A stretch of DNA of 64,000 bases from Myxococcota bacterium. GTDB lineage: Bacteria; Myxococcota_C; UBA6777. Numbering within the stretch: the stretch's first letter is position 1; the number at the start of each line of letters is the position of its first letter. Positions 1 to 64,000 of the stretch are shown piece after piece. The stretch is from assembly GCA_023150835.1 (NCBI GenBank), contig JAKLKB010000014.1, positions 19,770 to 83,769 on the forward strand, written 5' to 3'. Below the pieces are notes generated by a model. It saw nothing but the letters and a program-made list of their open reading frames with translations. It did no database searches and was not told the DNA's origin. Both the position numbers and the translations under genes were made by a program.

Positions 1-958
1 CCGCCTGTTCTCCTTCTGTTTCACGCTCGGCGTTGTTGTACTCTGCTTTGTTCTCTCCCACCGCAACGTCCCGAAATCCTTCGCCTCCCCCCCCACTCCA
101 TTGCCTCCGATCGAGCGAATCGTCCGAAGAATCGGCCTCTTTTCGCCAAACTCTCCAAACCAAGCCCAAGACACCACACACCCAAACCAACAACAACAAC
201 AACTCACTCGGATCGCGATATCCGCCCAACAACGCATCGGGAAGATGACGCAACCGAAACCCCAACGAACGCATCCCCAACGCCCCATATCCCGTAGCAC
301 CCGACTGAAACAGCAACCATAACCCTCCAAGCAGCCACATCGGAAACAACCACACCACACCACGACGCGCCACTTCGCGCTCACCAAAACACCACGACAA
401 CACCAAAGCCCCCGCCAAAAACGCCATCCCGTACACATGCGTCAATGCAACACACAACCCCAACGCCAGCGCTACACACGGACTCCACCTCCCCACAACG
501 CGCCGCGATAACCACGCCCACAAAACCAACACCAGACCCACCGCCAAAAGAAAATTCACAAACCCCCAAAAAAAGGGCCGACTATACACCAGCGGGTACG
601 TCAACAAGACCCATCGCGGATCTCCCCCACGCACCGATAAAAAAGCCCAGACCCCCAGCGGATACGACAGCAAAGACAAAAAAACCACCAACCTCCCTGA
701 AAACTCAAGCGAAAAAACAAAAGAAAAAAGATATGTCAATGCGTATGGTCCCCAATAAAGTGTACGCCAACCATCCAACATATAATAAGAAGAAAAGTCG
801 AAAGATGGTTCTCCAAAATGTTTCAAAATCGAAACCACCGCCAAATGTTGCGGATGATCCGTCATCGGCAAAAAACGAAAAACCAAAACAGGCAACAACA
901 ACAGCCACACACTCGCCAACAACCCCACTCGCCCCCAGACCCAATGTTTTTGTTGCAT
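1..958 (-). CDS. Polytopic membrane protein, C-terminus cut by window edge
   Basis: Reading the minus strand from an ATG at 956-958 gives an uninterrupted frame of about 319 codons to base 1. The product starts MQQKHWVWGRVG, with a first hydrophobic segment at about residues 11-30 followed by a TDHPQHL motif and at least six further hydrophobic stretches separated by short Arg-rich loops. An acidic/polar motif directly after the first membrane segment is the layout of GT-C glycosyltransferases and related membrane enzymes, but I recognise no specific family and assign no function. The upstream gene on the same strand is a GT22-type mannosyltransferase ending 127 bp away, so the two may be co-transcribed and share a glycan or lipid role. 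The last roughly 50 visible residues are hydrophilic, so the C-terminus is probably near. Confidence 0.72.
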   Translation of the reverse strand, partial: MQQKHWVWGRVGLLASVWLLLLPVLVFRFLPMTDHPQHLAVVSILKHFGEPSFDFSSYYMLDGWRTLYWGPYALTYLFSFVFSLEFSGRLVVFLSLLSYPLGVWAFLSVRGGDPRWVLLTYPLVYSRPFFWGFVNFLLAVGLVLVLWAWLSRRVVGRWSPCVALALGLCVALTHVYGMAFLAGALVLSWCFGEREVARRGVVWLFPMWLLGGLWLLFQSGATGYGALGMRSLGFRLRHLPDALLGGYRDPSELLLLLVWVCGVLGLVWRVWRKEADSSDDSLDRRQWSGGGGEGFRDVAVGENKAEYNNAERETEGEQA

Positions 959-1085
959 CGATCCTCTCCACGCTTTTCTCAACACACCCACTCACTCGCC
1001 TTACAACAACGGACCGCCCACACAGGCCAAAACAAACGCTCCCTCGCGCAACCCACAACATCCGATCTTTCCACACCAACTCCGA

Positions 1086-2822
1086 TCAATGCAACGGCGG
1101 ACGGCGATCTTTTCTCAGCCGACAACTTCGCTCTAACCAACGATATTTCACGTCATCGCTGCCTTGGTGTCCCACACAGTGCTGTTTTTTTTCCGCAATC
1201 TCCGTCGGGAGTGGCCACCGCAACGGGCGAAATCGAAAGTCCACAGGCGGGTGCGCGATGTGCTTTGTATGATGACACCACACATACACCGCTCCTTTCG
1301 ACTTTTTCGCAAACAGCACGATCTCGCCAATTCGCTTTTCTTCAACAAATCCTCGATGTTCGAGATATGTACGAAAATAGGGTGACGCTCCCTCTCTCCA
1401 CACGATATGCGTGACATGGCGATCCAGCTCTTCAACCCCCAGCCAATCAGGCAAACGCACACCATACATCGGGATCGGACGATGTAAAAAAGTATAACCG
1501 CCCGAAAAGGCCAACGAATTGACGGCCATCCACACAGCCTTGATATCTTGGCGAAAAAAAATCTCCTTCGCCATCACCAGATCCGCACGACGCTCCAAAA
1601 AACGAAACGGCAAGTATGTGATCCGCCCTTTTGCACGCAAAAGATCCCACTGCCTCGCATCGTAAAGCTGATCTTGACTTGGCAGACGATTCAAGATCCC
1701 CAAGATCGCCACCACGCCAAGCCCCACTCCCACCACACCCCGCACCCACCGCGCAGAAACGCCCAAACAAAAAGCCCCCAACAACAGCCACAACGGGATC
1801 GCCGTAAAAACAAAGCGATATTCCTTGTGCGCGATCAAACTGTGCGGTACCACCACCAACAACACACCCATCAACACCACCCAGCCCCACACAGGCCGCA
1901 GCACCAACACCAACAACAACACCACACCGATCATCCCAAGGCTTGCAACACCCAATCCCCACAAAAAATACCAATACGGTTCCACACCAAACCCGCTCGC
2001 CACACCATGCGCCACATTAAATTGCACTCCCGCAAGATACGAATGCCACCATCCCCCCCATGTCACCGCATCCAACGCTCCCACTCCCAACAACACCACG
2101 CTCGACGCTGCACACAGATGCAAACGCACACGCCATGATGCCGATGCCATCGCAAATACCGCAACCCCCAACACCAACGGAGCCAATTGCACACGCAACC
2201 CCAAACACGACCCCAAACACAAACCCACTCCCCACGCCCTTTTCACGGACTTCTCGTCCCACCCGATCCCCAACGCCAAAAACAACCACCCCGTCGCCAC
2301 CATCCCCGGCAACGGCTTGTGCGCGAACACCACCAACTCATACCAAAATCCACCCAACAACAACGCCCAACACGCCGCCTTTTCCCCACCATAGCGCCGC
2401 GCAAACATCATCATCCCCACAGGAATGCTCATCGAAAAAACACAAAAAACAAACTTGATCCAAAACAAGTAAATATCGGGTCGATCCCACCCCAGCGCCT
2501 TCAACGGCCACAACAACACCGCGATGCTCCCCGCCAACAACCAAGAGCGCGTCCCATAACGATACTCCCACGGCACGATCCCATACCCAAAAACCACCCG
2601 ATGCCCTTGCTCTAGGTACTGAAACACTTCGTCAGGATGCAACAAAAAGTCCCCCACCCAAGCCACCCACACACGCAACACAAACGCCAGAACCAACAAA
2701 CCAATCATCCCAAACTTCGCATCCAACGCACGTTCCCTTTCCCGTTCACAACCACCCAAACGCTCTACATCCACAGCATCCGCACACATCCGCCTCAACA
2801 AAAAATCTTGCGTTCTTTTCAA
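1086..2822 (-). CDS. GT22-family (Alg9/PIG-B-like) mannosyltransferase, membrane protein
   Basis: The predicted 578-residue protein is an integral membrane GT-C glycosyltransferase. The first transmembrane segment (about residues 39-58) is followed by the HPDEVFQYLEQGH motif (62-74) and the FGYGIVPWEYRYG region, the signature of GT22 enzymes of the Alg9/PIG-B/Smp3 group, whose HPDE acid is the proposed catalytic residue. About ten hydrophobic segments follow. GT22 members transfer mannose from polyprenyl-phosphate-mannose; the bacterial acceptor cannot be told from sequence. The start at 2822 is a TTG; an ATG at 2789 is an alternative because residues before about 38 are polar and unlike the family. 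The last 65 residues are Arg/His-rich and beyond the usual family end. Another membrane protein lies downstream, and a lipoprotein gene is divergent upstream. Confidence 0.8.
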   Translation of the reverse strand: MKRTQDFLLRRMCADAVDVERLGGCERERERALDAKFGMIGLLVLAFVLRVWVAWVGDFLLHPDEVFQYLEQGHRVVFGYGIVPWEYRYGTRSWLLAGSIAVLLWPLKALGWDRPDIYLFWIKFVFCVFSMSIPVGMMMFARRYGGEKAACWALLLGGFWYELVVFAHKPLPGMVATGWLFLALGIGWDEKSVKRAWGVGLCLGSCLGLRVQLAPLVLGVAVFAMASASWRVRLHLCAASSVVLLGVGALDAVTWGGWWHSYLAGVQFNVAHGVASGFGVEPYWYFLWGLGVASLGMIGVVLLLVLVLRPVWGWVVLMGVLLVVVPHSLIAHKEYRFVFTAIPLWLLLGAFCLGVSARWVRGVVGVGLGVVAILGILNRLPSQDQLYDARQWDLLRAKGRITYLPFRFLERRADLVMAKEIFFRQDIKAVWMAVNSLAFSGGYTFLHRPIPMYGVRLPDWLGVEELDRHVTHIVWREGASPYFRTYLEHRGFVEEKRIGEIVLFAKKSKGAVYVWCHHTKHIAHPPVDFRFRPLRWPLPTEIAEKKQHCVGHQGSDDVKYRWLERSCRLRKDRRPPLH

Positions 2823-2940
2823 TACGTTGTGCTATGGTGAACACCTGTAAAAGACCTAGCGGCGGACGAGAAACCCCAAACAAAGCACCCATCGCCGAGC
2901 TAGAACCAAGTCCCGTATCCTACGCGAAGGAGGTCGCTTT

Positions 2941-4062
2941 ATGCAACGACAACGCTTTTGGCTTGTATGCTTTTTTTCCCTGTTTTCGGCTCTTTTGTTG
3001 ACTTCATCCGCTTGTAGCACCGGTCCTGCCGAAGATCCCATCAAACTCCCAACCTTCCTCACCGAAGAATACAACGAGATCCCCACCGACGGTCGCACCC
3101 TTTGTTCTCGCGGCGGAAAATACGCCTTCTTTGTTCGCAAAGGCAGCGTCAACAAGGTCGTGATCGACTTTGAGGGCGGCGGCGCTTGTTGGAACGCCTT
3201 CACTTGCTCGATCAAAGATGCCATCTTCAAAGACAGCATCGACAACGTACGGAAACTTCTCAAGGATGGCTACGACAAAGGCATCTACAACACCAAAGAC
3301 GAGCGTAATCCATTCCGCAACTGGTACCATGTCTTTATCCCCTATTGTACAGGCGACTTGCATTGGGGCGACAACGACGTGGAATACACCACAGACAAAG
3401 GCGAAAAGTTCACCATGCGCCATCGCGGCGCAGTCAACGCACGCGCCGCACTCGATTGGGTGAATGCGAACTTTAGTAAGCCCGAGGATATCTTTATTAC
3501 GGGATGCAGCGCAGGTTCGTATGGTTCGATCGGTTGGTCGGGGCATATCGCAGAGCATTACAAAAAATCCAAGATCTACCAAGTCGGCGATTGCGGCGCA
3601 GGCATCGTCACGCGTTCGTTTATGAAAGAAAGCTTTCCTTCGTGGAAAGCCGAAAAAGTCATCCCCACATGGATCCCGGGCCTTGCCCCCGACAAGTTCG
3701 ATATCACCGAGCAAGATCTCGGCGTCCTTTACATCAACGTCGCGAATCACTACAAAAACCATCTCTTCGCCCAATACAACACGGCCTACGACGAGAACCA
3801 ATTGTTTTACTTCAACGCGATGGGCGGCGGAAACAAGGACGAGTGGAACAAACAGATGCGCACGATGATCGACAAGATCAAAACATCAGCCCCGAACTTC
3901 CGCAGCTTTATCGCCAAAGGCCAAAAACATTGCGTCGTCCCCTACGAAGAATTCTACACCTACGAAGTCAACGGCACCAAGTTTCACCAATGGGTGGCCG
4001 ATCTCGTCAGCGGAAAACAAGTGCCCCACGTCTCTTGCGAAGGCGAATCCTGTAAGCCCTAA
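2941..4062 (+). CDS. Pectinacetylesterase/Notum-family lipoprotein
   Basis: A 373-residue predicted lipoprotein: signal segment at residues 5-21 and lipobox LTSSAC with the modified cysteine at residue 25. The mature part carries the pectinacetylesterase-family oxyanion motif FEGGGACW (77-84), the nucleophile motif GCSAGSYGS (Ser190), and later Asp284 and His330 (KHCVVPYEEF), which fit the Ser-Asp-His triad of this alpha/beta-hydrolase family. Plant members deacetylate pectin and animal Notum removes a palmitoleoyl group from Wnt; the substrate of bacterial members is mostly unknown, so only carboxylesterase activity on an extracytoplasmic ester is inferred. A strong ribosome-binding site (GAAGGAGG) lies 7-10 bases before the ATG. 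The gene is divergent from the mannosyltransferase and followed by a 31-bp repeat array. Confidence 0.85.
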   Translation: MQRQRFWLVCFFSLFSALLLTSSACSTGPAEDPIKLPTFLTEEYNEIPTDGRTLCSRGGKYAFFVRKGSVNKVVIDFEGGGACWNAFTCSIKDAIFKDSIDNVRKLLKDGYDKGIYNTKDERNPFRNWYHVFIPYCTGDLHWGDNDVEYTTDKGEKFTMRHRGAVNARAALDWVNANFSKPEDIFITGCSAGSYGSIGWSGHIAEHYKKSKIYQVGDCGAGIVTRSFMKESFPSWKAEKVIPTWIPGLAPDKFDITEQDLGVLYINVANHYKNHLFAQYNTAYDENQLFYFNAMGGGNKDEWNKQMRTMIDKIKTSAPNFRSFIAKGQKHCVVPYEEFYTYEVNGTKFHQWVADLVSGKQVPHVSCEGESCKP

Positions 4063-4093
4063 CCACCGCCTTTTACGCAACGAATACGCACGT

Positions 4094-4300
4094 CTACCGC
4101 CTCTTTCACCACGAACACACGCATCTACCGCCTCTTTCACCACGAACACACGCATCTACCGCCTCTTTCACCACGAACACACGCATCTACCGCCTCTTTC
4201 ACCACGAACACACGCATCCACCGCCTCTTTCACCACGAACACGCACGTCTACCACCTCTTTCACCACGAACACACGCATCCACCGCCTCTTTCTCTGTTC
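4094..4300. repeat. 31-bp tandem repeat (about 7 units)
   Basis: Units begin at 4094, 4125, 4156, 4187, 4218, 4249 and 4280, each 31 bp, built around CTCTTTCACCACGAACAC. The first four are nearly identical; later ones differ by a few bases and the last is degenerate. The period is not a multiple of three and no gene covers the array, which sits between the lipoprotein stop and the promoter of the fatty acid hydroxylase. Confidence 0.9.
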
Positions 4301-4335
4301 TTCGCATCCTTTCTCGTTCACGCGGCACGCCGATC

Positions 4336-4364
4336 TTGCACCGCTCGATCACCCGCACTATACT
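4336..4364 (+). promoter_or_regulatory. Sigma-70-like promoter of the fatty acid hydroxylase gene
   Basis: TTGCAC (4336-4341), a 17-bp spacer, then TATACT (4359-4364). The -10 box matches the consensus at five of six positions. Transcription from about 4371 would leave a 67-nt leader before the TTG start at 4438. Confidence 0.5.
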
Positions 4365-4437
4365 CTGCCGCGATCAGGGACACCCCATCGCATCCCGTCC
4401 ACAAACCCCCATCAGACGGGGAACACAGGAGGCACCC

Positions 4438-5148
4438 TTGCCACGAAAAGTCGCACCTGACGATCCCACACGGATCTATCAAAACGATATCTTCGAACGT
4501 ATGTCGCGCTCGCATCCCTACGAACCCCTGTTTGCTTTTATCCCCACCATCCTTGGGCTTTCGATCTGGATGATCGGCTGGAGTCCGATGGCTTGGTATG
4601 TGAACCTTGGCTTGATTTCGATCGGCTTGTTTTATTGGACTTTTATGGAATATATGCTCCACCGCTATCTTTTCCATTACGAAGCCAAAAGCTCGATCGG
4701 CAAGCACATCATGAAGCTGATCCACGGCATCCATCACCAATTTCCCAACGACACTGATCGTCTGGTGATCCCGATCGGTGCGTCTTTTTTGTCTGCGCTC
4801 GCCTTTACGTTGATTTATTACACCCTCACAGGCGGCAACCTTTGGGCAGTTCTCCCTCTTTTCATCGGAACTGCCTCTGGGTATCTGAATTACGACTGGA
4901 CGCACTACGCAACCCATCACGTCAAACCCCGCTTCTCATGGGAAAAAACGCAGCGCCGTCGCCACATGCTCCACCACTTCAAATATCCCGATGCCTGTTT
5001 TGGCGTAAGTACGGGCTTGTGGGACTGGGTGTTTCGGACTCGCGAGATCGATGCTGAAAAAGCCGTAGCAACGGGCAAGATGCGCGCTTATCCAAGCGAA
5101 AACTGGAAGATCCTTGACAATACACCCAACCCTAGCGAACACGCATAA
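4438..5148 (+). CDS. Fatty acid hydroxylase superfamily protein (membrane di-iron)
   Basis: A 236-residue integral membrane protein of the fatty acid hydroxylase/sterol desaturase superfamily. The histidine clusters that hold the di-iron centre are all present: HRYLFH, HGIHHQFP, HYATHH and RRRHMLHHF, interspersed with about four hydrophobic segments. The arrangement (HRxxFH, then HGxHH, then HxxxHH) is closest to fatty acid 2-hydroxylases (Scs7/FA2H), so 2-hydroxylation of a lipid acyl chain is a reasonable guess, but carotenoid or sterol hydroxylation cannot be excluded. The TTG at 4438 is chosen because AGGAGG lies five bases upstream and a promoter precedes it; the next ATG is at 4501. It converges on a fatty acid desaturase gene, with two copies of the dispersed repeat filling the gap exactly from stop to stop. 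Confidence 0.82.
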   Translation: MPRKVAPDDPTRIYQNDIFERMSRSHPYEPLFAFIPTILGLSIWMIGWSPMAWYVNLGLISIGLFYWTFMEYMLHRYLFHYEAKSSIGKHIMKLIHGIHHQFPNDTDRLVIPIGASFLSALAFTLIYYTLTGGNLWAVLPLFIGTASGYLNYDWTHYATHHVKPRFSWEKTQRRRHMLHHFKYPDACFGVSTGLWDWVFRTREIDAEKAVATGKMRAYPSENWKILDNTPNPSEHA

Positions 5149-5391
5149 TACGAAATCCGCCCGTTGTGTGATCGTAAAAATGTAGGGTCAACCCCCCGTG
5201 GCTGCCCTAGAATAGGGCGGTTCGCGAACCGCCCCTACATCATGCGATCATACCTTACGCGGAGATCGTATCATACGAAATCCGCCCGTTGTGTGATCGT
5301 AAAAAGGTAGGGGCAGCCCCCTGTGGCTGCCCTAGAATAGGGCGTCTACAGCGAGTCGTGTAGACGGATCACACGTCTCTCGGATATCAGA
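5149..5391. repeat. Two tandem copies of the TACGAAATCCG dispersed element
   Basis: Copy one (5149-5271) and copy two (5274-5391), both in forward orientation. Each starts with TACGAAATCCGCCCG, carries a central hairpin (GGGCAGCC/GGCTGCCC in copy two) and ends in a variant of CGGATATCGTA. Copy one also contains the palindrome GGCGGTTCGCGAACCGCC. The left end touches the TAA of the hydroxylase and the right end touches the TAA of the opposing desaturase, so the pair fills the whole convergent intergenic space and may act as a bidirectional terminator. Confidence 0.9.
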
Positions 5392-6465
5392 TTATACGGC
5401 GACCTGCGGTGCGGTTTCAGAAACCAAAGCAGCGGGGATGGGACGTGTGCGTACACGAAGAAAGGCCATTAATTCTTCTTTGGTTCGGGAAGGTTGGCCG
5501 ACATCCACATAAATCTCTGCGAGTTTATCGTAGCGACGGAACATCAAAAGCCCCCAGACACCGACAAAATCGATCCCATGAAAAACGATCGCGTCTTCTT
5601 TCGCGTATTGATCGAGGCTTTCTTCGAATTCCACAGGAAGCTCTGTCCAATGGCGACCGGGTTTGAGATGGTGTCCGATGTGGTAGCCGTCATTAAAGCA
5701 CCGCTGGTTATAGCGGGAATTGATCGATGTAATGCTGTTGCGGTAGCAATTGGCCGGATCTGCGGGGTCAATAAAGGCGTGTTGTCCCCAATTTCCAGCC
5801 ATCATCACAAAACGGCAGATCAGAAAAGGGATGATCCAAACCACCAACGTAGCGTAAAAGTTCACAAAAGACATCGCGATCACAAAGGCATAAAAGCCCA
5901 ACTCACCAATCAACATCAAGCGCAACATTTTGAGGTGACCGCGTTTGTAGTGGTAGCGCGCCATCTCCAAGACCGAGAAAAAGAAGAAGCGCAAAAAATA
6001 GCGAAGGAAATGCAAGGGGTTGTCGCGTTCAAAGCGCATTGTAGAACTCAGGTCGTCGGGAAGATTGTTCTCGGGATGGTGCATACCGATGTGATGGGCG
6101 TAATAGGTCTCAGGCGTCTCTCCAAAAAAGGGACTCAAGACCCAAGGGATGTAGTGGTTGAGCAGCGCATAATCCCGAGTAAACAAGCGTCGATGGCTGG
6201 TGTTATGAAGCATCAAGATAAAGCGATCCATAAAGAAGAAGACGTTGAGGATCAGATACGCAGCCCCAAGCCACCAACGAAAGACACCCGGGATGTAAAG
6301 GATCGCAGCAAAGGGCAAGATCAACACGGTGGCTTGAAGGCAAAATTGCGCGAAGGGTAGATCGCGTGGATCTTTGATCATCGACAGCAAAGCCCGATCG
6401 ATGGGACCATAATGCTCTTTGGGTTCATAACGCGGATCATCGATCCGAAGGGGTGGGGTGGCCAT
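5392..6465 (-). CDS. Membrane fatty acid desaturase
   Basis: A 357-residue membrane protein of the fatty acid desaturase family. The three histidine boxes are visible: HNTSHR (after two hydrophobic segments), HHIGMHH, and the C-terminal HIGHH. These ligate the di-iron site that inserts a double bond into a lipid-bound or CoA/ACP-bound acyl chain; regiospecificity cannot be read. AGGAG stands six bases before the ATG. It is the last gene of the minus-strand run that begins with a FadR-type regulator at 10.8 kb, and its stop codon abuts the dispersed repeat. Confidence 0.83.
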   Translation of the reverse strand: MATPPLRIDDPRYEPKEHYGPIDRALLSMIKDPRDLPFAQFCLQATVLILPFAAILYIPGVFRWWLGAAYLILNVFFFMDRFILMLHNTSHRRLFTRDYALLNHYIPWVLSPFFGETPETYYAHHIGMHHPENNLPDDLSSTMRFERDNPLHFLRYFLRFFFFSVLEMARYHYKRGHLKMLRLMLIGELGFYAFVIAMSFVNFYATLVVWIIPFLICRFVMMAGNWGQHAFIDPADPANCYRNSITSINSRYNQRCFNDGYHIGHHLKPGRHWTELPVEFEESLDQYAKEDAIVFHGIDFVGVWGLLMFRRYDKLAEIYVDVGQPSRTKEELMAFLRVRTRPIPAALVSETAPQVAV

Positions 6466-6589
6466 GCGCTGCTCCTATTCTTTCGAGAACCATTTTGCGG
6501 CGCGCAATCCTAGCGAAACCCCTTCCATTGGTCAAGCAAAGCGCATATCCCCCGCCTCTTTTGCCTGTCTCTACCGAATCCCGCGATCT

Positions 6590-7123
6590 CTACCGCAACA
6601 ACGAAGCGATATCCACTTGAAAAGAAAGGTCGATCTCGTCTTTGAGCTGCAACAAACCGAAAGGCGCTTTGTACGGTTCGATCCCCAAAGCAGCGTGAGA
6701 GATCCGCGCTTTTCCTGAGACCATCGTCGCTTTTTGTTGCAACGGGATCTGCAACGCACAAGACCCTTTGCCCAAACGCAACTGGCCGCTCAAAAGCCAG
6801 TCCTGCCCGCTATGTTTGAGCGTCCCTTCAAAAGTTAAGGGAGACTTGAGATGGCCTTTGATATTGCTTTTGATCTCCGCCTTGTCTTTTTCGGACAAGC
6901 TTTCTGGACCCAATACGACAAATGCCGCTTCGGAGGCGCGCACAGAAACGCGGATATCTGCCGATTCGCTCGGATGTTCGACGTGGATCGCAAAATCTTC
7001 GACCGACAACAACAAGTCGTGACCAAGGCGTGAAAAAAGCCCTTGCTTCCATGTGTTCAGGTGTAGCCAACCCTCTTTCGGACCCAGATCAAAAACACCT
7101 ACAGCCACTGTTTTTTCTGCCAT
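6590..7123 (-). CDS. YceI-like family protein
   Basis: About 177 residues starting MAEKTVAVG. The pattern of alternating beta strands and the C-terminal stretch ISHAALGIEPYKAPFGLLQLKDEID resemble the YceI lipid-binding lipocalin-like family, whose characterised members bind isoprenoid-type lipids. No signal peptide is evident at this start, whereas typical YceI proteins are periplasmic, so the protein may act in the cytoplasm or be a divergent relative. The ATG at 7123 is preferred over one 30 bases upstream because AGG-containing purine-rich sequence lies just before it. It sits between a desaturase and the GMC oxidoreductase genes, which fits handling of a hydrophobic substrate. Confidence 0.6.
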   Translation of the reverse strand: MAEKTVAVGVFDLGPKEGWLHLNTWKQGLFSRLGHDLLLSVEDFAIHVEHPSESADIRVSVRASEAAFVVLGPESLSEKDKAEIKSNIKGHLKSPLTFEGTLKHSGQDWLLSGQLRLGKGSCALQIPLQQKATMVSGKARISHAALGIEPYKAPFGLLQLKDEIDLSFQVDIASLLR

Positions 7124-7221
7124 CTGTTTTCCTGTTCCTTCAAAGCGGATCATTTCTGATCAACAAAGGGTGATTCGCTCTCCGTTGATGCTCTGCTCCG
7201 CGTTGGACAAAGCCCAAACAG

Positions 7222-7821
7222 TCACCGTCCAGCGCGGTTGTAGCGTTCTAGCACAAAGAAACTCACAAACACAGAGAGGGGGCCGATCTGTGCGTAGGCT
7301 TTTCCAAGCAAAAGGTCGGGATCATCGGGCAAAAGCTGAACAACAAAGTCTTTCAAGACTCGCCCGGGATGCAAAGGCGAGCCGATCGGACCGCGTTGGT
7401 AATCCAGCAACAGCGCATCGCGATGGGGTTCGAGTCCTCCGCCTGTATAGGGCGTCACCAAGAAATATCCGTGGCGAAAGGCATCGAGTTCGTTGGGCAA
7501 AGCGAGGTGCGGATCGCGCATCCCGTTTTGACGCACCGACACGTTGTAGCCGATCATCTCGCCTTCTGCGTGAAGGCCCGATTGAAAACAAAAGCCTTTG
7601 CGAAACTTGCGGATCATCAAGGGGCGAGTCAGCGGGTTGGTATTCCATCCGCGAAACTCCCACCCATCGAGCGATTCGAGCGGAGGATGGGTGCCTTGTG
7701 CAAACAGCCGCTCCAGCTCTGTGTTGCTCATCTGCGCCAAACGATAATAAGTCAAATAACGATGCAACACCCCAGCCCGTCGGGAAGTTTGGGGGATCGA
7801 TTGCGATGTCGAAGCGTTCAT
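7222..7821 (-). CDS. Uncharacterised protein next to GMC oxidoreductase
   Basis: A soluble protein of about 199 residues that I cannot name. Visible landmarks are LDGWEFRGWNTNPLT (about 50-65), RKFRKGFCF, GYNVSVRQNGMRDPH, and a hydrophobic C-terminal third ending VFVSFFVLERYN. A WEFRGWN-type Trp/Gly-rich start followed by a beta-rich body suggests a lipocalin-like barrel, but this is only an impression. The ATG at 7821 has GAGAGGAG upstream. It begins 14 bp after the GMC oxidoreductase stop, so it is almost certainly co-translated and functionally tied to that enzyme. Confidence 0.7.
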   Translation of the reverse strand: MNASTSQSIPQTSRRAGVLHRYLTYYRLAQMSNTELERLFAQGTHPPLESLDGWEFRGWNTNPLTRPLMIRKFRKGFCFQSGLHAEGEMIGYNVSVRQNGMRDPHLALPNELDAFRHGYFLVTPYTGGGLEPHRDALLLDYQRGPIGSPLHPGRVLKDFVVQLLPDDPDLLLGKAYAQIGPLSVFVSFFVLERYNRAGR

Positions 7822-7835
7822 CAAACAAACTCCTC

Positions 7836-9347
7836 TCAGGCTGCATAGCGTTCAGCCATCTCCAGCGCTGCGCGCCGTGAGAAGGCCATAATCGTTTCTT
7901 GGGGATTGCTCACCGTACCTGTGGGCAAGATACTTGCGTCACAAACATACAGATCACGGATATCGTGCGACTCGCACCAGCTATCCACGACCGATTGACG
8001 GGGATCTCCGCCCATCGCACAAGTTCCAAACAAGTGCGTGGCGACAAATTGGAAAGAGGTCGGGCGAAAGCGTTTGGTCAATAAGAGTTCACTTTGCGAC
8101 GGATCGCGCATGACTTTGGGGACACCGTGACAGCCCGCATACACTTCTCTCGCCCCTGACGCAAACAGCGCATCGATGCAGGACTTCAAGCCGAAGGCCG
8201 TCTCATCGACATCTTCTTGGCGGATCCAAAAGAACGGCATCGGTTTTCCGCCTGTGCCTTCACGCACCAGACCTGTCGAACAGCCCCGAGCCTTGGTCGC
8301 GATCGTCGTGCAGTGCTTAAAGTTTTTGATGCGCTCTTGGAGTTCGTGTCCAACCCCCGGCAAACGGCCTGCAAAGACCGCAGGCGGCGCCCACAAAGTC
8401 TCCATCACAAGACCGCGCTTTTCCATCAGGTTCGATCCCCATCCTTGAATCGCCCCATACCACGGATACACGGCCTGATCGAAAAAGCCCATCGCCATCA
8501 CACCGAGGTGAGCGCGCAGATTTTTTCCGATCCGAGCATTGCGGATCTTGGCGCGCTGCAACAGCAACGGAGACCAAAAAACACCACCGCTGCACACCAC
8601 AGCATCGGCGTGGACGATCAATCGGCCTTGTGGCTTGCGCGTTTCAGGATGCAAGATATCCGCCTCAACCCCGCAAGCACGGCCCTTTTCGATGCGCAAG
8701 TGTGTCGCACGACACAACGGATACAGATCTGCTCCGTTGGTCACAGCGCGCAAGATGTAAGTGGAAGCCATCGTTTGCTTGACGCCTGTGGGGCAACCTG
8801 TAAAGCAGTCGCTCGCTCCTTTGCAACCTTTGACCACCCGCTGCAAAGGATGACTGTCCCAACCAAGTCGCTCAAAACCCCGTTTCAAAAGCAGATTCTT
8901 TTCCCCCTGCGTGGGCATCTGCGACGGTTCCATCCCCATCTCTTCTTCGAGCACTTCGTAATGCTCGTCCATCTCGTCGACGGTCAGATCCTTGAGTTGG
9001 CGATCTTCGATCCATTCCTTCAAGATCCGCTCGGGAAGGCGCTTAAAGATCGCCGAGTTGATCTCCGAAGTTCCGCCAACACACTCGGCTTGCAACATCG
9101 TCACAAACGCATTGCCCACCGCTGCGTTGGCTCCGCTCTCCGAAAGAAAGCGTTGCATAAATTCCCCGATATCACGGGTGGATTCACTCGCTTTCAATCG
9201 CGGTCCTGCTTCCAACACGATCACATCCACACCGCGCATCGCCAACTCTTTCGCAACCACCGCCCCTCCCGGGCCTGAACCGATCACACACACCTGCGTT
9301 CGGCGCTCATGTGTTCCTTGCAGCGCCTCTGTCTTTTGCATCGCCAT
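7836..9347 (-). CDS. GMC-family FAD oxidoreductase
   Basis: A 503-residue glucose-methanol-choline oxidoreductase. The N-terminal FAD-binding motif is VIGSGPGGAVVAKELA (residues 21-36) with the acid at the end of beta-2 (VLEAG). The C-terminal catalytic region reads THLFGTCAMGGDP, then LYVCDASILPTGTVSNPQETI, giving the conserved His and Asn/His pair used to oxidise an alcohol. Length and motifs are nearest the membrane-linked alcohol or cholesterol-oxidase-like branch. A region with CKGASDCFTGCPTGVK around residue 175 is cysteine-rich, as in GMC enzymes that carry an extra cluster-like segment. GGGAG precedes the ATG. The preceding gene encodes a probable small partner subunit 12 bp away, which suggests a dehydrogenase complex passing electrons to the respiratory chain rather than an oxidase. 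Confidence 0.85.
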   Translation of the reverse strand: MAMQKTEALQGTHERRTQVCVIGSGPGGAVVAKELAMRGVDVIVLEAGPRLKASESTRDIGEFMQRFLSESGANAAVGNAFVTMLQAECVGGTSEINSAIFKRLPERILKEWIEDRQLKDLTVDEMDEHYEVLEEEMGMEPSQMPTQGEKNLLLKRGFERLGWDSHPLQRVVKGCKGASDCFTGCPTGVKQTMASTYILRAVTNGADLYPLCRATHLRIEKGRACGVEADILHPETRKPQGRLIVHADAVVCSGGVFWSPLLLQRAKIRNARIGKNLRAHLGVMAMGFFDQAVYPWYGAIQGWGSNLMEKRGLVMETLWAPPAVFAGRLPGVGHELQERIKNFKHCTTIATKARGCSTGLVREGTGGKPMPFFWIRQEDVDETAFGLKSCIDALFASGAREVYAGCHGVPKVMRDPSQSELLLTKRFRPTSFQFVATHLFGTCAMGGDPRQSVVDSWCESHDIRDLYVCDASILPTGTVSNPQETIMAFSRRAALEMAERYAA

Positions 9348-9359
9348 CTTTTTGCTCCC

Positions 9360-9989
9360 TTATGCCGCGTGTTCGACCTGCGCAACATCCGCCTTTGTGC
9401 TTGCCCGAACTTCCGCTCTCATCTCTTCGATCCATTGTTCTGCCTTTGCGATCTCAGGCGACCATTGCGTAAAGTCCGATCGGATCTCGATATCGCGTGG
9501 ATCGCTTTCGTAACGATTCAGCTTGAAAAACTCCATCTCCCGCAACACCCGCTCATCCGCAAGATACGCCATGCACACAAACACCCGAATCATCGTGCTG
9601 AGCATCCGAAACACATACACCTCGGTGTATTCGAGATCCCGCATCATCGCTTCTCGCTGTTCCGCAGACAGGCTCGAAAAGCGCCAACCACGCCGAAAAA
9701 ACGCAGGAAACACAAACTCGTACATCAACAACGTTCCCGCCACCAGATCGCGCTTGTCCGAAGAAAGCTGCGAAAATCGCACCATCAAATAATCCACAAC
9801 GCCCGTCTCTTCGGCGCTATACGGGATCGCTCCCCCAGACGGCAACATCGACTGTGCCACTTCGCCCAACGTCTTTTCCATCTGACGGCGCACCGCAGGC
9901 TGATACGCCAACCCTTCGTCCAATCCCAACGCTCGCAACAAACTCCCGCCCCATTCGAGTCCACGCGACAACCATCTTGAACCCAACAT
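9360..9989 (-). CDS. Gluconate 2-dehydrogenase subunit 3-like partner protein
   Basis: About 209 residues, mostly helical, with the segment LSAEQREAMMRDLE near the middle and no membrane segment or signal peptide in this reading. The size, the RExxMxxL helix and the position directly before a GMC oxidoreductase match the gluconate 2-dehydrogenase subunit 3 family, whose members help assemble or stabilise the flavoprotein. Similarity is judged by eye, so the assignment is tentative. The ATG at 9989 is chosen because AAGGAG lies seven bases upstream; an earlier start at 10031 would overlap the regulator gene. The gene follows the regulator by 38 bp. Confidence 0.55.
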   Translation of the reverse strand: MLGSRWLSRGLEWGGSLLRALGLDEGLAYQPAVRRQMEKTLGEVAQSMLPSGGAIPYSAEETGVVDYLMVRFSQLSSDKRDLVAGTLLMYEFVFPAFFRRGWRFSSLSAEQREAMMRDLEYTEVYVFRMLSTMIRVFVCMAYLADERVLREMEFFKLNRYESDPRDIEIRSDFTQWSPEIAKAEQWIEEMRAEVRASTKADVAQVEHAA

Positions 9990-10027
9990 CGCTTTGCTCC
10001 TTTCTTCACAAACCTGTTTGTCCTGTC

Positions 10028-10840
10028 TCAACGAACTTCTTTGTCCTGCTTTTTGCCTTCTTGCCCTTCAAACGCACCAGACAGCCACGCCAACTTCTCG
10101 CGCAAATGCGCTTGATCCGCACGCATATACGACCGCATCACCTCTTGCGCCTCCCTCCAAGAACCTTCTTCCAACAAAGCCTGAATCCGCCAAAAAGCCC
10201 GTGGATACGACAAAAGATCACCACCCACCTCACACGTCACAGGACTCCAAAAGCCCGCAACATACGAAGCCGAACGCTTGTAGATCTCAGACATCGGTCG
10301 ATAAAAAAACCCCAACAGCAAACTATTGGCCGCGTCGATCAACGACTCAAACCATTCCAGATCCGCCACAAAGATCTCTTCTTCGGGCGCGCCACCATCG
10401 ATCCGACCTTGCAACGCCACCAACCGCGACCGCATCCGCGAACGTTGCAACGCGCTACTGCGCTCACCCACCCGCCGAACCACATGCAGCAAGATCGGCT
10501 CCCGGATCTCCATAAAATCATCAATGATACCCACAACTTCTGCCGAAAAGCCCTGCGCCATAAACAAGTCCGGCAACAGACGCAAACTCCCTTGTGACCG
10601 AAAGTCCGCCACTCGCCACGATCGGCCTTGACCACCCTCGATCAAACCGTCTGCCTTCAACATCTGCAACGCTTGCCGCAAGCTCACACGGTTCGTCTCG
10701 AACTGCTCCGAAAGCTTCTTCTCTGCTGGCAGCGGCTCTCCCACACCCAACTCCCCTCGCAAAATCAGCCGCCGCAACACCCCCGCCAACTGCTCGGGGA
10801 CTGTGATCGCTTTCTTGATCGGTTCAAAGATCGACACCAC
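10028..10840 (-). CDS. GntR/FadR-family transcriptional regulator (FCD type)
   Basis: About 270 residues from a GTG at 10840 preceded by AAGGAG with a seven-base spacer. The N-terminal winged helix is clear: PEQLAGVLRRLILRGELGVGEPLPAEKKLSEQF followed by VSLRQALQMLKADGLI, the GntR pattern. The all-helical C-terminal part (FMEIREPILLHVVRRVGE, then AREQ-like helices) is an FCD ligand-binding domain, as in FadR and LldR. A perfect palindrome overlaps the probable promoter 41 bp upstream, so negative autoregulation of the whole downstream run (partner subunit, GMC enzyme, unknown, YceI-like, desaturase) is likely, relieved or imposed by a carboxylate or acyl ligand. The ligand itself cannot be inferred. 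Confidence 0.85.
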   Translation of the reverse strand: MVSIFEPIKKAITVPEQLAGVLRRLILRGELGVGEPLPAEKKLSEQFETNRVSLRQALQMLKADGLIEGGQGRSWRVADFRSQGSLRLLPDLFMAQGFSAEVVGIIDDFMEIREPILLHVVRRVGERSSALQRSRMRSRLVALQGRIDGGAPEEEIFVADLEWFESLIDAANSLLLGFFYRPMSEIYKRSASYVAGFWSPVTCEVGGDLLSYPRAFWRIQALLEEGSWREAQEVMRSYMRADQAHLREKLAWLSGAFEGQEGKKQDKEVR

Positions 10841-10880
10841 GCTCGCGCTCCTTCTTTGCGGCTCCTGTCTCACGCCTGAC

Positions 10881-10897
10881 AACTTGTTAAACAAGTT
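10881..10897. promoter_or_regulatory. Palindromic operator AACTTGTT-N-AACAAGTT
   Basis: AACTTGTTAAACAAGTT is a perfect 8-bp inverted repeat around one central base. The TTGT...ACAA core is the typical half-site arrangement of GntR/FCD regulators. It lies 41 bp before the regulator's GTG start and overlaps the -10 box of the likely promoter, which fits autorepression. The rest of 10898-11204 contains the promoter and one hairpin repeat but no gene I can support. Confidence 0.7.
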
Positions 10898-10922
10898 ATA
10901 CAGCGAGATCAAAAAAGCACAA
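10895..10922 (-). promoter_or_regulatory. Probable promoter of the regulator/GMC operon
   Basis: Read on the minus strand: TTGTGC (10917-10922), 16-bp spacer, TATAAC (10895-10900). The -10 box matches five of six consensus bases, the -35 box is weaker. The operator begins inside the -10 box, so a bound repressor would block polymerase directly. Confidence 0.45.
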
Positions 10923-11043
10923 GCGATGTTTTGTCACAAGATGGTCAAAGCAGTCTGCGGCTTGCGTTTGCTGCGTGCAGAGCCATTGTTTGAAGGGAGG
11001 GGGCAAGCGAGAAGCGAAGACAGGAGCGGTGGATCTCGCTTGG

Positions 11044-11096
11044 TTTTGTGGGGTTGGAACCCCACGCCCCGCAAGGAGCGAAGCCCCTTGACCCCG
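11044..11096. repeat. Paired-hairpin repeat, family 2, copy 1
   Basis: TTTTGTGGGGTT-GG-AACCCCAC forms one hairpin; it is followed by CGCCCCGCAAGGAGC and a second, imperfect stem ending CCTTGACCCCG. The same layout recurs at 36585 and 59794. This copy lies between the regulator promoter and a small exported-protein gene. Confidence 0.75.
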
Positions 11097-11204
11097 AGAG
11101 GGGCGGGGTGAGCAGGAGTGTTTCAAACAAGCGATGGTACCGCGAGAAGTGTTGTGGAAACGGACATCGAAAGGCGCGGTTAGGCAAGAAAAGGAAAAGC
11201 GACC

Positions 11205-11699
11205 ATGCGAGAACAACGGACGAGGCCGAAGGACGGCAGAAAAGCAAAGCGATTTGTGTGGATGGGAGGGATCGCGATCGGTTTGTGCAGCGTGATGGGT
11301 ACGGCGTGGTCGGAGCCATCGCCACGACCGAACCCCACCAAAACGGACAAGGACTCACCGAAGAAAAAAGACGAGGCGACAAAACGAATGGAAGCGTTGT
11401 ATGTGGGGCGTTGGTTGCACGAAGGCGATCGAGCGACGTTGGAGATCAAAGCGGGTGGGCAATTTACGATCGATCACAACTCGCCCGCAGGTCGGATGCG
11501 TAGCACAGGAAAATGGACCGCAACAGAAAAGCAGATCACGCTTGTGTACGCAGGGTCCGGCCACAAGGCGACCTACGATCTCGGGCGCACCCAAACCCAG
11601 ATGCTCTTGATGCACAAAGGCCAATTCGCCTTCTTCAAAGTCGCGCACACCCCGCCTCCCAAACCTGCCCGACCCAAAGAAGACGAAAACAAAAACTAG
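11205..11699 (+). CDS. Small exported protein of unknown function
   Basis: 164 residues. A basic N-terminus (RPKDGRKAKR) is followed by a hydrophobic stretch at about residues 17-33 ending VMGTAWSEP, a plausible Sec signal peptide. The mature part has a Pro/Lys-rich linker and then a beta-rich block of about 75 residues (VGRWLHEGDRATLEIKAGG ... STGKWTATEKQITLVYAG) that resembles lipocalin-like or DUF-type domains that measure how a polymer or lipid fits, but I cannot assign a family. The C-terminus is Pro/Lys-rich. The ATG has AGGAAAAG upstream. It stands alone, convergent with the minus-strand CxxCH protein. Confidence 0.65.
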   Translation: MREQRTRPKDGRKAKRFVWMGGIAIGLCSVMGTAWSEPSPRPNPTKTDKDSPKKKDEATKRMEALYVGRWLHEGDRATLEIKAGGQFTIDHNSPAGRMRSTGKWTATEKQITLVYAGSGHKATYDLGRTQTQMLLMHKGQFAFFKVAHTPPPKPARPKEDENKN

Positions 11700-11906
11700 G
11701 TTTTGTTTTGATAGGGTGGACAAATATTTTTACCTCGCCTCGACACTTCGTGCCACCCCTCTCCAAGCGGACGCTCACAAAGTTCGCTGCGCAGAGAAGA
11801 GAAAAAGGTACAAGATTCTCGGAGTCTCTGTCTTTTTTCTGCCTTCTTTCCGTGTATTCCGTGGACTTTTCTCTGCCTCATCCAAACTCCCGTACGCTCC
11901 CCCAGA

Positions 11907-12581
11907 TCATCCGACAAGTTCTTGTTTCTTCGGATATGGCGGATATGCAGCCAGAATCAACCGAACCACAACCACCCCCCCCCACACCAACAAGCCTCCT
12001 CCCGCGATCTGCAACAAACGCGGAACGGTATAGGGCGAAAGTTGTTGTGCGATCCATGCGATTCCCAACGTCCCGCCCAAAGGAATTCCCACCACAGCCC
12101 GCTTCCATCCGCTCGGAACAGCGGGGAACAGCCACAACAAAGCTCCCAAACACCACACCCACGCAAGCCAGATGGCTTGGGCATGAAAGACAGCAGGCCA
12201 TGTGTACGGACGTATCAGCTTGGGCAGACGCGCCGCAGCTTGCCACTTGCGGAAGTCCAAGGCTTCTTCTGTATGGCACCTCGCACAATTCGCCCGAAGA
12301 TGCGGTGTCAGTTGTTTGTAGAACGGTAAACGACGCGCACCATCACGCACCCACGCAGCGATCCGTTGTTGAAGCTCCGATGAGATCAGGGCCTGCGAAG
12401 GATGCGACAGAAGCCGCTTGATCAAGGGGGTGTCTTCGACCGAGAGCGACGAAGGGCGCGAAGAAGGATGACGCGACGAAGACCCCCAAAGGACGGGGAA
12501 AGTCGAACGCCCCAAGAGCAACAACAAAACAACAGCCGCCACCACCACACCAACGGAAAAAAAAGACGCCTGTGGTTTCAC
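11907..12581 (-). CDS. Membrane protein with a single CxxCH (c-type haem) motif
   Basis: About 224 residues. An N-terminal membrane anchor (about 8-24) is followed by an extracytoplasmic segment of roughly 90 residues that holds CARCHTEEA (CxxCH, near residue 100), then three hydrophobic segments in the C-terminal half. The motif would covalently bind one haem if the protein is exported and matured by a cytochrome c system. Apart from this motif I do not recognise a family. It starts (GTG) 10 bp after the stop of a Tat-exported FAD oxidoreductase, so the pair may form an extracytoplasmic electron-transfer unit. A proper distal Met ligand cannot be located with confidence. Confidence 0.65.
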   Translation of the reverse strand: MKPQASFFSVGVVVAAVVLLLLLGRSTFPVLWGSSSRHPSSRPSSLSVEDTPLIKRLLSHPSQALISSELQQRIAAWVRDGARRLPFYKQLTPHLRANCARCHTEEALDFRKWQAAARLPKLIRPYTWPAVFHAQAIWLAWVWCLGALLWLFPAVPSGWKRAVVGIPLGGTLGIAWIAQQLSPYTVPRLLQIAGGGLLVWGGVVVVRLILAAYPPYPKKQELVG

Positions 12582-12591
12582 AGATCAACCT

Positions 12592-14313
12592 CTATTGTAT
12601 CGAAGTAAAGGGGTGTTTGATACGACGCAAGGCTTCTTCGGCGATGCCTACGCTGTACATCGAGACCTGTTCAAAAACGGCCAATCCACCGACATCACAA
12701 TGCGCAAACAAGATCTGCCCACAAGGTTGTTGCATCTTTCGGCGGTCTTCGCCAAACAAAAACCCGGGATAAGCGGCGTGCATCGCGTGTCCCCAACGGA
12801 AGATATCGATGTGCGTCACGATATCGGGCATCTCAGGGTGCATCCGTGTCAACTCCTCAAGGATCTGCGAAGCCCAAAAGTCCCATCCTTCGCGCAAAAG
12901 CGACCGTCGTTCTTGATCGGGAGAAGAGGCAAAACAAGCATAAAAGGTCAGGGTGGTTTGCTCGTCTTCTTCGGCGTCCGAGGTAGGCAGATCATCGGCG
13001 TAGATGTAGCCTTGCGACCAACTGCGAAAGCCAAAGTTTTCCCATGCGATCGGAGTCTTGGACGGAAAAGAAGGGCGGCGACGGCAACGCAGATTCGCAA
13101 CGATCCACGGGATATAACGCATCTGCCGAAACTCCGAACGTCCAAGCGCCGTCAGTTCGGGGATGCAAGGATAAGCGAGATATTTGGGGGCTGCAAAGAT
13201 CGCACAGCGCGCTGCGATCGTCTCGATCTTACGGGTGTTGAGATCCAAAAAGGTGACACGCACCCCTTCGGGTACATTGCGCACCCGCAAAACCATCTGG
13301 CTTGTCCGACACGATGCAGGAGAGATGCGCCGCAAAAGCTGACGCACCAAAAAGGCGTTGCCTTCGGGCCAAGACATCTTTCGATCGGTGGGGTCGATGG
13401 CTTCGACTTCGGGAGGAAGGGCAAAGTCTTTGGCGGGGGGGACTTTTTTACGCGGGGCCAGCGAAGCGTAGTATTGCAAGCCAGCCCACGCCGAGATCGA
13501 TTCGATGGGAAGGGAGAATTCGTCGATACAACGATCGTTGATCGACCAGCGCAAAACGCCCGAATCAAGGCGATGTTCTTGCAAAAAGGCGAGCATGGTC
13601 ATGCGTTCAAGGCGTACAACGCTATCGGCCCGACTCACCGAATCAAGAGGAAAGCCAAAGGCTCGTTTGCCCGAAGGATCGAGCCAGTTCGACCAATGAG
13701 AAGCGATCTGCTCGAAGCGTTCGAGATCTTGGTAATCGCTGGCTTTCATCAAGTGCCACGGATAACGGCCTTGTGACCATGCGCCCTTTGCAAAGATATT
13801 TCGATGAGGAAGTCGCACGATGTGGCGAGGATCGCAGATCGGCTGTTGATCGCTCGGATGGTATCCGATGATCAAGCCGCAATCTTCGTAGATCTTGCAC
13901 AACGAGCGGAGTTCTTTGCTGGGTGGATCGACGTAATGCGCGCCCCACGGATAGCGATGGCCTGCGCGAGATCCGCTCTTGGCGGTTCCTCCCATCTCAG
14001 AAGCCCGTTCGAGGATCACAAAGTCCGTCATCCCGGCCTGTTGCATCCGCCAAGCTGCACATAAGCCCGATACGCCACCCCCGATGATCGCCACGCCAAA
14101 TTGTTTTGTGGGTACTTGTTCTTGAAAAGCAAAGCCGCCATCCCGCCATCGATGGCCGACTTCGACATCATCCCCAACGATCGCGCCGCTGATCCCGCGC
14201 AAACGGGCCTGTTGCTCTGTCCAAGGCAGCGCCCCCCACCACGAGATCCCTCCCGCCAATCCAGCCAAACCCAACGCCTTTAACAGTTCACGCCGACTGA
14301 TCTCGTGTGCCAC
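12592..14313 (-). CDS. Tat-exported FAD-dependent oxidoreductase (amine-oxidase-like)
   Basis: 573 residues from a GTG at 14313, chosen for AAGGAG seven bases upstream and because it places a twin-arginine signal at the N-terminus (ISRRELLKALGLAGLAGG). After about 60 residues the FAD-binding motif IGGGVSGLCAAWRMQQAG appears, followed by VILERASEMGGTAKSG, the layout of flavin amine oxidases and protoporphyrinogen-oxidase-like proteins. The C-terminal FAD contact region (ILFAHCDVGGLAVFEQVSMYSVG) is present. The substrate is unknown. The next gene, 10 bp downstream, encodes a membrane protein with a haem c motif, a natural electron acceptor. Upstream by 35 bp is lysC on the same strand, whose co-transcription is probably incidental. 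Confidence 0.8.
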   Translation of the reverse strand: MAHEISRRELLKALGLAGLAGGISWWGALPWTEQQARLRGISGAIVGDDVEVGHRWRDGGFAFQEQVPTKQFGVAIIGGGVSGLCAAWRMQQAGMTDFVILERASEMGGTAKSGSRAGHRYPWGAHYVDPPSKELRSLCKIYEDCGLIIGYHPSDQQPICDPRHIVRLPHRNIFAKGAWSQGRYPWHLMKASDYQDLERFEQIASHWSNWLDPSGKRAFGFPLDSVSRADSVVRLERMTMLAFLQEHRLDSGVLRWSINDRCIDEFSLPIESISAWAGLQYYASLAPRKKVPPAKDFALPPEVEAIDPTDRKMSWPEGNAFLVRQLLRRISPASCRTSQMVLRVRNVPEGVRVTFLDLNTRKIETIAARCAIFAAPKYLAYPCIPELTALGRSEFRQMRYIPWIVANLRCRRRPSFPSKTPIAWENFGFRSWSQGYIYADDLPTSDAEEDEQTTLTFYACFASSPDQERRSLLREGWDFWASQILEELTRMHPEMPDIVTHIDIFRWGHAMHAAYPGFLFGEDRRKMQQPCGQILFAHCDVGGLAVFEQVSMYSVGIAEEALRRIKHPFTSIQ

Positions 14314-14348
14314 CGACACGCTCCTTTCCAGACGCTCGCCCTCGGCGG

Positions 14349-15533
14349 CTAGGCCCCAAGGCTCTCGACACAAAAGGCCCGATGCAAGGCACGTTGCACG
14401 TCGTCTGCGCAAGCCAACGGGACGGCAAACGACATCCGCAAAGGAGCCGTCCAGACGCGCCACTGCGCAGCCTCTAAGATCCCGCGTACAGCTTGATTTG
14501 CACGCACCAAAGCCCCCGCTATATCGCCCGATTGGGAACCGATCACGCTGACAACCGCTTTTTCTTCTGCGATCGCGGGCCAACGCAAGCGCGCAACCGC
14601 CGCATCCAACTCGGGATACGCATCTCGCCAAAAAGCCACCTCGATCTGCTGGCCCCCCCAAAAACTTAACGATGGATGCAGACCTTGCGCCGCCAATTGC
14701 GCTTGATAAGCGGCCTCGTCTGCTTCGGCGTACGGCACAGACAACCAACACAACGGACGCAAGCAAGTGATCGCCATCTTTGTCTTGGGTTCGGCGTCCA
14801 GATCACGGCGGATCAAGGTGTATCCTTCGCTCCCTGCGGTCGCTTTTGCGTACAACGCGATCCCATGCTCACGCGCAAAACGCACAGCTTCGGCGTGCAG
14901 CACCTTCGCGCCCATCCGCGCCATCTCTTCCATCTCATCGTATCCCAAGCTATCAAGGCGCTTTGCATCCAAGACCACTCGCGGATCGGCATCGTACACA
15001 CCGTCCACATCCGAATAGATCTCGCAGGACCCTGCCCCCAAAGCCGCAGCCAAGGCCACCGCCGTGGTGTCCGATCCACCCCGTCCCAATGTCGTGATCT
15101 CGCGCTTGTACGACATCCCCTGAAAGCCCGCAACGATCACGATCTTTCCACGCGCAAGTTCGTCTTGGATACGGATCGGGCGCACCTCGATGATCTGCGC
15201 TTCAAAGTGCCGATCGTTGGTCAAGATCCCGCTTTGCGATCCCGTAAAAGAGATCGCCTCGTACCCGTGTGCTTGGATCGCCATCGACAACAGCGCCATA
15301 CTGATGCGCTCACCCGTACTCAACAACATATCCAACTCACGACGCGGTGGTTCGGGCGTGATCTCATGCGCCATCTTCATCAAACGGTTGGTGGTATCGC
15401 CCATCGCCGACACCACCACCACCACCTGAAAGCCCTGACGCTTCGCTTCAACCACCCGCTCCGCCACCCGCAACAGCCGTCCCACATCCGCCACCGAAGA
15501 TCCACCGTACTTTTGCACTCGGATCGCTGTCAT
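14349..15533 (-). CDS. lysC: Aspartate kinase
   Basis: 394 residues catalysing phosphorylation of aspartate, the first step toward lysine, threonine, methionine and diaminopimelate. The amino-acid-kinase domain begins [18 protein letters not shown], contains [13 protein letters not shown], the [10 protein letters not shown] loop and [21 protein letters not shown]. The C-terminal third, with [19 protein letters not shown], fits paired ACT domains for feedback control. The ATG at 15533 has GAAGGAG ten bases upstream. Length (about 400) is that of a monofunctional class kinase. Downstream on the same strand is the FAD oxidoreductase; the TonB receptor gene is divergent. Confidence 0.92.
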
Positions 15534-15810
15534 CCTCGCCTTGCTCCTTCTCCATCGCGCCGATCGACTGTGCCGTCCGCCCCGCCCCTCCGCCAACCTC
15601 GCCCCGCTTCAACTTGACAGACGGTGCGGGACAAGCTTCTCTACACGTTGCCGAACGATACGCGATCACGCACCTTTGCGCTTTTTCCTTCCGCTGGCAC
15701 CCTCACCTCGGAAGCCTTGTACCCGAAACGCTGCGTATCCACAAGCCCAAAACAATCTCTCTTCTTCCGTCTCTGCGGTCCAGCCGCCCAAGCTCATACG
15801 GAAAATCAAC

Positions 15811-18753
15811 ATGCGTCTATCTCAAAAGCTTTGCTCTCTTTTTCTCCTTTCTGCCTTCGCTGTCGTTGCATCCGCCCCATCCACCTCACAAGCCCAAAAC
15901 AAACGCGCCCGTTTTGCCCACCCCACCCCCAACTCGGTAAGTAGCGGAAAACCCCTTCGCATCGAAGGTCGCATCCTGTTTATGGACGATCTTGATTACG
16001 CCGAGTTTCGTTTTCGCCCCCTCAACAGCAAAGGCTCTTATACCACCCTTCGCCTCAAGCAGCAGGGCAACCGCTTTTTTGTGGTGCTACCCAAAAACGT
16101 CGTTCAGCCCCCCGGATTCGAGTATTACGTCGTTGGTTTGGACTTCAACCAACGCCCCAAGATCCTCTTTGGCTCGATCTTTCAACCCCAACAAGTGATC
16201 GTCCTCTCGGGTAGCGATACCGATCCTGACAAAGATCCCGAAAAAGACGGCAAGGACGGAAAAGACGGCAAGGATGGGAAAGACGGAACGGACGGAAAAG
16301 ACGGCAAAGACAGCACACCCGTGAAAGCAGGCCCGGGAGAACAACTCAGCACGGCCCTGACCACCACAGGCACCTCACGCCGCGAACAAGAAGCGCACAA
16401 AGCCCCCGGCATCGTGACTGTGATCACCGCCAACGATATCTACCAACACGGCTGGCGTACCTTAACCGATATCCTTCGTTATGGCGCAGCCTTGGACGTC
16501 AACGACGACGGAAGCTGGCCTGATATCGGGATGCGCGGCGTCAACGTCAGCCGCAGCAAAGGCCGGGGGATCTTGTTTCTGCTCGACGGATACGATATGT
16601 CTTGGCGGCAACTTCACCAAAATCTGCTCAGCCCCGCATGGATCGCCGTCGACGATATCGAACGGATCGAAGTGATACGTGGCCCGATGGCTGGTATATG
16701 GGGCGCAAACGCGATGCACGGCGTGGTGCATATCATCACCAAACGCGGCGCACAAATGAACGGGATCGGCGCAACCCTCGGCGTCAGCCCTGTTAGCGGC
16801 TCGCACTTGATGACGGTACGCGGTGGAAAACGCTTTCAATCGGGCGTCGAGATCTACTCCACTCTCTCGATCAACCAGATGTTCCGTTCTCCCACCCTCG
16901 CCCCAAACTACGAATTCTCCCGCCTGACCAAACCCATCCTCTACACCCCCCTCCAAGATCAAAACTATGCACAAAACTTTTACACCCGCATCAGTTGGGA
17001 AGGCTTGTATCTCAGCGTCCGCCAAGGCCGTTATGAGACCACCGCCCCGATGAATCCGTACAGCGTGCTCGGGGGCGACGAAAGCCGCTTTGTGACCGAT
17101 CGCGTGATCACACGCATCGGATGGGGCGGAGCCGTCGGTTCTTGGGGCCGTTTGGATATCTGGGGAAGCTATGACCGCGCACAGCTTTCTCCCGGAAGCA
17201 ACGTGGTCTTCCGCCCATTCAACACCCAAGTCGGAACCGATCAAGCCCGGGGACGCATCGCGGGCTACTTCATCCTGCAAAAACCCTCCACCGCCGATCC
17301 CAATACCCCCGAGCCTGTCGGAACCTTCCCTGCCTGTGATCCAAGCACCCAAGCCAGCCTTCGCTGCGTCCGACGCCAAAATGTCAAAACCACAGACGCC
17401 AACGGAAAAGAAGTCGTTCAAACCAACGCTTGCCTTTTGCTACCCAACAAAGATACTGACCCAAAGCCTTTTGGGACCGTCACCCCCGATCAAAAATACA
17501 ATGTTTGGTTCCCCGCCACCGATTGTCTCGAAACCAGCACCAACGGCAAATACCGCAGCGAGATCCGCGCCGCAGACAACCGCATCCAACTCGGCACGCA
17601 ACTCAGCATGACCTTCGCCAAAAGCTTCCGTTTGCTGATCGGCGGCGAATTCGAGTACTTGATCTCCAATATGCTCCACTTTCCGAGCCGTTGGGCCGAA
17701 GACGCCAAAACGGACAGCGATCTGCGCTCCCCAGACTTTACCAACTATCGCCTCGGACTCTGGACTCAAGCACAATACGCCTTTCGTGAGATCTTTGAGA
17801 TCAGCGCCGCCCTTCGCCTCGACGTCGATCAACGCTGGGGCGCACGCTTTAGCCCACAAGCCGCCTTTGTGCTCACACCCGGCGCAGGGATCTTCGGAAA
17901 AATCCACTACGGCTGGGGATATCGCGCCCCCTCTCTTTACGAACTCTCTCACTTCGAAGACACACGCTACGGAAACCCCAACCTCAAAAATGAAGAAGTC
18001 CACACCATCAGCGCCGAGATCGGCTGGCGAAGCGACAAGCTCCTACAAGTCTCCGCCACAGGATACGCCTCCTTTTACAACAACACCATCGACTACGAAT
18101 CCCGCAACGCCAACCTACCCCTCGAAGGTCTCGATAACCTCCCCTTCAAAAACCGACCCTCCGGCCCTTATCAACAACTGATCAACAACGAAAAAGGCTA
18201 TTCTTCGATGGGCGCAGAAGCCAACTTCCGCCTCTTCCCTGTCGGCGGATTCGAACTCTTCGCAAGCTTCGGAGTCTTCTTCGCAACCCGTGAACAAACC
18301 GATCCCAAAACCAAAGAAGTCTTTTCCGAGCGCCTCTTCTATTCTGCCGCTCTCTCCGCCAATCTCGTCGCCACCTATCGCACACGCGTCTTCCAAAAAA
18401 CCGATCTGATCGCCTCCCTCGGACTGCTTTATGTGGGCTCAAAACTCACCCAATTCAGCGCCTACAACGGAACAGGCGTCCTCCCCGCCAACACCGTCAA
18501 AGATCAAACCGCCCCACAAAACACTCCCTCTTGGGAAACCTCCAAAGATCCCCGATCTCCCGACCCCCAAGCCAATGGATACATCCACCTCCACCTCAAC
18601 CTCCAACTCGTCAACATCCTCGATCACTTCGATCTCGTCCTCCGACTCAATAACCTCCTCGGACCCACCTCCCCCACCTACGACGCCGGTGATCCCTTCC
18701 TCTATCCACACGCCGGACTTGAATTCTTTACTTGGCTTCGACTCCGCTACTAA
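15811..18753 (+). CDS. TonB-dependent outer membrane receptor with collagen-like spacer
   Basis: 980 residues. The start at 15811 gives a clean signal peptide (MRLSQKLCSLFLLSAFAVVA, cleaved near SQAQ). A beta-rich N-terminal domain of about 110 residues precedes a hydrophilic Asp-Gly-Lys repeat (DGKDGKDGKDGKDGTDG, about residues 146-168) of collagen type. Then comes the plug domain: APGIVTVITANDIYQHGWRTL, DIGMRGVN, GILFLLDGYDM, and VDDIERIEVIRGPMAGIWGANA with IITKRG, all typical of TonB receptors. The rest is a barrel ending in an aromatic C-terminus (WLRLRY). The ligand is unknown; a plug of this type is common in cobalamin, siderophore and sugar receptors. No TonB/ExbB genes are nearby. Confidence 0.9.
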   Translation: MRLSQKLCSLFLLSAFAVVASAPSTSQAQNKRARFAHPTPNSVSSGKPLRIEGRILFMDDLDYAEFRFRPLNSKGSYTTLRLKQQGNRFFVVLPKNVVQPPGFEYYVVGLDFNQRPKILFGSIFQPQQVIVLSGSDTDPDKDPEKDGKDGKDGKDGKDGTDGKDGKDSTPVKAGPGEQLSTALTTTGTSRREQEAHKAPGIVTVITANDIYQHGWRTLTDILRYGAALDVNDDGSWPDIGMRGVNVSRSKGRGILFLLDGYDMSWRQLHQNLLSPAWIAVDDIERIEVIRGPMAGIWGANAMHGVVHIITKRGAQMNGIGATLGVSPVSGSHLMTVRGGKRFQSGVEIYSTLSINQMFRSPTLAPNYEFSRLTKPILYTPLQDQNYAQNFYTRISWEGLYLSVRQGRYETTAPMNPYSVLGGDESRFVTDRVITRIGWGGAVGSWGRLDIWGSYDRAQLSPGSNVVFRPFNTQVGTDQARGRIAGYFILQKPSTADPNTPEPVGTFPACDPSTQASLRCVRRQNVKTTDANGKEVVQTNACLLLPNKDTDPKPFGTVTPDQKYNVWFPATDCLETSTNGKYRSEIRAADNRIQLGTQLSMTFAKSFRLLIGGEFEYLISNMLHFPSRWAEDAKTDSDLRSPDFTNYRLGLWTQAQYAFREIFEISAALRLDVDQRWGARFSPQAAFVLTPGAGIFGKIHYGWGYRAPSLYELSHFEDTRYGNPNLKNEEVHTISAEIGWRSDKLLQVSATGYASFYNNTIDYESRNANLPLEGLDNLPFKNRPSGPYQQLINNEKGYSSMGAEANFRLFPVGGFELFASFGVFFATREQTDPKTKEVFSERLFYSAALSANLVATYRTRVFQKTDLIASLGLLYVGSKLTQFSAYNGTGVLPANTVKDQTAPQNTPSWETSKDPRSPDPQANGYIHLHLNLQLVNILDHFDLVLRLNNLLGPTSPTYDAGDPFLYPHAGLEFFTWLRLRY

Positions 18754-19190
18754 CCCGATCACGCACCCTGCAGATCTCGTCTGACTGCCCTCGTCTCCTC
18801 TCGCTCCCACCCACAAAAAACCTGCCGTGTCACGTTGTGACATCCCTCTTCTCTACACTTTGCCACATTCTATCAACTGAAAATCTTCATTAGATTCAAT
18901 CAGATAGAAATAAATTGAAATTTTACTTGCGCTCATCCAAAACCTTCGCTATTTACTGAACAAGAAGTTGGTGAACATCTGCGATGAATGAAAGATTGCA
19001 CACGCTGTATCAATCGTTCATCCTTGTACAAAAAAACAGTTTGGTGAAGACGCCTCACACCCCGTTGCCGCCTCACCTCACCATCTTCCCCTCGTTGTGG
19101 GAGGGTTCTCCGCCCCTCACACAACGCCCCTTTTCTTTGCGCCCCTTTGCTGAAAAGCACCTAACGGCTCGAAAATGCCGAATGCAAGGC
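18754..19190. other. Intergenic region without a supported gene
   Basis: I see no credible gene here. 18828-18842 is a short palindrome (TGTCAC-GTT-GTGACA). 18865-18960 is AT-rich compared with the surroundings. A reading frame at 18984 of about 100 codons has Pro-rich, low-quality composition and no ribosome-binding site, and was not accepted. Confidence 0.5.
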
Positions 19191-19220
19191 AAAAAAAAAG
19201 CTGTGGTACAAAACCACAGC
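19191..19220 (-). terminator. Intrinsic terminator on the minus strand
   Basis: On the minus strand GCTGTGGT-TTTGT-ACCACAGC is a perfect 8-bp stem with a 5-nt loop followed by nine T residues (the plus-strand A-run 19191-19199). This is a classical rho-independent terminator and most likely ends transcripts from the sigma-like gene at 19526-20059, after passing through the dispersed repeat. Confidence 0.75.
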
Positions 19221-19259
19221 CAGTCACACACAAAAACATATACTTTTTTACTCACTATC

Positions 19260-19374
19260 ACACGAAATCCGCCCGTTGCGTTATCGTAAAGAGGTAGGGG
19301 CAAACAGGTGTGGCTGCCCAAGAATCGGGCGTCTACAAACGATGCCTTGTGTACGCATCACTCGGATATCGTAA
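19260..19374. repeat. Dispersed TACGAAATCCG element, single copy
   Basis: Begins CACGAAATCCGCCCGTTG and ends CACTCGGATATCGTA, with the central GTAGGGGC...GGCTGCCC segment between. The hairpin is partly decayed (CAAACAGG replaces CAGCCCCC). It lies between the sigma-like gene and its terminator. Confidence 0.85.
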
Positions 19375-19525
19375 AAGTCGATCAATCCGAGGCGTTAATC
19401 CTCCAAGCCTTCGACTTGATGAGTAAGAATTCTATCGAATTCTACTTCAAACTCTTTATCAACCGCACGCAACCATACAACCCAACGCAATCTTTCGCAC
19501 AACAGGCCCCACCCGGGCCTCGCGC

Positions 19526-20059
19526 TTAATCGCTCTCCTCCCCCGCGAAAGGGACACCAACAAAGTCCTCGGGTACTTCCCAAGGAACACTCATACGAAG
19601 ACTGTTGCTCTCTGCCATCTTTTGCATACCCGACGCCTCAAGCTGACGAATGCGCTCTCGCGTCAAGTTGAGCAGCGTGCCCACTTCTTCAAGCGTCACA
19701 CCACCACGTTCTGCGATATCCAACGCACACGTTTCTTTCAGCTCCCAAACCTCTTGATCTGGGAAGTTGTACTTGATCGAACCCGTTTCAGGATTCACAT
19801 CCAAATACAAATGAAACCGACAACTGACGTGCGGGCAAGGGTCCACATGTCCTCGGCAATCTTTGCGAGAACGCGGACGCATCGACTCCAACCAAGCCAC
19901 CACTTCCGGCCCCAGACGCTCACGCTTCACTTCCTGCTTGATTTGACGCAAAGACTGCGTCTTTTCGCGACGTGGACGTCCTGTTCGCGTGCGATCCGCT
20001 GTCACTTGCAGCAAACGATTCACCACACGCTTTTTCACCAACTTCTGTTTTTCATCCAT
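19526..20059 (-). CDS. Sigma-70 region 4-like DNA-binding regulator
   Basis: 177 residues from ATG 20059 (GAGGAGG five bases upstream). The N-terminus is very basic (RTRTGRPRREKTQSLRQIK). A central block CRGHVDPCPHVSCRFHLYLDVN carries four cysteines in a C-x6-C-x3-C arrangement plus His. It is followed by a helix-turn-helix matching sigma-70 region 4.2: GVTLEEVGTLLNLTRERIRQLE. Region 2 is absent, so it is not a complete sigma factor. Proteins with this CPHVSCR-HLYLDVNPETGSIK layout occur in deltaproteobacterial genomes as small sigma-like regulators of unknown role. The cysteine block could bind a metal, which is inference. Confidence 0.78.
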   Translation of the reverse strand: MDEKQKLVKKRVVNRLLQVTADRTRTGRPRREKTQSLRQIKQEVKRERLGPEVVAWLESMRPRSRKDCRGHVDPCPHVSCRFHLYLDVNPETGSIKYNFPDQEVWELKETCALDIAERGGVTLEEVGTLLNLTRERIRQLEASGMQKMAESNSLRMSVPWEVPEDFVGVPFAGEESD

Positions 20060-20866
20060 CCAAACCTCCTCACACCCCAGACTCGCTGTTGTTCCTCGCA
20101 CTCACCGAAACCTCCGCACACCTCGATCCTGTCCTCCGCGATCAAGATCTCGATCTGTGTAGAGCCAAGCCTATTCCTTGTAGCACAAGCCCACGTTTCA
20201 TTGCAAACGTTATCTCAATTGATACGCAATTGTATCGAAGTTATATCTCAATTAGATATAACTTCTTTGCTGCAACACCTGCCCAAGCGTTTTATAACGA
20301 CGGCGCTCAAAGAAGGCACGCTGGCTGACATATTTGGAGGATACGCGGGGGCTTGATCTGGGTCAAAAAAAGATGCAAAAAAAATTACAATCGATTGCAA
20401 CCTGCTGATTTGCCAGTTTAATTTTGGCAAGTTTTCTGCCTGCCCAAACTGACTTGGTGATCCAACGCACAGTTTTGCGATCCTGTGGTTGTTCTTGCGA
20501 TGGGGGGGAAGTAAAAAAAGAATCGATATAGATCAAAATGTTAGAGCGTTATCGCCTTATTGCTTGGCATCGCTCTTCTTGCGGACAATGATCCCTCAAC
20601 TTGATCCAACAGATCGCGCTTCGCCAGATCACAAACCAGCCGTCGAAGGGATGGAGGGTCGATGCCCCAAGCAAGCGATCAGCCGAAGAGGTTGCGTTTG
20701 AACGGTGGTGGGCGTTAGACTGGGGCACAACAAACGAAGCCCCACCGCCGAGTATTTCCCTCCGACAAGGTGGCTGGATTCGGACGGCAGGGCAAAAGCG
20801 CAACAAACAGCCCCCAGCCTCTTCATCGCAAAAACATCCCATCGCAAGGAGCGAAAAGCGCGAAAC
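20060..20866. other. Long intergenic region between divergent genes
   Basis: About 800 bp with no supported gene. Reading frames here lack ribosome-binding sites and have implausible composition. The part next to the sigma-like gene (20200-20265) is AT-rich with inverted repeats; the rest shows nothing I can name. Confidence 0.5.
20239..20263. promoter_or_regulatory. Perfect 10-bp inverted repeat upstream of the sigma-like gene
   Basis: AGTTATATCT-CAATT-AGATATAACT, in an AT-rich stretch that also holds CAATTGATACGCAATTG 20 bp away. Its place about 180 bp upstream of the sigma-like gene suggests an operator for that gene or a bidirectional signal. No T-run follows, so it is not a typical terminator. 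Confidence 0.5.
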
Positions 20867-23071
20867 ATGCCAAGCGGACAAAGCAACGAGGCCAACCGCC
20901 AAAAACAAACACTCGCACTCGCGCAAGCCTATACCCTTCCCTCAACGCCCCGTTGGCCGCGTGTTCTTCTTCAGTCCCTGTTGGGGGTCACCGTCGGGAT
21001 GCTTGCAGGCGGCGCGCTCTTGTGGTGGCTCTGGAATTACAGCGGCCTCACAACCCCCCTCCCACCGAGATCTTCTCAAACGCCCCAAACCCGCGCAACC
21101 TCGCCACACAACCGCCCTGCCCAACCCACCACCCAAGCGCCCACCGAGATCGGCCTTCCCTCCCTTTATACGGCTTGCCTCCAAGAAGCCGAACAAGCGG
21201 CTCCCGGCCCCGCTTATCAGTCGCTGCGCACACAACAAAAAACCTACGCCTTGCGTTGGCATCTCGAATGGCACATGGCGGATCGCTCTCTTCAACAAAA
21301 CAAAGCAGCCCAAGCCGCCGAGATCTACGAACGACTGGCCCAAGAAGAAGAGTCACCCCTCCCCAAAGCCATCCTCTACTTGCGCCACGGGCGAGCCCTT
21401 GCAGCACTTGGCAAAGCCCAAGAAGCGCGTACGCTTTTGCAAAAATACGCTCGCACCATCCCGATCCAGCCCACCCAACGGCTCCAGTTTGCGCTCTACC
21501 AACAAGAGATCGCCGAAGGACTCCATACCCTCGCATCCATCGAAGAAACCGCAACACAACACACGCTCTGGCTACGCATCTGGTCTCAATTCCCCCAAAG
21601 CCCTCATGCTTTCGCGGCCTTGCAAAACTGGCTGCGCGCTTCCCCTTCTGCCTTCTCAGAAACGGAGCGCCGTTGGTTGCTGCTCGGACTCCAACGTTGG
21701 ATCTCACAGGGCGCTCCCACCGCTGTAATGCGCCCTGCTCTGGCTCGGATACACCGAGAGATGCTGTCCTCTTCGCAACGCCTGATCTTTGACACCCTCC
21801 AAGCTCGTTTGGCTCTCCAAGACGATCTCTGGAAACAAGCCATGAACGCTGCGGATCAAGCCCGAAAAGAAGCCGAGAAGCCCACACGCGCCACACTCTC
21901 CTTTGCGATGGCAACACTTGCCCTCCAAAATCAAAAACGCAGCCTCGCCCAACGCATACTTCGCACGATCCGCCCTGCCCCAAGCTACTGGCGGCGCGTC
22001 TTCATGCTCCCCGAGATGCAGTCGTTTTTGCGGCAAGGAAAATGGAAACCTGTCTTGCGAATTGGCGCAAAGTCTTGGCGAAGCAATCGCGCCGCTGCCT
22101 TACGTGCGCAAACAGCCCGATACCTCGGCCTTAGCGCACTTGGGCGACAACAATACAGCAAAGCCCACACCTACTTCTCCGCTGCCTACAAAGAACACCA
22201 AAACGCGGGAAAGCACTCGCTTCTTGATCCGATCACTCTGATGTATTGGCAAGCCTTTTCTGCGGAGATGCGTAAAAAAACCGCCGAAGCCAAGAAGCGC
22301 TACCTTTCGATCTTTCGTGCGCAACCCTTCGATTACAACGGCTTCCTTGCCATGCACCGCTTGCGCGATCTCGATCCACAACCTCTGCCCTTTGCTCGCG
22401 AAACCACCGGACCTTGGTCTCTTCAGCAGATCTCCGATCCACGCGCATCGCTGCTCCTTCAAACCCTCCAACAACACGGCCCACACGCACTTTTTCTGAT
22501 CGAACTCGAACGCCACTTACCTCGATACGCACAGATACCACACACCTCGCTGCATCAAATGATCGCGCAATCCTCCCGCCTCACAGGAATCCTTCACGCT
22601 GCTCTTTCCATTCTTCCTGCTCGACCTCCACACAAGCGCTCACAAGAACAAATCCAACTCTTTTACCCTTCCCCTGCGCAAATCTTCGGTCGTGCCGCTT
22701 CTAAAGAAGACCTTCGCCCCTTTGCTGCTCTTTGGATCTTCCTTCAACGCCACCACACCGCGCCCTCTCCTGAGCCTCATGATTACCAACAACATCCCTT
22801 GTTTTTGCTCTCTCCCACCGCTCCCCTTGTGTACGCTCCCTCCGTGCTCTCGCTCTGGAAACAACGCCTCGCCAGCTTTCCCTCGGATCTACCGCTTTCG
22901 GCTCGCATCACTGCCCTCGTCACCCCCCACCCTCAAGCCCTCTTTCAGCTACACCGCGATCTCAAAAACGCTCCCCGCCCTCTGATCGAAGCCTTGTATC
23001 CGCCCCAAACGCACCGACTCCTCTTTCTGCTCCAACTCTACCAACTGCTCTACCTACCCGACTCCCCTTGA
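20867..23071 (+). CDS. TPR-like helical membrane-anchored protein
   Basis: About 734 residues from ATG 20867 (AAGGAG is 15 bases upstream, rather far, so the start is uncertain). A transmembrane segment at about residues 28-52 (LLQSLLGVTVGMLAGGALLWWLW) follows a short basic cytoplasmic tail. A Pro/Thr linker then leads into several hundred residues of helical repeats with TPR-like spacing (AAEIYERLAQ, ARTLLQKYA, KAHTYFSAAY). The overall shape matches the superhelical part of soluble lytic transglycosylases (Slt70), including the segment AKKRYLSIFRAQPFDYNGFLAMHRL, but the C-terminus lacks the catalytic SLT domain (no ESxF motif). It may be a scaffold protein. A cytochrome b5-like gene follows after 48 bp. 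Confidence 0.7.
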   Translation: MPSGQSNEANRQKQTLALAQAYTLPSTPRWPRVLLQSLLGVTVGMLAGGALLWWLWNYSGLTTPLPPRSSQTPQTRATSPHNRPAQPTTQAPTEIGLPSLYTACLQEAEQAAPGPAYQSLRTQQKTYALRWHLEWHMADRSLQQNKAAQAAEIYERLAQEEESPLPKAILYLRHGRALAALGKAQEARTLLQKYARTIPIQPTQRLQFALYQQEIAEGLHTLASIEETATQHTLWLRIWSQFPQSPHAFAALQNWLRASPSAFSETERRWLLLGLQRWISQGAPTAVMRPALARIHREMLSSSQRLIFDTLQARLALQDDLWKQAMNAADQARKEAEKPTRATLSFAMATLALQNQKRSLAQRILRTIRPAPSYWRRVFMLPEMQSFLRQGKWKPVLRIGAKSWRSNRAAALRAQTARYLGLSALGRQQYSKAHTYFSAAYKEHQNAGKHSLLDPITLMYWQAFSAEMRKKTAEAKKRYLSIFRAQPFDYNGFLAMHRLRDLDPQPLPFARETTGPWSLQQISDPRASLLLQTLQQHGPHALFLIELERHLPRYAQIPHTSLHQMIAQSSRLTGILHAALSILPARPPHKRSQEQIQLFYPSPAQIFGRAASKEDLRPFAALWIFLQRHHTAPSPEPHDYQQHPLFLLSPTAPLVYAPSVLSLWKQRLASFPSDLPLSARITALVTPHPQALFQLHRDLKNAPRPLIEALYPPQTHRLLFLLQLYQLLYLPDSP

Positions 23072-23119
23072 AAACAAACAAACAGAACAAAAAACCCATC
23101 CCTACGCAAAGAAATTACG

Positions 23120-23350
23120 ATGAAACAACTGAAACGCCATCAACTCGCTCTCTACAACGGACAAGACAAAAAGCAGATCTATGTCGCCTATCAAGGCCGC
23201 ATCTACGATGTCACCGAAAGCCGACTCTGGCGACGCGGGATGCACTACGAGCATTGGGCCGGACAAGATCTCACCCAAGAACTCCCCGAAGCCCCTCACG
23301 ACGAAGCCGTCTTTGCACGCTTCCCGCAGGTCGGCGTTCTGATCGAATAA
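23120..23350 (+). CDS. Small cytochrome b5-like haem/steroid-binding protein
   Basis: 76 residues forming one cytochrome b5-like fold: QLALYNGQDKKQIYVAYQGRIYDVTES, then GMHYEHWAGQDLTQEL and APHDEAVFARFPQVGVL. The HYEHWAGQDLT and APHxxxV-FPxVG segments are the signature of the predicted haem/steroid-binding group. The protein has no signal or membrane segment. It probably binds haem or a hydrophobic ligand in the cytosol. Its TAA stop is immediately followed by the dispersed element, and a 26-bp tandem duplication includes the stop codon. Confidence 0.82.
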   Translation: MKQLKRHQLALYNGQDKKQIYVAYQGRIYDVTESRLWRRGMHYEHWAGQDLTQELPEAPHDEAVFARFPQVGVLIE

Positions 23351-23499
23351 TACGAAATCCGCCCGTTATCGAATAATACGAAATCCGCCCGTTGTGTGAT
23401 CGTAAAGATGTACGGAGCTGCCCCTCGTGGCTGCCCAAAAACAGGACGATCACAGCGGATCACACCTACCCTTCGATCACAGATCTTTCGGATATCGTC
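23351..23499. repeat. Dispersed element with duplicated left end
   Basis: A 26-bp segment (23345-23370), covering the last codons of the upstream gene, its TAA and the left end of the element, is repeated exactly at 23371-23396, after which the full element continues to GGATATCGTCT at 23499. The central hairpin is degraded (GGAGCTGCCCCTCGTGGCTGCCC). Confidence 0.85.
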
Positions 23500-23526
23500 T
23501 AAGCTCGTATCGATCAGTCTTTTCGT

Positions 23527-24768
23527 TCATTCAAAAAGATAAGCATCCAGCAAACTTTTGAACTTTCGATGAAGCAGAGTTAACCCGTAAACGAGAACGG
23601 ACACAGAAGGAACGTATCTCGGAACCTCGTAATCAGGGAACAGTTTTCGAATAAATTGGCAAGCCTGTTCAATGTTTTCGATGCCGTATTGTGTTGTATC
23701 GATCAAGACGGTTCGATCCATGATGCCGTTTTTCAGAGGGGGCTTTTTTATTGGAGGATTTGGATTAAAAAATTCTTTTTTCCATTTGAGGATTTTCTTC
23801 TGAAAATCATCTCCTAAGTCTAAGTCTTTGAGTAATTCGAAAGCGCGGGTGTACAGTTCCGAATCAGCCAAAGACACTTGTTTGACGATCTCCTTGAGGT
23901 GGCTGGCCATATCGATACTAAGCTTTCCTTGAAAACAGCGATCATTGGCTTCCAGCAAAGCTTCCAAGAACCCCGAGTGGATTCCCCCCGCTATAGGACG
24001 CATCTTCGGATGGAAAGGGATGTCGTGTTCTGCGAGAAAAGTACTCTGCTGTTTGTTTGTTTTTGAATCCAAATAGGCCTCTCCGTTGCTGTGACCTGAG
24101 GCACCATGGACACCGAGTGGGTAGAATGTATAGTAATAGTTGTCAAATTCTGACAGCAAAGCATAACCACTATAAACATCCGGGCTGCAAGACCAAAAAT
24201 AACGACCTGTTTTTACCTTCAGTCGGCGCATTGCTTCGGTGGAAACGAACCCTCTATAAACCATCGGAGCCCGACCACACGAAGTCAGGTTCCGTGCGAT
24301 TAATGTAATTAAAATCTTTGAATTCATCAAAAATGATTTTTGATTGAGCAAAACCGCTATGCGATTGGGTGCCGAGCGTGATGTTGGCCAGCCAAATGTG
24401 GCCGGTTGCCATACGACGGCTTGAACGTCATGGATCTCAAGAATACGATTTACCGACGAAACAGCGTTTGATAAAAGCCCGTCATCATCTCCTACAAAAG
24501 TAACAAAATCTCCAGAAACATGCTCCATTGCAAAATTCCAATTGGAGGTCATACCTAGAGTTTTGGGCGGAGTGACGCAACGGATCCTTGGATCCTGTTG
24601 TTGTAGCGTTTGGACGACTTCTTGGGTTTTTGTGTCGCTGCTGTTATTGCAAACCAAGATCTCTAAGTTGTCATATTGTTGTGCCATGCACGTTTTCAAA
24701 CAAAAATAGAGCGTATCTGCACGATTTCTTGTAGGCACAACAATCGAATACTTTCTATCTTTTTTCAT
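23527..24768 (-). CDS. Family 2 glycosyltransferase
   Basis: About 413 residues. The N-terminus reads YSIVVPTRNRADTLYFCLKTC, then LEILVCNNSSD and FVTFVGDDDGLL, the nucleotide-sugar and metal-binding (DxD-type) motifs of GT-A family 2 enzymes. Donor and acceptor are unknown; as the only transferase in the operon it probably adds the CDP-derived sugar made upstream or a neighbouring residue of the repeat unit. The start overlaps the end of the flippase gene by 14 bp (ATG 24768; an in-frame ATG at 24780 is also possible), implying coupled translation. The gene is noticeably more AT-rich than the housekeeping genes. It closes the minus-strand glycan operon. Confidence 0.85.
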   Translation of the reverse strand: MKKDRKYSIVVPTRNRADTLYFCLKTCMAQQYDNLEILVCNNSSDTKTQEVVQTLQQQDPRIRCVTPPKTLGMTSNWNFAMEHVSGDFVTFVGDDDGLLSNAVSSVNRILEIHDVQAVVWQPATFGWPTSRSAPNRIAVLLNQKSFLMNSKILITLIARNLTSCGRAPMVYRGFVSTEAMRRLKVKTGRYFWSCSPDVYSGYALLSEFDNYYYTFYPLGVHGASGHSNGEAYLDSKTNKQQSTFLAEHDIPFHPKMRPIAGGIHSGFLEALLEANDRCFQGKLSIDMASHLKEIVKQVSLADSELYTRAFELLKDLDLGDDFQKKILKWKKEFFNPNPPIKKPPLKNGIMDRTVLIDTTQYGIENIEQACQFIRKLFPDYEVPRYVPSVSVLVYGLTLLHRKFKSLLDAYLFE

Positions 24769-26293
24769 CTGTTTTCCCATATAAATCTTTTTTAAGAAAA
24801 AAACGAACCAATACGAACAGCTCCGATCGCAGATGTTTGGAAAAGAAAACACAGGCGAAAACGAAACAAATCCCTACAGAGAAGAGAAAAAAGAACCAAT
24901 GCACGCGGCTGGTGTAGCCGATCGGGCGCGCCCACCATGCAATCGGCGCGACAAGCAACGCACCTAGCAAAGGAAGAAAAAGATCAAAGATGTACCACCG
25001 CCATTTTTCGCCAAGCAAGATCTTTCGGTGCATCAAGTAGATCCCGAACGTGATGTAGCCGAGGTTCAGGCAAGCCCAGATCCACGCCGCCCCCAAAGCA
25101 CCATACCAAGGTACGATCCAAAACATCAACGGAACCAGCAAGCATACAGCGGCGATATTCAGCTTGATGTTTAGGCTAGTCCATCCATGCGCAAGCATAC
25201 AGTGATAAGGAGTTCCCATGACGTTGTTGAACAAGGTTCCCAGCGCAAGCGCAGAAATCAACGGATAACTCTGTTGAGCAAGAAAGATTTTTCCTGACCA
25301 CATATAGACAATTCCGTCGCCAAAAAAATACAATAACAGAGCGCACGGTATAAGCAAAACAGACGTTATCTGCGCAGCCTTATGATACAAAGAGATCAAG
25401 CCTTCCTCGTCTCTTTGCGTTTGAAGCTCTACCATACGTGGATAAACCGCCAATCCAACGGGGCCACTGGCCATATACATCACGTTTGTGACGGTGGTTG
25501 CTAGGCTATAATAACCAAAGTCTTGAAGAGGCAGAAGATACGAAAGAATCGCTTTATCTGTATGAACAAGCGCTACAGAAAGCAAAGAAATCGCCAGCAT
25601 ACCTCCCGCAAATTTCCAGACTTGCCGAAGTTCTTCAACAGAAAAACACGCCCGAGAAGGAGGCTTCGGAAGTTGTTGGTGGACACGCAAACGAAAAAGA
25701 AACAAAGACAAGAAAGACAACGCCAATTGCCACACAAAAAAAGCTTGTATACTTGGGGAAATCCACAATAGCACCAACACAACACCGCCATGGCGCAACG
25801 TTTCCAAAACGACGCTGGCGGCATTGAACCAAACCTGCTGTTGCAAACCGTACAAAGCGCTGCGATAGAGACCTTCAAGAAAACGCAGCGAAAGCACCAA
25901 AGAAATAATCGACAGGGCTTGTACAACAACAGGCACAGGCAACTTTTCCACTTTGAGCCAACGGGTCGCCAAGTACCCCGCCCCGAACCAAACCAACAGC
26001 CCCGCCAAGAAAGCAACCCCGACGCAAACAAGTTCAAGGCTATGCAAAAGGTTGTGGATGGATTGCGGCGTGTGGGCTCCTGCATGAAACCGAGCCATCT
26101 CGCGGTTTAGTGTAGGAGACATACCGACATCTAAGAGAGAGAGCCACGCGCCAAGCATTCCGAAGATACCGACAAGCGCATACGATTCCATTCCTAAAAT
26201 ATCGATATAGAGCGGGATAAACAGGATACCCGCAAGAGCCCGCCACCCTTGCCCAGCATAGTTGGCAACAACATTTTGCTTCAGATTGGCCAT
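24755..26293 (-). CDS. Wzx-type polysaccharide flippase (MOP superfamily)
   Basis: 512 residues with about 12-14 hydrophobic segments. N-terminal VVANYAGQGWRALAGILFIPLYIDILG and the pattern of paired helices match oligosaccharide flippases of the MOP superfamily, which move undecaprenyl-pyrophosphate-linked glycan units across the inner membrane. DVGMSPTLNREMAR, near residue 56, is the usual charged cytoplasmic loop. It ends within the glycosyltransferase gene and begins 20 bp after the CmcI-like gene. No Wzy polymerase is visible in the cluster, so polymerisation genes must lie elsewhere or the glycan is a single unit. Confidence 0.87.
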   Translation of the reverse strand: MANLKQNVVANYAGQGWRALAGILFIPLYIDILGMESYALVGIFGMLGAWLSLLDVGMSPTLNREMARFHAGAHTPQSIHNLLHSLELVCVGVAFLAGLLVWFGAGYLATRWLKVEKLPVPVVVQALSIISLVLSLRFLEGLYRSALYGLQQQVWFNAASVVLETLRHGGVVLVLLWISPSIQAFFVWQLALSFLSLFLFRLRVHQQLPKPPSRACFSVEELRQVWKFAGGMLAISLLSVALVHTDKAILSYLLPLQDFGYYSLATTVTNVMYMASGPVGLAVYPRMVELQTQRDEEGLISLYHKAAQITSVLLIPCALLLYFFGDGIVYMWSGKIFLAQQSYPLISALALGTLFNNVMGTPYHCMLAHGWTSLNIKLNIAAVCLLVPLMFWIVPWYGALGAAWIWACLNLGYITFGIYLMHRKILLGEKWRWYIFDLFLPLLGALLVAPIAWWARPIGYTSRVHWFFFLFSVGICFVFACVFFSKHLRSELFVLVRFFLKKDLYGKTDEKR

Positions 26294-26312
26294 CAGGTTT
26301 CCCGCCGCAAAG

Positions 26313-27125
26313 TTAGATTCGCCTCAGGTAGCCATCAGGTGCCACAGTAATCAACAATTTGTGCTCGATCTCTTTGTCGATCTCGAAGCCCAAAGGCACG
26401 CCGTCATTGGCTTGTCGGCCTTCTTCTTTGAGGCGGCGTAGATACTCCCACACAGCCGTTTTTGGATTGTTGCCGACCCCCCAAGGGCGGTCAGGATACT
26501 GTTGCGCGGGCAGATCTTCGATCACCGTGTCAAAGACGACGCAATAGCTACCTTGGCTGGCAAGAGGTGCGTAGGCTTCCAATTCGGCAAGCACATGGTC
26601 GTGTGTGTGGTTAGAGTCCAAGATCACCAAAATTTTCTGGTAATTCTTGGCGATTTGATAGACCTTTTCGATAATCGAAGAAGAGATAGAAGAACCCTCA
26701 AGCATCTGAATGTGGTGAGCGAGCGGATGCTGCTCAATGGCTTCGCGGTTATGGGAGCGGATATCGATGTCGATGCCCAAAACATGGCGCTTTGTTGACG
26801 TGGGGTTGAGAGTTTGGCGTAATTCGACGGCATCACAGTAATCCAACAAGGCCAACATGGACGCGCTCAGGATCAACGAACCACCATGAGCAATGCCTGT
26901 TTCCAAGATCAAATCGGGCCGAACTCGCCAAACCAATTCCTGTAGCGCGACGATATCCTGCGGATATTGGATAATGGGACGAGCAAGCCAAGAAAAGTGG
27001 TATGAGTATTTGTGCTTTAGTGTGTCGCGGGTCCAGATCCGCGTCAGATCCAGCATATCCCGATCTTGGCCGAGGGCTTCGATCTGTTTTTTTATCTCGT
27101 TTTGAAATGTCTCTTGTGGTTTCAC
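26313..27125 (-). CDS. CmcI/rhamnosyl O-methyltransferase-family protein
   Basis: 270 residues of the cephalosporin hydroxylase family, which despite its name consists of SAM-dependent O-methyltransferases. Visible motifs: DLILETGIAHGGSLILSASM (SAM-binding glycine loop), GIDIDIRSHNREAIEQHP, ILVILDSNHTHDHVLAELEAYAPLA (metal-binding DSNHTHDHV), and the Asp/Asn-rich end. Related proteins methylate sugar hydroxyls such as rhamnosyl 2-O in glycolipids. In this operon it probably O-methylates the deoxysugar. GTG start with GAAGG seven bases upstream. Confidence 0.8.
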   Translation of the reverse strand: MKPQETFQNEIKKQIEALGQDRDMLDLTRIWTRDTLKHKYSYHFSWLARPIIQYPQDIVALQELVWRVRPDLILETGIAHGGSLILSASMLALLDYCDAVELRQTLNPTSTKRHVLGIDIDIRSHNREAIEQHPLAHHIQMLEGSSISSSIIEKVYQIAKNYQKILVILDSNHTHDHVLAELEAYAPLASQGSYCVVFDTVIEDLPAQQYPDRPWGVGNNPKTAVWEYLRRLKEEGRQANDGVPLGFEIDKEIEHKLLITVAPDGYLRRI

Positions 27126-27156
27126 AGTTTGCCTTCACTTTCCTAACAGATAGAGT

Positions 27157-27855
27157 TTATCGCCCCACAACAGGACGCGCAGGGACGCCAACCACCACAC
27201 ATCTCGGTGCCACGTCTTTCGTTACGACAGCTCCCGCTCCAACAACGGCATCTTCCCCGATTTGGATTCGGGGTAGGATCGTTGCCCCCGCACCAATGAA
27301 AGCGTGATCGCCAACAACAACCTCTCCCGCAAGTGTAGCACCCGGTGCGATATGGACACCCGCCCCGATGACACAATCATGATCGACAGAAGACGCTGTG
27401 TTGAGGATCGTATAATCGCCGATTCTGGCACAAGTACAAAGCGAAGCCTTCGCCATCATTTGGCAACCTTCTCCGATCTGGGCGTCAAGAGCAACAAAAG
27501 CATACGGATGTATCGCTGAAAAAGGCAGCAGTCCAAGAGCGCGAAGTTGTAAAGAGATAGATAGACGTGCTTTTCCGTGTCCGCCTCCGATCGCAACACA
27601 AAAAAACAGAGGAGCGGTGTGGCTTGTGTATTTCTGATCTTCGGCTCGTTGTCGCAGCCATGCTTCCAATCCGCGTTGTCCATGAAGTATCGGGAGGTTG
27701 GGCATATCTTGAAAAGGAGAAGGAATCACCCTGTTGTCGACGAGAGCCACCAAGCGAGGGGCATGGCAACCTAATTGTAAAAATAGTTCTCTTAATACGC
27801 GAGATTGTCCAGTCCCACCCCAAAAGATTATTTCTGAAGATTCGAGATTTTTCAT
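27157..27855 (-). CDS. NeuD/PglD-type sugar O/N-acyltransferase
   Basis: About 232 residues from ATG 27855. The N-terminal part (IIFWGGTGQSRVLRELF ... LVALVDNR) is the Rossmann-like domain of the NeuD/PglD family. The C-terminal half has left-handed beta-helix hexapeptide repeats (IGEGCQMMAKASLCTCARIGDYTI, VDHDCVIGAGVHIAPGATLAG, IGAGATILPRIQIGEDAVVGAGAVVTKDV). The VDHDC histidine is the catalytic base position in PglD. With an aminotransferase gene directly upstream the likely reaction is N-acetylation of a 4-amino sugar nucleotide. Start codon context is weak. Confidence 0.85.
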   Translation of the reverse strand: MKNLESSEIIFWGGTGQSRVLRELFLQLGCHAPRLVALVDNRVIPSPFQDMPNLPILHGQRGLEAWLRQRAEDQKYTSHTAPLFFCVAIGGGHGKARLSISLQLRALGLLPFSAIHPYAFVALDAQIGEGCQMMAKASLCTCARIGDYTILNTASSVDHDCVIGAGVHIAPGATLAGEVVVGDHAFIGAGATILPRIQIGEDAVVGAGAVVTKDVAPRCVVVGVPARPVVGR

Positions 27856-27884
27856 CTGAATCGCCGTCGAAGAGAAATGTGATT

Positions 27885-28994
27885 TCAAGTGCCAACCTCG
27901 ACACGACGCCTGATATGAGCCACGACACGAGACATCTGCTCTTCCGTAAGGTCGTGGTACGAGGGGAGGTTGATAGCGCGTGAATAAAGCCCGTAGCTGA
28001 CTTTGTTTTGACGGCATTCCTCAAACATCGGCAACATACTGAGAGGCCAGAAAAAGACGCGCCCATCAATGTGATCCGCTTGAAAGTCTGCGATCAAGGC
28101 ATCTCGATCAAAGGGGATTTTCTTATCAACGACGATGGTAGGCATCCAAAATCCGTTAATGGTGCCTATCTTTTCGGGATTCATGGCGAGCGGGAGTTCT
28201 CGAAGATGTTCTCGATAAAAGGCAAAAATACGCCTTTTTCCCGCGATCAACTCGTCGATGCGCTCGATCTGTGCGCATCCGATGGCTGCTTGTAGATTAG
28301 AGAGTCGATACTTGAAGCCGATCATCTCAGGCCAAAACTGACGCTTTTCGCCTTTGACGCGTCCGTGGTTGTTTAGCGTAGTGACTTGCTCGTAGAGTTC
28401 GGGATCTTCGGTGGTGAGCATCCCGCCTTCGCCAGTTGTCACGGTTTTGGTTCCGTGAAAAGAGAATGTTCCAAAACGCCCCAGACTACCGGCTCGTTTT
28501 CCGTTCCATTGGCTGCCGATGGCTTCTGCTGCGTCCTCGATAACCGGGATGTTATGGCGCTTGCCGATATCCAAGAGCGCATCCATTTCACAGAGATTTC
28601 CGTACACATGAACGGCCAGAATTGCTTTGGTTTGAGGGGTGATGGCTTGTTCGACTTTTTCTGGATCAAGGCACCATGTATCCTCCAAGACATCGACAAA
28701 CACGGGCTTTGCGCCAAGGTAAGTAATCGGGGCAGCAGAAGCGATCCAATTGATATCTCCCAAAATGACTTCATCGCCTGTTTGGATGCCCAAAGCCGCC
28801 ATCCCAAGGTGGAGAGCGCCAGTACAACTGGACGTTGCATGGGCATAAGAAACACCCAGATGCTCGCGAAAAAGTTTTTCAAAACGATGGAGGTAGTCGT
28901 AGCAGTGGGCTCCCCACCCGTGCTTGGCAGCATCCGTTGCATAATCGACTTCGAGAGCCCCAATAGAAGGCTTCGTGTAGTGGATCTTGGACAT
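27885..28994 (-). CDS. DegT/DnrJ/EryC1-family sugar aminotransferase
   Basis: 369 residues. PLP-binding landmarks: SSCTGALHLGMAALGI (phosphate-binding loop), VIEDAAEAIGSQWNGKRAG (Asp154 to the pyridine nitrogen) and FSFHGTKTVTTGEGG with Lys183 as the Schiff-base lysine. The presence of this lysine separates it from RfbH-type 3-dehydratases, where His replaces it. Close relatives are GDP-perosamine synthase-like 4-aminotransferases acting on 4-keto-6-deoxy sugar nucleotides. Here the substrate should be the CDP-4-keto sugar made by the genes upstream. AAGGA precedes the ATG by 12 bases. Confidence 0.88.
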   Translation of the reverse strand: MSKIHYTKPSIGALEVDYATDAAKHGWGAHCYDYLHRFEKLFREHLGVSYAHATSSCTGALHLGMAALGIQTGDEVILGDINWIASAAPITYLGAKPVFVDVLEDTWCLDPEKVEQAITPQTKAILAVHVYGNLCEMDALLDIGKRHNIPVIEDAAEAIGSQWNGKRAGSLGRFGTFSFHGTKTVTTGEGGMLTTEDPELYEQVTTLNNHGRVKGEKRQFWPEMIGFKYRLSNLQAAIGCAQIERIDELIAGKRRIFAFYREHLRELPLAMNPEKIGTINGFWMPTIVVDKKIPFDRDALIADFQADHIDGRVFFWPLSMLPMFEECRQNKVSYGLYSRAINLPSYHDLTEEQMSRVVAHIRRRVEVGT

Positions 28995-29017
28995 ACGTTT
29001 CTACTTTCCTTGAAGGA

Positions 29018-30247
29018 TCAAATGGTGAGAAATCTCAAAGACGGGACCGCGACGGCAAACCGCCCTCCCCACTCGCGCACATAGGCGTGTTGGGCCATCA
29101 CTTCTTGCGCGATATTCCAAGGAAGGATGACCACGACATCAGGTTTTTCTTCACGCATTTTTTCGGGCGAAAAAATGGGGATGCGGCTACCGGGCATCCA
29201 CTTTCCCTGTTTGGAGGCAGCCGCATCGCAGACAAAAGGCAGCAGATCGGGTTTGACGCCCGCATAGTTGAGCAACGTGTTGCCTTTTGCGGCAGCTCCG
29301 TAGGCAGCAACGCGCTTGCCTTGTTGTTTTTGCTCGATCAAAAACTTCACAAAATCATTTTTGACTCGATCAGCACAAATTTGGAAGCCTTGGTATACCG
29401 AAATATCCTGCAAGCCTTGCCGTCGTTCTTCGGCCAAAAGCAGGGGCACGGCCTCTGTTTGCGAGCGAGGATCCTCTTGGTGACAGCCGTAGATGCGCAA
29501 ACTTCCGCCATGCGTAGGAAGGGTTTCGACATCCCACACCCGCAAACCCACAGAAGAAAACATACGACACACCGTAGAAAGAGAAAGATAAGAGAAGTGT
29601 TCGTGGTACACCGTATCGAACTGGCATTGAGCGATCAACTGCATCAAGTGCGGAAATTCGAGAGTGATCGTCCCATTGGGTTTGAGCGCCGTTTTGAGAC
29701 CTTGGGTAAAGTCATTGATATCAGGGACATGCGCGTAGACATTGTTGCCCAAAAGAAGGTCGGCTTGTTTTTGTTCTTTGGCCAGACGTTGCGCAAGTGC
29801 TTGGCCAAAAAACTCTTTGCGCACAGAGATTCCAAGCGATTCGGCGGCAGAAGCCGTGCTTTCTGTGGGTTCGATGCCTAGGCAGGGGATCCCTCTTGGC
29901 AAAAAGTTTCTCAACAGATAGCCGTCGTTGGAAGCCACTTCGATTACAAAGTGTCGAGAGGAAAGCGAGAATCGTTCGCAGACCTTGTCGACGTACTCTT
30001 TTGCGTGGGCCAACCATCCCGAAGAGACCGAAGAAAAATAGGCATAATCTGGTCGAAACAATTCGTCGGCTTGGGCGTAATCTTCGGTCTGAACGAGCCA
30101 ACACTCCGAGCAAGCGAACAGCCTGAGAGGAAAGTACTTCTCTGGGGATCGGAGTTCTTGAGCGGTCAGGTAAGCGTTCGAGGGCGGTGCAGACCCGAGA
30201 TCCAAGAAAAGATGTTGGAGGGGTGATCGGCAGTGTCGACAGATCAT
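29018..30247 (-). CDS. NDP-hexose C-methyltransferase
   Basis: About 409 residues with the three-part build of TylC3/NovU-type sugar C-methyltransferases: an N-terminal zinc-binding domain (CRHC at residues 3-6 and CSEC around 41), a SAM-binding domain (FVIEVASNDGYLLRNFLPRG), the catalytic VYHEHFSYLSLSTV segment, and a C-terminal domain starting YGAAAKGNTLLNYAG. Such enzymes add a methyl group to C3 or C5 of a 4-keto-deoxysugar nucleotide, producing a branched sugar. It stands between epimerase and aminotransferase genes, which fits methylation before transamination. ATG 30247 has GGAG 11 bases upstream. Confidence 0.88.
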   Translation of the reverse strand: MICRHCRSPLQHLFLDLGSAPPSNAYLTAQELRSPEKYFPLRLFACSECWLVQTEDYAQADELFRPDYAYFSSVSSGWLAHAKEYVDKVCERFSLSSRHFVIEVASNDGYLLRNFLPRGIPCLGIEPTESTASAAESLGISVRKEFFGQALAQRLAKEQKQADLLLGNNVYAHVPDINDFTQGLKTALKPNGTITLEFPHLMQLIAQCQFDTVYHEHFSYLSLSTVCRMFSSVGLRVWDVETLPTHGGSLRIYGCHQEDPRSQTEAVPLLLAEERRQGLQDISVYQGFQICADRVKNDFVKFLIEQKQQGKRVAAYGAAAKGNTLLNYAGVKPDLLPFVCDAAASKQGKWMPGSRIPIFSPEKMREEKPDVVVILPWNIAQEVMAQHAYVREWGGRFAVAVPSLRFLTI

Positions 30248-30309
30248 CAAAACAAGAACTCCGCGTTGCGAATTTGCCCGAACGATCCAAAGCAGAAGCC
30301 TTGGGTGGT

Positions 30310-30864
30310 TCAGAAGACCTCGACTCCACGAAAATCATCTGTGAGAAGAGGGTGTTGTTGATCACGGATCGAGACGTCGGTGATCTCCAAAGGCCATCGG
30401 ATACCGATTCGAGGGTCGTGATAAGAAACGGCCCCTTCTGCACGAGGGGTATAAGGTGCAGTATGAAGGTACAGAAGCTCGCTTTCGGGTTCGAGAACCT
30501 GAAAGCCATGCGCGCACCCTTCAGGGATGATCATCATCCGCTCGTTTTCAGCGGAGAGTTCTTCTGCATACCACTGCAAAAAAGTGGGCGAGCCATTGCG
30601 AAGATCGACGGCCACATCCCAAACCCGCCCGCGAAGGCAGCGCACGCACTTGAGTTCGGCGTGGGGCGGATACTGAAAGTGCATCCCTCGGATCGCGCCT
30701 TTTGCGAGGGTACGAGAGTGATTGATCTGAACGATCTTACGCCCTTCGAGAGCCGCAGCAAGCTGGACATCACAAAAGAGCCGAGCAAAAGAGCCGCGAT
30801 GGTCGCCTATTCTGCGGGTCGCTGCGAGATAAAGCCGATGAATCGGGGTAGAAGAGAGATCCAC
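30310..30864 (-). CDS. RmlC-like 3,5- (or 3-/5-) epimerase of a 4-keto-6-deoxysugar nucleotide
   Basis: About 184 residues of the RmlC cupin family. Motifs: DHRGSFARLF, GAIRGMHFQYPPHAELKCVRCLRGRVWDVAVDLR (catalytic His in GMHFQ), MMIIPEGCAHGFQVLE and the late YHDPRIGIRWP. Since it lies 2 bp after a CDP-glucose 4,6-dehydratase gene rather than rmlB, the substrate should be CDP-4-keto-6-deoxyglucose, not the dTDP form. The GTG start at 30864 is preferred, with AAAGGAG ten bases upstream; the reading frame is open for 43 further codons that look unlike the family. Confidence 0.86.
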   Translation of the reverse strand: MDLSSTPIHRLYLAATRRIGDHRGSFARLFCDVQLAAALEGRKIVQINHSRTLAKGAIRGMHFQYPPHAELKCVRCLRGRVWDVAVDLRNGSPTFLQWYAEELSAENERMMIIPEGCAHGFQVLEPESELLYLHTAPYTPRAEGAVSYHDPRIGIRWPLEITDVSIRDQQHPLLTDDFRGVEVF

Positions 30865-30866
30865 GA

Positions 30867-31973
30867 TTATATTTCTCCTTTGGCAGGAGAAGTGGAGCAC
30901 CAAGCGACCCGAGCGCGTGCTGCTGCGGATTGATAGGCATTCAGTTGCTCCAGACTCAGAACTTTTCCTTGCGTAAGATAAGATTGATTCCACAAGGCCG
31001 TGTAAGCCAAACCTTCATCAAGAGTCCAGACAGGCCGCCAAGCCAGTCGGTGACGAGCCTTGGTGCTGTCAAGGTGAAGGAGACTGGCTTCGTGGGGTTG
31101 GGCTTCTTGCGTCACTTCCCAGCGCAAGGCATCCCAAGAAGATCGGAGTTTGTGCAAGACATCCTCGACTGTGCAATTTCCTTCTGAACTGGGGCCGAAG
31201 TTCCAAGATTCCGCACACGAAGCATCTTTTTCGAGAAGTTTTTGCCCAAGTCGCAAGTAGCCAGAAAGCGGTTCGAGGACGTGTTGCCAAGGTCGGGTGG
31301 CCTTAGGAGAGCGTATGACCAACGCCTTGCCTTGTGAGACAGCACGCAGCAAGTCAGGCAACAGCCGATCTTCGGACCAATCACCTCCGCCGATAACGTT
31401 TCCTGCTCGCGCAGTGGCGATCAAAGGGCCGTGATGGGGACGAAAGAAAGAGTCGCGATAGCTTTGTACGAGTATTTCTGTACAGGCTTTTGAAGCGCTA
31501 TAAGGATCGTGTCCGCCAAGGCGATCTTCTTCGCGATAACCCCAAAGCCACTCGCGGTTATGGTAGCATTTGTCGGTGGTAACGACCACAACAGCTTGGA
31601 GTTCAGGCAAGCCACGACAACTTTCGAGCAGGTTGGCTGTGCCCATGACGTTGGTGGACCAAGTATCGAGCGGATCTCGATAAGAACGGCGGACGAGGGC
31701 TTGGGCTGCCATGTGAAAGACGATCTCAGGACGAAATGCCCCAACGCTTTGATGTACAGCGGCAAGATCGCGTAAGTCGATGCGGCTCTCCTCGATGTCA
31801 AGACCAAGCAGTTCCCAATGGGAAGGAGAAGTGTCTGGATCCAAAGCAAGGCCACAGACGTGGGCTCCGAGTTGTTGCAGCCACAACGCCATCCAACTGC
31901 CCTTGAACCCCGTGTGGCCTGTCAGCAAGACGCGGCGGCCACGATAAAGATCTCCAAAGGCTGTTATCTCCAT
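30867..31973 (-). CDS. rfbG: CDP-glucose 4,6-dehydratase
   Basis: About 368 residues of the extended short-chain dehydrogenase family. [18 protein letters not shown] is the NAD-binding loop with the GFKGSW signature of this enzyme, [20 protein letters not shown] and [11 protein letters not shown] (catalytic Tyr/Lys) follow. It converts CDP-glucose to CDP-4-keto-6-deoxyglucose. The ATG at 31973 overlaps the end of rfbF by 10 bp; an in-frame TTG nine bases upstream is an alternative. Together with rfbF it commits the pathway to CDP-sugars. Confidence 0.92.
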
Positions 31974-32737
31974 ATTTTCCAAGGAGCCTCCCCTTTTTGC
32001 CAGAGATCTTCGAGCAAAGTTTTGTCGCGCAGGGTATCCATCGGTTGCCAGAAGCCGTTGTGTTGAAAAGCGGAGAGTTGGCCGTCGCTGGCCAATTTTT
32101 CGAGAGGCGTTCGTTCCCAGATGGTGTTGTCGTCGTCGATATAGTCCAACACGGCAGGGGAAAGCACGAAGAATCCGCCGTTGATGAACGCGCCGTCACC
32201 TTGCGGTTTTTCACGGAAACCTTTGATCTTTCCGTGATGGATGTCCAACAAACCGAAGCGCCCGGGAGGTTGAACGGAAGTGACGGTCGCAAAGGTTTGC
32301 TGCTTTTTGTGGAATTGGATCAGAGAGGTGATATCGACGTCTGCGACACCGTCTCCGTAGGTAAAGCAGAAGTCTTCGCCTTGTGCTAAGTAGCGTGCGA
32401 CGCGTTTGAGGCGCCCTCCCGTCATGGTACTGAGTCCTGTGTCCACAAGCGTGACACGCCAAGGTTCGGCATTGGCTTCGTGAACTTCCATGCGATTGGT
32501 GGACATATCGAACGTGACATCGGACATATGCAAGAAGTAATTCGCGAAATACTCTTTAATCATGTAGCCTTTGTAGCCTAGGCACACAATGAAGTCGTTG
32601 ACTTGATGTTGCGAATAAATCTTCATGATATGCCAGAGGATAGGCATTCCACCGATCTCGACCATGGGTTTGGGGCGGAGTTGCGATTCTTCTGAGATGC
32701 GCGTTCCATAACCTCCAGCAAGGATCACAGCTTTCAT
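31964..32737 (-). CDS. rfbF: Glucose-1-phosphate cytidylyltransferase
   Basis: 257 residues making CDP-glucose from glucose 1-phosphate and CTP. The nucleotidyltransferase start [19 protein letters not shown] is followed by [35 protein letters not shown] (metal-binding Asp) and [19 protein letters not shown], all typical. The ATG at 32737 begins directly at the conserved N-terminus. It is the first gene of a nine-gene minus-strand operon with overlapping or closely spaced genes down to 23527, driven by a promoter about 225 bp upstream. Confidence 0.93.
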
Positions 32738-33348
32738 CTTTTGTCCGCTCGTACTCTCAAGTGGTTTCACTTTGTTGAATGAAAGGGGTTTGTGCGATTA
32801 TTTGGGCGATGGTGAAGATATCTGTTGGTGTCTTTTCGCAAAAAGACCGACTGATGAGGTTCAACGCGATCTAGGCGGCTTGATGCCTTTTGTTGTTCGC
32901 GGTCTCTTGGGCTTTGTTCGTTGGAGACTGTTCTTGTGGTTGCTGCTTCCCATGCGCATCGCCGCAGCGTATAGCAAATGCCCTCGGCCTTGTCAACACG
33001 AACAAGCGATCTCCGCCTCTGTATGCGGGTATACGCTTAGCGGTAGAAATATCACACTCTCTGTCAACGCGTATTTACTCCCCCGTTTTGGCGAAAACCG
33101 CTCCAAACGATACCGCTCGACGTTGGCCAAAGACACCCCTTCGAAGAAGAAGCAAGCTGCCTCCCTCACAAAAAAATGTTGTCAACTGAAACACGTTCTA
33201 TTCGATACTAAGAGGGCGTTGCAAGGCGAGGCAATGACGATAACGTATTCTCGCACTTTGACTCCTTCCACATCTTTGTTCACCTTCTTTGCTCATCCAC
33301 AAGCAATAGAAAATACATTTTTTCGTGCAAAGAAAAGGGATATTTCTT
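32738..33348. other. Divergent intergenic region with leader of the glycan operon
   Basis: Holds the minus-strand promoter at 32968-32996 and its roughly 220-nt untranslated leader, which includes a GTCTTTT-TGCG-AAAAGAC hairpin (minus strand, near 32840). The right half must contain the promoter of the lipoprotein gene but I cannot point to a convincing one. A long forward frame across this region has poor composition and no ribosome-binding site. Confidence 0.5.
32968..32996 (-). promoter_or_regulatory. Sigma-70-like promoter of the CDP-sugar/glycan operon
   Basis: On the minus strand: TTGACA (32991-32996), exactly 17 bp, then TATACG (32968-32973). The -35 box is perfect and the -10 matches four of six bases. 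It points at rfbF, 231 bp downstream. Confidence 0.6.
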
Positions 33349-36174
33349 ATGCGCATCCTGCACAAATATACGCTTACAGCATTCGTTCTCGGAAGTTGGC
33401 TATGGCAGGCCGCTTGTGTTGAACAAACGGGCCGAAGTTGCCGCTATAACACAGATTGTATTGATAGCGCGCCGAAGATTTACTGCGATCCACAGCGCGG
33501 GATCTGTGTTGGGCAAGTGACCGAATGCACACCCGGCGCTGTCGAGTCCTGTTATGACGGCCCGCCCGAAACAGCCAAGTATGCGCCTTGTCGTGCAGGA
33601 CAACGCTTTTGTTTGCAAAATGGCCGCTGGTCGGCCTGTCGTGATGCCGTGTATCCAAGCCGTGAGATCTGTGATCGCCAAGACAACGACTGCAACGGCA
33701 AGATCGATGATGTGGAAGGTGTACCCACAGATCCCAACCAACCCCATCCTTGTCAATGTTACGCCCCCGGCTCTCGGCGCGGCTGTTACAGCGGCCCGAA
33801 GACGACTTACGAAGCCTCCGAAGGTCGCACCCGTGGCAGTTGTCAAATCGGCGTTCAATTTTGCGAAGCAGACGGGCAAGGCAAGAACTGGTGGGGCCGA
33901 TGCTACGACCAATTGCTGCCAAGCGCCGAGATCTGCGATGGCCAAGACAACGATTGCAACGGCAAGATCGACGATCACCGTTCTTGTACTTGCACCGCAG
34001 GCGAAACGCGGCCTTGTTATCCCGGGGATCCGCGATTTGCGGATGTGGGCAACTGCAAGCGAGGTGTCCAAAGCTGCGGAACAGATGGGCAATGGGAAAC
34101 CACGTGCAAAGGTGCGATCTTGCCGAAGTTATGGGACGAATGTGGCGGGGGCGATCAAGATTGCGATGGCAAGGTCGACGAAGAATGCAACTGCCAAGGT
34201 GTCTTGTGTACCCCCAACACCTGCATCAACACCGAGACTTGGAACGACCAACACTGCGGCGCTTGCAACAACCCTTGCACAAGCGCCCAACGCTGCGAGC
34301 GCGATCCGCTGTGCAAAAGCGATGATCCCTTTTGTGCTTTCCAATGCGTCTGCAAGTCTGACGCGATCCTGTGCAACGGAGCGTGCGTTGACACCAAACA
34401 AAACCCCCAGCACTGCGGCGCTTGCAACAACTCTTGTGCTGTTGGCTCGGTCTGTGAGCAAGGCAAATGCACCCAAACAACGCCCTCCTGTCCCGCTGGA
34501 ACCACCCGTTGCATCGAAGATTGCGTCAATCTCCAAGAAAGCAACCAACACTGTGGCGCTTGCAACAACCCATGCCCCACAAAACAACGTTGCGAAAAAG
34601 GCCGATGCACCGATTCAACGGGCACCTGCTCCTCGGGGCAAGAGCTTTGCGGCGGAGCTTGCGTCAACCTCCAAGAAAACAACCTACATTGCGGCGTTTG
34701 TGGGAAGGCTTGCTCTGCTGGGCAAGACTGCGTTTCAAGCCGCTGCTTGTGGATCTGCGAACAAGGCCAGACTTACTGCCCGAGCGGATGTGTTGCGCTT
34801 TACCAAGACAACAATCACTGCGGCGGATGCGGGTTGGCGTGCAGCGTGAACCAAGATTGCGTTCAAGCCCGTTGTACCGAGCGTTGGAGCCTTGGTATCG
34901 GCGGAAGCGGGATCGAACATCTCCATGCGATGGTTGCAGACGACGCAGGAAACTTGTTGCTGGTGGGCCGTTTTACAGGAAACCTCGCGGCATACAATCT
35001 CCAAACCACAGGCGGTAGTGATGCTTTCGTGATCAAGATCACTCCCGATCAAAAGGTCGTATGGGCCAAAAAGCTCGGGGGTCTAGGAGAGGACACCGCC
35101 AAAAGCATCGCTCTCGATCGCCAAGGCAACCTCTACATCGCAGGATCTTTTGAGCAAACCCTCGAAGTGAACGGAAAGACCGTCGTCTCAAACGGAGCCA
35201 AAGACGCTTTTTGGCTGAAAATGGATCCCACCAACGGAGAGGTGTTGTGGATCTACCGAGGCGGCGGAAAAGAAGACGATGAAGCCGATAGCATCGCAGT
35301 TTCCAGCAACGGTGACATCTATTTGACTGGCACTTTCCAAGGCGAAGCCACTTTTTACGACAACACGATCGGCCCCCTTCAAGCCGACAAGTTCAAAGAT
35401 ATCTTTTTGATCAAGGCCAACTCCCAAGGCCTCCCCTTGTGGCTGCGCAAAGTCAGTGGACCCGCCAGCAACGAAAACCCCCGCGTGATCATCAGCACCA
35501 ACCAAGATCCCGTTTTGTTCGGTGGTTTCCGTGCAACGGCGCAGATCCACGGGATCACCCTGCAAGCCGACAAAGTCGATATCTTTGTGGCGCGTTTCGA
35601 TCCCCAAGGCAAAGTCTTGTGGGCCAAAAAAGCAGGCGGCATCGAGGACGATTACGCCACCGCCGCGCTGGCCTTACCCGACCACAGCATCGTCCTTGCG
35701 GGCCACTTCAAACAGACCGCTCAATTTGGCGCGCATCGCCTCGCTGCGATGGGCAACAACGCCGATATCTTTTTGGCACGCCTCCAGCCCGACGGAAACT
35801 TCGCATGGGCCGAGCGTTTTGGAGGCGACGGGCGCGAAGAAGTCGGGGCCATCGCCCCCCATCCCAAAGGGATATCGGTGGTCGGCTATTACAACGGTAA
35901 TTCGGGTTTTGGCAGTTTCCGCTTCCCCCTCAACCAAGGCGTCAACGACAACAACGCGTTTGTCGCGACCTTTTCCCTCTCCACGCAATCCAAACCGACC
36001 GTCCTCTGGGCTGTTGGGACAGGCGGTGTCGATCTCGAACAACCCACCGCTCTCGCTCGCTACAACGCCTCTTTGTACGTTGGCGGCGTCTTTGAAAAAC
36101 AAGCCTCCCTGCTCGGTCAGACACTTTTGAGCCAAGGCGATCGCGATATCTTCGTGTGGCGGCTCTCCGAATAA
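33349..36174 (+). CDS. MopE-type cysteine-rich lipoprotein with SBBP beta-propeller repeats
   Basis: 941 residues. A signal ending LGSWLWQAAC makes it a lipoprotein (Cys near residue 24). Residues 25 to about 270 hold MopE-like modules with RQDNDCNGKIDD, GQDNDCNGKIDD and GGDQDCDGKVDE, which look like calcium-binding loops in a cysteine-rich setting. Four or five copies of a C-x3-C-V...HCGACNN-C module follow (about 285-520). The C-terminal 420 residues are SBBP-type propeller repeats (DDAGNLLLVGRFTG, DRQGNLYIAGSFEQT, SSNGDIYLTGTFQGEA, spaced about 50-60). The architecture is typical of predicted surface proteins in Myxococcota; function is unknown. ATG 33349 has AAAGGGA ten bases upstream. 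Confidence 0.85.
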   Translation: MRILHKYTLTAFVLGSWLWQAACVEQTGRSCRYNTDCIDSAPKIYCDPQRGICVGQVTECTPGAVESCYDGPPETAKYAPCRAGQRFCLQNGRWSACRDAVYPSREICDRQDNDCNGKIDDVEGVPTDPNQPHPCQCYAPGSRRGCYSGPKTTYEASEGRTRGSCQIGVQFCEADGQGKNWWGRCYDQLLPSAEICDGQDNDCNGKIDDHRSCTCTAGETRPCYPGDPRFADVGNCKRGVQSCGTDGQWETTCKGAILPKLWDECGGGDQDCDGKVDEECNCQGVLCTPNTCINTETWNDQHCGACNNPCTSAQRCERDPLCKSDDPFCAFQCVCKSDAILCNGACVDTKQNPQHCGACNNSCAVGSVCEQGKCTQTTPSCPAGTTRCIEDCVNLQESNQHCGACNNPCPTKQRCEKGRCTDSTGTCSSGQELCGGACVNLQENNLHCGVCGKACSAGQDCVSSRCLWICEQGQTYCPSGCVALYQDNNHCGGCGLACSVNQDCVQARCTERWSLGIGGSGIEHLHAMVADDAGNLLLVGRFTGNLAAYNLQTTGGSDAFVIKITPDQKVVWAKKLGGLGEDTAKSIALDRQGNLYIAGSFEQTLEVNGKTVVSNGAKDAFWLKMDPTNGEVLWIYRGGGKEDDEADSIAVSSNGDIYLTGTFQGEATFYDNTIGPLQADKFKDIFLIKANSQGLPLWLRKVSGPASNENPRVIISTNQDPVLFGGFRATAQIHGITLQADKVDIFVARFDPQGKVLWAKKAGGIEDDYATAALALPDHSIVLAGHFKQTAQFGAHRLAAMGNNADIFLARLQPDGNFAWAERFGGDGREEVGAIAPHPKGISVVGYYNGNSGFGSFRFPLNQGVNDNNAFVATFSLSTQSKPTVLWAVGTGGVDLEQPTALARYNASLYVGGVFEKQASLLGQTLLSQGDRDIFVWRLSE

Positions 36175-36186
36175 GATAGAACTTAG

Positions 36187-36568
36187 ACGAAATCCGAGTG
36201 ATGTACACAACGAAGAAGAGTGCGGATTTCGCCCTATTCTTGGGCAGCCACAGGGGGCTGCCCCTACATTCTTACGATCACACACCCTGCGGATTCCGCC
36301 CTATTCTTGGGCAGCCACAGGGGGCTGCCCCACCATTCTTACGATCACACACTCTGCGGATTTCGCCCTATTCTTGGGCAGCCACAGGGGGCTACCCCAC
36401 CATTTTTACGATCACACACTCTGCGGATTTCGCCCTATTCTTGGGCAGCCACAGGGGGCTGCCCCTACATTTTACGATCACACACCCTGCGGATTTCGCC
36501 CTATTCTTGGGCAGCCACAGGGGGCTGCCCCTACATTTTTACGATCACACACCCTGCGGATTTCGTAT
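36187..36568. repeat. Inverted-orientation dispersed element amplified as a 67-bp array
   Basis: Starts with the element's right end in reverse (GACGAAATCCGAGTGATG), then five 67-bp tandem units with starts of GCGGATTTCG at 36222, 36289, 36356, 36423 and 36489, and a terminal copy at 36556 ending TTTCGTA. Each unit holds the GGGCAGCC/GGCTGCCC hairpin. Units differ by single bases. The array begins 13 bp after the lipoprotein stop codon. Confidence 0.92.
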
Positions 36569-36584
36569 CACGCATTTGGACACG

Positions 36585-36638
36585 TTTTGTGGGGTGTCAC
36601 CCCACGCCCTACAAGGGAGATCGGCTCCCTTGACCCTG
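36585..36638. repeat. Paired-hairpin repeat, family 2, copy 2
   Basis: TTTTGTGGGGTG-TC-ACCCCAC followed by GCCCTACAAGGGAG-ATCGG-CTCCCTTGACCC. Two hairpins, 15 bp after the end of the 67-bp array and just before the helicase stop codon, a location suitable for termination in both directions. Confidence 0.75.
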
Positions 36639-36659
36639 TGTTTGGCTCGGCTGTTTACT

Positions 36660-38696
36660 TCAGTCATCCAAAGCCCAGACATCGATCAAGGGGCAGTCTT
36701 CAGCGGCCTTGAGCCACTCTTCGATATAGCGGCCCGCCTCGGATTGACGGCTTGGATCGAGCAAGATATCCCACAAAAAGCGAGAGGGTCGAGAAGCGGT
36801 CCAACGCCCACGGGACGGGCTTTCTTGGCGAAACAGCAGGAAAAGTTGTTCACGGGCGCGGGTGCAGGCGACGTAAAAAAGCCGCCGTTCCTCTTCGTCG
36901 CTGCCTTCTTCGATCGCACGAAAGAAAGGGAAGGAGCCTTCGACAAGATTCAACACAAAGACGATATCCCATTCGAGTCCTTTGGCCTGATGGATGGTGC
37001 TGAGGATGATCGGGGATTGTTCTTCGGAGGGTTCTTGGGTGGAGGGATCGACCTCTCCAAACAACACCAGCTCGTCCAAAAAAGATTGAAGATTTGGGTA
37101 GTTGTAGGCGTATGTCGCAAGTTGGACGATATCTTCGCCACGCCGCTGGGCGTTGTCGAAGGTATTTTGGAGGTAATCTTCGTATTCTTGCTCATAAAAC
37201 AAACGGATGATCTCGTTTGGCTTTTGTTCGCGCTGGATCTCGCGTGATTCTTCGATCAAGCGAAGCAGCCAATGGACAGCATCACGAGCCGCTTTGGGGA
37301 GTTTTTTGGTCCAGTTTTCTTCGGCAAGAGCGGCCAGATCGAAGCCGCGCTCTTCGAGTCTTTGGCTGATCTTTTTGACGGAGGCAGCCCCGACCCCTTT
37401 GAAGATCGGGAGCAAACGCTGCCAAGAAAGCAGATCTTGGGCATTGTTCAAGATCCGCAAAAAAGCGATCACGTCCTTGATGTGGGCTTGTTCAAAGAAG
37501 CGGACGCCCGAACGTAAAGAAAAAGGCAGGCCCGCTTTTTGGAGCGCGATCTGGGTTTCGAGCGAGTGGCTGTGGATGCGATAAAGGATCGCGATCCGAT
37601 CCAAAGGAACGCCCGAAGCGTGGAGTTCTTGGATGTGTTGGGCAAGAAAAGCAGCTTCTTGACGGGCATCCCGACAAGATACCACAACAGGCACATCTCC
37701 CGTGTTTCGGACGGCTTGGAGTTGTTTTTTGAATTGGTAAGTGTTGTGAGCGATCACATGGTTGCTTAGATCGAGGATCTCGGGGACGCTGCGATAGTTT
37801 TGTTGGAGATAACAGACCTTGGCATCGGGATATTGGTTAGGGAAGTCGAGGATATGGCGGGCTTCGGCACCTCGAAAGCTATAGATGCTTTGGGCATCAT
37901 CACCGACGACCGTCAGGTTGCGATGAACAGAGGCCATCCGCTCGATGATACGGGCTTGGATCGGATTGGTGTCTTGGAACTCATCGACCAAGATATGCAA
38001 GAATTGTTGTGCGTATTCTTGGCGGATATCGCTGTGTTGATCGAGCAGTTGCAGCCAAAACAGCAAGAGATCATCAAAATCCATCGCATTGAGGGCGAGT
38101 TTGCGCTCTTGGTAATGGGAAAAGACTTCGCGCAGTTCGCCTGTGATCGGTTCAAAGCGCGGCTGGTGACGTTCGATGATCGCATCGAGCGCCTTTTCAG
38201 TGGAGATGCAAAGGCCAAAGAGTTCGCAAAGTGCGCGCCCTGTGGGAAAACGCCCGCCTTCTTGGGAGAAAGAACACTCTTCGATCACTTGGTCGAGCAG
38301 ATGAGTGCTGTCCTCACGATCGAGGATGGTAAAATTGCAGCCAAAGCCCAAGCGTCCCGCATGGCGGCGCAATATCTTGTTCGCGATATGATGGAATGTC
38401 CCCGCCCACATCGAATCCACCGAGCGATCCAACACGGTTTGAACGCGAGTGACCATCTCACGGGCGGCTTTGTTGGTGAACGTACACAAGAGGATGCGCT
38501 CGACAGGGACGCCCTCGTGGACAAGACGAGCGACGCGATACGTCAAGGCGCGGGTCTTTCCGCTGCCCGCTCCTGCGATCACCAACAAAGGACCGCCCTC
38601 TGCAAAGGCGACAGCTTGTTGTTCTTCGCTCAGTTCGCGGCGCATCTGCTCACGGATCTTTTCGACAGTTGGTGTTCGCAGTTGGTATCGTTTCAA
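36660..38696 (-). CDS. UvrD/PcrA/Rep-type DNA helicase
   Basis: About 678 residues of a superfamily 1A 3'-5' DNA helicase. Motifs in order: Q-motif LSEEQQAVAF, Walker A IAGAGSGKTRALTYR, Ia CTFTNKAAREM, II VDEFQDTN, III VVGDDAQSIYSFRGAE, IV YRSVPEILDLS, V ILSTIHQAKGLEWDIVFVL and VI RRLFYVACTRAREQLFLLF. It is shorter than PcrA/UvrD (about 720-750) and its N-terminus is nearest Rep-like forms, so I leave the symbol open. The TTG at 38696 is preferred because GGAGGAG stands five bases upstream; a GTG at 38729 is the alternative. It diverges from the mtnB promoter. Confidence 0.9.
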   Translation of the reverse strand: MKRYQLRTPTVEKIREQMRRELSEEQQAVAFAEGGPLLVIAGAGSGKTRALTYRVARLVHEGVPVERILLCTFTNKAAREMVTRVQTVLDRSVDSMWAGTFHHIANKILRRHAGRLGFGCNFTILDREDSTHLLDQVIEECSFSQEGGRFPTGRALCELFGLCISTEKALDAIIERHQPRFEPITGELREVFSHYQERKLALNAMDFDDLLLFWLQLLDQHSDIRQEYAQQFLHILVDEFQDTNPIQARIIERMASVHRNLTVVGDDAQSIYSFRGAEARHILDFPNQYPDAKVCYLQQNYRSVPEILDLSNHVIAHNTYQFKKQLQAVRNTGDVPVVVSCRDARQEAAFLAQHIQELHASGVPLDRIAILYRIHSHSLETQIALQKAGLPFSLRSGVRFFEQAHIKDVIAFLRILNNAQDLLSWQRLLPIFKGVGAASVKKISQRLEERGFDLAALAEENWTKKLPKAARDAVHWLLRLIEESREIQREQKPNEIIRLFYEQEYEDYLQNTFDNAQRRGEDIVQLATYAYNYPNLQSFLDELVLFGEVDPSTQEPSEEQSPIILSTIHQAKGLEWDIVFVLNLVEGSFPFFRAIEEGSDEEERRLFYVACTRAREQLFLLFRQESPSRGRWTASRPSRFLWDILLDPSRQSEAGRYIEEWLKAAEDCPLIDVWALDD

Positions 38697-38731
38697 GCTC
38701 GCTCCTCCAAAAGCCCAATTCCTCGGCACTC

Positions 38732-38761
38732 TTGACAGGTTGTGGTGGATTGTTCTATCGG
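38732..38761 (+). promoter_or_regulatory. Possible promoter of mtnB-dprA
   Basis: TTGACA (38732-38737), 18-bp spacer, TATCGG (38756-38761). The -35 box is perfect, the -10 weak and the spacer one base long. Confidence 0.4.
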
Positions 38762-38844
38762 TCTTTTTTGTTGTACTGCAAAGCGCAGCATCATGTCACG
38801 ACTTGGCGAGACAAACAACGCCACAAGCCTCCGAGGAGACCAAG

Positions 38845-39534
38845 GTGTCAGAAAAAAGTGTATGGAAACCAGCCTTTGTGACGCGCCAGCGCGAGGATCT
38901 CACCGACGCCGAAGCCCGCGCCTTGATCTGCGAGTTGTGCCACCATTTTTACCATCAAGGCTGGGCCAGCGGCACAGGAGGAGGCGTTTCTGTGCGCAAC
39001 GGAGAGCGTATCTTTATGGCTCCAAGCGGCGTACAAAAAGAGCGGATGTTGCCAGAAGATATCTTTGTGCTGAACCGCGAAGGTGAAGTGATCGAGCCAC
39101 CGCAAACCCCCGGGCTGAAAGTCTCGGCGTGTCGGCCACTTTTCTTGCATGCTTACACACTGCGAAACGCAGGAGCGGTGATCCATAGTCACGGGATCTA
39201 CGCGATGTTGGCGACGTTGCTCTACGAAAAGAACTTTGTGATCACAAACCAAGAGATGCTCAAAGGGATCGAAGGCGTGGGAGCCTTTGATCACCACGAA
39301 GTGCCGATCATTGCGAACACAGCATACGAAGAAGAGTTAACGAATAGCCTTGAAGAAGCCATCCGCGCTTATCCCAAAGCCCAAGCCGTCCTTGTGAAGG
39401 GACATGGCGTGTATATATGGGGGCGGGACTGGATGCACGCCAAAGCCCAAGCGGAGTGTTACCATTATCTGTTCGAGGTCGCTGTAAAGCTCCATCAGAT
39501 GGGGCTTTCGCCTGCGCACGGTGGTTTGGCGTGA
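38845..39534 (+). CDS. mtnB: Methylthioribulose-1-phosphate dehydratase
   Basis: 229 residues from a GTG at 38845 (GAGGAG six bases upstream). This is a class II aldolase-fold zinc enzyme of the methionine salvage pathway, dehydrating methylthioribulose 1-phosphate. Motifs: GWASGTGGGVSVRNGERIFMAPSGVQKERM, GAVIHSHGIYAMLATLL (zinc-binding HxH), NQEMLKGI (catalytic Glu as in human APIP), and VLVKGHGVYIWG (third zinc His). No other salvage gene is in the window. Its stop overlaps the dprA start in a GTGA tetranucleotide, so the two are translationally coupled. Confidence 0.88.
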   Translation: MSEKSVWKPAFVTRQREDLTDAEARALICELCHHFYHQGWASGTGGGVSVRNGERIFMAPSGVQKERMLPEDIFVLNREGEVIEPPQTPGLKVSACRPLFLHAYTLRNAGAVIHSHGIYAMLATLLYEKNFVITNQEMLKGIEGVGAFDHHEVPIIANTAYEEELTNSLEEAIRAYPKAQAVLVKGHGVYIWGRDWMHAKAQAECYHYLFEVAVKLHQMGLSPAHGGLA

Positions 39535-40694
39535 CGGGTCGTTGGCATCCCTTTGACGAAGAAGAAGCGCGCCTTGCGTTGGCCCTGATCGAAGGGATCG
39601 GTGGAAAGCTGGCGCAGCGGATGTTGCAGCGCTTTGGCAGCGCGTGTGCGATCTTTTCTGCTTCAGAAGAAGAACTGCGAGATGTCGAAGGGATCGGCGG
39701 AAAACTGGCGCAGCGGATGTTGGCGGGCCCCCCCACAAGCGCGCTCCAACAGATGCTTCGGCGGATACAGCAGTCATCGATCTGGCAAGTGGCGATCTGT
39801 GATCCCGATTATCCCGCCGCTCTGTTGCAGCTCACCTCGCCGCCCTTTTTGTTGTATGGGCGTGGTGATCGTCCACAACTGCGATCGATGCGAGGAGTCG
39901 GAGTGGTCGGGACACGCGAAGCCAACGCACAGGGCGCACGCTTGACGCAAGAGTGCGTCGAAGCGCTGTGCCGTCATGGTTACACCGTGATATCGGGTGG
40001 AGCGCGAGGGATCGATGCTTGTGCGCATCGAGAAGCCCTTCGTTTGGGCGGAAAGACATGGGCGCTGTTGGGTTGTGGGGTCGATGTGGCGTATCCGCCC
40101 GAACATGATACACTGTTTTCGCAGATCGCCGCGCAAGGCGGTGTGGTGCTTTCCGAATTTCCCCCGGGAGAACGCCCCGAAAAAGGGTATTTTCCACGCA
40201 GAAACCGCCTGATCGCGGCCCTGAGCGAAGCGGTGGTGGTGGTGCAATGCAGCGTGAAAAGCGGAGCGCTCAACACAGCGGAGGTTGCGAAAGAACTGCA
40301 ACGACCTGTCGCGACGTATCCGGGTCGCCCGCTTGAGCCGTTGGCAGGGGGGCCGCATCAGCTTTTGCGCGAAGGGGCTTGGTTGATCGAAAGCGGCGAA
40401 GAACTTTGCCAGCGCCTCGCCGCACAAGGAGCGAGCGAAGTCCCGATCCAGCTTGCTTTGTGGGAGTCCCCCACCGAAACACCTTCAGCACGCACCTCCA
40501 CTCGCCCCACACCACCGCCGCTTGGAAGCCCGCTGCGCTCGCTATGGGAACAGATCCCCCAAGAACCCCGCCACATCGACGAGATCGCACAATCAGTTGG
40601 TGAAAGCATCCAAAGCGTAAGCGCAAAGTTGGTGGAACTTGAGTTGTTGGGGCATGTGGTCGCTTATGCTGGGATGCGCTACGGAAAAACCTAG
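39531..40694 (+). CDS. dprA: DNA processing protein DprA
   Basis: 387 residues. DprA binds incoming single-stranded DNA and loads RecA in natural transformation. An N-terminal helix-hairpin-helix region holds two near-identical copies of EGIGGKLAQRML (about residues 20-31 and 57-68). The Rossmann core is typical: GVGVVGTREANAQGARLTQ, VISGGARGIDACAHREAL, TWALLGCGVDVAYPPEH, GVVLSEFPPGE and FPRRNRLIAALSEAVVVVQCSVKSGALNTAEVA. A Pro/Ser/Thr linker leads to a C-terminal winged-helix domain (EPRHIDEIAQSVGESIQSVSAKLVELELLG). The GTG start overlaps the mtnB TGA. topA follows 162 bp downstream, a common partner. Confidence 0.93.
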   Translation: MTGRWHPFDEEEARLALALIEGIGGKLAQRMLQRFGSACAIFSASEEELRDVEGIGGKLAQRMLAGPPTSALQQMLRRIQQSSIWQVAICDPDYPAALLQLTSPPFLLYGRGDRPQLRSMRGVGVVGTREANAQGARLTQECVEALCRHGYTVISGGARGIDACAHREALRLGGKTWALLGCGVDVAYPPEHDTLFSQIAAQGGVVLSEFPPGERPEKGYFPRRNRLIAALSEAVVVVQCSVKSGALNTAEVAKELQRPVATYPGRPLEPLAGGPHQLLREGAWLIESGEELCQRLAAQGASEVPIQLALWESPTETPSARTSTRPTPPPLGSPLRSLWEQIPQEPRHIDEIAQSVGESIQSVSAKLVELELLGHVVAYAGMRYGKT

Positions 40695-40732
40695 CAGGGA
40701 TCGATGAGACAAGCCTCCACAGGAGAAGTCGA

Positions 40733-40762
40733 TTGACAGACCTGCATGAAACAAGCTATCTC
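40733..40762 (+). promoter_or_regulatory. Possible promoter of topA
   Basis: TTGACA (40733-40738), 18-bp spacer, TATCTC (40757-40762), about 95 bp before the topA start. The -35 box is perfect, the -10 moderate. Confidence 0.42.
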
Positions 40763-40856
40763 TGCCCGTGCGCTTTTTTGGGTGGCGGAATGCCGCCTCG
40801 TCATCTCGCAAAGTCCGTATTATCCGTTCTTTCCGTTTTTCAAGAGAGAGTAGAGG

Positions 40857-43742
40857 ATGTCAACACTCGTCATCGTCGAGTCCCCCGCCAAAGCCAAGAC
40901 CATCCAAAAGTACCTTCCTGCAAACTACGTCGTGATGGCCTCGATGGGCCACATCCGCGACCTTCCAGACAACGCAAGCCAGATGCCGACGAAGCTTCGC
41001 AAAGAAGCTTGGGCGAGTTTGGGCGTAAACGTCGAAGAAGACTTTGAGGCGGTCTATATCGTCAAAGATCCGCGCTCCAAAAAATCGATCGAAGAACTGA
41101 AAAAAGCCCTCAGCGAAGCCGACGAACTGATCCTCGCAACGGACGAGGATCGCGAAGGAGAGGCGATTAGCTGGCACTTGAGAGAAGCACTCAAGCCCAA
41201 AGTGCCGATCAAACGGATGGTTTTTCACGAGATCACCAAAACCGCCATCCAAGAAGCCCTCAACAATACACGCGCCATCGACGAGCATCTGGTCTCCGCA
41301 CAAGAAGCTCGCCGCATCCTCGACCGCCTTGTCGGATATCCGCTCTCGCTGCTGGTGGGAAAAAAGATCAAGTACGGTCTGTCTGCGGGCCGCGTCCAAT
41401 CCGCAGCGGTGCGGCTATTGGTCGAGCGCGAACGCGAACGCCGCCGTTTTCAAAAAGGCACGTACTGGGATCTGAAGGCCGCACTCGCGAAAGGCCACGA
41501 GAGCTTTGACGCGATGCTGTACGCGATCAACGAGGTGCGGATCGCCACAAGCAAAGATTTTGACGAACACACAGGCAAGATCGAAGCAAGCAAAGCAGGT
41601 AAGCTGTTGTTGCTCAACCAAGCCGATGCACAACGGTATCAAGAAGCCATCCGCCAACATCCTTGGCGTGTCCTCTCCGTTCATCACAATCCGTATCGCA
41701 CTTCTCCCAAACCACCGTTTACGACCTCCACGCTCCAACAAGAAGCCAGTCGAAAGCTCGGATTATCGGCCCAAGAAACCATGGGCATCGCCCAACGCCT
41801 TTACGAAAACGGCCACATTACCTATATGCGTACGGACAGCGTACACTTGTCCGATCAAGCCATCCAAGCAGCACGAGGTTCGATTCAAAAGCTGTACGGT
41901 GGCGACTATCTGCCCGATCAAGCCCGCCTCTACAAATCCGCCGCCAAAGGCGCTCAAGAAGCCCACGAAGCCATCCGCCCGACAGGAGATGCTTTTGCAC
42001 CGCCACGTCAAACAGGGTTGATCGGTCGCGAACTCGCCCTGTACGAGTTGATCTGGATGCGAACGGTGGCCTCGCAGATGGTCGATGCACGCAAGACCTC
42101 GATCCGCGTAGAGATCGAGGTTCGTGCAGGACAAGAGGCGTTGCAATTTCGCGCAAACGGCCAACGCATCGACTTTCCCGGATTCATGCGTGCCTATGTC
42201 GAAGGCAGCGACGAACCCGAGGCCGATCTCGAAAACAAAGATGTCCCACTGCCCGAACTCAAACAAGACGATCTGCTGTCTTGCCAAGAGATCAACGCTC
42301 TCTACCACGAGACCAAGCCCCCTGCTCGCTTTACCGAAGCGTCCCTCGTGAAGGCGCTTGAAGAAGAAGGCATCGGTCGTCCAAGTACGTACGCTGCGAT
42401 CATCGAAAAGATCAAGGCCGAGGATCGCTACGCTCGAAAAGTCGGAAACGCCCTTGTACCGACCTATATGGCCTTCGCGGTGACGCACTTTTTGGAGGAG
42501 TACTTTAGCGATCTCGTCGATCTGAAGTTTACGGCGCGGATGGAAAACCAGCTTGACGAGATCGCACGCGGTGAACTGAGCAAGGTGAACTACTTGCACG
42601 AGTTTTATCGGAAAGAAGGGGCGTTTCGCGATCAGATCGACGACCGCGACACCAACGTCGATCCAGAAAGCGCACGCTCTGTCGCGCTCGAGTCTTTTGG
42701 CGCAGAACTTCGCGTCGGTCGCTTTGGCCCGTATGTTCAATTTGAACAAGACGGTGAAGTCAAACGTGTCGATGTCCCCGATGATATCGCCCCTGCCGAG
42801 TTGACGTTGGCCCACTTGACGCAGTTGCTCGAAGAACGCGAGCAAGGCCCCACGATCATCGGCTTCCATCCTGAGGCAGGACGCGCCATCTACCTCAAAA
42901 AAGGCCCCTACGGACCTTATCTTGAGCTCGAAGCCCCCGCTCCCGAACCCGAAGACGCCGCTCCTGCCGAAGAAGGCAAAAAGAAACGCGGTCGCAAGCA
43001 AGGCACCAAAAAAGAAACGCCCAAGCCCACACGCGCTTCGATCCCACGCTGGATCTCGATCCCCGATATCACAGAAGATCCCGATCGTGGCCTTGAACTG
43101 GCCGTCAAACTTCTGGCCCTCCCACGTCAACTCGGCACACACCCCGAAGATCAGGCCCCCATCGAAGCGGGAATCGGTCGTTATGGAGCGTTTATCAAAC
43201 ACGGCGAGACCTATCGCAATCTCCCCGAAGAATCGCGGGTGTTGGATATCACGCTCGAAGAAGCCCTCACGATCTTGCGTGAACCCCGAAAAGGCAAAGG
43301 CATCAAAACCAGCAGCGTCCTGCGAGAACTCGGCAGCGATCCCGAAGGAAATGCCGTACAGATCTGCGACGGTCGCTATGGGCCGTATATCAAAGGACAC
43401 CAAGTCAATGCTCCGATCCCTCGGGGCTTTTCGCCAGAAACCTTAACCCTCGAAAAAGCCATCGAACTGCTCGCCATCCGCAAAGCCACCCAGCCCGAAA
43501 AGCCACCCAGCAAAAAGGCGACAACCAAGAAAAAAGCCGAAGCCTCCGAGGCTTCGGAGGCTTCGGATGACGACGAGAGCGACAACAAGACCCCTCGCAA
43601 AACCAAAGCCAAGGTCGCCAGTAAAGAAACCGCCGAGACCAGCGAGAAAAAAACCAACAAAACCTCGACGAAGGCGGCCAGCGAGAAAAAGCCCCCAACC
43701 GCCGCCAAGACCGCCAAGGCCGCCAAGTCGACCAAAACATGA
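40857..43742 (+). CDS. topA: DNA topoisomerase I
   Basis: 961 residues of a type IA topoisomerase that relaxes negative supercoils. The Toprim domain reads LVIVESPAKAKTIQKYL and LATDEDREGEAISWHL; the active-site tyrosine is in GHITYMRTDSVHLSDQA (about residue 323). The core ends with PARFTEASLVKALEEEGIGRPSTYA. The C-terminal part has three or four zinc-less topoisomerase C-terminal repeats (GRFGPYVQFEQDGEVKRV, GPYGPYLELE, GRYGAFIKHGETYRNLPEE, GRYGPYIKGHQVNAPIPRG) and no CxxC zinc ribbons. The last 75 residues are a Lys/Ala/Thr/Glu tail of the kind seen in actinobacterial and some deltaproteobacterial TopA, likely DNA-binding. Confidence 0.95.
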   Translation: MSTLVIVESPAKAKTIQKYLPANYVVMASMGHIRDLPDNASQMPTKLRKEAWASLGVNVEEDFEAVYIVKDPRSKKSIEELKKALSEADELILATDEDREGEAISWHLREALKPKVPIKRMVFHEITKTAIQEALNNTRAIDEHLVSAQEARRILDRLVGYPLSLLVGKKIKYGLSAGRVQSAAVRLLVERERERRRFQKGTYWDLKAALAKGHESFDAMLYAINEVRIATSKDFDEHTGKIEASKAGKLLLLNQADAQRYQEAIRQHPWRVLSVHHNPYRTSPKPPFTTSTLQQEASRKLGLSAQETMGIAQRLYENGHITYMRTDSVHLSDQAIQAARGSIQKLYGGDYLPDQARLYKSAAKGAQEAHEAIRPTGDAFAPPRQTGLIGRELALYELIWMRTVASQMVDARKTSIRVEIEVRAGQEALQFRANGQRIDFPGFMRAYVEGSDEPEADLENKDVPLPELKQDDLLSCQEINALYHETKPPARFTEASLVKALEEEGIGRPSTYAAIIEKIKAEDRYARKVGNALVPTYMAFAVTHFLEEYFSDLVDLKFTARMENQLDEIARGELSKVNYLHEFYRKEGAFRDQIDDRDTNVDPESARSVALESFGAELRVGRFGPYVQFEQDGEVKRVDVPDDIAPAELTLAHLTQLLEEREQGPTIIGFHPEAGRAIYLKKGPYGPYLELEAPAPEPEDAAPAEEGKKKRGRKQGTKKETPKPTRASIPRWISIPDITEDPDRGLELAVKLLALPRQLGTHPEDQAPIEAGIGRYGAFIKHGETYRNLPEESRVLDITLEEALTILREPRKGKGIKTSSVLRELGSDPEGNAVQICDGRYGPYIKGHQVNAPIPRGFSPETLTLEKAIELLAIRKATQPEKPPSKKATTKKKAEASEASEASDDDESDNKTPRKTKAKVASKETAETSEKKTNKTSTKAASEKKPPTAAKTAKAAKSTKT

Positions 43743-43892
43743 TCGACCTCAAGGACAAGGACAACACGACAACTCCACGACGGAAAACGGCTCAACAGAG
43801 GGCTGTGGGTACAAACACACGATCGACCCCAAGGACAACGCGACAACTCCACGACGGAAAACGGCTCAACAGAGGGCTGTGGGTGCAAACAG
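43739..43892. repeat. Two imperfect leader duplications upstream of the cysteine desulfurase
   Basis: An 80-bp unit (43739-43818) and a 74-bp unit (43819-43892) are near-identical except for a 6-bp AAGGAC insertion and a few substitutions. Each begins ATGATCGAC or ACGATCGAC and contains GACAACTCCACGACGG, resembling the 5' end of the gene that follows (ATGATCTAC ... GACAACACCGCTGG). The last two bases of topA and its stop codon lie inside the first unit. Confidence 0.85.
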
Positions 43893-45032
43893 ATGATCTA
43901 CCTTGATTACAACGCGACAACACCGCTGGATCGGCGCGTTGCGGACGCGATGCTGCCTTTTCTGTTTGAACACTTCGGCAACCCATCGAGCAGCCATCGA
44001 TTTGGCCAAGTCACCCGCGCCGCCATCGACTCCGCAAGAGAAGAAGTCGCCCGATTGATCGGCGCAAGCACCGACGAGATCATCTTTACAAGCGGAGGCA
44101 CCGAGTCCAACAACATGGCGATCAAAGGCATCGCAGAGCGAGATGTCCAAAAAGGCCGTCACATCGTGATCTCCGCGTTTGAACATCCTGCGATCACCGA
44201 GCCTTGTGCCTACCTCGAAAAAAAAGGATTTCGGATCACGCGCATCCCCGTAGACAAAACAGGGATGATCGATCTCGAAGCCCTCGAAAAAGCCCTGACA
44301 TCCGAGACGATCTTGGTTTCCGTGATGCTCGCCAACAACGAAGTCGGAACCCTCCAGCCACTCGAAGCGATCAGCGCGCTCACTCGCCCGCGTGGGATCA
44401 CGTTGCACAGCGATGCAGCCCAAGCCATCGGCAAGATGCCTGTCGATATCCAAGCCCTCGGTGTGGATCTGCTCACGATCGCAGGCCACAAGTTTTACGC
44501 ACCCAAGGGCATCGGGGCCTTGTATCTACGGCGCGGCGTGGCGCTGCCTGTGTGGATGCACGGCGCAAGTCACGAACAAGGACGACGCGCAGGAACCGAA
44601 AATATCTTGGAGATCGTCGGCATGGGAGAGGCCGCACGCCTCGCAAGGATCGAGATGAACGAAGAGATCACGCGCCTACAAACGCTGCGCGATCTGTTGT
44701 GGCAAAACCTCCAAACCGCCCTGCCCGATCGGGTCTTTTTACACGGCCACCCCACAGCGCGGTTGTGCAACACGCTCAATGTCGGATTTTCTGATCTGCG
44801 CGGCCTTGATCTCGCACAAGACCTCCAAGATCAGGTGGCCTGTTCTCTCGGTTCCGCTTGCCACAGCAACGCACACGGGATGTCGAGCGTCCTGCAAGTC
44901 ATGGGCATCTCTCCCCAAACAGGCATGGGCGCGCTGCGCTTGTCTTTGGGGCGGATGACCCAACGCGAAGAGATCGAAAAAGCGGCAAATGCCCTTGTGT
45001 ACGCCGCCAAACAACGATACCGCACGCTCTGA
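43893..45032 (+). CDS. Cysteine desulfurase (NifS/IscS family)
   Basis: 379 residues, a PLP enzyme releasing sulfur from cysteine for Fe-S clusters or tRNA thiolation. It starts MIYLDYNATTPLDRRV, the standard N-terminus, with TSGGTESNNMAI, EHPAI, and SDAAQAIGKMPVDI followed by the Schiff-base lysine in TIAGHKFYAPKGIG. The catalytic cysteine lies in CSLGSACHSNAHGMSSVL, with the extended loop of group I (NifS/IscS) enzymes. No IscU, IscA or mnmA gene is adjacent, so the acceptor is unknown. A duplicated leader lies directly upstream and no good ribosome-binding site is visible (only AGAGGG about 20 bases away). Confidence 0.9.
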   Translation: MIYLDYNATTPLDRRVADAMLPFLFEHFGNPSSSHRFGQVTRAAIDSAREEVARLIGASTDEIIFTSGGTESNNMAIKGIAERDVQKGRHIVISAFEHPAITEPCAYLEKKGFRITRIPVDKTGMIDLEALEKALTSETILVSVMLANNEVGTLQPLEAISALTRPRGITLHSDAAQAIGKMPVDIQALGVDLLTIAGHKFYAPKGIGALYLRRGVALPVWMHGASHEQGRRAGTENILEIVGMGEAARLARIEMNEEITRLQTLRDLLWQNLQTALPDRVFLHGHPTARLCNTLNVGFSDLRGLDLAQDLQDQVACSLGSACHSNAHGMSSVLQVMGISPQTGMGALRLSLGRMTQREEIEKAANALVYAAKQRYRTL

Positions 45033-45070
45033 TCCCCTCCCAACGGACGCCACGAGAAAGCCGAAACAGC

Positions 45071-46963
45071 ATGCCATACAGCACCCCGTCGGTCCCTCAT
45101 CTGGCAGCACTCTTGCCCAAACGCGCTGCCGAAACGCCCCACGATACCGCACTCTTGATCAAGCAACCTCAAGGCTGGCAAGCGATCACATGGCAAAGCT
45201 ATCTGCACCAAGTCACCCTGCTTGCCGCTGCTTTGGAGGCCCTCGTCCAACCGCAAGAGATGGTCTGTTTGCTCAGCGAAAATCGCCCTGAGTGGGTGTT
45301 TTCCGACATCGCCCTGCTTTCTCTCGGCGCGGTTAGCGTCCCGATCTACCCCACCAGCGCCCCCAAAGATATCGCTTATATCCTCAATGACTGCAAAGCC
45401 CAACTACTCTTGCTTTCCAGCCAAACACAGCTTGAAAAGATCCGCTCTCTACGAACTCAACAGCGCCTTCCTCATCTCAAGCGTGTGATCTGCATGGAGG
45501 GTTCCGAACACTGCGACGGGATCGAGACCCTCTCTTGGCAGCAACTCCTCCACAATGCCCAAGAAGACGCCATCTCCCGCGTCCAACAACGCCGCTCGCA
45601 GATCGATCCCGAACAGCTCGCCACCTTGATCTACACCAGCGGAACCACAGGCGAACCCAAAGGCGTGATGCTGCGACACCGCAATATCCTCAGCAACCTC
45701 CAAGCCCTCGAACCCACCGTCCGTCAAGCCATCGATGGCCGCGTCCGTATGCTGTCTTTTTTGCCCCTCAGCCACGCCTTTGAACGCACCATCGGCCATT
45801 TTCTCGCGATCCATCTCGGTTTTGAAGTCGCCTTCTCCCAAGGGATCGAACGCTTGCTTGATGAACTTCGCGAAGTACAACCCAACTTTCTCGTCAGCGT
45901 CCCCAGCGTCTACGAAGAGATCTACACTCGCGTGATGCGCGAAGCCCAAAGCGGCTCCCCGCTCAAAGACAACACCCTGCAATGGTGCCTTGAGATCGGA
46001 CGCCAACGCGCACGCTATCTTCTCTCCAGACAAGAACCCGGGTTCCTCTTTGAACGCATCCAACTCCCTCTCGCCGATCGACTGCTGTTCCAACGTGTAC
46101 GCGAGATGTTCGGCGGCAAACTGCGCTACGCGATCTCCGGCGGGGCTCCGCTGTCTCGTGATATCATCGAGTTTTTGATCGGCGCAGGCGTCCATGTCAT
46201 CGAAGGATACGGCCTTTCAGAGACAGGGCCTGTGTTGACCGTCAACCCGATCCATGCCGTCCGCCCCGGAACCGTCGGAAGACCCATCCCCCACGTCGAA
46301 CTCAAGATCGTCCCCGAACTCGGCTACGAGATCGAAGGCGAGATCGTCGTGCGCGGCCCCAACATCATGGCAGGATACTTTCAAAAAGAAGACGAAACAC
46401 GGCAGATCCTTGATGCCGAAGGTTGGCTTCGAACGGGCGATATCGGTTATCTCGATGCAGACGGCTACCTCGTAATCACCGATCGCAAAAAAGACTTGAT
46501 CAAACTCGCCACAGGAAAGTACATCGCCCCCCAGCCGCTCGAACGCCACCTCAAAACCCACCCCTTGATCCGACAAGCCGTCGTCCTTGGCGATCGACGA
46601 CTCTATTGCATCGCTTTGTTGGTTCCCAATCTCGATACCCTCCGCAGCCAAATCCCCGATATACCGTGGAATCACACCTCCGCATGGTTGCGCGATCCGC
46701 GTGTCCTTCGCTTGTTCCAACAAGCCATCGACGAAACTCACCAACGCCTTGAACTCGGTCGATGGGAACAAATCAAACGCTTCGCCTTGCTACCCGCTCC
46801 GCTCTCCCAAGCCAACGGCGAACTCACCCCCACGCAAAAACTCAAACGCCGTGTCATCGAAGCCCGATACAAGGCCCTGATCGACGAACTCGCCCCCCTC
46901 CCCGAAACCCGCTCCTCCCAAACCAATATCCCCCTCCTTCGCCAAACCCCCGCCTCTTCCTGA
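45071..46963 (+). CDS. Long-chain acyl-CoA synthetase (AMP-forming)
   Basis: 630 residues of the ANL superfamily. Motifs: LIYTSGTTGEPKGVMLRHRN (P-loop-like), LSFLPLSHAFERT, ISGGAPLSRDIIEF, GYGLSETGPVLTVNP, GWLRTGDIGYLDADGYLVITDRKKDLIKLATGKYIAPQPLE. The PLSHAFER and KLATGKYIAPQ motifs mark the long-chain FadD15/ACSL-like group that activates fatty acids with CoA at the membrane. The C-terminal Pro/Thr tail is not conserved. Starts 38 bp after the cysteine desulfurase stop; a functional link to it is not obvious. With the hydroxylase, desaturase and IcmF it points to active acyl metabolism. Confidence 0.9.
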   Translation: MPYSTPSVPHLAALLPKRAAETPHDTALLIKQPQGWQAITWQSYLHQVTLLAAALEALVQPQEMVCLLSENRPEWVFSDIALLSLGAVSVPIYPTSAPKDIAYILNDCKAQLLLLSSQTQLEKIRSLRTQQRLPHLKRVICMEGSEHCDGIETLSWQQLLHNAQEDAISRVQQRRSQIDPEQLATLIYTSGTTGEPKGVMLRHRNILSNLQALEPTVRQAIDGRVRMLSFLPLSHAFERTIGHFLAIHLGFEVAFSQGIERLLDELREVQPNFLVSVPSVYEEIYTRVMREAQSGSPLKDNTLQWCLEIGRQRARYLLSRQEPGFLFERIQLPLADRLLFQRVREMFGGKLRYAISGGAPLSRDIIEFLIGAGVHVIEGYGLSETGPVLTVNPIHAVRPGTVGRPIPHVELKIVPELGYEIEGEIVVRGPNIMAGYFQKEDETRQILDAEGWLRTGDIGYLDADGYLVITDRKKDLIKLATGKYIAPQPLERHLKTHPLIRQAVVLGDRRLYCIALLVPNLDTLRSQIPDIPWNHTSAWLRDPRVLRLFQQAIDETHQRLELGRWEQIKRFALLPAPLSQANGELTPTQKLKRRVIEARYKALIDELAPLPETRSSQTNIPLLRQTPASS

Positions 46964-47243
46964 TCACACGGATCTCAAATATCGTGTCGCTTCTGTCCAA
47001 TCAAAAAATTTGCTTTTTTGTGGACCCAAGCCAATCCTTGAACCGAAACCGCGCAACTCCACGATGCTACACCACAAAAGCACGTTGCTTTTCGCGTGTA
47101 GCGTCTGCTCACGCTGCCCTTGTTTTTCACTCCTTGCATCCGCACACTACGAATCCGCACGATGCGTTGTCTTCTTGCTTCGCACCGCCTCTCTGCGCAA
47201 ATACCCCATACAAGGAGCAAGAACGCTTGAAACAAAAAGAAAT

Positions 47244-47272
47244 TTGACAAAATAACAAGAGATGTGTAGAGT
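47244..47272 (+). promoter_or_regulatory. Sigma-70-like promoter of dnaG-rpoD
   Basis: TTGACA (47244-47249), exactly 17 bp, TAGAGT (47267-47272). Perfect -35 box and a four-of-six -10 box, 240 bp upstream of dnaG. Transcription would start just before or inside the inverted repeat at 47280. Confidence 0.55.
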
Positions 47273-47279
47273 CTCAAGG

Positions 47280-47320
47280 CTCAAAAATTTGTAAGCGTGT
47301 TTCGGTCCGAAATTTTTGAG
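47280..47320. promoter_or_regulatory. Perfect 11-bp inverted repeat in the dnaG leader
   Basis: CTCAAAAATTT, a 19-nt loop, then AAATTTTTGAG. Located 8 bp after the promoter -10 box, so it would form a hairpin at the very 5' end of the dnaG-rpoD transcript or serve as an operator at the start site. Confidence 0.55.
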
Positions 47321-47513
47321 AAGCAAAGCCCATCCCACACCCCCGCGCTATCCAGCCTTGCGCTGCGAAGCCTGCCATTTGGCCGCCAATGTGGGGGGCG
47401 CATCAAAAAGATCTGCCCATCACTGCAAGAAAACAACTCCAGCAAATAACACAAAAACAAGGCGTTTTTGCGTTGCTTGCGCGAACGTATTGATGGTTAG
47501 GGCATATTGACGG

Positions 47514-49703
47514 ATGGCGCCTTCGTATGACGCAACGGTGCAAGAGATCCGTGCGCGGATAGACATCGTCGAACTGATTGGACGTCACGTTCAACTCAAG
47601 AAAGTGGGCGCAAGCTTCAAAGCCTGTTGTCCGTTTCACCGAGAAAAAACACCCTCCTTTCACGTTCACCCCCACCGCCAGTTTTATTACTGCTTTGGCT
47701 GCGGAGCCAAGGGCGATATCTTCAACTTCCTCATGGAATACGAAGGAAAGAGCTTTGGCGACGTCGTGCGTGAACAAGCGCAAGCCCTGCATATCCCCCT
47801 TCCTGACGCTGAGATCGACTACGTCAAAGTCAGCGAACAAGAAGCCCACAAAGAAAAACTTTACCACCTCCTCCAGATCGCACAACACTTCTTCCAAAAT
47901 CAACTCTCCCAACCCTCTGGCGAAGATGCCCGCAACTACCTCCATAAACGCGGTGTCAACGCCTCGATGATCCAAACCTTCGGTCTTGGCTACGCTCCCG
48001 ACAACTGGGGAGCCTTGCGCGATCACCTCGAAAAACAAGGCCAAGATATCCAACTCGCCTGCGAAGCGGGCCTACTCAAAGAAGGCGAAAAAAGCAAACG
48101 CCCCTACGACCGCTTTCGCCATCGCCTGATGTTCCCGATCTGGCTACCCACAGGCCGCCTTGTGGGCTTTGGAGGCCGCGCTTTGCGCGATCTCGATGGT
48201 GCCAAATACCTCAACTCTCCCGAAAGTCCACTCTTCCAAAAAAGCGACCTTCTCTACGGCTTGCACCTCGCTCATAGCACGATCCGCCACGCCTCCTACG
48301 CCATCCTTGTCGAAGGCTACATGGATGTGATCGCGATGCACCAGTTCGGCTTCAACGAAGCCATCGCCACACTCGGCACTTCTCTCACCGAAGCCCACTG
48401 CAAACTGCTCCATCGCTACACACAAAAACTGATCCTGCTGTTTGATGGCGATGAAGCTGGCATCAAAGCCGCCGAACGATCGCTCGCCTTGCTCCTTCCT
48501 GCGGGCTTTTCCGTCGATGCACTGTTTTTGCCCGACAAAGAAGATCCCGATAGCTACCTCCAACGACACGGTCGTGACGCCTTTTCTGCTCTCCTCCAAA
48601 AAGAAAAGCGCCCCGCCTTCGACCTTTGGCTGCAACAACTACTCCAACGCGCCAGCAACGATCCCGTCCAGATCCGCGACGCCACCGAAAAAGTCCTCGG
48701 CGTCTTGCGCGATGTCAGCGACCCCCTCCTCCAAGACCTCTACATCCGCCGCGTCGGCGAGATCTTTGGCCTCGAAGAAGCCGTCCTCCGACGACAGATG
48801 ATGCGCTTGTTGCCAAGCCACACCAAGCCACTGCTCTCCCTCACCCGCCCCTCCGAAACCACCCACGACACACCCGCCTCCCCTCGCGCCCTCCCGCCAC
48901 CCCCAAACGCCCTTCCCAGCGAAGAGATCATCGCTCGCCTCTTGATCAAAAGCCTGATCGATTGCCCCGAATACCTCCCTCCCATCCCTCCCGCACACAT
49001 CGTCTCGCAGATCCAATCCAAGATCTGGCGACCCCTACTCGAACGCTTCTTACTCGACCTCGAAGAAGGCGCTGAACACTCCGCCCTTGTCGCCTCCCTC
49101 TTGCAATCTCTCACTCCACACCCTGTCCTCAAAAAGAAAATGGCCGATGCCTTTTTCCAAGAACCTGCCTTCCAAAAAGACGCTGTCTCCGTAGGTTACA
49201 CGCTCATCCTCCAAACTCTCGAACAGGCCAACCTCCAACGCTCCCTTCGCACTCTCTGCGAAGACGCCAAACAATTACGCCAACCCCTCTCCCCCCCCAC
49301 CGCAGAAGAGAACACCACCCAAGATCCCGCCATCACCGCCATCACCGCCATCACCGCACCTTTCACGGCCCATCCAAACCAACCCCCTGCACACTCTTCG
49401 ATCTCTTCGATCGCGGCCCTTGCCCATGCCTTTGTCCAACAGATCTCCCAACCCGAAACGATGCAGCCCACAACCCCGCTTTCTCCGTCTTCTTTGCACT
49501 TAACACCAACCACACCACACACCAACCACACCACACCCGCTCCCACCCTCACAGCAGTCCATCCAACCCCTTCCACCGCCACCCTGTCCGAAAGCGAGAT
49601 CGCCCTGTTGGAACAACTTCAGACCCTTGGTCGCCAACGGCTCAAAAGCCCACTTGCACGCTTTGGCAAGCACAACAAGCTTGCAGACGAGTCCTCTCTT
49701 TAA
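47514..49703 (+). CDS. dnaG: DNA primase
   Basis: 729 residues that synthesise RNA primers for replication. The N-terminal CHC2 zinc finger uses Cys39, His42, Cys60 and Cys63 (CCPFHREKTPSF ... YYCFGCGAKGDIF). The RNA polymerase domain has PTGRLVGFGGRAL, and the Toprim motifs VEGYMDVIAMHQFG and LLFDGDEAGIKAAERS. The C-terminal helicase-interacting part is longer than usual and carries a Thr/Pro/His-rich linker (about residues 600-700), which explains the extra 100 or so residues. rpoD follows, giving the conserved dnaG-rpoD pair of the macromolecular synthesis operon; rpsU is absent upstream. Confidence 0.95.
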   Translation: MAPSYDATVQEIRARIDIVELIGRHVQLKKVGASFKACCPFHREKTPSFHVHPHRQFYYCFGCGAKGDIFNFLMEYEGKSFGDVVREQAQALHIPLPDAEIDYVKVSEQEAHKEKLYHLLQIAQHFFQNQLSQPSGEDARNYLHKRGVNASMIQTFGLGYAPDNWGALRDHLEKQGQDIQLACEAGLLKEGEKSKRPYDRFRHRLMFPIWLPTGRLVGFGGRALRDLDGAKYLNSPESPLFQKSDLLYGLHLAHSTIRHASYAILVEGYMDVIAMHQFGFNEAIATLGTSLTEAHCKLLHRYTQKLILLFDGDEAGIKAAERSLALLLPAGFSVDALFLPDKEDPDSYLQRHGRDAFSALLQKEKRPAFDLWLQQLLQRASNDPVQIRDATEKVLGVLRDVSDPLLQDLYIRRVGEIFGLEEAVLRRQMMRLLPSHTKPLLSLTRPSETTHDTPASPRALPPPPNALPSEEIIARLLIKSLIDCPEYLPPIPPAHIVSQIQSKIWRPLLERFLLDLEEGAEHSALVASLLQSLTPHPVLKKKMADAFFQEPAFQKDAVSVGYTLILQTLEQANLQRSLRTLCEDAKQLRQPLSPPTAEENTTQDPAITAITAITAPFTAHPNQPPAHSSISSIAALAHAFVQQISQPETMQPTTPLSPSSLHLTPTTPHTNHTTPAPTLTAVHPTPSTATLSESEIALLEQLQTLGRQRLKSPLARFGKHNKLADESSL

Positions 49704-49719
49704 ACAAAGTGCCCCCAAA

Positions 49720-49744
49720 CGCGATCCCTCTCCTTCGGATCGCG
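49720..49744 (+). promoter_or_regulatory. Hairpin between dnaG and rpoD
   Basis: CGCGATCC-N9-GGATCGCG, a perfect 8-bp stem 17 bp after the dnaG stop. No T-run follows, so it is unlikely to terminate; it could be a processing or stability element, comparable in position to the dnaG-rpoD processing site of the Escherichia coli operon. Confidence 0.5.
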
Positions 49745-49809
49745 CCCAAGGACACCACAACATCCGCGCTGCCGCTTCGGTATGCTGCAATCCTCCATGA
49801 GGAGATGCC

Positions 49810-51690
49810 ATGTCCAAAAACAATGAGCGAAAAGAAGTCAAACGACTCCTCGAACTCGGCAAAGAACGAGGATACCTCACTTATGACGAGGTCAACGACT
49901 TCTTGCCGCCCGACATCCTATCCTCCCAAGAAATCGACGAAGTGTTCCACCTCTTCAGTGAGTACGACATCGAGATCGTTGATGACCCCTCCAAGGCCAA
50001 AGCCAACCAAGACGAGGAAGAAATCGAGGATAGACACGAAGGACTCGACGAAGAAACCGTCCTCGGCAAGTCCACCGATCCCGTCCGAATGTACCTGCGA
50101 AAAATGGGATCCGTTTCGCTTCTCACCCGCGAAGGCGAAGTCGAGATCGCCCGACGAATCGAAGAAGGTGAACGCCAAGTCCTCGAAGTCGTGATCCGCT
50201 CCAACATCGGCATCCAAGAAATCATCAACCTCGGCGAACGCTTGCGCAAAGGCAAAGTCCGCCTCAAAGACGTGATCCGCGATCTCGACGAATCACCCGA
50301 AGACTTCGATGAAACCGAATACTCCGAAAAAATCTTCAAACTGATCGAAAAAATCAAACGCATCGACCGCGAAAACCGCAAAATTGACGAACACAACCTC
50401 CTCCTCCTCTCCAACTCGCCCACCAACGGAACCGCTGAACTCTCCTCCCATGAAGACGACGACACCGACGAAGACACCTCCCTCTCTCTCCCCAAATCTG
50501 ATAAGTCCGACAAAGCCGACAAAGCCGACAAAGCCGACAAACTCGAACAGATCAAAAAGAACAACGAAAAAATCGAGAAAAACCAACAGAAGATGGCCGA
50601 TCTGATCCGCGAGATCCGACTCAGCAAAAAGCAGCTCGATGAGATCATCGCCACCCTCAAAGGTCTGATCGAACGCGTCCAACAAGCCGACGATGAACTG
50701 GCCCGTTGCGAAGAACGCCTCGGCGTGAGCCTCAAAGAATTTCGCAAGGTCATGAAAGAACTTCGCAGCACACAGTCCAAAAAAGACGAACGCCGCATCC
50801 TCAAACAGTTCAACGGCAATCTCCGAAAAGAACAAGTCTTTGAGATCGAACGCGTCCTCAAAGGCGCACAACAAAAAATCCGCCGCGTCGAGATCGAAGC
50901 CTCCCAAAAAGTCGAAGAACTCAAAAAAACCTACCGCGAGATCCAAGAAGGCGAATACCGCGCCGAAGCCGCCAAAAGCGAGCTGATCGAAGCCAACCTC
51001 CGCCTCGTCGTCTCCATCGCCAAAAAATACACCAACCGCGGACTCCAGTTCCTCGACCTGATCCAAGAAGGCAACATCGGCCTGATGAAAGCCGTCGATA
51101 AGTTCGAATACCGCCGTGGCTACAAGTTTTCCACCTACGCCACTTGGTGGATCCGACAAGCCATCACCCGCGCCATCGCCGATCAAGCCCGTACCATCCG
51201 CATCCCCGTCCACATGATCGAAACCATCAACAAGCTGATCCGCACCAGTCGCTATCTCGTCCAAGAAATCGGTCGCGAACCCACCCCCGAAGAAATCGCC
51301 GAAAAAATGGACATCCCCCTCGAAAAGGTTCGCAAAGTCCTCAAGATCGCCAAAGAACCCATCTCCCTTGAAACACCCATCGGCGAAGAAGAAGACTCCC
51401 ATCTCGGCGACTTTATCGAAGACAAAAGTGTCGTCTCCCCCCTTGAAGCCGTCATCAGCGGCAACCTCTCCGAACAAACCCGCAAAGTCCTCGCCACCCT
51501 CACTCCCCGCGAAGAAAAAGTCCTGCGTATGCGCTTTGGCATCGGTGAAAAATCCGATCACACCCTCGAAGAAGTCGGCCAAGACTTTGAAGTGACACGC
51601 GAACGCATCCGCCAAATCGAAGCCAAAGCCCTCCGAAAACTTCGACACCCCTCCCGTGCCAAAAAGTTGAAGCCCTTTGTGGAAAACTGA
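49810..51690 (+). CDS. rpoD: Primary RNA polymerase sigma factor RpoD
   Basis: 626 residues. Region 1.1 at the N-terminus ([24 protein letters not shown]), region 1.2 [32 protein letters not shown], then a non-conserved acidic and coiled insert of about 230 residues containing a [12 protein letters not shown] repeat. Region 2: [38 protein letters not shown] and [20 protein letters not shown]. Region 3: [22 protein letters not shown]. Region 4: [36 protein letters not shown]. All key -10 and -35 contacts are conserved, consistent with the TTGACA/TATAAT-like promoters found here. A GAGGAG sequence precedes the ATG. Confidence 0.96.
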
Positions 51691-51719
51691 TTGACATCCT
51701 AGACTCTCCTGCGTATCCT
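51691..51719 (+). promoter_or_regulatory. Promoter of the tRNA gene
   Basis: TTGACA (51691-51696) starting on the base after the rpoD stop codon, 17-bp spacer, TATCCT (51714-51719). The tRNA begins 30 bp further on. Confidence 0.6.
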
Positions 51720-51749
51720 ATGCCGACACAGCGTCAACCGGCGCCACTG

Positions 51750-51823
51750 GGGCCTATAGCTCAGTTGGTTAGAGCGTCCGGCTCATAACCGGATGGTCCT
51801 TGGTTCAAATCCAAGTGGGCCCA
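51750..51823 (+). tRNA. tRNA with CAU anticodon, probably tRNA-Ile2 (tRNA-Met possible)
   Basis: 74 nt with full cloverleaf: acceptor GGGCCTA/TGGGCCC (one T-G pair), D-arm GCTCAGTTGGTTAGAGC, anticodon arm CCGGCTCATAACCGG with CAT at 51784-51786, T-arm CTTGGTTCAAATCCAAG, discriminator A. The GGCTCATAACC anticodon arm resembles isoleucine tRNAs whose C34 is changed to lysidine more than elongator methionine tRNAs. The 3' CCA is not encoded (TCCA follows). Confidence 0.88.
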
Positions 51824-52174
51824 TCCAGTCGCAAATTCCCCCTGATCGTTTTGACCCTTCCACTCAGGCTTTTGCGATCTCCTTGCAACAGGAGAAGGTT
51901 CTCGACGAAGACTACGACTCCCCGTACTTCCTCGCCGCGATCCTTCCTCCTTTGCCCTTCCCCTTACTCAAACTTGGGCCTACACCGCTCCCGTCGGTCT
52001 AAGCCCCCTTAGACCGAGTTCCCGCTTGGGCCTCACGGGCTTGAATCGTGAAACATCTTCTTTGCTTCTCTTTTTCTTCTCCTCTCCCCTCGGTTTGCTT
52101 CCACAAACCAACCTCCCATACCCCCCAACCAACCACCACCCCTCCATTCAAGCCCCTCGTACATCTCAAACAGG

Positions 52175-52340
52175 CCCAACGTCTCGTACAAGCCCAACGT
52201 CTCGTACAAGCCCAACGTCTCGTACAAGCCCAACGTCTCGTACAAGCCCAACGTCTCGTACAAGCCCAACGTCTCGGGCCCAACGTCTCGTACAAGCCCA
52301 ACGTCTCGTACAAGCCCAACGTCTCGTACAAGCCCAACAG
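52175..52340. repeat. 18-bp tandem repeat in the tRNA to zinc-ribbon interval
   Basis: Ten starts of CCCAACGTCTCGTACAAG at 18-bp spacing (52175, 52193, 52211, 52229, 52247, 52265, 52297, 52315, 52333), with one shortened 14-bp step at 52279-52296. The whole interval 51824-52453 (630 bp) has no supported gene; a forward frame reading TSRTSP repeats has no ribosome-binding site and ends inside the next gene. A further ACCCGCGCACACAAA duplication lies at 52366-52400. Confidence 0.9.
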
Positions 52341-52453
52341 ACCATCTATCGCACCTCACACTACACCCGCGCACACAAAACCCGCGCACACAAAACCCGA
52401 TCTCTGATCCGCCCGAACCATCGTGTGTACACCCTACGAAAAGGAGGATACTC

Positions 52454-53179
52454 TTGCGAGAGACCTTGTCTTGCCTGATTCAGCTACAAAAGGTCGACTC
52501 CGCGATCTTTGAGCTGGCCAAGAGCCGCGACCAATACCCCGAGCAGGTCAAGCGCACCCAAGCCAAAGTCGAAGAGTGCTCCGCCATGCTTGAGTCCCTC
52601 TCTTCCAAGCTCCAAACCCTACGCGAAGAACGTTCCACCAAGGAACTTCACCTCAAAACCGAAGAAGAGAAACTCCGAAAGTGGGAAAAGCGGCTGATGG
52701 ACTCCAAAAAGCACCACGAAGCCAGCACCCTCGCCCGCGAGATCGACGCTCAAAAACGACTCAACCAAGAAGTCCAAGAAGAAGCCTTGCGCCTCCTTGA
52801 GCAAGAAGAAACCCTCAAGAAAAAAGTCGACGAGATCGCCCAAGAACTCGCCACCCTCCGCCAACAGTTCGACAAAGAAAAAGCGCTCAGCGACGCCAAA
52901 ACCAAAGAGTTCGACTCCAAGATCAAAGCCCTTGAAGCCGACTGCGGACAATACACCAAGCACCTCAAAAAAAACGTCACCACCAAGTACGAAAATATCA
53001 AAAAACGACGCAATGGTTTGGCTGTCGTACCCGTCCGCGACGGCTGTTGCACCGGCTGCAGCATGAGCCTTCCTCCTCAACTCTATAATATCATCATTCA
53101 AGCTACTACCCTCGAAACGTGTCCTAGCTGTCAACGCATCCTCTACTGGGAAGAAGGTCTGGAGCATGGCATCTCCTAA
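52454..53179 (+). CDS. C4-type zinc-ribbon coiled-coil protein (DUF164/CT398 family)
   Basis: 241 residues from a TTG at 52454 with AAGGAGG six bases upstream. Residues 20-180 form a long coiled coil rich in Lys/Glu. The C-terminus carries a zinc ribbon: GCCTGCSMSLPPQLY and TCPSCQRILYWEE. Proteins of this family occur next to RNase H genes in several phyla and have been proposed to act in RNA metabolism or as flagellar/sigma-54-linked chaperone-like factors; the role here is not known. It overlaps the RNase HI gene by 14 bp, so the two are co-translated. Confidence 0.87.
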   Translation: MRETLSCLIQLQKVDSAIFELAKSRDQYPEQVKRTQAKVEECSAMLESLSSKLQTLREERSTKELHLKTEEEKLRKWEKRLMDSKKHHEASTLAREIDAQKRLNQEVQEEALRLLEQEETLKKKVDEIAQELATLRQQFDKEKALSDAKTKEFDSKIKALEADCGQYTKHLKKNVTTKYENIKKRRNGLAVVPVRDGCCTGCSMSLPPQLYNIIIQATTLETCPSCQRILYWEEGLEHGIS

Positions 53180-54680
53180 CGACCCCAAGGGCAAAGCCCC
53201 CTCAATTCAAGAAGTCTTGCGCTTTCTCCTCGAACACGAGCAGCTCTCCAAGACACAAAAACACTTTGGACTCTCCAAAGCACAGATCACCGATCTACTC
53301 TCCGATCACCTCTCTGCTTCGCTCTCCGACACGAACCCTCCTACAGCCGCAGAGAACGCTCCTCGCAATCCGTCAGCCCACGCGCTTAACGCCCATGAAA
53401 AGACCGAACATCGGGCAGATCATACGTCCAAGCATCAGGCCGGTATCAACACCTCAAACAGTGCCCCAAACAATCCCGAAAACAACGGCAATCGCCTCCT
53501 CGCCAACGAGAACACACCTTCTGCCCCCTCTTCTCGCAAAACCAACAAGCCCCCTCACACCAACGGCGCAACCCCCAAATCCAAACCCAAACCCGCTTCC
53601 CTTGCCGCTGATGTGCTTGAAGAGGTTGCCCCTCCCTCTTCCTCCACAACCCACTCCAACAGCGATCCCAACCCTGCCTCGGGCAATGACAAGGTTTCGA
53701 TGAAAAAAGCCGGAAAAACCAGCACCACCCGCAAAAACCTCGCCGAACAACACGAAACCCCTGAATCCAACCCCCCCCAAAGCACCCCTCGCACCAAAAA
53801 AACCACCCCTCCCTCCGAAGACACCGCTGCTTCAAAAAAAATCACCGAAAAACCGACCGAAAAACCGACCGAAAAAGCTACCGAAAAAGCTACCGAAAAA
53901 GCTACCGAAAAACCGACTGCCACCACCAAAAAGACCACCGAAACAAAAAAATCCTCCTCGACCAAAAAGAGCAGCGAACCCGAAGACAACTTCGACGACA
54001 AACCCGCTGTATCCGAAAAAAACAAAACCAGCAAAAAGAAAGCTTCGCCCTCCTCTACACGCACCACCCAAGCCTCTTTGCCTTTTGAAGCTGAAGACGC
54101 AGACGCAGACGAAGACGAAGTCGAAGAATTCTTTGAAGACGAAGTCGACGAAGAGGAAGACAGCACCACCCGCAAAAAGAAAACCACCAAAGACAGCGAA
54201 GCGCGCAGCAAAAATCGCCGTCAGTCCTCTCCACGCGGGCGCCGCGCCACCATCCTCGAACCTGAACACTACACCTACCAACGCCTCTTGATCTACACCG
54301 ACGGAGCCGCTCGCGGAAATCCCGGTGAGTCCGGCGCTGGCGTTGTCCTCAAAACTCCTGAAGGTGAAGAAGTCGGTCGTTTTGGCCGCTATCTCGGCAA
54401 AAAAACCAACAACCACGCCGAGTACGAAGCTGTGCTGTTGGGACTCCACCAAGCCCGTGAGTTCGGCGCAAGCGAAGTCACCATCCTCTCTGACTCCGAT
54501 CTCCTCATCCGCCAACTCCTCAAAGAATACCGCGTCCGCGCACAACACCTCCGCGATCTCTTTGACCAAGTCCAAGAGATGCTCTCCGTGTTTGAAAAAC
54601 ATCAAATCAAACGCATCGGACGCGAAAAGAACGCAGATGCCGACTTGATGGCAAATCGCGCCATCGACGAACGCCTCTAA
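53166..54680 (+). CDS. RNase HI domain fused to a helix-turn-helix-like N-terminus by a long disordered linker
   Basis: 504 residues. The last 130 are an RNase HI domain with all catalytic acids: IYTDGAARGNPGESGAG (Asp), NNHAEYEAVLLGL (Glu), ILSDSDLLIRQL (Asp) and NADADLMANRAID (Asp), of the short RNase HI type that cuts the RNA of RNA-DNA hybrids. Residues 12-46 (IQEVLRFLLEHEQLSKTQKHFGLSKAQITDLL) look like a compact helical or helix-turn-helix module. Between them lie about 320 low-complexity residues rich in Lys, Thr, Glu, Pro with EKPTEKATEK repeats and acidic blocks (EAEDADADEDEVEEF). The catalytic domain is probably flexible on a tether. rnpB begins 18 bp after the stop. Confidence 0.85.
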   Translation: MASPNDPKGKAPSIQEVLRFLLEHEQLSKTQKHFGLSKAQITDLLSDHLSASLSDTNPPTAAENAPRNPSAHALNAHEKTEHRADHTSKHQAGINTSNSAPNNPENNGNRLLANENTPSAPSSRKTNKPPHTNGATPKSKPKPASLAADVLEEVAPPSSSTTHSNSDPNPASGNDKVSMKKAGKTSTTRKNLAEQHETPESNPPQSTPRTKKTTPPSEDTAASKKITEKPTEKPTEKATEKATEKATEKPTATTKKTTETKKSSSTKKSSEPEDNFDDKPAVSEKNKTSKKKASPSSTRTTQASLPFEAEDADADEDEVEEFFEDEVDEEEDSTTRKKKTTKDSEARSKNRRQSSPRGRRATILEPEHYTYQRLLIYTDGAARGNPGESGAGVVLKTPEGEEVGRFGRYLGKKTNNHAEYEAVLLGLHQAREFGASEVTILSDSDLLIRQLLKEYRVRAQHLRDLFDQVQEMLSVFEKHQIKRIGREKNADADLMANRAIDERL

Positions 54681-54698
54681 ACCACCAAACGTACGATT

Positions 54699-55133
54699 GG
54701 GTAAGTAGACAAGGTGATCGCTGGTGAGCTTTCCTCCCTCTGGGAGGAAGTTTGCGAGAGGAAAGTCCGAACTCCACAGGGCAGCGTGCTGGTTAACGGC
54801 CAGTGAGGGTGACCTCAAGGAAAGTGCCACAGAAAACAAACCGCCTGACTCGGTGTCTTTGGCTTGCCCCCAACCTCCCCCGGAGGAAGGGAACACCCAG
54901 TCGGTAAGGGCGAAACGGTGGGGTAAGAGCCCACCGGATCTCTGGTAACAGCGATCGCAGGGTAAACCCCACGCGGAGCAAAACCAAGAAGGAGGTGAGT
55001 GACCCGCTCGATACCTCCGGGTTGGTTGCGTGTCGCTTTGGCAACAAAGCGCGGAGTCGACCAGCAATGGCCGACCTAGAAGAATGATCGCCACCCCTCG
55101 GGGTACAAAATTCGGCTTATCGCTCTACTTTCC
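54699..55133 (+). ncRNA. rnpB: RNase P RNA (bacterial type A)
   Basis: The catalytic RNA that trims tRNA 5' ends. Conserved blocks in order: GAGGAAAGTCCGAACTCC, GGGCAG...GCTGGTTAACGGCCAG, AAGGAAAGTGCCACAGAAA, GGTAAGGGCGAAACGGTGG, GTAAGAGCCCACCG, GGGTAAACCCCACGCGGAGC and the 3' TTCGGCTTATCG. Helix P1 pairs GGGTAAGTAGA (54699-54709) with TCTACTTTCCC (55123-55133) with one mismatch, which sets the ends. About 435 nt long, slightly over the usual 380-400. Confidence 0.95.
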
Positions 55134-55136
55134 CAA

Positions 55137-55175
55137 ACCAAAGGGGCTCTCTTCATCCGAGGAAGCCCCTTTGGT
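55137..55175 (+). terminator. Terminator-like hairpin after rnpB
   Basis: ACCAAAGGGGCT and AGCCCCTTTGGT form a perfect 12-bp stem (55137-55148 with 55164-55175) around a 15-nt loop. No U-run follows (CTATCC), so termination may need Rho or the hairpin may protect the RNA end. Confidence 0.7.
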
Positions 55176-55247
55176 CTATCCACCCCTACACAACCCACAA
55201 GATCATTCAACGACACAACTCCAACCAAAAAAAAAGGAATCCCCCCA

Positions 55248-56129
55248 ATGGAAGGACAATGGTGGCAATGGACTTGTATCTGCCAACCCGAACAAGCCGA
55301 GGCTTTTGGCGGCGTCTTGATGGAACTTGGCGCACTCGGTGTCGAAGAACGCGCCGTAGACGATCGACTGATCCTTCAGCATTACCAAGGCGATATGCGG
55401 CTGATCGCTTACTTTGGCGAAGAACCTGACGCCGATCTGCTCGAAGATGTCGGAACATGGGCCACACAGTTCGACGTCGACCTCGAAACAGCGGGATGGT
55501 CCGTACACCGAGACGATGGTTGGTCCACCAACTGGCGGCGCTTTTTCCACCCGCTACCCGTCGGAGAACGCCTTGTGATCTGCCCAAGCTGGGAGGCTTT
55601 TGCCCCACAACCCCACCAAGTCGTCCTCCAACTTGACCCCGGCATGGCCTTCGGCACAGGTCACCACGAAACCACCCGCCAATGCCTCCGCCTCCTCGAA
55701 CGCTACCTCAAACCCCAACAGACCGTCCTTGATGTGGGCTGCGGCTCGGGCATCCTTTCCATCGCCGCCGTCTTGCTCGGCGCTTCACACGCCACCGGCA
55801 TCGATATCGACCCCGACGCGATCATGGTCGCTCTCGAAAATGCCGAACTCAATCGCGCTCAGCACGCTTGCACCTTTTCCACTCAGACCCTTGACGACAT
55901 CCCAAACACCCATCCCATCGTGCTTGCCAATATCCAAGCCCATATCCTGCTACCCATGCGCCAAGCCCTCTGGGATCACACCCTACCCAACGGCCTCTTG
56001 ATCTTGTCCGGTCTACTCAACGAACAAGCCGATGACGTCAAACTCGCCTTCGAACAAGGCGGCCACACCTGCCTCGCCACCCTCCAAGAAGAGACTTGGT
56101 CCTCCCTTGCCTTGCAAAAATCTGCCTAG
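55248..56129 (+). CDS. prmA: Ribosomal protein L11 methyltransferase
   Basis: 293 residues. An N-terminal L11-recognition domain (GVLMELGALGVEERAVDD) precedes the methyltransferase core: LQLDPGMAFGTGHHETTRQCL, TVLDVGCGSGILSIAAVLLGA (SAM loop), GIDIDPDAIMVALENAELN and VLANIQAHILLPM, where NIQA replaces the common NILA/NVLA. It trimethylates ribosomal protein L11 in the cytosol. Fits the family length. AAAGGAA lies eight bases before the ATG. icmF follows 58 bp downstream. Confidence 0.93.
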   Translation: MEGQWWQWTCICQPEQAEAFGGVLMELGALGVEERAVDDRLILQHYQGDMRLIAYFGEEPDADLLEDVGTWATQFDVDLETAGWSVHRDDGWSTNWRRFFHPLPVGERLVICPSWEAFAPQPHQVVLQLDPGMAFGTGHHETTRQCLRLLERYLKPQQTVLDVGCGSGILSIAAVLLGASHATGIDIDPDAIMVALENAELNRAQHACTFSTQTLDDIPNTHPIVLANIQAHILLPMRQALWDHTLPNGLLILSGLLNEQADDVKLAFEQGGHTCLATLQEETWSSLALQKSA

Positions 56130-56187
56130 CAAGCCATAACCGTGATCTCTTTCATCCCGACCGACCGATAGGAGGCCTCTTTTTCCC

Positions 56188-59100
56188 ATGAAACACACCA
56201 GCCATCCCCAACCCCTGCCCACCGCGTGGCCACCCACCCAACGCTTGCGCTTTGTCACCGCAGCCAGCCTCTTCGATGGACACGACGCCGCCATCAATAT
56301 CATGCGCCGCATCCTCCAATCCGAAGGGGCCGAAGTCATCCACCTCGGACATGACCGCTCCGTCGCCGAGATCGTCTCCGCCGCCATCGAAGAAGATGCA
56401 CACGGCATCGCTGTGTCTTCCTATCAAGGCGGACACATGGAGTATTTCGCTTATATGGTGCAGCTTCTCGCCGAACGCGGACGCCCTGACCTCCCCGTCT
56501 TTGGCGGCGGTGGCGGCACCATCACCGACAAAGAGATCGCCACCCTCCACAGCCAAGGCGTCAACAAGATCTATTCGGTCGAGGATGGCCGTCGCCTCGG
56601 ACTCGTCGGCATGATCCGCGATATGATGATCCGCGCTGACCGCGATCTGCTCGCCAAACAACAAGCCCTCCCACTCGGACTCTTCGACCGCATCACCCCC
56701 GATGTCGCACGCACCCTTACTTGGCTCGAATCCCTCCACCACCAATCCGCAGAAGGCGATGCCTCCGCCACTCAACGCCTCCACGATCTCCGCACACAGC
56801 TCCAAGCCTCGCCTCACAAAGCCCCCATCCTCGGCATCACCGGCACTGGCGGCGCTGGAAAGTCCTCTCTCACCGATGAACTGATCCGACGGATGCTCGA
56901 AACCTACCCCGACCGCAACTTCGCCATCCTCTCCGTCGACCCCACCCGACGACGCACTGGCGGCGCACTCCTCGGCGACCGCATCCGCATGAATGCCGTC
57001 TCTTCCCCTCGCGTCTTTATGCGCTCTATGGCCACCCGACAAGCCAATACCGCCGTCTCTTCCGCCGTCCGTGACGCTCTCCATGCACTCCAAGCCGCTC
57101 GCTTCGACTTGATCATCCTCGAAACCGCTGGCATCGGACAAAGCGATAGCGCCGTCGTCGACCTCTGTGACTTCTCCATGTACGTCATGACCCCCGAATT
57201 CGGCGCTCCCACCCAGCTTGAAAAGATCGACATGCTCGACTTTGCCGATGTCATCGCCATCAACAAAGCCGATAAACGCGGAGCCGACGATGCCCACCGC
57301 TACGTCGCCAAACAAGTCCAACGCAACCGCAGCGCCTTTGACCGCACCCCCGAAGAGATGCCCGTCTTCTCCTGTATCGCCAGTCACTTCGGCGACGCAG
57401 GCGTCGATGCCCTCTTCCTGCATCTCATGAAACGGATCGACACCCAACGCGGAAACTGGAACCCGGGCGAACCCCAATGGCGCGCACCCGAAACCCAAGT
57501 CGTCCTCCCACCCAAACGCATCCGCTACCTCTCCGAGATCGCCGACAGCGTCCGAAACTACAAAAAACGCGGCGCAGCCGAAGCCGAAAAACTTCACCGC
57601 GCTGACGGCCTATTTCGCTCTCTCCAAGAACTCGGCGATCCCACCCCTCCCCTCGCCACTCCCTACCCCCAACACCAACTCTCCACCCCCAACACCGATC
57701 CCGCGATCCTCCTGCTTCGACAACGCTATAACGCACTCCTATCCGAGATATCCAACGAAGCCCTCTCCCTCTTGCGCGAAACCCCCGCCCTCCAAAAATC
57801 CTTCCGCGATGACGAAAACATCTATACCGTCCGAGGCCGCGAGATCCGCGTCCAAAACTACACCCAAACCCTCTCACACAACCGCATCCCCAAAGTCGCC
57901 CTCCCCCACTCCCAAGACTGGGCCTCTCTCTTCTCTTGGCGATGGCTTGAAAATATCCCCGGCTCCTTCCCCTTTACCGCTGGCGTCTTCCCCTACAAAC
58001 GCACCGGCGAAGACCCCGCCCGTATGTTCGCTGGCGAAGGCGGCCCCGAACGCACCAACAAACGCTTTCACTACCTCTCCAAAGGACAACCCGCTTCCCG
58101 CCTCTCCACCGCCTTTGACTCCGTCACACTCTACGGACGCGATCCCGCCAAACGACCCGACGTCTACGGCAAAGTCGGAAACTCTGGCGTCTCCGTACCC
58201 ACCCTCGATGACGCAAAACGCCTCTACTCCGGCTTCGATCTGTGTTCCCCCAAAACCAGCGTCTCCATGACCATCAACGGACCCGCACCCATCCTCCTCG
58301 CCATGTTCCTCAATACCGCCATCGATCAACAAGTCGAACAACGTCTCAAATCCTCCGGTCGATGGCCCGAAGCTCAACAAAAGATCGCTCAACTCGCCCC
58401 CGATCTCCCTTCCTACCGCTCCACCCAACTCCCCGAAGGTCACGACGGCCAAGGTCTCGGACTCCTCGGCGTCTCTGGCGATCAACTCCTCTCCCCCGAA
58501 GAATACGCCGAGATCCGCGCCTGCACCCTCGAACAAGTCCGTGGCACCGTCCAAGCCGATATCCTCAAAGAAGACCAAGCCCAAAATACCTGCATCTTCT
58601 CCACCGACTTTGCCCTCAAAATGATGGGCGATATCCAGTCCTACTTCATCTCCCACAAGATCCAAAACTTCTACTCCGTCTCCGTCTCCGGCTACCATAT
58701 CGCCGAAGCCGGCGCAAACCCCATCTCCCAACTCGCCTTCACCCTCGCCAACGGCTTCACTTTCGCCGAATACTACCGCGCTCGCGGCATGAACGTCGAT
58801 GACTTCGCCCGCAACTTCTCCTTCTTCTTTAGCAACGGTATCGACCCCGAATACTCCGTCATCGGCCGCGTCGCCCGCCGCATCTGGGCCGTCGCCATGC
58901 GCGATCTCTACGGCGCAAACGAACGCTCTCAACAACTCAAATACCACATCCAAACCTCTGGCCGATCCCTACACGCCCAAGAGATCGCCTTCAACGATAT
59001 CCGCACCACCCTCCAAGCCCTCTACGCCATGGCCGATAACTGCAACTCCCTCCACACCAACGCCTACGACGAAGCCATCACCACCCCCACCGAAGAATCC

Positions 59101-59640
59101 GTCCGCCGCGCTCTCGCTATCCAACTCATCCTCTCCCGCGAATTCGGACTCCTCAAAAACGAAAACCCCAACCAAGGCGCCTACATCATCGAATACCTCA
59201 CCGAGATCGTCGAAGAAGCCGTCCTCGCCGAATTCGACCGCATCACCGAACGCGGCGGCGTTCTCGGTGCCATGGAACTCATGTACCAACGCTCCAAGAT
59301 CCAAGAAGAATCCCTCTACTACGAAACCAAAAAACACAACGGCGAACTCCCCATCGTCGGCGTCAACACCTTCCTCGATCCCCACGCCTCCGACGGCGTC
59401 GTCGAGATCGAACTCGCCCGCTCCACCGACTCCGAAAAAGAGACCCAGATATCCGGCGTCGCTGCCTTCCAATCCCGAAACGCCTACCGCTCTCCACTCG
59501 CCCTCTCCCAACTCAAAAAAGTCGCCCTCGAAGGCGGCAACCTCTTCGACGAACTCATGCAATCCGTCAAATCCTGCTCCCTCGGTCAAATCACCCAAGC
59601 CCTCTTTGAAGTCGGCGGACAATATCGACGCAACATGTAA
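56188..59640 (+). CDS. icmF: Fused isobutyryl-CoA mutase with MeaI-type GTPase
   Basis: 1150 residues in the order cobalamin-binding domain, P-loop GTPase, mutase. B12 domain: [43 protein letters not shown] (residues 20-135), with the cobalt-binding His in DGHDAAI. GTPase: [19 protein letters not shown] (Walker A, about 215-233), [41 protein letters not shown]. Mutase: [62 protein letters not shown]. It interconverts isobutyryl-CoA and butyryl-CoA, while the GTPase safeguards cofactor loading. Its TAA is directly followed by the dispersed repeat. Confidence 0.95.
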
Positions 59641-59754
59641 TACGAAATCCGCCTGTAGCGTGATCCTAAAACGTAGGGGCAGCCCCCTGTGGCTGCCCAA
59701 GGATAGGGCGCATGGGCGCTCTCCTTCGATCATAGATCACTCGGATATCGTATA
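59641..59754. repeat. Dispersed element directly after the icmF stop codon
   Basis: Starts TACGAAATCCGCC on the base after TAA and ends CACTCGGATATCGTATA. The central hairpin GTAGGGGCAGCC-CCCTGT-GGCTGCCC is intact. Confidence 0.9.
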
Positions 59755-59757
59755 ACC

Positions 59758-59847
59758 TTTTTTGTGGGGAGTCTTTTTTTGTGGGGGGTCTTTTTTTGTG
59801 GGGTTCTACCCCACACCCCGCAAGGGAGCGCGGCTCCCTTGACCCCG
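59758..59847. repeat. Paired-hairpin repeat, family 2, copy 3, with amplified head
   Basis: The TTTTTTGTGGGG head occurs three times at 16-17-bp spacing (59758, 59774, 59791) before the full unit: GTGGGGTT-CT-ACCCCAC and GGGAGC-GCG-GCTCCC, ending TTGACCCCG. Confidence 0.8.
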
Positions 59848-59977
59848 TATCGGCGAAGAGAGCACAGGTTTTTCAAACAAATGACTCTGTCGCTTGAAGT
59901 ACCGCGAACACGGGGTTTTTTTTTGCACGTTGCCCCCACACACACCACGGCACATAGCCCACGTGGGCGGAGGCTTA

Positions 59978-60221
59978 TACGAAATCCGCTCATTGCGTAC
60001 ACGGAAAACGTAGGGGCAGCCCCCCGTGGCTGCCCAAGGACAGGGCGTCTACAGCGGATCGCATCTACCCTTCGATCACACTTCTCTTGGATAGGACTTA
60101 CGCAGTCCGAGACGAAAAAGGCCCATGTTCGGGCGTGGACGGTTCGCGAACCGCCCCTACAACGTTCTGATATCTCAGGGTTTCCCTTTTCAACTGCGTA
60201 AGTCCTATTGGATTTCGTATT
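59978..60221. repeat. Dispersed element interrupted by a MITE
   Basis: Left end TACGAAATCCGCTC at 59978, hairpin GGGGCAGCC-CCCCGT-GGCTGCCC, then CTTCTCTTGG at 60081-60090 where the 118-bp insert begins. After the insert the element resumes with TGGATTTCGTAT. Removing the insert with one TGG copy restores a right end like those of the other copies (CGGATATCGTAT). Confidence 0.85.
60091..60208. mobile_element. 118-bp MITE-like element with perfect 16-bp terminal inverted repeats
   Basis: ATAGGACTTACGCAGT at 60091-60106 and its exact reverse complement ACTGCGTAAGTCCTAT at 60193-60208. Flanked by TGG on both sides, a possible 3-bp target duplication. The interior carries GGACGGTTCGCGAACCGCCCC, also found inside the copy at 5149, and no coding capacity. 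Non-autonomous; no matching transposase in the window. Confidence 0.8.
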
Positions 60222-60231
60222 ACAGGAGTAA

Positions 60232-60343
60232 TACGAAATCCGCCCACAGCGTGATCGCAAGATGTAGGGGCAGCCCCCTGTGGCTGCCCTATTACAGGGC
60301 GTCTACGCACTATTCTTCGTGTACATCACTCGGATATCGTATA
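60232..60343. repeat. Dispersed element, intact copy
   Basis: Starts TACGAAATCCGCCCAC, preceded by TAA though no gene ends here, and ends CACTCGGATATCGTATA. The hairpin is intact. The stretch 60344-60540 down to the PEGA gene stop shows nothing else. Confidence 0.9.
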
Positions 60344-60540
60344 AATACTAGTTGACAGAGAGTACAAAACGCGAAATAGGCAGATGGCGATGTTCTTCCC
60401 CCTCTGCCCCCTCGCGGCAGCAGCGAGGCTTTGCGAGCATCGCAGGGAGAGGGGACGCCCGAAGGGCAGGGGTGAGGGTGAGACGGGTTGTACTCTTTCT
60501 GTAAACGAAGGAGAGCGTCAAAGACCGATGCAGGCGTTTT

Positions 60541-61914
60541 TCAGCGTCCCGCCCCAAAATTCGGATCCCACGTTGCGCGAAAGTTCATCTTGGGCGGTTG
60601 CAACAAGAAATACGCTGCGGTCGCGCCGCCGCCCACCACCGCAGCCCCGATAATCGTCCAAAACCACCATTGTTGATGCACAGGCCGATCTGTCGAGGGA
60701 TTGGGGACAGGAGGGCGTGTAATCACGGCCACTCTTCCGTCTCGACGTTGGGGCGGAGGTTCGCGGTCCACAGCCCGTGGTTTCGGTGCTTCGGGAGACT
60801 TCACCAACGTGGGAGCGATCTTCGCCAACGCTTCGTCGGCATCTTGAAGCTCATTTTGCATCGGGAGCGCCGCCAACACTTGCAGCTTTCGCGTCTTGCA
60901 ATCGTAGCGAACGGGTGTAAAGCGATGGCGGCTCTCATCCATCGGGCTGATCTGGCCCGTCACCAACGCATCCAATCCAGCTTCTTCGCACAGCTTGCTC
61001 GCTGCTCCCGAAAAAGCTGGCGTGTCCCACGCTTCTTTTTGCACTTGCACAGTCAACAGATCTTTGGTCGCCTGCAACGGATCGGGAGCCGCTGCTGCCG
61101 CTGCTTTCTTGAGGTCGAATTGTTGTGCGGCCATCCCAGCTTGCAGCTTAACCGCCATCCCTTCGGGGATATAGCCTGCGGCTTCCACACGAACATAGTT
61201 GAATCCCTCGTACAGATCGGCCACTTCCAACGGCAGTTTGCCCCTTGAAACCCCATTCACAAACACCTCTGCCCCGGCTGTCCCCGTCAGCTTCAGACTC
61301 ACTTTGTTGATCGAACGGATCTCGCCTTGCGCCCGCTTGTAACGAAAACGCATCGGGCGGCTGCCTTGGATCATCTTGGGCAGGGGGTTGGGATCGAGGC
61401 GGGCCAGATTTTTCAGCAAAGTCTCGCCGTTGTCGTTGCGACCGATCTGCAAATAAGCCAACGCCAACGACGCCAACGACGCCGTAAACAGATCATAACT
61501 TTCCGCCCAACGCATCTTGGACGCCGAAAACTGCAAGGCATCGCGCAGGGGCTTGATCGCGTCATCGAAGGCTTGCTCTTGGAGCTTGGCTTCGCCCGTC
61601 GAAAGGGCTTGACGGATCGGCGTGAGATCTTGTTGCTTGAGCGCGTTTAGATCGACCGCTGCTGCCGCACGAGGCGGTGTCCCTCCCAACAACGGATACT
61701 TCCGAATCAGTTGCGCACCCGCCGCCGCCAGTTTCTGACTCAACCGCAACGAAAAACGCCGAACCTCCCGCTTTGGAAGGTTTGTCACCGTCGCCTGCAC
61801 AGGAAACACACCGATCTTCTTCGACTCATCGTCTTCTTGGGCATACGCCAACGAGGCCACCCACCAACACGATAAAAAAACACCCCACCCAAAAGACTTC
61901 CGATATCGACCCAT
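60541..61914 (-). CDS. Exported PEGA-domain protein with C-terminal membrane anchor
   Basis: About 457 residues. N-terminal signal peptide (KSFGWGVFLSCWWVASLAYAQ). A helical region (about 30-190) looks TPR-like (QEQAFDDAIKPLRDALQF, LASLALAYLQIGRNDNGETLL). A PEGA domain follows: LTGTAGAEVFVNGVSRGKLPLEVADLYEGFNYVRVEAAGY. Then an Ala-rich helix, a small alpha/beta region, a Pro/Arg-rich linker and a transmembrane segment near the C-terminus (WWFWTIIGAAVVGGGATAAYFLL). PEGA proteins of this layout are abundant in Myxococcota; function is unknown, perhaps carbohydrate or envelope binding. Start is ATG 61914 or 61920. Confidence 0.82.
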   Translation of the reverse strand: MGRYRKSFGWGVFLSCWWVASLAYAQEDDESKKIGVFPVQATVTNLPKREVRRFSLRLSQKLAAAGAQLIRKYPLLGGTPPRAAAAVDLNALKQQDLTPIRQALSTGEAKLQEQAFDDAIKPLRDALQFSASKMRWAESYDLFTASLASLALAYLQIGRNDNGETLLKNLARLDPNPLPKMIQGSRPMRFRYKRAQGEIRSINKVSLKLTGTAGAEVFVNGVSRGKLPLEVADLYEGFNYVRVEAAGYIPEGMAVKLQAGMAAQQFDLKKAAAAAAPDPLQATKDLLTVQVQKEAWDTPAFSGAASKLCEEAGLDALVTGQISPMDESRHRFTPVRYDCKTRKLQVLAALPMQNELQDADEALAKIAPTLVKSPEAPKPRAVDREPPPQRRDGRVAVITRPPVPNPSTDRPVHQQWWFWTIIGAAVVGGGATAAYFLLQPPKMNFRATWDPNFGAGR

Positions 61915-62037
61915 GATCATTCTTCCGTTTCTTCCAGAGGTTCCGCAGATCGCCCCAAGGCCATCCGCTTGATCTTTCCCTCGTTTTGCCGCCCACCCTA
62001 CCACACACTCACCCTCAACCTCAAGCCACGACTACGG

Positions 62038-62323
62038 GCGATGGCGAAAAGCCGCCAACCGTTGTGGACGCAAAAAAAGCGACGGCAAAAAACCGTCAAC
62101 CGTTGTGGACGCAAAAAAGGCGATGGCAAAAAACCGTCAACCGTTGTGGACGCAAAAAAGGCGATGGCAAAAACCCGTCAACCGCTGCGGACGCAAAAAA
62201 GGCGATGGCAAAAACCCGTCAACCGCTGCGGACGCAAAAAAGGCGATGGCAAAAACCCGTCAACCGTGGTGGACGAAAAAAAGCGATGGCAAAACCCCGT
62301 CAACCGTGGTGGACGCAAAGACC
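62038..62323. repeat. 41-bp tandem repeat (7 units)
   Basis: Units begin at 62038, 62079, 62120, 62161, 62202, 62243 and 62283, built on GCGATGGCAAAAACCCGTCA and ending GGACGCAAAAAAG. Because 41 is not a multiple of three, every forward frame stays open and rotates through three peptide versions. The interval 61915-62474 holds nothing else that I would call a gene. Confidence 0.92.
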
Positions 62324-62474
62324 TGTGTCGGTGCGATGTGATCCGCGCAGGGCTTCTGCTTTCCGTCAGCGGCTTGGCCTCGATCGACATCGCCCAAGCC
62401 TGCGATCCCAAAAACCATCAGGGCGAATTCGCCGCACTGTATCACAACGGATCCCGCTCTAGCTGCGTTGAACT

Positions 62475-64000
62475 TTAACGAAAAGGTAGGGGGAACACAT
62501 CCGAGACAGAGCGATCCACAAAATCCCCATAGCCGAGTTGGCCCTTGGTATTGGCTCCCCAGCACTTGACAGAGCCATCGTCCAGAAGCGCACAAGTATG
62601 CAAATTTCCCGAAGCAATCGAGGTAGCTGTACGCCCGCTCCCGATATCCAAAGGAGCAAAGGGGGGAGAAGAAACCAACACGAGGCTCACACCGGGTATT
62701 TGGTATGTTAGGTCTCCCCAACACTTGACGGTGGCATCATCCAAGAGCGCACAGGCATGTGATAATCCAAGAGAAAGCTCCTTTGCGGTGCGGCCCAAAC
62801 CGAGCTCGACCGCAGCAGCCGATGGAGCTGTTCGGTTTGTGGTATCGCCGTATCCGAGTTGGCCGTCATGATTGGCTCCCCAGCATTTCACTGTGCCGTC
62901 GTCCAAGATCGCACAAGCAAACCATCCCCCCAACGCAACCCGTTTGGCGGTACGTCCAGCGCCTAGATCCACAGCAACAGCAGGAGGCGCATTTCGTTGC
63001 GTGGTGTCGCCGTAGCCGAGTTGGCCGTAGTCGTTGCGCCCCCAACATTTCAACGCGCCGTTGTCCAAGATCGCACAAGCGTGCGTGTTTGCTGTCGCAA
63101 GAAACGATGCAGTACGCCCCGTCCCCAGATCGATCGGCGCAAGAGGCGGAGCGTATCGGGGCGCGCCGTCGCCGTAACCGAGCTGGCCGTAGTTGTTGGC
63201 TCCCCAACACTTGAGGGTGTTGTTGTCCAACAACGCGCAAGTGAAGGATCCCCCCGCAGAGATCGACTTGGCAAAGCGGCCTACGCCAAGATCGATCGAA
63301 TCCACCGAGGGGGCTGTTCGTTGCGTCGAATCGCCGTATCCAAGCTGGCCTGCCCCATTGTATCCCCAACACTTGACCGTACCGTTATCAAGCAACGCGC
63401 AAAGATGGTCCTCTCCGGGAGCAACAGATCTTGCGGTTCGGCCTACACCAAGGTCGATTGGCGCAACAGAAGGAGCCTCTCGTGGTGCGGTATCGCCGTA
63501 CCCTAGTTGGCCTTTGTCGTTGCGCCCCCAACATTTCAGAAGGCCGTTTTGTGACGAACACGTGCGCTGTTCTTGGGCTGCGATCGCTGTCACACGAGGA
63601 ACACAACGCCCGACACTACAGATCTCACTCGAAGAACACGCGACAGAACACTGCCCACAATGACGGGAGGTATCCGTGTCGACACAAACTCCACCGCAAA
63701 TCGCTTGCCGAAAAACGATAAACTCCCCAGAGATTTGTGAACGAGAAACGGTATCACCACTGCCGAGCTGGCCTTTGGTGTTGTCGCCCCAACAGACGAC
63801 CTGCTGGTTATCCAAGACAGCGCAAGAGTGGGAAGCACCGACGCTAAGGGAGGTCGCGGAGCGACCCACGCCAAAGTCCACAGGCACCGAGGCAGGAGCG
63901 GTTTGTTGTTTGCCTTGTCCGCTGTCGCCATCTCCAAGTTGGCCTTTGTCATTGGCTCCCCAACAACGGGCAGTTCCATCATCGAGCAAAACACAGCGAT
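62475..64000 (-). CDS. RCC1-repeat protein with a MopE-like cysteine module, N-terminus beyond the window
   Basis: About 508 residues visible, open to the right edge: the frame upstream of 63989 reads RCVLLDDGTARCWG, part of another repeat, so the true start is outside. At least nine RCC1-type units of about 50 residues are present, each with C(A/V)LLDDG-VKCWG-N--GQLGYGDT and a linker such as PIDLGVGRTARSV. Two cysteines per unit probably form a disulfide. One unit is replaced by a cysteine-rich insert (ICGGVCVDTDTSRHCGQC, SSSEICSVGRCV) of the kind found in the MopE-like lipoprotein at 33.3 kb. Most likely a secreted beta-propeller protein; function unknown. The C-terminus reads DVFPLPFR. Confidence 0.85.
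   Translation of the reverse strand, partial: RCVLLDDGTARCWGANDKGQLGDGDSGQGKQQTAPASVPVDFGVGRSATSLSVGASHSCAVLDNQQVVCWGDNTKGQLGSGDTVSRSQISGEFIVFRQAICGGVCVDTDTSRHCGQCSVACSSSEICSVGRCVPRVTAIAAQEQRTCSSQNGLLKCWGRNDKGQLGYGDTAPREAPSVAPIDLGVGRTARSVAPGEDHLCALLDNGTVKCWGYNGAGQLGYGDSTQRTAPSVDSIDLGVGRFAKSISAGGSFTCALLDNNTLKCWGANNYGQLGYGDGAPRYAPPLAPIDLGTGRTASFLATANTHACAILDNGALKCWGRNDYGQLGYGDTTQRNAPPAVAVDLGAGRTAKRVALGGWFACAILDDGTVKCWGANHDGQLGYGDTTNRTAPSAAAVELGLGRTAKELSLGLSHACALLDDATVKCWGDLTYQIPGVSLVLVSSPPFAPLDIGSGRTATSIASGNLHTCALLDDGSVKCWGANTKGQLGYGDFVDRSVSDVFPLPFR

Follow-up and report, generated by a model that had tools for sequence, protein, structure and literature searches.

The window, a stretch of 64,000 nucleotides (G000:C132:19770-83769), belongs to a 7.56-Mb assembly of an uncultured Myxococcota bacterium which consists of 239 contigs and is 93% complete. 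Near its beginning a fatty-acid-hydroxylase gene and a desaturase gene converge, and the gap between their stop codons is occupied by a dispersed repeat that is met at several further places, among others behind a cytochrome-b5-like and an icmF-like gene (these gene names are those of an earlier note made from the sequence only). The original prediction had drawn attention to a TAA directly before the left end of the repeat at three gene stops, and this is correct: TAA is followed at once by TACGAAATCCG at 5146-5148, 23348-23350 and 59638-59640, each TAA being the stop of a called gene. It had rightly placed the right end at 5391 against the TAA of the opposing desaturase, and a TAA before the copy at 60232, where no gene ends. 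The other copies of the window are preceded by TCA (5271, 19258), TTA (59975) or TGA (36570-36568, minus strand), so that TAA is one case of TNA. The features are as follows (an asterisk in a protein sequence marks the stop).

5146..5148, plus: TAA, which ends the fatty-acid-hydroxylase gene (4438-5148) and is also a copy of the TNA target; the sister genome has the identical stop and C-terminus (NPSEHA*)
5149..5270, plus: copy A, 122 bp, long type, right end CGGAGATCGTA; HMM 87.5 bits
5271..5273, no strand: TCA, the TNA triplet separating tandem copies A and B
5274..5391, plus: copy B, 118 bp, with a decayed right end, CGGATATCAGA; HMM 96.9 bits
5392..5394, minus: plus-strand TTA, read as TAA where the convergent desaturase gene (5392-6465, minus) stops
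19258..19260, no strand: TCA, left TNA of the copy at 19261
19261..19373, plus: copy with left end CACGAAATCCG; HMM 97.9 bits
23348..23350, plus: TAA, which closes the cytochrome-b5-like gene (23120-23350) and is also a copy of the TNA target; the sister orthologue ends at this codon with TAG and lacks the element
23351..23376, plus: 26-bp tandem duplication comprising the left end and its TAA
23377..23499, plus: copy with right end CGGATATCGTC, then TAA (23500-23502); HMM 88.0 bits
36186..36567, minus: copy enlarged by internal duplication to about five tandem units of 66/67 bp; flanks TTA (36183-36185) and TCA (36568-36570)
59638..59640, plus: TAA, stop of the icmF-like gene (56188-59640) and left target copy; in the sister genome an empty site with a single TNA, ATG-TGA-CCTTTTTT
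59641..59752, plus: copy of 112 bp, TAA on both sides (59638-59640, 59753-59755); HMM 99.4 bits
59978..60219, plus: copy flanked by TTA left and right (59975-59977, 60220-60222), broken by a different MITE close to its right end
60232..60341, plus: copy of 110 bp between two TAA triplets (60229-60231, 60342-60344), not at a gene end; HMM 103.3 bits

The stretch 5149-5391 is thus composed of two tandem copies, TAA-[5149-5270]-TCA-[5274-5391]-TTA, which touch both convergent stops; the sister genome keeps the desaturase stop, preceded there by a remnant of the right end, CGGCTATCGTA. At the cytochrome-b5-like locus the left end at 23350 is a local duplication and the full copy begins at 23377; the 26-bp tandem duplication (ATCGAATAATACGAAATCCGCCCGTT, window 23325-23376) repeats the gene end, the TAA stop and the left end of the element. 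The second MITE, nested at 60094-60208 in the copy 59978-60219, has 15-bp ends (TAGGACTTACGCAGT...ACTGCGTAAGTCCTA) and a 5-bp duplication, TTGGA; its end sequence also interrupts a copy in the sister genome (L124).

Ends, target triplet and empty sites

Around the copies about 1.44 Mb of the own genome (G000) and 0.51 Mb of a sister genome of the same genus (G001) were examined. A profile built from 141 oriented copies gave 384 non-redundant matches; 204 of them, 158 in the own genome and 46 in the sister, are full length and have flanks. As expected of miniature elements (MITEs), the repeat is short, non-coding and dispersed in many copies, with 322 profile matches in the 1.44 Mb of the own genome. 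The full copies cluster at 112-113 and 120-122 bp (overall about 105-123 bp), which sets the length at 113 or about 121 bp. The terminal inverted repeats are of 11 bp and imperfect, TACGAAATCCG...CGGATATCGTA (TACGAAATCCG / TACGATATCCG), with a left-end consensus TACGAWATCCG; in the 204 copies the information content exceeds 1 bit at all 11 end positions on either side, as befits the inverted repeats of a MITE. The core is GC-rich. In some copies the central hairpin is inverted, GGGGCAGCCACAGGGGGCTGCCC replacing GGGGCAGCCCCCTGTGGCTGCCC (for example G001:C41:142-254 and G001:C372:19123-19234), and many have GACAGGTGT where the central hairpin otherwise has CCCCCTGT.

Of the 204 full copies 151 have a TNA triplet on the left, 157 have one on the right and 127 are flanked by TNA at either end; the two triplets agree in 90 of these 127 pairs, where 25% would be expected (p=2.6e-27). 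Flank identity has a sharp limit, extending over 3 bp in 97 copies and over 4 bp in one. The repeat therefore has a 3-bp TNA target-site duplication, and the element proper begins with TACG, not with TAATACG as had been proposed. The middle base of the triplet is nearly uniform (each letter 0.19-0.31; on the left side A 0.22, C 0.31, G 0.25, T 0.22), TGA is the commonest identical duplication overall, and the surrounding target is weakly palindromic, about S-G-N-V-TNA-B-N-C-S. The alternative suggestion, that the element targets TAA sites, was sound in assigning the flanking bases to the target but too narrow in the triplet, since any TNA is used and duplicated and TAA stands directly before only 33 of the 204 copies. 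In 37 of the 127 pairs the triplets differ in N, which probably results from mutation and from recombination between tandem copies.

At least six loci, to which the icmF-like site of the window comes in addition, are filled in one of the two genomes and empty in the other, with TNA-element-TNA against a single TNA, for example (filled site first, length of the element in brackets):

CTGA[112]TGACTTG against CTAACTTG
GGAGCTTA[121]TTACCGA against GGAGCTTACCGA
GGTGTGA[122]TGACGCC against GGTGTGACGCC
GCGTAA[113]TAAGTC against GCGTAAGTC
GAATAA[112]TAAGCGAG against GAATAAGCGAG, at a stop codon
CATGTAA[112]TAACCTTTTTT against CATGTGACCTTTTTT in the sister genome, at the icmF-like gene of the window

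A duplication of fixed length and a precise insertion, evident from the empty orthologous sites, are further marks of a MITE, and the earlier view of a mobile palindromic element is well founded (inverted repeats, TNA duplication, empty sites in the sister). The sequence TACGAAATCCGCCC occurs 159 times in the own genome and its reversed control not once. Ends of the form TNA+TACGAWATCCG number 464 genome-wide in the own genome and 129 in the sister (control 0), and in the other genomes of the same family examined there is one in G003 and none in G002 and G004. Among 84,980 species scanned, in a scan that may omit the own genome, the pair of inverted repeats was met only in the MAG KLAP109, also of Myxococcota. 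This is a new MITE family, restricted to one genus of Myxococcota, with TNA target duplication, and it behaves like other MITEs.

Genes around the copies and the stop codons

Genes were called with a simple dicodon caller (1318 genes, 84% coding), which recovers the three stops from which the analysis started. None of the 204 copies lies inside a called gene, though 83% of TNA sites are coding; the figure is approximate, because a gene split by a copy could escape the caller. The surviving copies are intergenic, mostly at gene 3' ends, often between convergent genes, and about one fifth sit exactly on a stop. Convergent gene pairs hold 45% of the copies against 17% of noncoding TNA, and divergent gaps hold 10% against 26%, a low share that fits removal from promoter regions.

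The best explanation, whose observed part comprises TNA on both sides, its duplication, the single TNA at empty orthologous sites and the absence from genes, is that the repeat is very probably a non-autonomous DNA transposon (MITE) which inserts at TNA, duplicates 3 bp and leaves the gene intact when it hits a stop codon. Such an element enters any TNA triplet in a weakly palindromic context. TAA and TGA, and on the other strand TTA and TCA, belong to these triplets, so that a stop codon is among the targets, and a hit there does the gene no harm, since after duplication a stop remains on its side. Selection presumably removes insertions into coding DNA, as the absence of copies from genes suggests. 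One rule then explains the coincidence: a TNA-targeting, TNA-duplicating transposon has the TAA and TGA stops of either strand among its coding-neutral targets, and its fit to stop codons follows from the TNA target together with selection against coding hits. The same effect is to be expected of any TNA-duplicating element, for example the IS1031-group elements and their MITEs, and TNA elements that abut stops should not be taken as evidence of stop-codon targeting or gene trimming. In a literature search no account of a TNA-target MITE sitting on stop codons was found.

A gene stop is abutted by 40 of the 204 copies (gene ends TAA 34, TGA 7, TAG 1), and the distance is 0 at 42 of 264 flanking 3' gene ends. 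Set against all intergenic TNA, 8.7% of which lie on stops, this share is high (Fisher p=1e-6), and with the 34:7 skew of TAA to TGA it might speak for a transposase that targets stop codons specifically, beyond its preference for TNA; such targeting is nevertheless very improbable. The 2.6-fold excess over this coarse null was set aside: it falls to 1.5-fold (40 seen, about 26 expected) on matching gene orientation only and vanishes when gap length is matched as well, with 35 seen against 33.6 expected in element-free gaps (P=0.41, matched subset). Drawing TNA sites at random in the same gaps gives 36 seen against 32.7 expected (P=0.25), in a null that includes the observed site and is thereby conservative, which does not apply to the element-free gaps. 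At TGA stops there is no excess, although TGA leads among the identical duplications. The coincidence of TNA with the ends is far beyond chance, yet the stop-codon share is the one expected from TNA sites in comparable noncoding gaps. The simplest reading is that stop codons exert no specific attraction; it does not account for a mild skew of TAA to TGA (29:5 against 20:13 expected in the matched null).

It had also been proposed that TAA is part of the element's end, so that an insertion brings a stop codon with it and trims the host gene, a view which several copies with TAA directly before them, and the 7 of 204 into which a called gene runs and stops inside (tails such as IRNPPVA* or YEIRP*), would favour. 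This is hardly credible. The triplet is TNA with a free N, the empty sites already have TNA, and all 22 stop-abutting gene ends of the own genome with an orthologue in the sister stop there at the same codon, so that the expected shortening of host C-termini relative to element-free orthologues is not seen. The orthologue is without the element at the stop in 20 of the 22 cases (two of these, L088 and L050, may hold short remnants) and without any element within 300 nt in 18; at L083 and L141 the element lies at the same stop in both genomes. Four more loci agree on the stop position (L063:15001, L131:11410, L121:13782, L139:5292), as does the window locus. Since the orthologues keep the stop at the same codon, 18 of them with no element nearby, the stops are older than the insertions, and trimming of host genes is excluded as a rule. 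At stop-abutting copies with the partner triplet CAA the creation of a stop by C-to-T change was considered and rejected, because L079, the only clean case for which an orthologue exists, shows TAA at its empty site; these triplets are read as decay of an unconstrained target copy.

The seven read-in copies are the exception to the rule. The stops they supply lie mostly 12-27 nt inside the element, and the three genes compared with the sister genome have a lengthened or replaced tail, none a trimmed one:

...DYDIIRNPPVA* against ...DYNIAL* in the sister
...KAPEYEIRP* against ...KAP* in the sister; left triplet GAA where the orthologue has its TAA stop
...GGVIRNPPIV* against ...GKSSRVGD* in the sister

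Near-identical tails encoded by the element, IIRNPPVA*, VIRNPPIV* and VIRNAPVV*, occur in three genes in one phase from the left end (L090:6924-6946, L146:5726-5748, L113:5554-5576). A broader reading, in which TAA stops are preferred or selectively retained (29 against 20, with TGA 5 against 13) and the element, through tails of the ...IRNPP[IV]V* type, shapes gene 3' ends genome-wide, is regarded as unlikely. For an uncultured genus of Myxococcota the collection provides filled and empty sites as a clean natural set, together with a few clear cases of element-encoded C-terminal tails.

Folding and the terminator question

The original prediction went on to a domesticated bidirectional terminator, that is, copies kept at gene ends because they stop transcription from both sides. 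The excess of copies between convergent genes agrees with it, single copies fold stably (z about -3 to -4), and two score terminator-like on the minus strand; like intrinsic terminators, the MITE has a hairpin rich in GC (GGGCAGCC...GGCTGCCC) and, on one strand, a T-run. This function is still quite unlikely. A run of at least four T after the stem is present on the minus strand in 65 of 144 copies and on the plus strand in none of 177, and unlike that of a true terminator it is variable and not conserved. The paired fraction (0.860 and 0.841) and the compensatory cells on the consensus structure were about those of shuffled columns, so no covariation was seen, and hardly any consensus structure came out of RNAalifold when all copies were supplied. 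Of 84 copies in codirectional gaps 53 share the strand of the genes (p=0.02, uncorrected), so that the T-run strand faces upstream transcription more rarely (31 against 53). The strong folding is due to the terminal inverted repeats with the internal hairpin, as in any MITE, and selection against hitting promoters and operons would give the convergent bias. A RAYT-type REP/REPIN or a structural RNA repeat would likewise be palindromic, intergenic and present in hundreds of copies, and has to be judged most improbable: REP/REPIN elements are characterised by the lack of a target-site duplication, whereas here the 3-bp duplication is clear, constant in length and sequence and matched by precise empty sites, which is the signature of a DDE transposon, and none of the window's copies has a match in Rfam.

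Mobilisation and related elements

The MITE was probably mobilised in trans by a DDE transposase whose target behaviour resembled that of IS5/IS1031 and which has since been lost or is absent from the assembly. No transposase was found between matching ends in the approximately 1.94 Mb examined (assembly 93% complete, 239 contigs), and long pairs of inverted repeats with a gene inside enclosed only ordinary genes (sigma-54 activator, TerC, HAD, LRR) or genes without a Pfam match. Among matches to PF01609, PF13340, PF13359 and PF13586 none has the ends of this MITE, in an assembly that is incomplete; of the IS5-type profiles PF13340 gave no match and PF13586 one decayed remnant with different ends, in a search that was not exhaustive.

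The IS1031 group of IS5 (for example ISLrh) inserts at 5'-TNA-3' with an exclusive 3-bp direct repeat (PMC12016507), and the MITE shares this duplication. In contrast to its ends, TACGAWATCCG, the inverted repeats of ISLrh begin with GAACCTG (group type GA...), and on account of these ends the MITE is not filed in the group; no transposase is linked to it. Correia/NEMIS, RUP and ERIC are bacterial MITEs of less than 200 bp, typically with 5'-TA-3' at their ends and A+T-rich (PMC2229807). The present family resembles them in being short, non-coding and mostly intergenic, with terminal inverted repeats, target duplications and high copy number, and differs in its 3-bp TNA duplication, in place of a TA-only target, and its GC-rich core. 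The type II MITEs of Anabaena sp. 90 are many small elements, mostly intergenic, with no matching IS in the genome (PMC3542288); by description they are likewise small, intergenic and partnerless, in a host of a different phylum.

Directly beside a MITE copy in L173 (1463-1880) there is a decayed IS with IS5-like ends GAGGGTGTTTGCGAAAAAGTG / CACTTTTTCGCAAACACCCTC (also GAGGGTGTTTGCGAAA) and TTA on both flanks. Because its ends are different, it points to the IS5 family for the mechanism without placing the MITE there. Another dispersed repeat, TTTTGTGGGGTG...ACCCCACGCCC...CAAGGGAG...CCCTTGACCC, lies in the window at 36585-36639 and 59794-59848, and a related sequence in L173 occurs at no fewer than 40 places in each of the two genomes, own and sister. 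Finally, the window carries a bacterial RNase P class A RNA at 54702-55135 (Rfam RF00010, 262.6 bits).
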